Counted from the stretch's first letter, positions 1-36,894 are shown. The stretch is 36,894 nt of DNA from Pirellula sp. (GCA_025459245.1 JALOQZ010000009.1:1-36894); one strand, 5' to 3'. Notes: generated by a model not told the origin, from the sequence alone. Made by a program: numbers and translations.

Positions 1-1272
1 AACATCTTCGGCAGACCAGCTCGGTTTCCCATCCTTGTCTCCGCGAATGATTCGTATCATCTTGGAGCCAGCGGCGTAGCCTTTGCCGAGCAAGATATGT
101 TCGGGGGAACACAGGACCGGGGAGGAGGAACAAGCATCTGCATTGGAGAGACTGGGCCATGGGGACGTCCAGAGAATCTCTCCTGTCTCGACCGCATGGC
201 CGGCAATACTACCCTCGTGTATCGCGAGAATCTGCTCGGTGCCCTCGATGTTGGCGAGGACGGGAGACCCATACGCGATCTGCGAGTTGCCCGATCTCCA
301 ATGAACATCTCCATTCTCGGCATCCAATGCAATCAACGATCTACCTTGGTTCGATTCCTGTTTTCCTCCCAGTGGAAAAATAACCAACGAATGCGCCGAA
401 GTATTCACGAGCAACGGGGAACCGCTTCGCCCCCATTTGATACCTTGTTCCGATTCGGATTGATCACGGAAGCCTTCGCGAAGCAGGTCCCTTTGCCATT
501 TTACGGCCCCGGTGTTCGCATCTAAGCAAGCCGCTATTCCCAAGGCCGTCTGAATCCAAAGATTGCCAGACTTCCAAGCGGCGGTGGAACGGGGGCCTGT
601 GCCGCCCATCGGTTCCGTGTGCCGGCCGGGGAATCCTGTACGCCACAACTCCCGCCCCGTTGCCAACTCGTAACAAGCGACTGTTTCTTGGGATTCCACC
701 TGGAACAAGGTCCAGGCTTTTCCATCCGCCACCGTCACACCAGCCCAACCCTCTCCCATGGGAACGCGCCAAAGTATTTCGGGCTTTCGATCGCTCCAGT
801 CCAAGTCGAGCGTGGGGGATTGGACAATGCCATTTCGTTCGTTGCCGAGGAACTGTGTAAAGCGAGCTTGCGCCACCCAAGGCTCAAGCCGTGCTAGATT
901 ACCGTTGAGTTTCGGATCGCTCGGCGTTTTGTCCTCCGCTGAAGATGCCGAAAACCGCCAGCGAAACGTGGGTACCAGTTCGCCTGTAAACCCACGAAAC
1001 TCGTAGCACGCGAAGAAAATTGCGATCGATGCAACGACCCCCAGCAGATAGATAAACGTAGCCGAGCGAGGCAGACGCCTTAGGATTCCAACGGTAAAGG
1101 AAAGAAAACCGATCGCCGTTAGCGCGGCAGTCGCGATGTTGGAATACTGGTGGTCAATGTCTTCCAGACACCAGCGAGCCGCTGGGACAAGAAGAAGCGC
1201 TCCCATCCCGATCCAAATCGAGATAGGAGAGCGTTTAAACCAGAGAGCTAAATGCCGAAACCTACTTGGCAA
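1..1272 (-). CDS. PQQ-like beta-propeller repeat protein with N-terminal membrane helices, truncated by window start
   Basis: Reverse-strand frame open from about 1272 to the window edge (absent from the ORF list because it runs off the edge). Reads ...ARFTQFLGNERNGIVQSPTLDLDWSDRKPEILWRVPMGEGWAGVTVADGKAWTLFQVESQETVACYELATGRELWRTGFPGRHTEP..., typical of PQQ/BamB-like propellers. Two hydrophobic segments precede it. Start uncertain: TTG 1272 overlapping the prc stop, or ATG 1206. Confidence 0.8.
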   Translation of the reverse strand, partial: MPSRFRHLALWFKRSPISIWIGMGALLLVPAARWCLEDIDHQYSNIATAALTAIGFLSFTVGILRRLPRSATFIYLLGVVASIAIFFACYEFRGFTGELVPTFRWRFSASSAEDKTPSDPKLNGNLARLEPWVAQARFTQFLGNERNGIVQSPTLDLDWSDRKPEILWRVPMGEGWAGVTVADGKAWTLFQVESQETVACYELATGRELWRTGFPGRHTEPMGGTGPRSTAAWKSGNLWIQTALGIAACLDANTGAVKWQRDLLREGFRDQSESEQGIKWGRSGSPLLVNTSAHSLVIFPLGGKQESNQGRSLIALDAENGDVHWRSGNSQIAYGSPVLANIEGTEQILAIHEGSIAGHAVETGEILWTSPWPSLSNADACSSSPVLCSPEHILLGKGYAAGSKMIRIIRGDKDGKPSWSAEDV

Positions 1273-3427
1273 CAATCTTGTTGTTCCGACGCAACGCTTC
1301 GACATAATCTTGGGTGACGTTTAGCACCTCTTCATTGTAGAAGTTCTTGAAGAAGATCTTCCCCTTCTCTTCCTTGGCTATGATTTGCTCTTCCTCGACT
1401 TTTTCGGAGTTGAGTTCCTTTCGTCGAGCCATGTAGTCAGACTCTTTTAGAGAGATGTTCTTCTCTTCTTTTTGTCGGACATAGGAATCGATCCGTGTCA
1501 GCAACTTCTCGAACTCGGGGTTCTTAGCGATCCTCTCATTCGCAGCGTTTTGAAGCGCTACTTTCATCGCAGGGTCGGTCATCTTGTAATGCTTGTGAAC
1601 CTTGGCCGCGACCTTGTCTGCAGGAAGCGGATAGTCGAGATCGGATTCCGAGATATCGAGCTTGGCGGTGATCGACGGAAGAACCACATCGGAGGCAACG
1701 CCATCAAGCTGCGTCGACTTGCCGTTCGGAAGATAGAATTGCTGGATGGTCAATTTGAGGCCGCCGTAGGACTTCGAGCCGCCGATGCTCCATTCTTGCG
1801 CCAAGTCGCGCAAGGTTTGAACGGTCCCTTTTCCGTGGGTCTTTGGATCGCCGACGATGAGCCCTCGATCGTAGTCTTGGATCGCTCCAGCAAAAATCTC
1901 GCTGGCGCTCGCGCTCATCTGACTGATCTTCACGACCAGCGGGCCGGTCCAAATCATGCTGCTGTCGTTATCGTCCAGCGATTCGACTTCACCGCCCGGC
2001 GACTTAACCTGAACCACAGGCCCACGTTCGATGAACAGCCCGGTGACTGCGATCGCTTCTTGCAGCGAACCGCCGCCGTTCTTGCTCAGATCAAGAACGA
2101 TGGCATCGATGCCCTTTTGCTTGAAGTCGTTGATGATGTTGGTCAAGTCACGGCGAGTGCTTCGGTAGTTCCGCACATTTCGTCGAGCCGCATCCATATC
2201 GAGATAGAAGCTTGGCAAATTGATATAGCCGATGCGGTACTTGCCGCCATCGGGGCGCATGCCGTGCTCGATAATCTCACCGCGTGCGGCTTCATCCTCA
2301 AGCTTGATCAAGTCTCGAGTGATTTCATAAATTTGTGTCGTCCCGGTCCCGTTTGGTTTCACATGGAGACGGACTCGAGTTCCCTTGGGACCGCGGATCA
2401 AGGACACAACGTCCTGGAGTTTCATGTCCGAGGTTTCAACAACTGGGGAGTTCTCGTCTTGGGAGACTCCAACAATGTGATCTCCCACTTTGAGTCTGCC
2501 ATCTCGGTCGGCAGCACCTCCCGTAACGATGTTTTCGACGACGGTTTGCCCATCGTCAGGACGAAGCGTTGCACCGATGCCGGTGAACTCCAGTTTAAGA
2601 TGGACACCAAAGTCTTCTTGTTCCCGGGGCGACATGTACGTCGTATGGGGGTCAAGCGCATTGGTGAGGGAGGTGAGGTAGACCTCCAGCAGCTCGTCCA
2701 CGTCGGTTTGTGACTTGGCAAGGTACAACGTGCGATAACGCTTGTGCAATGTCTCGCGAGCCTGCTCTAACGTCTTGTCGTCAGCCTTGAGAGACAAGAT
2801 ATTCAGTTTGATGGTCTTCCGAACACGGTCTTTTAATTCCGTTTCGTTGGCAGCCCAAGGAATTTCTTTCGCGTCGGCGAGGATCGATTCATCCACGTTG
2901 AAATCGTGTTCTGCATCGATTTGTTCGTGGATATAGGGCATCATCTCATCGAGACGGGTGAGATAACGCTTGTAAACCTTGTAAGCGAAAGCGACGTTGT
3001 TGACGCGAATCAAATCGTCCAGCTTGTCGCGATAAACCAGGAACTCATCGATATCCGGCTGCGTGAAGTACATCTTGAGAGGGTCGACGTTTCTCAGGAA
3101 TAGGTCGAAGCCTCGAATCGACATTTCGTCGTTGAATTGCGGGTGGGAGATGTGCTCGTTCTCGACCAGCCCTTTCACCATTCGGACGATCATCGCGGTA
3201 TTGGCTGGAGGCTCCTCCACCGCCGCAACCCGGGGCAACTCTTCCGCCAAAGAGGGGGTCGGAACTGAGAAAACGGTTCCGCTGACCAGCAACCCGGCGA
3301 TCGTCGCCCTTGCCAAAATCCGTGCCTTCCAATCCGCTTGCTTGCGCATTCTTCTTCGCCCCGGGGAGTCCATGGTAGGTAGTTTAGAGAGGACAGGTAG
3401 AATTTGTGTCCCGATCTTGTAGTGCAT
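1262..3427 (-). CDS. prc: Carboxy-terminal processing (tail-specific) protease, S41 family, with PDZ domain
   Basis: 721 aa ORF. Contains a PDZ-like segment (GIGATLRPDDGQTVVENIVTGGAADRDGRLKVGDHIVGV), the S41 core (IDAIVLDLSKNGGGSLQEAIAVTGLFI...SASASEIFAGAIQDYDRGLIVGDPKTHGKGTVQ) and a charged C-terminal Tsp-like region. Confidence 0.93.
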   Translation of the reverse strand: MHYKIGTQILPVLSKLPTMDSPGRRRMRKQADWKARILARATIAGLLVSGTVFSVPTPSLAEELPRVAAVEEPPANTAMIVRMVKGLVENEHISHPQFNDEMSIRGFDLFLRNVDPLKMYFTQPDIDEFLVYRDKLDDLIRVNNVAFAYKVYKRYLTRLDEMMPYIHEQIDAEHDFNVDESILADAKEIPWAANETELKDRVRKTIKLNILSLKADDKTLEQARETLHKRYRTLYLAKSQTDVDELLEVYLTSLTNALDPHTTYMSPREQEDFGVHLKLEFTGIGATLRPDDGQTVVENIVTGGAADRDGRLKVGDHIVGVSQDENSPVVETSDMKLQDVVSLIRGPKGTRVRLHVKPNGTGTTQIYEITRDLIKLEDEAARGEIIEHGMRPDGGKYRIGYINLPSFYLDMDAARRNVRNYRSTRRDLTNIINDFKQKGIDAIVLDLSKNGGGSLQEAIAVTGLFIERGPVVQVKSPGGEVESLDDNDSSMIWTGPLVVKISQMSASASEIFAGAIQDYDRGLIVGDPKTHGKGTVQTLRDLAQEWSIGGSKSYGGLKLTIQQFYLPNGKSTQLDGVASDVVLPSITAKLDISESDLDYPLPADKVAAKVHKHYKMTDPAMKVALQNAANERIAKNPEFEKLLTRIDSYVRQKEEKNISLKESDYMARRKELNSEKVEEEQIIAKEEKGKIFFKNFYNEEVLNVTQDYVEALRRNNKIVAK

Positions 3428-3605
3428 AGTAGGAGATGGCCACCCTCAAAGCAACACAGATAAAGGGGGAGAAAAATCCGATCCTCCGGCAGAATCTTCC
3501 GGAAAACTTGTCGAATTCCCCATAATTGGCATTCCATCACCCTTGGACGTTTTTTGGAGCCTCGTTAAACTCTGGGCCCTCGAAAATCCGAAGGACGATT
3601 CAATC

Positions 3606-3809
3606 ATGACAAAACAAAAAACGCACAAATCCACCCGCAAGCGATTCCGTCTCTCCGCCAATGGAAAGGCGAAGCATCGCAAGGCCGGAACAAGCCACTT
3701 GGCAATTAGCAAGTCGGCAAAGAAGATCCGCCAGTTGCGAGGTACCAAGGTTCTCGAGCCTCAATTCGAGAAGGCGATTCAGGAAGCGCTCCGCGGATAC
3801 AGCTACTAG
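3606..3809 (+). CDS. rpmI: 50S ribosomal protein L35
   Basis: MTKQKTHKSTRKRFRLSANGKAKHRKAGTSHLAISKSAKKIRQLRG...; internal ATG at 3606 in ORF 3543..3809 gives the normal L35 length (67 aa). Confidence 0.95.
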   Translation: MTKQKTHKSTRKRFRLSANGKAKHRKAGTSHLAISKSAKKIRQLRGTKVLEPQFEKAIQEALRGYSY

Positions 3810-4018
3810 CATTCCGAGGATCGGCATTCCGAGAATCGGCGTGTCGGCCTAGCCGAACACACCGCGTTTTCGCCTTTCGATCTTACACATAAAGGCCCTT
3901 TTTTATCCTGGTGTTTGGGTATTAACGAACGCAGACGGTCGCGACGGGCCGCCGAAGCTGGGGAATCTCAGACGTTTGCGTTGACCTGAGGCACTAAAGC
4001 AACCGAGTTGCATAACAA

Positions 4019-4378
4019 ATGAGAACGAGAAAAGGTTCAGCTCGCCGTCAGGCGAAGCGACGTTTATTCCAACGAGCAGAGGGTTACGTCGGCGGACGCC
4101 GAAGGTTATACCGAACTGCAAAGGAAACTCTGTACCGCGCTGGTAAATTCGCGTACCGCGACCGCCGACGCAAGCGACGTGATTTCCGTCGCCTTTGGAT
4201 TATCCGTTTGAACGCCGCTGCTCGAATGCATGACCTGCGTTACAGCCAGTTGATCGATGGTTTGAACAAGGCGAACATCGAGCTGGATCGAAAGATCCTG
4301 TCAGACATGGCGATTCACGATCCAGCAGGTTTCGCTGTAGTGATCGCGGCCGCGAAGAGTGCCCTCGGCATCAGCTAG
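4019..4378 (+). CDS. rplT: 50S ribosomal protein L20
   Basis: MRTRKGSARRQAKRRLFQRAEGYVGGRRRLYRTAKETLYRAGKFAYRDRRRKRRDFRRLWIIRLNAAAR...; L20 hallmark. Confidence 0.97.
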   Translation: MRTRKGSARRQAKRRLFQRAEGYVGGRRRLYRTAKETLYRAGKFAYRDRRRKRRDFRRLWIIRLNAAARMHDLRYSQLIDGLNKANIELDRKILSDMAIHDPAGFAVVIAAAKSALGIS

Positions 4379-4480
4379 CAGTTTTACTTGCTCGCTCGCA
4401 CCCTCTGACTCTCGACCTGTCAGAAACCCATTCTGTACCAGGCACGACCGTCAGCAGTTCGATGCTGCATGAGATTCTCC

Positions 4481-4514
4481 AAACGGCCCTATTTTCGGGG
4501 CCGTTTATTTTTTG
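4481..4514 (+). terminator. Rho-independent terminator between rplT and pheS (possible pheST attenuator)
   Basis: AAACGGCCC(4481-4489) / loop TATTTTCG / GGGCCGTTT(4498-4506), perfect 9-bp stem, followed by ATTTTTT. Confidence 0.8.
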
Positions 4515-4582
4515 GGTCAGTTTGAATTTCACTGGCCCTTCCTTTTAGTGTGTCATCGGCGATCTCCGAGCGGGAGCGAGTT

Positions 4583-5617
4583 ATGTCGTTGAGCCATTTC
4601 TTGGCAGCGTTGGATGAGTTGGTCGAAGATGCGACGCGCAGTCTTGCCTCGGTAGATAGCACCGAGACCCTCGAAGCCTTGCGAGTCAAATTTGTTGGTG
4701 CGAAGAACGGAGCTCTCAAGAGCGTCCAAAAGCTGCTGGCTTCTGTCGAAGTCCCCGACAAACCTGCTGCCGGCAAGCGGTTCAATGAGGTTCGCGATAC
4801 GATCCAAGCGGCGCTGGATGCGGCGGCTGCCGCGGTGGGAGGGACAGGAAGTGGTAAAGCATCCGGTCCGAAACTGGATGCGACGCTGCCCGGTTTGCGG
4901 CCGAGATTGGGGCAATTGCATCCCATCACCCAGACGATCGAACATTTGAAGGAGATTATGGGTCGGCTCGGTTTTTCGGTGACCGAAGGGCCCGAAATCG
5001 AAGATACTTGGCACAACTTCGTCGCGCTCAATATCCCCGAAGACCACCCAGCCCGCGACCCGCTCGATAATTTCTATCTAGCCACCGCCAATAAACAGTC
5101 GGCGTCCGATCATGATGCCATGCTGCTGCGAAGCCAGACGAGTACGGTGCAGATACGAGTTATGGAGAGCCAACCGCTCCCGATGCGCATCATTTCGTTG
5201 GGACGCGTTTATCGCCCCGATGCCCCAGACGCCACTCACTTCCCCATGTTCCATCAAATGGAAGGCTTGTGGGTGGACCGGCACGTGACGATGGCTCAAT
5301 TGAAAAGCGTGCTGCGGCTTTTCGCGACGAGCTATTTGGGTAGCGATGTCAACGTTCGGTTCCGACCATCGTTCTTCCCTTTTACAGAGCCAAGCGTCGA
5401 GGTGGATTACTGGTGGAATGGTCAATGGATCGAATTCGGTGGAGCAGGGATGGTCGATCCCAATGTCTTCGCGCACTTGAATATCGATTCTGAGAAGTAC
5501 TCGGGCTTTGCCTTCGGGCTTGGTGTTGAGCGGCTTTGCATGCGTCGATTTGGAATCACCGATATCCGTGATTTGTATCGAAGCGATGTCCGTTTTCTCC
5601 GTCAGTTCGCGTCTTAG
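4583..5617 (+). CDS. pheS: Phenylalanine--tRNA ligase alpha subunit
   Basis: ORF 4550..5617. Class II core motifs [26 protein letters not shown] and [19 protein letters not shown]...[35 protein letters not shown]. Start at 4583 (MSLSHF) or upstream at 4550. Confidence 0.95.
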
Positions 5618-5645
5618 ACAGTCTTTTTAAAGAAGTGAATTCGCC

Positions 5646-7676
5646 ATGTTGGTTTCTTGGGAATGGTTGTCGGACTATGTTGATCTGACCATTGATCATG
5701 AAGAGATGGCAACGCGATGGGCGTTGACAGGGCTAAATCATGAGAGCACGGAGTTGGTCGAAGGAGTCCCGGTCATCGATTTAGAAGTGACCAGCAATCG
5801 CGGGGATTGTTTGGGGCACATTGGAATCGCGCGCGAAGCGGCTGTTCTGCTTTCTCAAACGCTCCGAATCCCTCAGCCTGCGCCCATCGAATCGGGGCGC
5901 GATGCGGCCGATCAATTGCAAATCTCAAATCGCTATGTGGACGGATGCCCTCGGTACATCGGACGCTTGATTCGCGGAGTGAAAGTGGGTCCGAGCCCCG
6001 AATGGCTTCAAAAGAGATTGCGGGCGATTGGGGTCAAGTCGATCAATAACGTGGTCGATGCCACCAACTATGTTATGTTTGAGTGCGGCCAGCCACTGCA
6101 CGCATTCGATTTCTCTCAAATCCGTGGCGGGCAAATCATCATCCGTCGCGCGGAGCCGAAAGAGTCGTTTGTTGCGATCGATCACAAAACTTATCAGCTT
6201 GATCCAGATATGGTGGTTATCGCTGACAGCGAACGGGCGGTCGCGTTGGGTGGGGTGATGGGTGGAGTTGACAGCGAGGTGACCGATCAAACAGTCGATG
6301 TACTCCTCGAGGCTGCCGACTTCATTCCATTGGCCATTCGGCGAACCGCTCGCAAACTGAAGCTCCATTCCCCGGCATCGCATCGCTACGAGCGACGAGT
6401 CGATTCTCAACAATTAGATTGGGCCTCGAAACGCTGTTGCGAGCTGATTCTGAAGATAGCGGGCGGAGAGCTTCAAAAGGGAATGGTCGATACAGGGGAA
6501 AAGCCATTCGCTGCACCCGAGATCTATCTTCGCGTTGACCGAATCATCAAGGTTCTCGGAATTGAAGTGCCTTGGAGCACGACGTTGGATATTCTCAAGC
6601 GACTGGGATGCTCCGTAATCGATGGTGGTGCGAATGGAACTGCGACGATTCTCCCTCCGTCCTACCGGATGGATTTGACGCGCGAGATCGATTTGATCGA
6701 AGAAGTCGCGCGCATATACGGCTATGACAAGATTCCCGAGGACGCCGTCGTCCCCATGGTCGCCAGCGCCCGCAGACCAAAGGACACCATGATGCAGACG
6801 GTCCGGAATGTCTGCTGTGGATTTGGCTTTTCGGAAACCATGACGCCGAGCTTGATTGGAAAAACTCCCGCTTCCACCATTTCTCCTTGGTCGGATATCG
6901 CTCCCCTATCAACCATGGTTCCGCTGCTGGAGGGAGCCAGCCAATTGCGACGGTCGTTGGTTCCAAGTTTGCTTGCTTCGCGGCTCCACAATCAACAGCA
7001 GTCGAACAAAGATGTGCACCTTTTTGAAACCTCCAATGTCTACTTGCCTGTTGCAAGCGGCCTTCCGAAGGAGCAGTTTCACCTGGGAGCTCTCGGCGGC
7101 GATGACTTGCGAGAGATCGTCGGTTTGTTCGAGGAAGTCGTCAGCCGAGTGTGCGGCGCGGACTTGCTTGAAAAAGAGATCCAAAGGGAGGTAGTTTCGT
7201 GGCCTTTCCTGCAACCTGAATCGGGAGTGCAGTGGACTCTCGATGGTCACGTGCTGGCTTGGGCTGGTGTCGTGTCACGATCCATCGTCGATGGAATGAA
7301 ACTCGATGCGTCCATGGGTGTCGGCGAATTGAATCTCGATCGACTTTTGACAAGAGCGCGTGAAGTACCTCGTTTGCAAGGCATCGTTCCGTTCCCTGTC
7401 GTCGATCGCGATTTGAATCTGATTGTCGACGAATCCCTGCGATGGCTTGAGTTGGAGCAAGCAGTGAAATCTGCCGCTGGTCCTTTGTGCGTAGGAATCG
7501 CGTTTCAAGAAATCTATCGGGACACGAAGAAGGACGGGGAAGGCAAGAAGCGAATGCTGTTCAGCTTGCAACTCCAGAGCGCGACGGAAACGTTGACCAG
7601 CCAACAAGCGGATGAGGTGATCCAACGCGTTGTCGGCCGATGCAAGGAGCAGTTTGGCGCAACCTTGCTCGCTTGA
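5646..7676 (+). CDS. pheT: Phenylalanine--tRNA ligase beta subunit, short form
   Basis: 676 aa. B3/B4 and B5 regions (VEVTSNRGDCLGHIGIAREAAVL-like; NNVVDATNYVMFECGQPLHAFD) and C-terminal FDX-ACB-like domain (VPFPVVDRDLNLIVDE...). Follows pheS. Confidence 0.94.
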   Translation: MLVSWEWLSDYVDLTIDHEEMATRWALTGLNHESTELVEGVPVIDLEVTSNRGDCLGHIGIAREAAVLLSQTLRIPQPAPIESGRDAADQLQISNRYVDGCPRYIGRLIRGVKVGPSPEWLQKRLRAIGVKSINNVVDATNYVMFECGQPLHAFDFSQIRGGQIIIRRAEPKESFVAIDHKTYQLDPDMVVIADSERAVALGGVMGGVDSEVTDQTVDVLLEAADFIPLAIRRTARKLKLHSPASHRYERRVDSQQLDWASKRCCELILKIAGGELQKGMVDTGEKPFAAPEIYLRVDRIIKVLGIEVPWSTTLDILKRLGCSVIDGGANGTATILPPSYRMDLTREIDLIEEVARIYGYDKIPEDAVVPMVASARRPKDTMMQTVRNVCCGFGFSETMTPSLIGKTPASTISPWSDIAPLSTMVPLLEGASQLRRSLVPSLLASRLHNQQQSNKDVHLFETSNVYLPVASGLPKEQFHLGALGGDDLREIVGLFEEVVSRVCGADLLEKEIQREVVSWPFLQPESGVQWTLDGHVLAWAGVVSRSIVDGMKLDASMGVGELNLDRLLTRAREVPRLQGIVPFPVVDRDLNLIVDESLRWLELEQAVKSAAGPLCVGIAFQEIYRDTKKDGEGKKRMLFSLQLQSATETLTSQQADEVIQRVVGRCKEQFGATLLA

Positions 7677-7710
7677 GCTCTGCTATCCTAGTAGTGCCAA
7701 GGAAATCCGA

Positions 7711-8538
7711 TCAAGATCTTGGGACCGCGATCGGCTTTTTCTTTCGAGCGTACGCAATGGGATCCGTTTCACCGAGCCACCAACGCGGCCGTGGTACTCC
7801 ATGCTCAAGACCAAAAACGGTGCGAGCGGAATGCGTGATCTTTTCTGCGATTTCTTGAGGTGAGTCCGTAACAACGAATCGATCGATGTCGGCCGCGTCA
7901 ATCGTTCGGCTTGCTAACATCGTCTGGCGCAAGTAATCAAGCATCGGTGTCCAGTAGTCGACACCTGCCAAAATGATTGGGAACGCTTTCACTTTGGATG
8001 TTTGTACCAGCGTAGCAATTTCAAATAGTTCATCGAGGGTACCAAAGCCGCCGGGACATGCGACGAAGGCATACGAGTACTTTGCCAACATCAGCTTGCG
8101 AACAAAGAAGTAATCGAATTCGACGAAAAGGTCCAAGTAAGGATTTGGGTGCTGTTCATGGGGCAAGAGGATGTTGCATCCTACGCTTCTTCCCTGCACG
8201 TCTTTGGCTCCTCGATTGGCGGCTTCCATGACTCCAGGTCCACCGCCGGTCATAACAGTAAAACCGGACCGAGCAAGCTCTGCACCGATCTCGCGAGCTT
8301 GGGTGTAATAGCGATGACTTTCGGGAAAGCGAGCGGAACCGAAGACTGTGACGCAAGGGCCGACGAAGTGAAGGTAGCGAAAACCGCGGATGATCTCGCG
8401 AAAAATCTTGAACGCCCGAACCAACTCCGACCGTCGGCTGCTGGGGCCTTGGAGAAACCGTCGTTCGTCTGCGAAGTGTTTCGCTGAGGATTCAGGTGGC
8501 TCGGAGACATCTCCGGTGGGAATGGGAATCGTTCGCAT
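7711..8538 (-). CDS. LOG-family protein (TIGR00730-type Rossmann fold)
   Basis: MTGGGPGVMEAANRGA... and VACPGGFGTLDELFEIATLVQT: the GGGxxGxM and PGGxGTxxE motifs of LOG/YgdH proteins. Confidence 0.9.
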   Translation of the reverse strand: MRTIPIPTGDVSEPPESSAKHFADERRFLQGPSSRRSELVRAFKIFREIIRGFRYLHFVGPCVTVFGSARFPESHRYYTQAREIGAELARSGFTVMTGGGPGVMEAANRGAKDVQGRSVGCNILLPHEQHPNPYLDLFVEFDYFFVRKLMLAKYSYAFVACPGGFGTLDELFEIATLVQTSKVKAFPIILAGVDYWTPMLDYLRQTMLASRTIDAADIDRFVVTDSPQEIAEKITHSARTVFGLEHGVPRPRWWLGETDPIAYARKKKPIAVPRS

Positions 8539-8619
8539 GAGGGTAAGGCAATCTTGACTAGGGGCACATGGGCGATTGAGATGACAAACTGTTCTAGTCC
8601 AATGTAGCTTGGTACTTGG

Positions 8620-9237
8620 CTATCGGTTTGTCGCTCGATAGGTCTCGAGGAACATCTTTACTGCCGAGTTCGCTATTTTCTTCTTTTGCGGTTTGGTTGG
8701 GTTTGAGGCATTTAAGATGAGTTGAGGCCAAACGCAAAATCCTTCCACCAACATCAGCAGCTGCTTGGACGCGAAAGATGGTTCGCAATCGATGATCTTT
8801 TTTTCCTTCTGGGCTGCGAGAATCCAAAGGACGAGGAGATTCTCAAAAATCTTGGTATTCCCGAACATCTCGTGCCCTAGCTGTGGGTTGCGAATGAATC
8901 GAGAAATCAAGATTCGTCCCAAGACACGCGAATCGGGGTGACAATGGAATTCCATGACCCCCAGGCAGAACTTTTCAAGCTGCGGTTCAAGCGGTTGTGT
9001 GCCGTCGTACTCCAAGGGGACAGCCCGCGCGGCGCTATCTTTTAGCTGGGTGACGATCGCTTCAAAGAGGAGATCTTTGCTAGGAAAGTGGTTGTAGACC
9101 GTGCGTTTCGAAACGTTTGCGCTCTGCGCGATAACGTCCATGCTGGAATTGTCGAACCCCATTTCACTAAAACAGGAGACAGCCGCAGCGAGGATGTCAA
9201 CTCGCTTTCGATCTGTTAGCCGTTCACCGGTTTGCAT
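8620..9237 (-). CDS. TetR/AcrR family transcriptional regulator
   Basis: MQTGERLTDRKRVDILAAAVSCFSEMGFDNSSMDVIAQSANVSKRTVYNHFPSKDLLFEAIV: TetR N-terminal HTH. ORF extends to 9264; the internal Met at 9237 is the likelier start. Divergent from the RND adaptor gene. Confidence 0.93.
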   Translation of the reverse strand: MQTGERLTDRKRVDILAAAVSCFSEMGFDNSSMDVIAQSANVSKRTVYNHFPSKDLLFEAIVTQLKDSAARAVPLEYDGTQPLEPQLEKFCLGVMEFHCHPDSRVLGRILISRFIRNPQLGHEMFGNTKIFENLLVLWILAAQKEKKIIDCEPSFASKQLLMLVEGFCVWPQLILNASNPTKPQKKKIANSAVKMFLETYRATNR

Positions 9238-9351
9238 CGCTCCTAGGTCCCTTCGTTCACACATTTCTTCTCGGAAACCTCATCTAGCTTAATTGAGGAG
9301 CCACTTACCGCCGAGGGGGCTTGACTTCCGGACCATTCAAGGAAGAATCCC

Positions 9352-9380
9352 TTGCATGAAACTACACCGTGTAGTGTAAT
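9352..9380 (+). promoter_or_regulatory. Candidate promoter with embedded palindromic operator for the adjacent TetR regulator
   Basis: TTGCAT (9352-9357), 17-nt spacer, TGTAAT (9375-9380). Perfect inverted repeat ACTACAC-C-GTGTAGT at 9361-9375 lies in the spacer and touches the -10. Confidence 0.6.
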
Positions 9381-9391
9381 ATGGAGGGGTA

Positions 9392-10729
9392 ATGATCGAA
9401 CGAATGAAATTCCAGCAGCGTTTGTTTCTCCGATGGCAGCGGGGTGCTTGGCTCGCGGCCAGCTTGGTAATTCTCGGCTGTGGGAAGCATGGATCGGATA
9501 GCAAACATAGCGAGATGGGGGCCAAGGGGGCGGGAATACCGGCGGGAGCCATGACAGAACGCCCCTCGACACCGGTCGATACGATTTTTGCCATCTCCGC
9601 CAGGGTGACCGATTATCGAGAATTCACTGGGAGAACTGCTCCGGCCCACGCCGTCGATGTCCGGCCGCGTGTGAGCGGTTATCTCCTCCAGACTCCCAAC
9701 CAACTCTCCGGTTCGAAGCTGCCGGTGCAACAAGGCGCTCATCGCAGTCCCGTCGCATCCGAGCAGAATCGGGTTCCGGTTTCACACGTTCAGCCGTTTA
9801 TCGTCGAGGTTCGCGAGGGTGAGCGTGTGGAGGTGGGGACTCCGCTCTTTGAGATCGATCCGAGGCCTTATAAGCTCGCACTGGAACAGTCGCGAGGAAA
9901 TCGGATCGCCCTCGAAGCCCAAATAGAGCGGCTTCGGAGCGAGCTAAGTCGACTTCAAAAACTGAAGCCGACCAATTCGATCAGCGACACCGATTTGGAG
10001 CTTGCTCAAGCCAATCTACACGAATCCGAAGGGCAGTACCAAACGCTGCTCGCGATGGAGAGACGGGCTGAGCTCGATCTCGAATTCACTCAAATCAAAG
10101 CCCCCATCGCTGGAGTCTTAGGACGCTCTCTCGTCAACGCAGAAAATGTCGTCTCGGCTGATTCCACCTTGCTCACCACGCTCGTTTCGATCGCACCTAT
10201 TCATGTCTACTTCGATATCGATGAAGCTTCGTTTCTACAGTACCGCTCCCTCGTTCGCGCTGGGAAATTGCCTGACGCGAGCGAAGGAGCCATCCCTGTT
10301 TCTCTCGCATTGACCAAGAGTGAGACGTTTCCCTACAAAGGATTCGTTAACTTTCAAAACAACACGACCGATCTAGGAACCGGCAACACACTCATTCGCG
10401 CCGAATTTGCGAACGAAGACGGAAGCCTAAGCCCCGGTCTGTATGGGAAGGTAAGGGTTCCATTCTCTGCCCCTTACGAAGCGGTCTTGGTCCCCACGAA
10501 GTGTCTTGCCATGGACCAGCAAGGTAAATACTTGATGGTCGTCGGGGATGACAATGTAGTGCACCGGAGAGAAGTACTCGTTGGAACGTCGCACGGTCCG
10601 TATTCGGTGATACGCGAAGGGCTTCAAAGTGGCGAGCAAGTCATCTATGAAGGCTTGCAAAAGATACGCCCCAATGACCGCGTCCAGGCCATACCATCCA
10701 AAACTGCACCTTCGTTCGGGATCCAATAG
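9392..10729 (+). CDS. RND efflux periplasmic adaptor (membrane fusion protein)
   Basis: Lipoprotein-like signal (LAASLVILGC), VDVRPRVSGYL, VREGERVEVGTPLFEIDPRPYKLALEQ, LDLEFTQIKAPIAGVLGRSLVNAENVV, hairpin and beta-barrel regions. Immediately upstream of the RND pump. Confidence 0.93.
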   Translation: MIERMKFQQRLFLRWQRGAWLAASLVILGCGKHGSDSKHSEMGAKGAGIPAGAMTERPSTPVDTIFAISARVTDYREFTGRTAPAHAVDVRPRVSGYLLQTPNQLSGSKLPVQQGAHRSPVASEQNRVPVSHVQPFIVEVREGERVEVGTPLFEIDPRPYKLALEQSRGNRIALEAQIERLRSELSRLQKLKPTNSISDTDLELAQANLHESEGQYQTLLAMERRAELDLEFTQIKAPIAGVLGRSLVNAENVVSADSTLLTTLVSIAPIHVYFDIDEASFLQYRSLVRAGKLPDASEGAIPVSLALTKSETFPYKGFVNFQNNTTDLGTGNTLIRAEFANEDGSLSPGLYGKVRVPFSAPYEAVLVPTKCLAMDQQGKYLMVVGDDNVVHRREVLVGTSHGPYSVIREGLQSGEQVIYEGLQKIRPNDRVQAIPSKTAPSFGIQ

Positions 10730-10733
10730 CTCG

Positions 10734-13700
10734 ATGACTATTTCCAGCTATTTCATTTCAAGGCCCGTCGCGGCGAATGTGATCGCGATTCTTACTGTGC
10801 TATTCGGGCTTGTCGCCGCGATCAATTTGCCCGTGGAGCGATACCCGAATATCACCCCTCCGACCATTCAAGTCACGGCGAGTTATCCAGGAGCCAATGC
10901 CCGAGTGGTTTCGGATACGGTGGCATCTGTTGTCGAACAGCAGATCAACGGCGTCGAGCGAATGCTGTACATGTCTTCGACATCCTCATCCAATGGTTCT
11001 TACTCGCTCACCGTCACGTTTGAAGTTGGCACCGATCTCGATCAGGCGCAAGTACTTGTTCAGAACCGAGTCGCCTTGGCCGAACCCCTTCTTCCTGCCG
11101 AAGTGCGACAACAGGGTTTAAGTGTCAAAAAGCAATCGACCAATATCCTTCTGGTTGCATCGCTGATTTCCCCCGACAAAACATTCGACAGTCTCTTTCT
11201 TAGCAACTATGCCAATCTACGACTGCGCGATGAGTTGAGCCGAGTACCGGGAGTGGGGGAAGTCACCGTCAGCGGCAGCGGTGCGTACAGCATGCGAATT
11301 TGGGTAGATCCAACACGTCTCGAAGCGCGTGGTTTGACGTTCCAAGATTTGCTTTCGCAGCTCAGGCAACAAAATATTCAAGTTGCGGCAGGGCAAATCG
11401 GGCAACCACCGAATGAGAATGCCCCCGACTTTCAGTTGACGATCAGCGCATTAGGAAGATTGAGCGCTCCAGAACAATTCGAAAACGTCATCATCAAATT
11501 CTCGGAGGATGGGTCGCTCACTTACTTGAGAGACGTGGCGCGAGTTGAAATTGGGGCGCAATCGTATGACTCCTTTGCTCAGCGCGGTGGGATCGACTCC
11601 GCAAGCGTCTTGATTTATCAATTGCCTGGTGCCAATGCCCTCGAAGTCGCGGAGCGTGTTCGCGTTGCGATGAACAAGCTGGCGCAGTCGTTTCCCAAAG
11701 GAATGGAATACGATATCCCATTCGACACGACGACGTTTGTGTCGGAAGCAATCCATGAAGTCTACAAAACATTGGCTGAGGCGGGAGTCCTCGTTCTCGT
11801 TGTGATTCTCGTCTTCTTGCAGGACTGGCGAGCGGTACTCATTCCAGCCACCACGGTCCCGGTGACGATTATCGGCGCGTTCGCAGCCATGCCGTTTCTT
11901 GGATTCTCGATCAATCTATTAACACTATTCGGTTTGGTTCTGGCGATTGGAATCGTCGTTGATGATGCGATCGTCATTGTCGAGAATGCCGCGCATCACA
12001 TCGAAAAGGGAGAGGCACCCAAGCAAGCGACGGAGCGCGCCATGCGGGAAGTAACAGGACCTGTGATCGGTATCACCGCTGTCTTGCTCGCCGTGTTCGT
12101 ACCAACTATTTTCCTCGGTGGTATTACCGGTGAGTTGTATCGCCAGTTTGCGTTGACCATTGCTGCAACGGCGCTCATCAGCGCCGTCAACGCGTTGACA
12201 CTCAAGCCGGCGCAATGCGCCACTTGGTTGAAACCCGCCCGGGGTAAGAAGTTCTTTCTAGCTCGATGGTTCAATGCCGTGTTCCGATGGGTGGAGGGTT
12301 GGTACGTATTCTTTTTGAAAGGTGTGCTGAGAGCCTGGCCCGTCACCTTGATCGCTTTTGCGCTTTTGATCGGCGGAACGATTTGGTGGTACGCCAAGAT
12401 GCCAACAGGTTTTCTTCCGTCGGAAGATCAAGGCTATCTGATCACAGCGATTCAGCTTCCCGATGCCGCTTCTCAAGCGAGAACGCGCGAGGTGATCGAT
12501 CAAGTCAACGAAATATTGGCCGAGACGGAGGGTGTGGAAACTTGGTTCACTCTCGGGGGTACTTCGTTGTTGGAGGGGAGTCAATCCTCCAATGCAGCCA
12601 CAGTATTTGTGCGCACACTCCCTTGGGAAGAAAGGACGACCGAGGAGCTCTCGCAAGAGCGCATCGTCGAGAATTTGATGCGACGGTTAGGGGCGATCAA
12701 GGAGGCATTCATCTTGGTAATCACTCCCCCCGCAATTCAAGGCCTCGGGGTCGGAGGTGGCTTTGAAATGCAAGTCGAAGATCGAGGGGGCGTCGGTTTG
12801 GTCGAGTTGCAAGCGGCGGTGAACAAAATCGTAGCCGAGGCGCAACAGCAACCCGAATTGACACGAGTGAACTCTACGTTTCGCGCAGGAGTTCCTCAAA
12901 TCTTTGCCGATATCGACCGTGCCCGAGTGATGTCGATGCAAGTTCCGATCGGTGATTTGTTTAATACCATGCAAGCTGCTTTAGGTTCCGCTTACGTCAA
13001 CGATTTTAATTTGTATGGACGAACGTATCGCGTAACAGTCCAAGCGGATGAAGAGTTTCGCGATAGCGTGGATGATCTGCGAAAGCTAAAGGTGCGAAAC
13101 ACCAAAGGTGATATGGTTTCGCTCGGAAGTGTCATGGATATCGAAGATGCGTTCGGAGCCCAGATCGTTCGCAGGTTCAATCTTTATCCCTCCGCGACGA
13201 TCACCGGCTCGGCGACACCGGGCAAGAGTTCCGGCGAAGCATTGCAAAAGATGGAGCAGTTAGCGGATGAATGCTTTGGCGATGCCATCGGATTTGACTG
13301 GAGCGGTGTTTCCCTGCAAGAGAAGAACAGCAAGGGGGAAGAGATCTATATCTTTGGTTTGGCCGTGTTGCTGGTCTATCTTATCCTCGCGTTCTTGTAT
13401 GAAAGCTGGATCCTTCCCATCGCCGTCGTGCTTGTAGTGCCGCTGGGGTTGCTTGGAACCGTAGCGGCCATTTGGTGGGCAGGGATGGACAACAACGTGT
13501 ATGTTCAAATCGGTATCGTCTTGATCATCGCTTTGGCCAGTAAGAATGCCATCTTGATCGTCGAGTTTGCACGCGAGCTTCATGAGTCGGGGCAATCGGT
13601 TTGGGAGGCTGCCGTCGAAGGCTCCCGCGCGCGATTCCGGCCGATTTTGATGACCTCGATCGCCTTCATTTTAGGGGTGCTGCCGTTGGTATTCGCCGAG

Positions 13701-13874
13701 GGAGCTGCCGCGGCGAGCCGAAGAGCGCTAGGGACGGCCGTTTGCGGCGGAATGATTACGTCGACTGTCCTCGCGGTTTTCTTTACCCCGGTCTTTTACT
13801 ACGTTTGTCAACGAATTGCGAACCGTTTTAAACAGGATCCAGATCCGATTGAGAACTCCGTTCCCGGCGAGTAA
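10734..13874 (+). CDS. RND efflux transporter permease, HAE1-like family
   Basis: MTISSYFISRPVAANVIAILTVLFGLVAAINLPVERYPNITPPTIQVTASYPGANARVVSDTVASVVEQQINGVERMLYMSSTSSSNGSYSLTVTF...; start ATG 10734, 4 nt after the adaptor stop; GLVLAIGIVVDDAIVIVEN motif. Confidence 0.96.
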   Translation: MTISSYFISRPVAANVIAILTVLFGLVAAINLPVERYPNITPPTIQVTASYPGANARVVSDTVASVVEQQINGVERMLYMSSTSSSNGSYSLTVTFEVGTDLDQAQVLVQNRVALAEPLLPAEVRQQGLSVKKQSTNILLVASLISPDKTFDSLFLSNYANLRLRDELSRVPGVGEVTVSGSGAYSMRIWVDPTRLEARGLTFQDLLSQLRQQNIQVAAGQIGQPPNENAPDFQLTISALGRLSAPEQFENVIIKFSEDGSLTYLRDVARVEIGAQSYDSFAQRGGIDSASVLIYQLPGANALEVAERVRVAMNKLAQSFPKGMEYDIPFDTTTFVSEAIHEVYKTLAEAGVLVLVVILVFLQDWRAVLIPATTVPVTIIGAFAAMPFLGFSINLLTLFGLVLAIGIVVDDAIVIVENAAHHIEKGEAPKQATERAMREVTGPVIGITAVLLAVFVPTIFLGGITGELYRQFALTIAATALISAVNALTLKPAQCATWLKPARGKKFFLARWFNAVFRWVEGWYVFFLKGVLRAWPVTLIAFALLIGGTIWWYAKMPTGFLPSEDQGYLITAIQLPDAASQARTREVIDQVNEILAETEGVETWFTLGGTSLLEGSQSSNAATVFVRTLPWEERTTEELSQERIVENLMRRLGAIKEAFILVITPPAIQGLGVGGGFEMQVEDRGGVGLVELQAAVNKIVAEAQQQPELTRVNSTFRAGVPQIFADIDRARVMSMQVPIGDLFNTMQAALGSAYVNDFNLYGRTYRVTVQADEEFRDSVDDLRKLKVRNTKGDMVSLGSVMDIEDAFGAQIVRRFNLYPSATITGSATPGKSSGEALQKMEQLADECFGDAIGFDWSGVSLQEKNSKGEEIYIFGLAVLLVYLILAFLYESWILPIAVVLVVPLGLLGTVAAIWWAGMDNNVYVQIGIVLIIALASKNAILIVEFARELHESGQSVWEAAVEGSRARFRPILMTSIAFILGVLPLVFAEGAAAASRRALGTAVCGGMITSTVLAVFFTPVFYYVCQRIANRFKQDPDPIENSVPGE

Positions 13875-14031
13875 AGGTGGCTATCGAGGGGGCGTTCCGC
13901 CGGGCGTTTTCCCCATAGTTGCTGGACGACCAATTGCTGGAATGCCATCTACCTGAAAGGCAAACAAACCGACTAAAATGATGCCTTCGGTTTTCTTTCC
14001 TTCCTTACCGCCGTTCTAAGAGGCAACACCA

Positions 14032-14937
14032 GTGAAACAATCCCTCCCCTCGGTCTCCCGTCGATCTTGGATCCAGCAATCCGCTCTCGCGTCGGGTGCT
14101 ATGCTCGCAGCACCGAGTTTGGTCAGCGCCGCCAAGCCTGCTCCCAAGAAGCTTCTTTTTTATTGCCGAAGCGCTGGATTCGAACATTCGGTGGTGAAGC
14201 GTAATAACGGTGCTCCTTCGTATGCCGAACGGATGATGGACCAGTTCGCAACCAAATATGGTTTCGAAGTCACGAGTACGAAAGACGGACGCATCTTCGA
14301 TAAAGATTACGAAGCGTTTGATGGCTTCCTCTTTTATACAACAGAAGACTTGACCAAGCCTGGTGGCGACAAAGAGCCGCCGATGACAGCGCAAGGGAAG
14401 AAGAACTTTTTGGAAGCGATCGCGGCAGGAAAGGGTTTCGCGGGCAGCCACTGCGCGTCCGATACCTTCCATAGTCCTGGCGATCGGACCAAAGCGTCGG
14501 CTGAGATCGATCCGTACATCCAAATGATCGGTGGAGAGTTTATCCGCCACGGTCGGCAGCAGAATGCAACGATGCGGGTTACGAGTAAAGGCTTTCCTGG
14601 CCTAGACAAAGCTGGAGAGGAATTTACCTTGCACGAAGAGTGGTACTCCTTGAAGAACTTCAATCCCGACATGCACGTCATTTTGGTCCAAGAAACCAAA
14701 GGGATGCAGGACAAAGACTATGACCGTCCTCCCTACCCGGCGACTTGGGCGCGCATGCACGGGAAGGGTCGAGTCTTTTACACGTCGATGGGACACCGCG
14801 AAGACGTTTGGGCAAATCCCTTGTTCGAGTCCATCTTCATCGGTGGTTTGCGATGGGTTCTCAAAGAGGTCGAAGCAGAGGTGCCGGGCAATCTAGCACA
14901 GGTAGCACCAGAAGCTTCGGTTTTGCCGAAGCTCTAG
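14032..14937 (+). CDS. ThuA-like domain protein with Tat signal
   Basis: GTG start; SRRSWIQQSALASGAMLAAPSLVSA Tat-type signal; KKLLFYCRSAGFEHSVVKRN...KGFAGSHCASDTFHSPG...GRVFYTSMGHREDVWANPLFESIFIGGLRWVL, a ThuA-like pattern. Confidence 0.88.
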   Translation: MKQSLPSVSRRSWIQQSALASGAMLAAPSLVSAAKPAPKKLLFYCRSAGFEHSVVKRNNGAPSYAERMMDQFATKYGFEVTSTKDGRIFDKDYEAFDGFLFYTTEDLTKPGGDKEPPMTAQGKKNFLEAIAAGKGFAGSHCASDTFHSPGDRTKASAEIDPYIQMIGGEFIRHGRQQNATMRVTSKGFPGLDKAGEEFTLHEEWYSLKNFNPDMHVILVQETKGMQDKDYDRPPYPATWARMHGKGRVFYTSMGHREDVWANPLFESIFIGGLRWVLKEVEAEVPGNLAQVAPEASVLPKL

Positions 14938-15000
14938 ACTTTAACTGCAATGGGTTGCCGTAGCGAAATCGTTTCGAAACAATCCTCGCCATTACTGAGC

Positions 15001-15033
15001 CCTCGCCGCTACTGTGCGGCGAGGTATTTTTTT
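15001..15033 (+). terminator. Rho-independent terminator downstream of the ThuA gene
   Basis: CCTCGCCG / CTACTGTG / CGGCGAGG followed by TATTTTTTT. It overlaps the 3' end of the convergent CotH ORF (stop at 15009). Confidence 0.8.
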
Positions 15034-17444
15034 AGGTACTCATACCGAGCCTTGGCAAAGTCGAGAATGGACATGTCGCGACCAGAAGCCCCGGTTTCGG
15101 ATTCTAGCGCAACCGCTTTCTGAAATGCCTCGTACGATTCGAGTTTGCGCGTATCCTGCTTTACCAATGGATCAATCATTGGAACGTAATGTTCGATTCG
15201 AGATCGCAAGAAATCCCCGCCGAGTATCTCCTCGTTGATCTTTGCGAGAATTTCCAAGTAGCGAGCTCGGTACTTCGGTACAGCGAGAAGTTTGCTACGA
15301 AGCGGCTTGGAGGGATCGTTGAGGCCGGTGAGCGGGTCGAGTTCTGCCGGAGATCGACCGCCTGCCGCTCCACCGCCAACACCACGCGTTGGGCCTTGCT
15401 CGCGACCACCACCCCCACGATTTGGCCGGCCAGGCCCACCCATGCCAGGCCCACCCATGCCAGGGCCCATCGGCGGTTTGAGCGTTTCGTTCGCGTCATG
15501 AATGGCTACGTGAAAGACACCTTGGCTATCGCGGTAAAGCGAATAATCGCTCGCGCGTGTCCAATAGCCATCGCTGTTGACCAATCCGATATCGAGCGCG
15601 AGAAAATGCAGAGCCCCTTCAACGTTCAGAATGGGTTCAATCTTTGCGGGTAGTTCCTCGATAGGAGTCGTGTTGAGAACTTTGCATAGTTCAACGAGCG
15701 CCTGCCAATCTTCCTTGCGATCCTTGCTCTTGATCTGATAGGTTCGTTTGTAGGCCTCGACATCATCGCCAACAAATTCCAAACCACCTCGCCCTCCTGG
15801 GCTACCTGGCACCTTCCATCGAGCCCCTTTGGAGTCCGGGAATCTCGCTTCGACGAACTCCTTGTTGAACTGCTCTGCGTTGACATAGAGTCCCCAGCTT
15901 TCACCGTTGATCACGACGTGAACAAAGTTTGCAACCGGAGCGAGTGTGTATTTCTGAGCCGCCTCCAAATAAAGCACCGTGCGCAAGAAGCTCGGGTCTT
16001 CGTGCGCATTCAACAGGTTGAGTGTTTTGCGACCATAAAGACGCTGATCTTCATCGACGAAGTCCATCGATAGGTTTAGCGACCGCTTGCTCCCCGCAGG
16101 TACCATTCCAAAGGAGGACATGCCGCGAAAGTGGACTCCGACTTGAGGGTACTCTTTGCCATCCACGAAGAGATTGGCCGGAACCTCGACATCGGTGTTA
16201 TTGAAGTCGGCGAGCTCTGCCTCCCAGTCGTTCCCTTCGAAGCTCAAAAACAATGTTCGAATCGCATTGTCGGTGTACAAGGACTCGTCCGGATAGCTCT
16301 TCACGTCTTCGACTGCAACACGCGGGCCGGGAGAAGTAGGTTCTGCACCGCGCCGCCCCGGAGGTCCGAATCCAGGACCGCCCCCAGGGCCCCCCGGCCC
16401 ACCGGGGCCAAAACCGCCTGGGCCACCCGGTCCAGCCGGGCCACCAGGCCCAAACCCGCCCGGTCCACCTCGACCTCCCGGGCCTCCTCGACCGCCGGGC
16501 CCGCCGGGGCCACGATTCGGTTGAGATTTCAAAAACTGTCGCGCTTCGTCCCTCTCCGATCGATCCAGCCTTTCGTTTCCATCTTTATCAAATTGAGCGA
16601 CCAGTTTTCTGGTCTCCGACATAGGACCGCCACCCATTCGGAAGGCAGGAGCTGGGAACGTGAACTTTGATCCAGTCTTCTTTTCCCACTCCCCCTTTTG
16701 TTGGTCAGTCAGTAGGGCAAGAATCTTGGCTTCACTTTCGTTTGCACCTGCAGCCTCAGGACCGTTTGGCCCAAAGCCGGGAGGACCAAATTCGCCTGGC
16801 GCCCCTGGAGGCGGGCCAAATCCTCCAGGCCCACGCGGACCGCCCCCGAACAGACCGCCGAACCATCCGGGCCCGTCGCCATTTCTGGAGTCCTGGAACG
16901 AGATTCCCAGCGGCTCGAGAATTTCACGTAGCGATTCACGTTGAACGCCGCTCAATTGAAGTTCATCGTGCAGTTGCTTTTCCGCCCAAGCTCGAATCCC
17001 CTTGCGTTGTAGCTGCAATTGATTCAGCCGCTTCATCTGATTTTCATTCAGCAGCTTGCGAATCCTCTCTTCGGATTCGCGTTGACTCTTCTCGTTCTGA
17101 TCCCGCATACGCCTTAAGGTGTCATCGCGTTGATTCGGATCCATTTCAGGCAGCGCTGCGAAATCGATCTCCGACATCGACTTCTCGATCGCCTTACGAT
17201 GTTCGTCCTGGATCGAACCCAATGACTCTCGCTGCGTCTCCTCCAGCTTTAGTTCTTTGAGAACTTCGTCCAAGGACAAAAGACTCAATAGAGATTCGTC
17301 GGGGCCTCGTCCCGGCTGCCCGGGGATGTTTCGTCCCATCCCCGGCGGCTGAGCGAGCGAAGGAATGGGAAAATAGGCATGAAATGCGGCTGCTGCTCCG
17401 GTGCAAGCAATAGTTCCGAGTAACCATCGAAGATGAGACTTCAT
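15009..17444 (-). CDS. CotH kinase-family protein with N-terminal LTXXQ-like helices, EF-hand and collagen-like Gly/Pro-rich linkers
   Basis: 811 aa. Signal-like N-terminus; helical region (LLNENQMKRLNQLQLQRKG..., LLTDQQKGEWEKKTG); EF-hand DKDGNERLDRSE; long GPGGPGG tract; CotH-like core (DNAIRTLFLSFEGNDWEAELADFNNTDVEVPANLFVDGKEYPQVGVHFRGMSSFG...GSKRSLNLSMDFVDEDQRLYGRKTLNLLNAHEDPSFLRTVLYLEAAQKY...VHVVINGESWGLYVNAEQFNKEFVEARF). Confidence 0.9.
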   Translation of the reverse strand: MKSHLRWLLGTIACTGAAAAFHAYFPIPSLAQPPGMGRNIPGQPGRGPDESLLSLLSLDEVLKELKLEETQRESLGSIQDEHRKAIEKSMSEIDFAALPEMDPNQRDDTLRRMRDQNEKSQRESEERIRKLLNENQMKRLNQLQLQRKGIRAWAEKQLHDELQLSGVQRESLREILEPLGISFQDSRNGDGPGWFGGLFGGGPRGPGGFGPPPGAPGEFGPPGFGPNGPEAAGANESEAKILALLTDQQKGEWEKKTGSKFTFPAPAFRMGGGPMSETRKLVAQFDKDGNERLDRSERDEARQFLKSQPNRGPGGPGGRGGPGGRGGPGGFGPGGPAGPGGPGGFGPGGPGGPGGGPGFGPPGRRGAEPTSPGPRVAVEDVKSYPDESLYTDNAIRTLFLSFEGNDWEAELADFNNTDVEVPANLFVDGKEYPQVGVHFRGMSSFGMVPAGSKRSLNLSMDFVDEDQRLYGRKTLNLLNAHEDPSFLRTVLYLEAAQKYTLAPVANFVHVVINGESWGLYVNAEQFNKEFVEARFPDSKGARWKVPGSPGGRGGLEFVGDDVEAYKRTYQIKSKDRKEDWQALVELCKVLNTTPIEELPAKIEPILNVEGALHFLALDIGLVNSDGYWTRASDYSLYRDSQGVFHVAIHDANETLKPPMGPGMGGPGMGGPGRPNRGGGGREQGPTRGVGGGAAGGRSPAELDPLTGLNDPSKPLRSKLLAVPKYRARYLEILAKINEEILGGDFLRSRIEHYVPMIDPLVKQDTRKLESYEAFQKAVALESETGASGRDMSILDFAKARYEYLKKYLAAQ

Positions 17445-17499
17445 CCATTATTCCTTTGACTGTAGAGGAGAATTATTCTGAGAGGGGCGAGGGATCCGG

Positions 17500-18219
17500 T
17501 CACAAACTCGCGTTAGACTCCGTTGCCTTTTCCAGCGCGACCGATTGAATACCTTCCATACGATTGAGTCGATTGACCCATTCAAGCGGATCGCATTGAT
17601 CAGCCCATAACGCATCGTAAACGACCTCGATTGCTGCACCTTGTTTGGTCGTTTGAATCTCGATCAACTTTGGCTCGCGAAAAGCACCGTCGATCGCTTG
17701 CTGAATAGGACCGCGAATTTCCACACCCAGTCCCAATCGCAATCGGATTCGATACCAGTCTTGTTTGGCGGTTGTTGGATGGGAGGAAGAAGGGGATGTG
17801 AATTGTTGCATTGCAAGCGCCGCAAGACTCACAATGGGTACACCCACCAGAGGAACGAGCCATTGAGCACATCCAACCGCCATACCGATAACCACACCGA
17901 AGATCACAAACGCGGTGTCGCGTGTGTCTTCAACTACTGTACGAAATCGGACGATGGCGAGCGCTCCTGCCAGCGAGAAGGCTCGGGCGATCGAGTTCCC
18001 AACCACGGTGGTCACCATGCAAATCAATACCGTCAGTAATACCAACGTCACATACATCGAGCGATCGTATCGGTTTTGTGATCGGAACTTGGTGATACGG
18101 TAGACCTCGGCAATGATCCATCCGAGTGCCGTCGAAGCTGCGAAGCGGATCGCTAAACTCAACGCATCGAGAGGCCCCGTCTCCGTGGTAGAGAAGATCG
18201 ATGAAAGTGTTTCGTTCAA
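17500..18219 (-). CDS. DUF4956 family membrane protein
   Basis: LAIRFAASTALGWIIAEVYRITKFRSQNRYDRSMYVTLVLLTVLICMVTTVVGNSIARAFSLAGALAIVRFRTVVEDTRDTAFVIFGVVIGMAVG. TTG start at 18219 overlaps the stop of the upstream VTC gene; the listed ORF extends to 18321. Confidence 0.85.
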   Translation of the reverse strand: MNETLSSIFSTTETGPLDALSLAIRFAASTALGWIIAEVYRITKFRSQNRYDRSMYVTLVLLTVLICMVTTVVGNSIARAFSLAGALAIVRFRTVVEDTRDTAFVIFGVVIGMAVGCAQWLVPLVGVPIVSLAALAMQQFTSPSSSHPTTAKQDWYRIRLRLGLGVEIRGPIQQAIDGAFREPKLIEIQTTKQGAAIEVVYDALWADQCDPLEWVNRLNRMEGIQSVALEKATESNASL

Positions 18220-19034
18220 AGTGTTGCTCCTACTGATTTCTCCATCGACGTTATGAATTCTTTCATCGCCGCTCGATATTTTGAGAACTTGATAGGAGCA
18301 ATTTGAAAGTCTTCCACCCATCGCTTGAGATGGACGGGCAAAGAATCCATGAACTTGAACTCGACGACGCAGTGGTTTGGCTCTAGCGGTTGCAGCGATC
18401 GTGAAGCTGATGAAAGCTGGGCTTCGTGCGTACCAGACAGATAGTCCTGGAACTCAGACCAACCCTGCTGTGCAAATCGATGCACCGAGAGTTCGTTATC
18501 GATCGTTACGCGGAAAGGGACATCGGAATGCTCACTGATAAACGCTTCGCGCCGATACTCGACAGCGCAGCTCGGCAACAATCCGAAGGTTTGCGTTTCA
18601 CTCCATATCGCAGAGTCCAAGGAACTTAACTGCAGTAATTGGTCCAATGGGATAGGGTCTCGAAGCTTGGACACAACTCCTTGTTGTCGCAGTTTGCGTT
18701 CGAGGAAAAGCTCGCGCCCATCGTCGTATCGTCGAAATCGGAATTTAGCTCCCCCTGTGGCCGGCGTTCGATGGTAGATGTCGTACGATCGCGTATCCAG
18801 ATAAAGACTGCAAACCTTGTACTGCCCTGATACTTGATCGGCGAATGGATCGAACTGCAATTCACCCCGCGCTCTGGCTTTCAGCTGTTTCGCTAAATCG
18901 ATCGGCAGCAGGAACTTTAGCTCAATTGCTCGCTGGCTGGTGTTGGAGCCATGTACTAGTCCGGGCGATAAATAGGTAGGAATTGCAGATTGCATGCAGC
19001 ATTCTCTGCAATCCGTTGGCGGGTCGGATTCCAT
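18216..19034 (-). CDS. VTC-domain (polyphosphate polymerase-like) protein
   Basis: Triphosphate-tunnel hallmarks: AIELKFLLP, KVCSLYLDT, AKFRFRRYDDGRELFLERKLRQQGVVSKLRDP, VEYRREAF, FRVTIDNELS, CVVEFKFMDSLP, PIKFSKYRAAM. Confidence 0.9.
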   Translation of the reverse strand: MESDPPTDCRECCMQSAIPTYLSPGLVHGSNTSQRAIELKFLLPIDLAKQLKARARGELQFDPFADQVSGQYKVCSLYLDTRSYDIYHRTPATGGAKFRFRRYDDGRELFLERKLRQQGVVSKLRDPIPLDQLLQLSSLDSAIWSETQTFGLLPSCAVEYRREAFISEHSDVPFRVTIDNELSVHRFAQQGWSEFQDYLSGTHEAQLSSASRSLQPLEPNHCVVEFKFMDSLPVHLKRWVEDFQIAPIKFSKYRAAMKEFITSMEKSVGATL

Positions 19035-19262
19035 AAGGCTTTGGATGAGAAAAGAAAAGCAATGCTTGCCCTAGCAACCTTTTCTTTTGCAGGTGCGAAA
19101 CCGATTGCTCGCAACCAAAAAAGAAGGGCTAAGCCGTACCTCTGCGAAGGAATTCGCTCGAGGCCATAGAGTGCTTAACCCAAGGGATTGTGAAGAGTTC
19201 CGGAAGATTTCTCGTTTTCCGCTTTCGGCGGCCGCCGGCTCGGCAGCTTTCAGGGGGATCCG

Positions 19263-20504
19263 CTACGACCAGCTGTACATGGTCATGGCCTTTTGAGATC
19301 GTACCATCACCTTGCCAGGCAATACTCCGACGTGCGCCCAAGCCTCTTCCTCGTTGGTTGTGAGGGCCCGCTCCGAAAGCATTTGGTATTCCTTGGGGTT
19401 ATGCTCGATCAAACGAAGGACACCGGTTTGGTCGAGCGCCAAGATCCGCTCCCCGTTCGTAACCAGGCTCCAGTACTCGCCGAAAGGTTTGGTGATCCAA
19501 GCCTCCTTGCCGGTCGTCAGGTCGAGGCAAGCAAATCGTTTATTGCGAAGGTGCATATAAAGGGAGTCTCCGAGCACTACGGGCGAAGACATGTAGCCTT
19601 CGATTTTGTTCTCCCACCGAATCTTAGGGGTTCGGTTGTCATCGATGTCGATCAAGATGGAACGGCCTCCATAACTGCTGGTGAACAACGCGTTCTTCCA
19701 GAGGGTCGGAGTCAGGATGTTCATCCCTCGAAATGCGGCAACTTCGTACTTCCAGTAGGGCTCGCCGGTCTCGAGATTGATACCGGAAAGAAGGGTTCGC
19801 GTCTGAACGAGGAGTTGGCGAATCCCATTGAGTTCGCCAAAGATTGGAGAGGAGAATGCCCCGCTCGTCATCATGTCCCCAGCGTCTTGCAGCGAGGACC
19901 ATAGGATCGTGCCGTCGGCAGCACTGAGTTTGTGAAGCCCCTTGCCAGCTTGTATGTACAGGTGTTCGCCGTCGACGATCGGAGAGCAGACCATCCCGAA
20001 ATCGGGCACTTTGCCAAACCGCTCCGCGAAATCAACACGCCATTTTTCATTACCGGTTTCCGTGTCGAGGGCGACCAAGACGTCTCGGATCCCCCCCACA
20101 AACAAAGTCTTGCCGTCCGTCGCGGGGGTCGCGCGGATCCAATTGCCGTTTCTTGCTGCGAAGAAAGGGACATTGAGAGTTCCCTTCCAACTGACTTGCC
20201 ACCGGATTTCTCCATCCGCTTGGGAAAGAGCGTAAACCGACTCCTTACCTGCCTTGCTCTCGGTGGTAAAAATGAGATCTCCGTTAGCTATCGGTCCGGA
20301 ATAACTATCACCGAGCGGCCGCGACCAAATCTGCTTGAGGCTGTTCTCGTCCAGCGAATTCGGCCAAGCGCCGGTGACCACACCGTTTCGGGCTGGACCT
20401 CGCCACGTTGGCCAATCCAACTTCTCCGCTTGCAGTACCCCGGGAGCTACGACCAAGGAAGCTCCGGCGGCAAACGAACCTTTTACAAATGCACGGCGTT
20501 CCAT
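19263..20504 (-). CDS. PQQ-like beta-propeller repeat protein with Tat signal
   Basis: MERRAFVKGSFAAGASLVVAPGVLQAEKLDWPTWRGPARNGVVTG..., propeller blades (VYALSQADGEIRWQVSW, LVALDTETGNEKWRVDF, LSAADGTILWSS). ATG 20504 within ORF 19263..20645. Confidence 0.88.
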   Translation of the reverse strand: MERRAFVKGSFAAGASLVVAPGVLQAEKLDWPTWRGPARNGVVTGAWPNSLDENSLKQIWSRPLGDSYSGPIANGDLIFTTESKAGKESVYALSQADGEIRWQVSWKGTLNVPFFAARNGNWIRATPATDGKTLFVGGIRDVLVALDTETGNEKWRVDFAERFGKVPDFGMVCSPIVDGEHLYIQAGKGLHKLSAADGTILWSSLQDAGDMMTSGAFSSPIFGELNGIRQLLVQTRTLLSGINLETGEPYWKYEVAAFRGMNILTPTLWKNALFTSSYGGRSILIDIDDNRTPKIRWENKIEGYMSSPVVLGDSLYMHLRNKRFACLDLTTGKEAWITKPFGEYWSLVTNGERILALDQTGVLRLIEHNPKEYQMLSERALTTNEEEAWAHVGVLPGKVMVRSQKAMTMYSWS

Positions 20505-20736
20505 GAGTTTTCCTACCTGTAAGCAATACGAATCGAGCGATTCGATGACGATGACGGAATGTCCAGATTGTGGGACTGTAGGAGGGAGGGGGTAATCGTC
20601 AAGCCGCCGCTTAAACGGATTTCTCGCAAAAAAAGATTTGAACATCGGAGCGGTTCTGCCGAATGTCCGATCGCCCCTAATTCATTGGATGTTGCAGCCG
20701 TTCCTTGCCGATGACGAGAAAAGGGAGCAACGAAAA

Positions 20737-20913
20737 ATGAAGTCAATCAAAGAAAAGCTGGCACAGTTTACTCAGTCTGGAGATGGGCCGAGCCCGCTTG
20801 AATATTCGGTGATTGTTGCGTTATTGGTCGCCGCTAGCCTTACCGTCATCTCCAGCAGCCGTCAGATATCGCACCCGTATGTAAGCCGCCTGCCGATGAC
20901 CTCTACCCGCTAA
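20737..20913 (+). CDS. Putative Flp-like (class IVb) prepilin
   Basis: MKSIKEKLAQFTQSGDGPSPLEYSVIVALLVAASLTVISSSRQISHPYVSRLPMTSTR: charged N-terminus, G|xxxxEY processing motif (Glu+5, Tyr+6) followed by one hydrophobic helix. Purine-rich AAGGGAG upstream. Confidence 0.65.
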   Translation: MKSIKEKLAQFTQSGDGPSPLEYSVIVALLVAASLTVISSSRQISHPYVSRLPMTSTR

Positions 20914-20983
20914 TCGTCATCGGTCGGTCCAAGTCTACCCAGCCCCTCTAATTCCCCTGACTATCGTTTCTTGTTATCGGGGG

Positions 20984-22363
20984 TTACCTGGCTATTGGGG
21001 GATGAACACCCGTGTACCCGAATGGCGTCACCGCCCGAAGCTCCTCCTTGACCGACTCGCTGACGGACAGGGAATGGATAAAGTTCGCGAAGGTCTCTTC
21101 GTTTACCTTGCCTGCTCCGCGGGTGAGCTCTTTGAGAGCCTCATATGGGTTGGGGTATTTCTCGCGACGCAAGATGGTTTGAATTGCCTCCGCAATCACA
21201 ATCCAGTTCGCCTCTAAGTCACCGTGAATCTTTTCTTGATGGAGAACGAGCTTGCCCAATCCCCGATCGATCGATCGGAGAGATAGAATGAAGTGGGCAA
21301 AGGGGACACCGATGTTTCGGAGCACTGTGGAGTCGGTCAAGTCGCGTTGAAGACGCGAAACGGGAAGCTTGCTCGACAAGTGCTCCCAAATCGCATTGGC
21401 TATTCCCAGATTCCCCTCCGCATTTTCAAAATCGATAGGATTGACTTTGTGCGGCATCGCGCTCGAACCGACTTCTCCCGCTTTGATCTTTTGCTTGAAG
21501 TAGTCCATCGAAACATAAGTCCAAATGTCGCGGCATAGATCGATGAGGATCGTCCCAATCCTTTTAATGCCATCCATCTGAGCTGCGAGGTCGTCGTAGT
21601 GCTCAATTTGAGTTGTGAATTGCTGCCTGCGCAGCTCGAGCCTCTCCTCTACAAATTTGTTCCCGAAAGCGATCCAATCGGTCTTTGGGTAGGCGACATG
21701 ATGGGCGTTGAAGTTGCCCGTTGCACCACCGAATTTTGCCGAGCAAGGAATCTGTTGCAACAAACGTAGCTGATGCTCCAGACGCTCAACAAACACCATC
21801 ATCTCTTTTCCGAGCCGCGTGGGTGATGCGGGTTGCCCGTGCGTTCGCGCCAACATGGGAACGTCCGCCCAATCGATCGCTAACTGTCGGAGTTTATCGA
21901 TCAAATCATCGAGCCGAGGGAAGAGCTCTCGTTCCAACGCGTGCTTCCAAGAGAGAGGTACCGCGGTGTTATTCACATCTTGTGACGTCAATCCAAAGTG
22001 GACCCATTCGCGTTGCGAACTCAGCCCCATAGCATCCATGCGGTCTTTGATGAAATACTCGACCGCTTTCACATCGTGATTGGTAATCCTTTCATGGTTC
22101 TTCACATGCTCAGCATCCTGAATCCCAAAGTCAGCAACCAGCTTCCTAAGTGCAGCGGTTTGTTCTTTTGTTAGCTGCAAGAAACCTTCGTCGGAAAGCA
22201 AGATCAAGTATTCGATTTCGACCCACACACGATATCGGATCAATGCAAACTCCGAAAAATAGTGATCGAGCTTCGGAGCAGGCGGAGCATCATCGACGGA
22301 GGTGAGTTGATTTCGGTAGCGTCCGTCGATCGGAGAAATTGCAGTAAGGTTTTGAAGGTGCAT
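20984..22363 (-). CDS. purB: Adenylosuccinate lyase
   Basis: LTAISPIDGRYRNQLTSV..., HVKNHERITNHDVKAVEYFIK, GLTSQDVNNTAVPL, GEVGSSAMPHKVNPIDFENAEGNLGIAN signature. Confidence 0.96.
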   Translation of the reverse strand: MHLQNLTAISPIDGRYRNQLTSVDDAPPAPKLDHYFSEFALIRYRVWVEIEYLILLSDEGFLQLTKEQTAALRKLVADFGIQDAEHVKNHERITNHDVKAVEYFIKDRMDAMGLSSQREWVHFGLTSQDVNNTAVPLSWKHALERELFPRLDDLIDKLRQLAIDWADVPMLARTHGQPASPTRLGKEMMVFVERLEHQLRLLQQIPCSAKFGGATGNFNAHHVAYPKTDWIAFGNKFVEERLELRRQQFTTQIEHYDDLAAQMDGIKRIGTILIDLCRDIWTYVSMDYFKQKIKAGEVGSSAMPHKVNPIDFENAEGNLGIANAIWEHLSSKLPVSRLQRDLTDSTVLRNIGVPFAHFILSLRSIDRGLGKLVLHQEKIHGDLEANWIVIAEAIQTILRREKYPNPYEALKELTRGAGKVNEETFANFIHSLSVSESVKEELRAVTPFGYTGVHPPIAR

Positions 22364-22399
22364 CGTAAAGTCGAGATCAAGGCTGATAGGGTGACGCTG

Positions 22400-22996
22400 C
22401 TAAGACTGTCGCGGTGCGACGGCCCGCTGAATATATTTGGCGAGAATATCCGTTTCGAGGTGAACGGTCTGACCGACGTCCAAGCTACCAAGGGTGGTAA
22501 CGTCGAGTGTGTGGGGGATGAGGGCGATTGAAAATTCTCGATCGTCGACTTGAACAACAGTCAAGCTAACTCCGTCGATCGTGATCGAGCCCTTGTTCAC
22601 CATCTGCCTCAGAAGCTCAAATGGTGCTTCAAAGTAAAAGTGAGACCATTCTCCTTCTTCTCGGCGTCTTACAAGTGTTCCGAGACCGTCGACATGCCCG
22701 GTGACGAAGTGGCCACCCATTCGGTCGCCCACTCGGAGCGATCGTTCGATGTTGAGTCGATCGCCGGGTGAGCGACGGGCAAACGTTGTCTTGGATAAGG
22801 TCTCCGATCCAAGCTCAAAGGTGCAGCGACTTGTTTGAATCTCCACTACCGTAAGGCAGCAACCCGCGACGGCGATGCTGTCACCCAGTTTGACCCCTTC
22901 GGAGAGAGGGCCGAGTTCAAGCGTAAGACGCATTCCTGGTCCGTCTTGCTCAACTGATACTATCGTTCCCGTTCCTTCAACCAATCCTGTGAACAT
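22400..22996 (-). CDS. ribE: Riboflavin synthase alpha subunit
   Basis: MFTGLVEGTGTI..., DSIAVAGCCLTVVEI, GGHFVTGHVDGLGT, KGSITIDGVSLTVV: two lumazine-binding repeats. Confidence 0.95.
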   Translation of the reverse strand: MFTGLVEGTGTIVSVEQDGPGMRLTLELGPLSEGVKLGDSIAVAGCCLTVVEIQTSRCTFELGSETLSKTTFARRSPGDRLNIERSLRVGDRMGGHFVTGHVDGLGTLVRRREEGEWSHFYFEAPFELLRQMVNKGSITIDGVSLTVVQVDDREFSIALIPHTLDVTTLGSLDVGQTVHLETDILAKYIQRAVAPRQS

Positions 22997-23071
22997 CGCG
23001 ATGCACCCTGCTGTGAGGCTGATGGGGTTATGAGGCTGATGGGGTTTTCCCTTGGCGAATCGAACGCGGAC

Positions 23072-23983
23072 CTAATCGGTTTGGGTGGCAGAAGTGACCC
23101 GGCGCGATTCTTCGAGTAACTCGATGATCTGTTCAACCGACAGTTGCTCTGCTCGCAAACTTTCCGAATGATGAAGCTTGGCCAAAATCTCATCGACTTG
23201 GGCTTTGCTCAAGTGATCTTGGGTGGCGGTCGCCAACTGGGAGCGGAGGAACTTCCGACGATGGAAGAACAGGGCTCGAAGCGTCGTATGAAAGTAATTC
23301 AAGTCAACGATTCGCGCTCGCTTGGCAGCATTCGGTATGATGCGAAGGATCGAGGAGTCGACCCTGGGACGCGGCCAAAAAACAGAGGGGGGCAAATTGC
23401 GGAGGATTTCGCAATCGCACTGCGACTGCATCCAGATCGTCAAAGCGCTGTAGTCTTTGCAGCCCGGAGGTGAGACGATTCTCTCGGCCAATTCTTTTTG
23501 AATCGTCACCACCATGCGTTCGGGGAGCGGATCGACGGTAAGCAGATTGCTAATAATGGGCGTTGCGACGTTGTAAGGAAGGTTAGCTACCAGTTTGAAC
23601 CGGGAACCTGGAAACAGAGCCAGTTTCTCTCGAACAGTTTCCATAACTTCATCGCGGAGGTGATTCTTGTTTCGCAGGGCATCGAATGTGAGCATGGTCA
23701 CATTCGTGTTTTCCTCCAACTCCCGCGCCGCGAGTACTTGCAGTTCGCGATCGATTTCCACGGTGATCATGTGACCGACGTGCGGTGCGATGCGCTTGGT
23801 GAGCGACCCCATGCCCGTGCCGATTTCCAAGATCACGTCGGTGCGTCCAAGATCCGCACCTCGCGCGAGGATATCCAAGATGTTGAGATCGATGAGGAAG
23901 TTCTGCCCGTACTTGGTTTTGGGCTGCATTCCAGCCGCCTCGAAAGTGCGGCTCAGGTAGGTATAGGTTTGACGTTCTGACAT
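23072..23983 (-). CDS. rsmA: 16S rRNA (adenine1518-N6/adenine1519-N6)-dimethyltransferase
   Basis: PKTKYGQNFLIDLNILDILARGADLGRTDVILEIGTGMGSLTKRIAP...FKLVANLPYNVATPIISNLL: KsgA/RsmA motifs. Confidence 0.94.
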   Translation of the reverse strand: MSERQTYTYLSRTFEAAGMQPKTKYGQNFLIDLNILDILARGADLGRTDVILEIGTGMGSLTKRIAPHVGHMITVEIDRELQVLAARELEENTNVTMLTFDALRNKNHLRDEVMETVREKLALFPGSRFKLVANLPYNVATPIISNLLTVDPLPERMVVTIQKELAERIVSPPGCKDYSALTIWMQSQCDCEILRNLPPSVFWPRPRVDSSILRIIPNAAKRARIVDLNYFHTTLRALFFHRRKFLRSQLATATQDHLSKAQVDEILAKLHHSESLRAEQLSVEQIIELLEESRRVTSATQTD

Positions 23984-24025
23984 GTCGACGATTGTCGAGT
24001 CGCCTGTCGGATGCTCAAGGCCTAA

Positions 24026-24493
24026 TCAGGGGCGGATTTCGAAAATCGCTTCGATTTCCACAGCGATGCTGCCCGGCAGCGCATTTGTCCCCAGGGCGCT
24101 GCGAACTCCGATCCCGTGATCGTCCCCCCAAAGGTCAACAAAAAGCTGGCTGCATCCGTTGATCACCGCAGGAGATTGTTCGAATTCGTCGGTGCACCGA
24201 ACAAGCCCCAGAAGCTTCACCACTCTGGAAACTCGGTCCAAGCTCCCCAATCCCGCTTTGAGTGTCGCTAGCATGGCGAGGCCGGTTTGCCTAGCGGCTA
24301 CCTGCCCTTCCTCGATGCTCATATCCGCTCCCAAGCGACCGGTGATGAGCGTTTTGTCACTGCGGAGCGGCCCGTGACCGGATACATAAGCGAGATTCCC
24401 GACGATCAACATCGGCTTGTAGAGCCCGACCGGTTTGGGGGCGGGGGGCATCTCAAGCCCCATTGATTTGAGCTTCAGTTCTACATCAGACAT
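24026..24493 (-). CDS. RidA (YjgF/YER057c/UK114) family protein
   Basis: LYKPMLIVGNLAYVSGHGPLRSDKTLITGRLGADMSIEEGQVAARQTGLAMLATLKAGLGSLDRVSRVVKLLGLV...RSALGTNALPGSIAVEIEAIFEI. ORF extends upstream to 24526. Confidence 0.9.
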   Translation of the reverse strand: MSDVELKLKSMGLEMPPAPKPVGLYKPMLIVGNLAYVSGHGPLRSDKTLITGRLGADMSIEEGQVAARQTGLAMLATLKAGLGSLDRVSRVVKLLGLVRCTDEFEQSPAVINGCSQLFVDLWGDDHGIGVRSALGTNALPGSIAVEIEAIFEIRP

Positions 24494-24581
24494 CGCATGG
24501 CTCCGCACGGGTGAAGGAAATCCCAAGTCCGATTGGCTTGGGAAGTCGAAATTCTATCGAGAACGGAGGTGGTGTTGAAGT

Positions 24582-25052
24582 CTAGCCTTGAGCCGCGGAG
24601 CTGTAGCGATCGAGTTCCGTTTCGAAGATCTTTCGAAAAACCTCTCGTCGCAAATTCTCATCCCCCGTCTTCGGGGCGGCGGTGTGCCAATAAATAGGAT
24701 CGACAAACAGAATCGACGGAGGAACTTCTCTTGGGAGCCCTGAAGCCACCTGGCGCACCATGGCCGATTCGGATCGATTGAGCTTGTGAACTTTGATCAA
24801 CTTCGCAAGCAACCTCTTGGGGCAATTGATCGGTTTCTGATACCAAGTGATGAAAGTGATGGTGCTTTTCCAAACAGCGAGAACAACCATCAGACTCGCA
24901 ATTGCCCCCGTTGCGATCATTCCCCAAGGTGTTGGGGTTTTGTCATACCCTTGAATCCGGAGCAACTCACCGAAGAAGAAGCTACGCGAGATCCCATCCG
25001 ACAGGCAAGCGTTGCCGAACAGGGATTCCAAGAACAAAATTGCTGGTTCCAT
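24582..25052 (-). CDS. Hypothetical single-pass membrane protein
   Basis: 156 aa, one clear hydrophobic segment (WGMIATGAIASLMVVLAVW). Starts 6 nt after the HEAT-repeat gene stop. No family recognised. Confidence 0.65.
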   Translation of the reverse strand: MEPAILFLESLFGNACLSDGISRSFFFGELLRIQGYDKTPTPWGMIATGAIASLMVVLAVWKSTITFITWYQKPINCPKRLLAKLIKVHKLNRSESAMVRQVASGLPREVPPSILFVDPIYWHTAAPKTGDENLRREVFRKIFETELDRYSSAAQG

Positions 25053-25057
25053 AGTCT

Positions 25058-26638
25058 TTACACCGGGCTCATTTGCAATTGTTCTAAAGCTTGCGAAGCA
25101 GCGGTCTTGACCGATAGATCTTCATCCCCAAGCAGAGGCCCCAGCAGTTCGAGGGCGGACTCTCTGTCGTTGCCATAAGCAATCGCATGGATGGCTTGGA
25201 TACGGACGGATTCATGCTCATCGGACAAAGCTGCGACAGCGATCTCTTGGAGACGTTCGTCTTTTCCGAGATAACGAATCATGCGTATCGCCTTCGTTCT
25301 CTTGGCGATCGAGTTCGATTGCGACTCGGTGTCGACGTAGGGAACGCAGCCATGATCGGCAAATCTCACAATGCGTCCGTACGCTCGAACATGCGCGTCG
25401 GGCCATGTTTCTGCGATGCGGAAGAGCTCTTCGCATCGAAACTCGCTAAATAGACCTTCCACCGCCGTACGTACAGTTCCGGGCAGCTCGTAGTATCGAT
25501 CCAGAAGATTCTCGATCGAGGCCTTCAGAGACGCCTTCCACGGGGGTGGCTCATAGGGAGTGATGTCCGGGAGGCTGAAGCAGTCGCTCAACACCATCAC
25601 TACGATCTCTGGCTTCAGGGTCTTCAAGCTTCGTATGGCATTGACGCACTCCTGAGTCACCTCCGGTTGGTTGAGAATCGCCCCTTGAACAACCATTCGA
25701 AGGATGATGTCTGGAGTGGCTTCCATCGCCACGAGCAATCGAAGAAGGGCAGCCGTGTCGATCGCCGTCAGATCGATCTTTGTTGCATCAAAATCGGTCA
25801 GGCACGGCAGCGAGAGGCTGGCAAGGTTCTTTGTTAAGACAGGCGAAACGCCAAATCGCTTTTCTAAGTGACAAAGGGTGCTGAGCGTCTCCGTCGGATT
25901 CCGTTCGAGGAGCAGTTCCAACGCGTTCGAACTGGCAAGCTTGCTCCAAAGAGTTCCGCATAGCAGTTCGCTTACTTCGGTGCGATGAATCGTTCGAAAT
26001 CGCTTGATAAGGAGACCGCAGTGAGGGTCTTGGATTGGTGAAAAAATCTCACGAAACCCTTCATCATCCCAGTGCATCGCGAGGATGTACGCATCCACAA
26101 TCGCGCCAACACGATGTCGGGAGAAACGTCGCAAGGATTGGAGCAAGTCGTCTAGCAATTGCTCCCTCCCCGGCATCGTTAGAGGGGTCAAATGCCGGCG
26201 AGCTTGGGCACCAAAGTCCGCGGCCAAGGAATCGAGCAGTTGCGTAGCGACGATCTGCTGTGGGTCTTCGGGGGATTCAGCAACGGAAATAAGATGATGA
26301 AACAACGGAGCGATCCGAAGCTTCGCGATCGCCACAAGGCCTTGTTGCCTGGAATCAGGATCATCATCGCCGAGCGCTGCTTCAACCGGTGTTGAAAGCA
26401 TGGTCGAGTAGGGGGCTAAAACCGCAAGCTCGTCGGATTGGCATCGGTCGATCCGGCGGACGATCGCTCTCATTTCGTCGTCTCCCCCTCGTGCCATCAG
26501 CGTTTGCACGGCCGCCAAGCGAACCGAGGGAATCACGCTGCTCATCGCGCATTCCAGCACGGAAATCGAGGCAAGGTTGGCAGGGAGTCCCAGCACCTTA
26601 AACGTCGATTGGAGCGGTTTGGTTAGCGAGGATAACAT
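25058..26638 (-). CDS. HEAT-repeat protein
   Basis: 526 aa alpha-helical, C-terminal repeats such as IAVAALSDEHESVRIQAIHAIAYGNDRESALELLGPLLGDEDLSVKTAASQALEQL. Confidence 0.8.
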   Translation of the reverse strand: MLSSLTKPLQSTFKVLGLPANLASISVLECAMSSVIPSVRLAAVQTLMARGGDDEMRAIVRRIDRCQSDELAVLAPYSTMLSTPVEAALGDDDPDSRQQGLVAIAKLRIAPLFHHLISVAESPEDPQQIVATQLLDSLAADFGAQARRHLTPLTMPGREQLLDDLLQSLRRFSRHRVGAIVDAYILAMHWDDEGFREIFSPIQDPHCGLLIKRFRTIHRTEVSELLCGTLWSKLASSNALELLLERNPTETLSTLCHLEKRFGVSPVLTKNLASLSLPCLTDFDATKIDLTAIDTAALLRLLVAMEATPDIILRMVVQGAILNQPEVTQECVNAIRSLKTLKPEIVVMVLSDCFSLPDITPYEPPPWKASLKASIENLLDRYYELPGTVRTAVEGLFSEFRCEELFRIAETWPDAHVRAYGRIVRFADHGCVPYVDTESQSNSIAKRTKAIRMIRYLGKDERLQEIAVAALSDEHESVRIQAIHAIAYGNDRESALELLGPLLGDEDLSVKTAASQALEQLQMSPV

Positions 26639-27031
26639 GGATTGTCCTTGGTCGACTGAGGGGAGGCAGGTAATCCCGTGAAGTCAATCAGCCGGAACCG
26701 ATTCGTCTTATCGAACGAAAAAAACTCCCAGAATTCGTAGAAGTTTCTTGGATGCGGTAAACCATTGTTTCGGGGTGCCCAGTTTGACGACTTTTCCTTC
26801 CCCACCGCTTTTTTCACCGTCGCGTTCCCCCTCCGAGCCGGAATCGCCAGACATTCCCAGCGGGATAGCTAGCCGGATAGCTAGCCATAGTCGACCGAAA
26901 AAGAGGCCCACAAACCCTTTTGCCTATTGAAGGGAACGGAATGCCAGGATAAACTCCGCGACTCGACTTACTGCATTTTGGGGGAAGGAGTTCCCTCGTC
27001 CTCTGTTGTTTTCCTGTTTAACGCAAATAAC

Positions 27032-27331
27032 ATGTCTGATTTTCAAGGATCCTTTGGCCGTCGTCCTCCCAATGGTAAGCGAGTTCCGCGCAAGCGTGCG
27101 AGGATGAAGGTTAAGGTCAAGAAGAAGGATCCCTTGCTGGTAGACGGTAAGCGTCCTCGTCCAATGTACGTCGATTACAAGGACGTCGAGCTCCTCTCGA
27201 AGCTGGTAAATCGCCACGGCCGTATCGTTTCCCGTCGTAAATCGGGTTGCTCGGCTACGAGCCAGCACGCAGTGAGCCAAGCGATCAAACGAGCTCGTTT
27301 CATGGCTTTGATGCCATATGTCGGTGAATAG
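27032..27331 (+). CDS. rpsR: 30S ribosomal protein S18 with N-terminal basic extension
   Basis: [100 protein letters not shown]18 core [12 protein letters not shown]...IVSRRKSG...[16 protein letters not shown] 27032 in ORF 26927..27331. Confidence 0.92.
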
Positions 27332-27532
27332 AATCGAGCTTCAGCTGGCAGCGGACTAGCATTTTAAATCGGTTGGTCGCTGGAGCATGTTCCGGTGATT
27401 CTCCGATGAGGGCACTATCCTCCGAAGTTTGTTCTCCCCCTTCCGAAATTCGTTTCTCGGAAGGAAGTGTTCATTGGGCTCCCTAGCGGAGCTCTCTTCA
27501 TTTACAGGCCCGCAATGGGTTTCTGAAGTCAA

Positions 27533-27958
27533 ATGGCTCCATTTGTCTGGGAACGTCGAGTCGAATTCTGCGAGACGGATGCCGCTGGGATCGCCCACTT
27601 TTCGTCCCTTTTTCAGTACATGGAGCAAGCGGAGCACGCTCTGCTCCGTTCTGTAGGGGAATCGGTCTTTTCTCATGATCCCGATTCCATCACCTGGCCT
27701 CGAGTTCACGTCGAGGCAGATTTCTTGGGCCCCGCTTGTTTCGAAGAAGTCATTTCGGTGCAAGTGCGGATTATAAAGCTGGGAAACTCGAGCGTTCATT
27801 ACGGATTTGACCTTCGAGGGCCACGGGGGCCTGTGGCGAAAGGGGAGACCGTTTCGGTATGCTGTAAACGAACACTTGACCAGCGGGGGAAATCCTCTTT
27901 AGAGAAGGTGGGGATTCCAACATCTCTTCGCGAGGCCCTTGCTCCTTACCTTGCCTAA
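27533..27958 (+). CDS. Acyl-CoA thioesterase, hotdog fold (YbgC/FadM-like)
   Basis: VEFCETDAAGIAHFSSLFQYMEQAEHALLRSVG...WPRVHVEADFLGPACFEEVISVQVRIIKLGNSSVHYGFDL: D-x-x-G-I-x-H 4HBT motif. Confidence 0.88.
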   Translation: MAPFVWERRVEFCETDAAGIAHFSSLFQYMEQAEHALLRSVGESVFSHDPDSITWPRVHVEADFLGPACFEEVISVQVRIIKLGNSSVHYGFDLRGPRGPVAKGETVSVCCKRTLDQRGKSSLEKVGIPTSLREALAPYLA

Positions 27959-27980
27959 TCAATTCGACGGAGAATGGTCG

Positions 27981-28481
27981 ATGGGTCGTACAATCAAAAA
28001 TGGGAAGCGGTTCGTTAGTTTGTCGTTCATCGCGTTGGCCGCAACGCACTCCGTCGGTTGCAAGCCGGCCGCAGAAGTAGAAAAAGATCGGCTGGCAGCG
28101 GAACAACAAGCTGCGGCTGGGGCGCAAGGCGAAGCGCCGTTTCAGGCTCAGAAGGCCGAAACGGGAGTGACCGGGAAAGGGAAGAGTTTGGAGGGAGTAT
28201 CCGATTACAACCCAGCCAAATTTGTAGCCGGCCCTGCGTCGGTCCTACTCAAAGCGAGAGAGAAGGTCTTCTTCGAAATCCAGCTCCCAAAAGCCATGGA
28301 TTTATTCAAAGCGACGCATGGGAGGGCTCCCAAGAGCCACGAAGAATTCATGCAGGAGGTGATTACCACTCAGGTCAAGATGCCACAGCTCCCCGAAGGC
28401 CTGCGCTACCGCTATCGCCCCGATTTGGCAGAACTGTGGGTCGAGCCGATCGAAGGTAACTCGGAAAAATCCCCCCAATAA
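27981..28481 (+). CDS. Hypothetical secreted or lipoprotein
   Basis: MGRTIKNGKRFVSLSFIALAATHSVGCKPAAEVEKDRLAAEQQ...; signal-like N-terminus, Cys at end of h-region (imperfect lipobox). In ORF 27939..28481. Confidence 0.65.
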   Translation: MGRTIKNGKRFVSLSFIALAATHSVGCKPAAEVEKDRLAAEQQAAAGAQGEAPFQAQKAETGVTGKGKSLEGVSDYNPAKFVAGPASVLLKAREKVFFEIQLPKAMDLFKATHGRAPKSHEEFMQEVITTQVKMPQLPEGLRYRYRPDLAELWVEPIEGNSEKSPQ

Positions 28482-28544
28482 CGAATCATTTGAGCGAACC
28501 ATTCGCAACTGGAATCGAGAGCATCAACCCCCGTAGGAGCCTCC

Positions 28545-29201
28545 ATGCGTTTCGACGCAGTCATTTACGATTTGGACGGAACACTGCTTGATTCACTCCA
28601 CGATTTGGCAGAAACGGTCAATGAAGTTCTGGAGGTATTAGGGCGTCCCACGTACAGCATCGACGCGTATCGCTTCATGGTCGGAGATGGCGTTTCTGTT
28701 CTTTTTCAGCGAGCTCTTCCCGAGACTCAGTCGGATCCCTCTCTGAAAGAGCGAGCCCTCGCGCTGTTCGATCAAATCTATTCAACTCGATGGAATAATC
28801 GTTCTAAACCGTATCCTGGTATTCTGCCCATGCTAAAAAAGTTGGAAACCGTCGGGTTGCGGCAGTGCATTCTCTCCAACAAGCCGGATGCGTTTACGAG
28901 CAAGTGCGCGGCTTATTTCTTTCCATCCGCAAAGTTTGACATGGTCGTCGGGCATTCCGAGCGATTCCCTCGCAAGCCCGACCCTACGAGTGCACGGTGG
29001 ATTGCATCCCAGTTGGGAGTTTGTTCGGAAAGAATCGCTTATGTCGGTGATACAAACACAGACATGAAAACTGCTGTTGGGGCTGGCCTACACGCGATTG
29101 GAGTTACCTGGGGATTTCGCCCCGAGAGTGAACTGCGCGAATGGGGCGCCGACAGTATTGCACGGGATCCGGAGGAGCTGACCGAGCTTCTCGCAGGATA
29201 G
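28545..29201 (+). CDS. HAD-superfamily hydrolase, phosphoglycolate phosphatase-like
   Basis: AVIYDLDGTLLDSLHDLAETVNEVL..., CILSNKPDAFTSKCAAYFF, GHSERFPRKPDPTSARWIA, AYVGDTNTDMKTAVGAGLHAIGVTWGF: HAD motifs I-IV. Confidence 0.92.
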   Translation: MRFDAVIYDLDGTLLDSLHDLAETVNEVLEVLGRPTYSIDAYRFMVGDGVSVLFQRALPETQSDPSLKERALALFDQIYSTRWNNRSKPYPGILPMLKKLETVGLRQCILSNKPDAFTSKCAAYFFPSAKFDMVVGHSERFPRKPDPTSARWIASQLGVCSERIAYVGDTNTDMKTAVGAGLHAIGVTWGFRPESELREWGADSIARDPEELTELLAG

Positions 29202-29259
29202 GCGATGCTACATGGCGAGCCATTCGCGACGACTTCGATTCGTTTGCATGTGGTAAGTC

Positions 29260-30582
29260 ATGAAGCCAACATTAAGCCCCGGCCGGTCTCCCGATCAAGC
29301 GAAGCAAGATGACTTCGAGAATATCAAACGACGTATTCATCAACGGTTGGTCGACAAGCTCGATCTATCCCGCGTCGGTGATTTGAAGGGCGAATCATTC
29401 AGGCGCGAGATTCGCATCGTCGTCGAGCATCTGTGCGACAGCGAGAACACGCACCTCAACCGATCCGAGCGAGATCGTTTGATCGAGGAAGTTCTCGACG
29501 AGACTCTCGGGCTCGGGCCGCTTGAATTCCTGCTCAAAGATCCGGCCATCAGCGATATCCTGATCAACGGACCGAAAAACATTTTCGTCGAGCGTAAGGG
29601 GCAACTCGAGAAGACCTCCGTCGAGTTCCGTGATAACGCTCACTTGATGCAAATCATCGACCGAATCGTTTCCAAGGTCGGTCGTCGCGTCGATGAAACC
29701 TGCCCGATGGTGGACGCGCGTTTGGAAGATGGTTCACGGGTGAACGCGATCATCCCACCGCTAGCGCTTGATGGCGCCGCGGTATCCATCCGGCGATTTG
29801 GCTCGAACCCGCTGAAGCTGGAGGGGTTGCTGAATTACAAAGCGTTCACGCCCGAGATGGTGATGCTCCTCGAAGGATGTATCAAAGCTCGATTGAACAT
29901 CATCATCAGCGGGGGTACTGGGTCCGGTAAAACGACTCTTCTCAACACATTGAGCAGCTTCATCCCGAATGATCAACGGATCGTAACTATTGAAGACGCT
30001 GCTGAACTGCAGCTTCAACAAGAGCACGTTGTTCGATTGGAGACACGCCCCGCCAATATTGAAGGAACCGGTGCAATCACCGCGACGGACCTAGTTCGAA
30101 ACGCGTTGCGTATGCGCCCTGAACGAATCATCATCGGTGAGTGTCGAGGAGGTGAAACCCTTGACATGCTGCAAGCTATGAACACGGGTCACGATGGTTC
30201 GATGACAACCATCCACTCTAACTCGCCTCGCGATGCGATCGCACGCCTCGAAACGCTGGTCATGATGGCTGGCTTCGAGCTTCCGGTAAAAGCGATTCGA
30301 CAGCAAATCGCGGGGGCGGTTGATGTTATTATTCAAGCCAACCGTCTGCAGGGCGGGCCCCGCCGCGTGCTCAACATCACCGAAGTTCAAGGGATGGAGC
30401 AAGACACGGTGGTTCTGCAAGACATCTATCGATTCGTTCAAGACGGAATCGATGAGAATGGAAGAGCCTCTGGTTATTTTGAAGCCACTGGGGTGCGTCC
30501 ATCTTTTATGCCAAGACTGGAGGCCGCGGGAATTCGTCTTCCTGCGAGCGCATTCCGTCAACGGATCATGATGCGAGCTTAA
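29260..30582 (+). CDS. tadA: Tad secretion ATPase TadA/CpaF
   Basis: Walker [89 protein letters not shown]. Confidence 0.96.
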
Positions 30583-30586
30583 TACG

Positions 30587-31552
30587 ATGCTGATTCTTAT
30601 TATTGCTGTATCGGTCGGTATATGCGTAGCCGCCATGGTCGGCGCAGTCGCCTTTGCGATTCGCGGCGATGAAGACTCTATCGCGGAATCCCGGCTCAGT
30701 TCGCTTACAAAAAGAAATAGCCCCGAGCTATTGAACGACTCCGATCTGCTGCAATTGCGCGGTGGACCAGCGAATGCTGCTCGAAACGCACTTGACGATT
30801 GGATGGCTCGCACCTTCGATATGCAATCGTTGATCGAGCAAGCGGACATCAAAATGACGCTGTCGCAGTTCACATTTCTCTGCATCGGGCTCGCGATCGC
30901 CGGGACGATCGGATGCGCGATGGCTCCTATCCCGATCTTCATCGCCCCCGCTGCGGGCGCGATTCTCTTTTTCACTCCTTTCCTTTGGGTCAACTTCAAG
31001 AGAAAAAGACGGATTGCCAAGTTCAACGCGCAGCTCCCTGAGGCGCTCGAGATGCTGAGCCGCTCGCTTCGCGCAGGGCATTCCATCGGTGCAGGTTTTG
31101 GTTTGATCGCAGCAGAGATGCAGAATCCGCTCGCCAAGGAGTTCGGGCGTTGCTTTGAAGAACAAAATCTGGGTGTCTCGTTGGAAGGCTCGTTGGAGAG
31201 CATGGCAAAGCGGATTCCCAACCTTGATTTGCGATTCTTTGTTACTGCGGTTGTTCTTCAACGGACCACCGGTGGGGACCTTGCAGAAATTTTGGACAAG
31301 ATCGGACGACTTGTTCGTGCCCGTTACCGATTGGCTGGGCAGATTCAAGCGCTCACAGGTGAAGGACGCTTGTCCGGTGTCGTGCTGCTGGCCCTGCCCC
31401 CCGGCTTGTTTGTGGTCATGCTGTTTCTTAACCGTGAATACGTGATGAAGCTTTTTTCGGACCCCATCGGCCAATGGCTTTTGGGTGGAGCCATTGCGAT
31501 GCAGCTCGCAGGTGCCTTCGTCATTCGGAAGATTATTGATATCAAGGTTTAG
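30587..31552 (+). CDS. tadB: Type II secretion F-domain protein TadB
   Basis: FNAQLPEALEMLSRSLRAGHSIGAGFGLIAAEMQNPLAKEFGRCFEEQNLGVSLEGSLESMAKRIPNLDLRFFVTAVVLQRTTGGDLAEILDKIGRLVRAR: T2SSF core. Confidence 0.93.
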   Translation: MLILIIAVSVGICVAAMVGAVAFAIRGDEDSIAESRLSSLTKRNSPELLNDSDLLQLRGGPANAARNALDDWMARTFDMQSLIEQADIKMTLSQFTFLCIGLAIAGTIGCAMAPIPIFIAPAAGAILFFTPFLWVNFKRKRRIAKFNAQLPEALEMLSRSLRAGHSIGAGFGLIAAEMQNPLAKEFGRCFEEQNLGVSLEGSLESMAKRIPNLDLRFFVTAVVLQRTTGGDLAEILDKIGRLVRARYRLAGQIQALTGEGRLSGVVLLALPPGLFVVMLFLNREYVMKLFSDPIGQWLLGGAIAMQLAGAFVIRKIIDIKV

Positions 31553-31561
31553 CGGTACGGA

Positions 31562-32551
31562 GTGAAGCTAGTGAACATCTACATGCTTGGCGCCTTGGAT
31601 CAGCGATGGATTATTATGGCGGCCGTCTTTCTGGGAGTCGGTGCGCTGGTTTGGTTCTTGCTCGATCTCTTCTCCAAGGACCAGCAGGCTTCCGCCGAGA
31701 TGCGGCTGGATCTGCTCAATGATCGCAAACGGACCAGCTCGTCCGCAGACGACAAGGTCAAGGGGGTCAACAAAGTTACCAAAGCATTGGAAATGGCTTC
31801 GCCGGCCCTCTCCAAGCATCTAGAGCCAAAGACACAAGAGGAGAAGGGAAAGCTCGTTCAACGATTGTCGGAAGCTGGGTTCCGATCCGAAGAAGCTCCG
31901 GCAATGTTCCTTTCAATCAAAGTCATCGTTGCTATCACCGGCTTTGTACTTGCCGGGGGAATTTCTGCACTGGCTTCGGGGTTCAATCAGTCGATTCTGC
32001 TGCGAGCCATCCTGGGTGGTGGCATCGCTTTCTTCATGCCGGAAATGATTTTGGACTTCTTGCGATCAAGCCGTAAGAAGCAGATCACCCTCGGGTTGCC
32101 AGACTGTCTCGACTTGATGGTCGTGAGCGTGGAGGCAGGCTTGGGATTGGATCAAGCGATGCGCAAGGTCTCAGAAGAAATGCGTTCTTCGTACCGTGTC
32201 TTAGCGGAGGAGATTCAATTGTGCACGCTCCACCTGCAAATGGGCAAAGTACGAGCGAGCGTGTTGCAAGATTTAGGGCAACGCACCGGAGTGGAAGATC
32301 TGCGAACACTTGCCACCTTGCTCATTCAAGCCGACAAGTTCGGCTCTGGCGTCGCTCAAGCATTGCGTGTTCAAAGCGATTCGATGCGAATCAAACGCCA
32401 GCAAATAGCCGAAGAGAAAGCGGCTAAGACAGCGGTCAAACTGATTTTCCCGCTCGTTGTCTTCATTTTCCCTGGCGTCTTCGTTGTGCTCGTCGGCCCC
32501 GCAGCCATCCAAATGGCCCGCGAGATGTTTCCTGCGATGCAAGGCAAATAA
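31562..32551 (+). CDS. tadC: Type II secretion F-domain protein TadC
   Basis: GLPDCLDLMVVSVEAGLGLDQAMRKVSEEMRSSYRVLAEEIQLCTLHLQMGKVRASVLQDLGQRTGVEDLRTLATLLIQADKFGSGVAQALRVQSDSMRIKRQQIAEEKAAKTAVKLIFPLVVFIFPGVFVVLVGPA. Confidence 0.93.
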   Translation: MKLVNIYMLGALDQRWIIMAAVFLGVGALVWFLLDLFSKDQQASAEMRLDLLNDRKRTSSSADDKVKGVNKVTKALEMASPALSKHLEPKTQEEKGKLVQRLSEAGFRSEEAPAMFLSIKVIVAITGFVLAGGISALASGFNQSILLRAILGGGIAFFMPEMILDFLRSSRKKQITLGLPDCLDLMVVSVEAGLGLDQAMRKVSEEMRSSYRVLAEEIQLCTLHLQMGKVRASVLQDLGQRTGVEDLRTLATLLIQADKFGSGVAQALRVQSDSMRIKRQQIAEEKAAKTAVKLIFPLVVFIFPGVFVVLVGPAAIQMAREMFPAMQGK

Positions 32552-32589
32552 AAGAACAAAAGATAGTTTTCCGATAGACGCTAAACGAA

Positions 32590-32615
32590 AGAAGCCCTCC
32601 GCAAGGAGGGCTTCT
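32590..32615. terminator. Hairpin terminator between the convergent tadC and polysaccharide-export genes
   Basis: GAAGCCCTCC-GCAA-GGAGGGCTTC, perfect 10-bp stem with GNRA-type tetraloop, preceded by GAAA and followed by TCATTT. Confidence 0.75.
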
Positions 32616-32652
32616 CATTTAGATCATGCTCGCGACCTGATCTCGCGTTGTG

Positions 32653-34077
32653 TTATCGGTTGATACCTTGGAGCAAGGCCTGGAGACCGAAGGTGAAGAA
32701 AGTTCCGATACTGAAGTTCAGCACTTCTTCGCATGGCTTGTATCGCAGGATTAACGTGTCGCCCGGCATGACGAGGGGACGCTCGCGAGGATCGACTGCA
32801 GCTTTCGCCAAGTCTACTTCGATGGTGATTTGCCCGTTGCAAGGAGTCTTTCGGAGGATGTAGAGGATCCCTGGAGGGACGCCACCAATCGAGTTGATAC
32901 CAAATCCAGCTCCTTGTTGTTGCCCGCGTTGGCCAAGGCCGGTTCCAGCCATTGCCATCGCTCCGAGAACGTCCAAGTCGTAGTCGCGTGGGATGAGCCA
33001 TTCGCCACCTGCTAGCATACCGCCGGTGTAGAAGACTTCAGCATCTCGCGATTCGATATAGACCACGTCACCTTCTTCGAGCAGGATATCTTCGGGGCGG
33101 AAGGTTGGGACGACACCCGGCGGCAATCGCATGGGGATCTTGATAATGTTCGGATCATCCGGGAGTGGAGGAGGGCAGCTGCATGGATTGGGGTTCGAGA
33201 AGTAGGTCTGGTAAAACTGCTGTACGAACAGATCACGTTCCTTCTGATTGATCTTGCTGGCCTTGAGGATCTTCACTTCGTTCTTGGCATTGATACCGGG
33301 TAGACCGCCGGAGGACATCAGTGCATGAAGGACGTCGTTTTGATAGGCAGGCAATTTGATCATCTTGCCCGAGGAGCTTTGGTCCGAACCTCGAACATAG
33401 TTGCCCCGACCACCGGTTGCATTAGCAGCTTGCCAGAACGGGTTTTGCACAGCAACGTCTTGCCGAACAACGACAACGTTGTACGTCCGTTCTTGCATGA
33501 GCGTTACGCTCGGCTGCAATCGTGCGTTGTCTTGGACGATCTTCGCATCGAGGTACGCCTTCTTGACCAAGTTCGTGACTTGCTCAATCGTCATCCCTTT
33601 CACCTTGATCGGTTCGATCGATTGCAGGGAGATCGTCCCGTTTTCTTGAACAACGATTGGGAAGCCGATCGAAGGATCGAGCGTGCTTTGTTCCGTTGGC
33701 AAGTTAACAGGTGGCGGCTCGGGTGGTTTGTCAGCCGACGAGTAAGGGAGGATCCCCTCGATATAGACACCGAGGATGTCCCCCGCATCGAGCAAGTACT
33801 GACGCGGTGGTTCCTGCGTAAGTCTCGATGGATCGAGCGGCACTAAATTGTTCTTCGTTTGAGCCAGGAATTGAGGAGGCAGCCGTCGAACCGGGATCCC
33901 TGTAATGGGTTGGGTCAACGATGTACAGCCGGTACTCAGGCCGCCGAGGACGAGCAAGCCGGTTACGGCCGCTGATCGGCAAAGTTGGCGTAGCGACGAA
34001 GCTGTCTTCCGCCACAGTTTTATTCGGTTCGTCATGGGATTCCGTTCCACAGACATGGTTCGCACCTCAAGGCCCAA
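32653..34077 (-). CDS. Polysaccharide biosynthesis/export (Wza-like) outer-membrane lipoprotein
   Basis: VLGGLSTGCTSL lipobox; YLLDAGDILGVYIEG... poly-export segment; IVVQENGTISLQSIEPIKVKGMTIEQVTNLVKKAYLDAKIV; SLBB-like DVLGAMAMAGTGLGQRG; LVMPGDTLILRYKP. Confidence 0.9.
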   Translation of the reverse strand: MGLEVRTMSVERNPMTNRIKLWRKTASSLRQLCRSAAVTGLLVLGGLSTGCTSLTQPITGIPVRRLPPQFLAQTKNNLVPLDPSRLTQEPPRQYLLDAGDILGVYIEGILPYSSADKPPEPPPVNLPTEQSTLDPSIGFPIVVQENGTISLQSIEPIKVKGMTIEQVTNLVKKAYLDAKIVQDNARLQPSVTLMQERTYNVVVVRQDVAVQNPFWQAANATGGRGNYVRGSDQSSSGKMIKLPAYQNDVLHALMSSGGLPGINAKNEVKILKASKINQKERDLFVQQFYQTYFSNPNPCSCPPPLPDDPNIIKIPMRLPPGVVPTFRPEDILLEEGDVVYIESRDAEVFYTGGMLAGGEWLIPRDYDLDVLGAMAMAGTGLGQRGQQQGAGFGINSIGGVPPGILYILRKTPCNGQITIEVDLAKAAVDPRERPLVMPGDTLILRYKPCEEVLNFSIGTFFTFGLQALLQGINR

Positions 34078-34163
34078 GCAGGGCGATCAACATTCGGTTC
34101 GTATTGCGGGATGGTATCGAGCGAGGTATGCAACCTCGATGCGATGATTTATGAGAGGGCTTG

Positions 34164-34886
34164 CTAACGATTGGGCACAGCCACCGGAGTTGGAATCAGG
34201 CTTGCGCCCTGCTCCATCACTTCACCCTCGTGGATGATTTCCCCTTCGATCACAGCGTCCGCTGGAATCGCGTTCGTGCGGCCGAAGTTCGTGATGCCAT
34301 CCGGAACGGCTTGCTGTGGAATGGGATACATTCCTGCGTAGGACGGGTCTAGCAAACCGTGCTGAGCATATTGCTGCTGTACCGATAGGGATGTTTGGAT
34401 TTGGGAGTAATTCCCAATTCCGTCTTCCTCTGCAGCTCGTGCTCCATGCGGAAAACCGGAGAACCAAGCGGACACCTTCGCTTGGCCTTCGCAAGACTGA
34501 TATCTCCATCCCCAATACTCGCGGGGTGGGAAGGTTGGCACACAACCAGTGCCTCCGTCCGCGATATCCATGTAGCCAGCTCGAAAACCTCGAGCAAAGT
34601 CTTTGATGTATTTTTGGTTCGCGAAGCAGTCTTTGCGAGCGTGCCAAGCACGGCGAGCTGAGACGGCGTTGCGATCTCTTAGCATTTTCTCATTCCACCC
34701 GGCGTTGTAGGTCCACACATTGTGGAGCCCGGTGAATGCGGAACAGCCGCCGAAAGGTAATACGACGGCGCCCAGTAGCATTGCGACGACCAAGCGACGT
34801 CGTGAGCGTTTTTTGGAGACATTGCTAATAGCTGCAGCAAGCTCCGTGAAATTTACCGACATTCGGATGCCCCCTATTCGAATCAA
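34164..34886 (-). CDS. Hypothetical lipoprotein, probably planctomycete-specific
   Basis: VVAMLLGAVVLPFGGCSAF lipobox; conserved-looking W/C/G-rich core (FARGFRAGYMDIADGGTGCVPTFPPREYWGWRYQSCEGQAKVSAWFSGFPHGARAAEEDG). Confidence 0.7.
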   Translation of the reverse strand: MIRIGGIRMSVNFTELAAAISNVSKKRSRRRLVVAMLLGAVVLPFGGCSAFTGLHNVWTYNAGWNEKMLRDRNAVSARRAWHARKDCFANQKYIKDFARGFRAGYMDIADGGTGCVPTFPPREYWGWRYQSCEGQAKVSAWFSGFPHGARAAEEDGIGNYSQIQTSLSVQQQYAQHGLLDPSYAGMYPIPQQAVPDGITNFGRTNAIPADAVIEGEIIHEGEVMEQGASLIPTPVAVPNR

Positions 34887-35158
34887 TCAATGAGGAGGGA
34901 GCGTGTTGCGGACACGCAGACCCCGGAAACCCCATTGCATGGAAGTATCGGTAAACCATGTGGCAGAGTTTAATCTATGTAACGACCATGCCAACTTTGG
35001 CGGATTTGTCATAAAAACCGGAACGCCCTCCTGTATCAATCGTTCCGCTTGCTAAAGAATCAATCCGTGTAGAGTTCCCTGTTTTTACAAATGCACCGTT
35101 TTTTGCCTTTCTAGGAGATTAGGCTAAGGATGCTTCGATGCCTCGTGAAAGACGGAGA

Positions 35159-36894
35159 ATGATGGATAGCGACCCCCTGCCAGACGACGTTTCTAAGCTT
35201 CAACGCGAAATCAGCCGTGATTCAAGCTCGCGACGGAACTCCCGTTCTAGCGGGCGTAGCAGCCGCCGGCCAAGTTCGGAGAAGGAACGCGGTCGCAACA
35301 GTTCTCGAGCAGGCAAATCTCGGGAAAAGGGTGGCGATTGGTTCGCCGGTGCAATCGGTTGGCCGATCCGGATCGGTTGTCTGGCTCTGGTCCTGGCTTC
35401 GCCCTGGTTCTACGGCTCCGCACCTTGGGTCAGCCAGTATTACTTGAACTGGGGATTGCTCGTAGGAGCAGCTGCGACGCTTGTTTATGTAGTTGTCGCT
35501 GCAATTCGACGCGCCGAGATCCCAAACCTTCCTGTCGCATCCTGGTTTCTACTCTCCCTATTCGCGATCGCCGCTTACCAAACCAGCAGCCAATACGATT
35601 TGCTCGACAGTCCGAATGCTCCACCCAGCGTTCAAGTTCAACGCTGGGCCTTGGGTGTCACCTCCGCCCCGTCACCGATCGATGGATACACTATTGAGCC
35701 CGATTCCTTCGTTGCGAATCAAATTCCATGCGATCTTCAGAAGGTCTCTGCATCCCCATTGACCAGAAGCATCGAACCGCTTCATTCACGGGGCGCGATG
35801 ATGGCAATTCTCCTGTCTGCATTGCTCTGCTGGTGCGGCGCTGCTCACTTCAGCACTCGGCAAGGCCAGTTGTTGCTCTTCTTAACCATCACTATCACCG
35901 GAGTGGCCGTCGCCGCTTTCGGGATTCAGGGTGCGCTTTCCTACAAAGAGACAAATATATTAGGGCTTCGGACTGGTTCGTCCTTCGCTTCCTTTCAATC
36001 GAAGAACTCGGCAGGTGGTTATCTCAACGTGGCTCTCGCTGGTGCGATAGGCCTCTTTGCTTGGTCGCTGATCCATCTCAAACGAAAGAAGATGGATGTT
36101 CGGTATCGAGTCTCCGAGGAAAATACATTTATGAAGCTCAAGGGATCGGTGGAGGATTTCTTCGCGGATCTCAACACGGCCCAGATCGCCTCGCTTCTGT
36201 GTCTGGTTTTGCTCGTCGTCGCACTCCTGATGAGCTTGTGCCGCGGTGCGGTTGTATCAGCCGTCGTCGCGATCATCGGTGCAGCCATGATGGCGAACTA
36301 TAAAAGTCGAGGACGAGGAGGCGCGATTGTTTCTGCATTATTGATCTTCGTCTCGATCGGCAGCATGGTTGCTTTGCAAGTCGACGAGGATGTCTACGGG
36401 CGATTGCAGAGCTTAGCTGAATTTGACTTGGAAGAGGATTCCATCAACGGCCGGACTTACATTTGGGGCGTGGCATGGAAAGCGATGCTCTTCTATGGAT
36501 GGCTAGGAAGCGGATTGGGAACCTTTCACTTTGCCTACTTGCCCTTTCAAGATCCCTCTTCGCCAGGCTGGTTCTATCATCCCGAGAGCCTCTACTTTCA
36601 ATGTGCTGTCGATTTAGGTTGGGTCGGGATCTCGATCATGATCGTCGGAATCCTTACCTCCTTCATGTCGATTCAACGCCGTATTCCAGGGGATGTTTGG
36701 AAATACGGGTTCCCCATGAAGCTTGCGGGTGCTTATTTGCTGATCAGTCAATGCGCCCACTCGGCCGTCGATTTCGCGATGATTGTCCCGGCCTTATTCA
36801 TCCCGACGTCTCTCCTCTTCGGAGCAGCGAGCGCGTCTATCCGCCGCGCCTGCAACATGTCGAGCAAGTATGCCGATCCGAGAGAGAAGTTAGA
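35159..36894 (+). CDS. O-antigen ligase (Wzy_C-like) family membrane protein, truncated by window end
   Basis: Open frame from ATG 35159 to the window end: MMDSDPLPDDVSKLQREISRDSSSRRNSRSS... then multiple TM segments and the ligase-like core SINGRTYIWGVAWKAMLFYGWLGSGLGTFHFAYLPFQDPSSPGWFYHPESLYFQCAVDLGWVG. Absent from the ORF list because it has no stop in the window. Confidence 0.82.
   Translation, partial: MMDSDPLPDDVSKLQREISRDSSSRRNSRSSGRSSRRPSSEKERGRNSSRAGKSREKGGDWFAGAIGWPIRIGCLALVLASPWFYGSAPWVSQYYLNWGLLVGAAATLVYVVVAAIRRAEIPNLPVASWFLLSLFAIAAYQTSSQYDLLDSPNAPPSVQVQRWALGVTSAPSPIDGYTIEPDSFVANQIPCDLQKVSASPLTRSIEPLHSRGAMMAILLSALLCWCGAAHFSTRQGQLLLFLTITITGVAVAAFGIQGALSYKETNILGLRTGSSFASFQSKNSAGGYLNVALAGAIGLFAWSLIHLKRKKMDVRYRVSEENTFMKLKGSVEDFFADLNTAQIASLLCLVLLVVALLMSLCRGAVVSAVVAIIGAAMMANYKSRGRGGAIVSALLIFVSIGSMVALQVDEDVYGRLQSLAEFDLEEDSINGRTYIWGVAWKAMLFYGWLGSGLGTFHFAYLPFQDPSSPGWFYHPESLYFQCAVDLGWVGISIMIVGILTSFMSIQRRIPGDVWKYGFPMKLAGAYLLISQCAHSAVDFAMIVPALFIPTSLLFGAASASIRRACNMSSKYADPREKL

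Follow-up and report, generated by a model that had tools for sequence, protein, structure and literature searches.

The window, a 36,894-nucleotide stretch from Pirellula sp. (GCA_025459245.1, JALOQZ010000009.1), carries on its minus strand three adjacent genes, encoding in order of transcription a VTC-domain protein, a DUF4956 protein and a CotH-family protein (Table 1). The TTG start of the DUF4956 gene (18219-18217) overlaps the TGA stop of the VTC gene (18218-18216) and is preceded at 7 nt by AGGAG; an alternative in-frame ATG at 18321 would give a longer protein and has no AGGAG-type support. The DUF4956 stop lies 55 nt from the CotH start at 17444, itself preceded by AAAGGAA. Thus the gene arrangement described in an earlier sequence-only reading, namely three same-strand genes with these limits, the stop/start overlap and the 55-nt gap, holds in full on the sequence. 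A gene for a BamB-like PQQ-repeat protein lies upstream on that strand at a distance of 228 nt, and a convergent ThuA gene lies downstream; Poly_export and Wzy_C genes are also found within the window. A scan for promoters found nothing above chance, and an Rfam scan of the window found no element.

Table 1. Features of the three-gene locus, in window coordinates
Feature	Position	Strand	Evidence
VTC-domain protein, 272 aa	18216..19034	-	Pfam PF09359, Vtc4 profile match, AF2 model
DUF4956 protein, 239 aa counted from TTG	17500..18219	-	Pfam PF16316, hhalign, AF2, Foldseek
AGGAG, ribosome-binding-like	18227..18231	-	7 nt upstream of DUF4956 TTG; sequence
CotH-family protein, 811 aa, N-terminal signal-peptide-like segment	15009..17444	-	Pfam PF08757, phmmer
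CotH kinase-fold domain	15033..16133	-	Pfam, alignment to solved CotH
EF-hand-like loop DKDGNERLDRSE, CotH residues 286-297	16554..16589	-	Sequence, related CotH proteins
Gly/Pro-rich low-complexity linker, CotH residues 311-369	16338..16514	-	Triplet count vs shuffles

Each of the three genes was found once in the searched genome, at this locus, and further copies are possible because the genome is 82% complete. A complete genome from the same genus (L208) shows an identical gene order, with a similar gene upstream, and a VTC gene is present in 6 of 27 genomes of that genus. Pfam assignments of all three proteins exceed the curated cut-offs, while NCBIfam holds no model for any of them.

Properties of the three proteins

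The VTC protein matches PF09359 with 87.7 bits (E 1e-24) against a cut-off of 23, and a profile built from 31 relatives in the family matches crystal structures of yeast Vtc4 (E 4e-25); a single-sequence phmmer search with VTC, like a DUF4956 profile searched against the PDB, returned only chance matches (factor H-binding protein, inositol monophosphatase). All ten Vtc4 residues compared (K200, R264, R266, K281, K294, R361, R373, E426, K428 and K458), among them R264 and R266, which are essential for polyphosphate synthesis in yeast (PMC8749416), are matched in the window protein, form invariant columns in the 31-sequence alignment and are each kept in 96-100% of 116 homologues. The earlier claim that the protein retains the tunnel-fold motifs of a polyphosphate polymerase is therefore borne out, by residue conservation and by Vtc4 as best fold match, and the loss of active-site basic residues that had been named as grounds for abandoning it is not seen. 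Judged from these homologies, VTC likely makes polyphosphate from ATP. The window protein shares with the yeast vacuolar complex (Vtc4/Vtc3/Vtc1) the catalytic tunnel domain and its active-site residues, but here this is the sole domain of a soluble protein, with neither SPX domain nor fused membrane helices, and the role of membrane partner falls to a separate protein that is MgtC-like.

The triphosphate-tunnel class to which VTC belongs also includes triphosphatases, and a literature search found no biochemistry on any bacterial VTC; the protein might accordingly be a hydrolase or a catalytically different tunnel enzyme with no polymerase activity. In the Foldseek search with the AF2 model (pLDDT 84), matches to AtTTM3, thiamine triphosphatase and class IV adenylate cyclases do appear, but ranks 1-12 are all yeast VTC chains (E 5e-13). 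With Vtc4 clearly the best match by both fold and profile, and with the residues needed for polymerisation among those nearly invariant, a hydrolase is very improbable. Nor is VTC the sole polyphosphate synthase of its host, as PPK1 is encoded elsewhere in the genome. The presence of PPK1 suggests a particular destination for what VTC makes, and it makes a separate, exported VTC polyphosphate pool plausible.

The DUF4956 protein (PF16316, E 2e-11) is modelled by AF2 (pLDDT 82) as about five membrane helices followed by a ferredoxin/ACT-like C-terminal domain, for which Foldseek returns ACT-like domains at modest E-values, the MgtC C-terminus 2LQJ among them. Pfam finds weak MgtC matches in 20 of 30 DUF4956 family members (best 7e-5), none reaching the MgtC gathering score, and ACT_4 matches in two of the 30. 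In an hhalign comparison of profiles, DUF4956 matches MgtC homologues with probability 97, E 7e-11 and scores of 76-78 over 188 columns, which take in the membrane part as well as the C-terminal domain. Control scores do not exceed 24 for MgtC alignments that were reversed, shuffled or block-shuffled, or 21 for 39 unrelated neighbour families. VTC-linked DUF4956 is thus, by profile comparison, a remote MgtC homologue with an ACT-like tail, and a distant relative rather than an MgtC, because the Pfam matches are weak and below threshold. Like MgtC/SapB (PF02308), it combines a small multi-helix membrane domain bearing a conserved G-x-x-G-A-x-x-I-x-R-type stretch with an ACT-like C-terminal domain; unlike MgtC/SapB, it has constant partners in CotH and VTC, and an RFR motif, invariant where helix 3 ends, that is specific to DUF4956. 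The model and the loop charges would place this motif on the cytoplasmic side. A second DUF4956 clade, found without VTC, retains R-Y/F-R and reaches MgtC only through the VTC-linked clade. The relation is not reported in the available portions of the literature found to name DUF4956. MgtC itself binds F1Fo and PhoR and thereby regulates them, and is not known to be a polymer channel (PMC6658541).

The CotH protein (PF08757, E 2e-39, 136.5 bits) matches the CotH structure 5jd9 in a phmmer search (E 9e-8), its Asp625 and Asp650 aligning with chain residues 224 and 247. The catalytic aspartates of Bacillus subtilis CotH are D228 and D251 (PMC7821199), and since the spacing is the same, D625 and D650 are the probable catalytic pair; the protein thus has a CotH-kinase domain above cut-off together with both aspartates. 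With an N-terminus that, read by eye, resembles a signal peptide, the idea of an exported, kinase-fold CotH fares well. In comparison with the Bacillus spore-coat kinase, which shares the kinase-fold domain and both aspartates, the window protein has a signal segment rather than spore localisation, an extra N-terminal half, and HDANE in place of WDYD, with Asn where WDYD has its second acid. The proposed calcium binding comes down to a single EF-hand-like loop (DKDGNERLDRSE), a similar form of which recurs in related CotH proteins. The description of the protein as collagen-like does not survive: the segment in question is Gly/Pro-rich low complexity, not collagen, and its longest G-X-Y run consists of 11 triplets, mostly GGP or GGR, before the phase slips, a length reached by 0.2% of shuffles.

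Recurrence and co-inheritance of the three genes

The recurrence of the three genes in bacteria, stated in the sequence-only reading, is supported by a neighbourhood survey across phyla; a restriction to close relatives, the other ground named there for abandoning the idea, is not seen. Among 80 DUF4956 loci from many phyla, a set biased by having been picked for similarity to VTC-linked DUF4956 and in which L069 and L031 are one place, VTC is present in 63, on the same strand in 62 of these and within 200 nt in 54; CotH is present in 47, and all three genes in 34. L069 belongs to a Rubripirellula metagenome-assembled genome (G092) from the same family as the window's planctomycete. The loci without VTC are concentrated in Poribacteria, where it is absent from all 16, as compared to its presence in 63 of 64 elsewhere. 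The trio is scattered over many bacteria and some archaea, and its gene order varies: a Planococcus plasmid has VTC-DUF4956-CotH, as in the window, Pseudobutyrivibrio has CotH-VTC-DUF4956 inside a polysaccharide cluster, Nonomuraea has the trio, and the archaeon Methanolobus has the VTC-DUF4956 pair. In the plasmid collection, a DUF4956 match adjoins VTC in all six records with VTC. An apparent VTC/DUF4956 fusion (L064) proved to be a short truncated frame. No conserved fourth partner emerged when one was sought, only lineage-local genes, namely those for ECF sigma factors, HlyD-like proteins, Cthe_2159 carbohydrate-binding proteins, TPR proteins and planctomycete DUF1501/PSD1 proteins.

The co-occurrence had been called functionally unexplained, rightly so, although Whitfield et al. 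2020 already describe a CotH-PPP-DUF4956(-DUF4832) accessory cassette next to pel operons (PMC7112168). VTC and CotH genes are also found in the Clostridium perfringens locus NELoc-2 (PMC11677781), and RefSeq annotation routinely uses the three family names. The window is thus a further member of a known trio, because the trio has been described beside pel and parts of it in NELoc-2. The pel-linked cassette has the same three families, contiguous and on one strand, whereas the window, from a planctomycete, has neither pel genes nor DUF4832, and there is an EF-hand-like loop in its CotH as well as a Gly/Pro-rich linker. What is new here is the relation of DUF4956 to MgtC, the hub role of DUF4956 developed below, and the survey numbers.

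These precedents invite the view that the trio is an exopolysaccharide or biofilm module, in which VTC and DUF4956 tune the supply of phosphate or energy and the targets of CotH phosphorylation are matrix or export proteins, as has been suggested for pel loci. The cassette adjoins pel in streptococci, clostridia and bifidobacteria (PMC7112168); NELoc-2 also contains glycosyltransferase and polysaccharide deacetylase genes (PMC11677781), the Pseudobutyrivibrio cluster includes glycosyltransferase and pyruvyl-transferase genes, and the Poly_export and Wzy_C genes of the window fit the same picture. The window triad, however, lies amid housekeeping genes more than 13 kb from the export gene, and polysaccharide genes are not recurrent neighbours in most planctomycete loci; an exopolysaccharide or biofilm module is unlikely.

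In a sample of 100 genomes of the window's family, CotH is encoded in all 56 genomes with DUF4956 and in 7 of the 44 without it (Fisher 1e-20), DUF4956 in 32 of 34 genomes with VTC and in 24 of 66 others, and CotH in 34 of 34 with VTC and in 29 of 66 others, with relatedness inflating the significance of all three comparisons. In each of four genera (g12, g13, g36 and g38) the two sampled species differ, one having both DUF4956 and CotH and the other neither. Many DUF4956-CotH pairs in the family occur without VTC, although some divergent VTCs are missed by Pfam (L191, L193, L194 and L197), and a local CotH is found in fewer than half of the VTC-containing loci. Because CotH accompanies DUF4956 even without VTC, and DUF4956 is related to MgtC, DUF4956 rather than VTC is the hub; the VTC-less loci show that DUF4956 has a role independent of VTC, and rule out that it serves VTC only. 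Distances between VTC proteins and those between their DUF4956 partners are tightly correlated over 106 loci (Mantel r 0.87; maximum 0.14 in 2000 permutations), and the two correlations for CotH are lower (r 0.40 and 0.50). VTC and DUF4956 thus behave like subunits of one machine, and CotH like a client or effector linked with DUF4956.

A possible route for polyphosphate to the envelope

The mechanism tentatively preferred is that VTC makes polyphosphate, DUF4956 docks the enzyme and passes on the chain, and exported CotH acts in the envelope. On homology and active-site residues, soluble VTC at the cytoplasmic face of the inner membrane would polymerise the gamma-phosphate of ATP into polyphosphate. 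On co-inheritance, DUF4956, MgtC-like and with a cytosolic ACT-like domain, would be its obligate membrane partner. In the yeast VTC complex, polyphosphate is translocated as it is synthesised, following a basic path into the membrane (PMC9911596), and by analogy DUF4956 could stand in for the membrane part of that complex, docking VTC and passing or gating the chain across the membrane. Exported CotH would then act on surface or matrix proteins, either in the role of a protein kinase or by binding the polymer. The relation of DUF4956 to MgtC, as seen in the profiles, suggests such a polyphosphate-export mechanism, and the invariant RFR of DUF4956 and the surface context provided by the CotH signal segment and the exopolysaccharide clusters count towards it. 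Counted against it are the looser co-inheritance of CotH (r 0.40-0.50), its presence in fewer than half of the VTC-containing family loci, the DUF4956-CotH pairs without VTC, and the dependence of the RFR orientation on a model and loop charges; against a conduit, that the nearest characterised relative of DUF4956, MgtC, regulates, with no polymer channel known (PMC6658541); and against an exported kinase, that no ATP would be expected beyond the membrane.

The main rival to the export model takes DUF4956 as an MgtC-like regulator, whose ACT-like domain senses a ligand and switches VTC, or the export or activity of CotH, while polyphosphate stays cytoplasmic. ACT-like domains commonly bind ligands and serve in regulation, and the Foldseek matches of DUF4956 are to such domains. 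The homology to MgtC, which acts through protein contacts (PMC6658541), fits as well, as do the pairing of DUF4956 with CotH where VTC is absent and its position beside a caspase-like gene in Sinorhizobium pSymA. A regulator, however, leaves the near-constant exported kinase-fold companion unaccounted for, and the one-to-one co-inheritance with VTC suits a complex no worse than a switch; a purely regulatory DUF4956 is possible if rather doubtful.

A bolder form of the export mechanism, and a distinctly improbable one, is that VTC and an MgtC-like DUF4956 pore export polyphosphate, which CotH uses as phosphoryl donor or ligand where ATP is absent. If polyphosphate does feed CotH, phosphorylation or polyphosphorylation of envelope proteins would result.

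Of the picture drawn in the sequence-only reading, the polymerase signature, the operon, its recurrence and the exported kinase-fold CotH stand, and the collagen-like nature of CotH falls. The locus is ordinary as an operon and useful as a testable three-gene module. Bacterial polyphosphate is credited to PPK1 and PPK2; a second route of the VTC type, widespread and with a membrane partner of its own, would, if true, account for polyphosphate outside the cytoplasm and provide a function for DUF4956 and exported CotH proteins, and the link to MgtC brings in a family that is known to affect phosphate and ATP homeostasis.

Surroundings of the triad in the window

The convergent ThuA and CotH genes are separated by a terminator-like hairpin. 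Approximately 14-16 kb from the triad lie Poly_export and Wzy_C genes, and the region containing these genes may represent the start of a polysaccharide cluster. Elsewhere in the window, a T2SSE ATPase gene is followed by two T2SSF genes in series.

Features of the window and of one compared locus
Feature	Location	Strand	Details
Terminator-like hairpin	window 15001-15024	plus	9 pairs, 8 G-C; then T run
Tad/type II secretion-like gene row	window 29260-32551
Poly_export (Wza-like) gene	within window 32653-36892	minus
O-antigen-ligase (Wzy_C) gene	within window 32653-36892	plus
Caspase-like peptidase and DUF4956 genes	L214 4263-6639		Sinorhizobium meliloti pSymA

Divergent VTC proteins and a recurrent neighbour

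Because divergent VTC proteins that fall below Pfam detection adjoin DUF4956-CotH in four surveyed loci (L191, L193, L194 and L197), the triad is undercounted by Pfam. The neighbourhood of VTC-DUF4956 repeatedly includes a Cthe_2159 carbohydrate-binding protein, with examples from Chloroflexi, Methanolobus and one planctomycete (loci L067, L084, L086, L090-L092, L095, L097 and L108).

DUF4956 without VTC

Syntenic blocks of Poribacteria (L123-L148) possess DUF4956-CotH pairs from which VTC is absent, and which are often adjoined by an ECF sigma factor. Neither VTC nor CotH is found in the pSymA locus, where the DUF4956 gene immediately follows an apparent caspase-like peptidase gene, which would constitute another DUF4956 partner.
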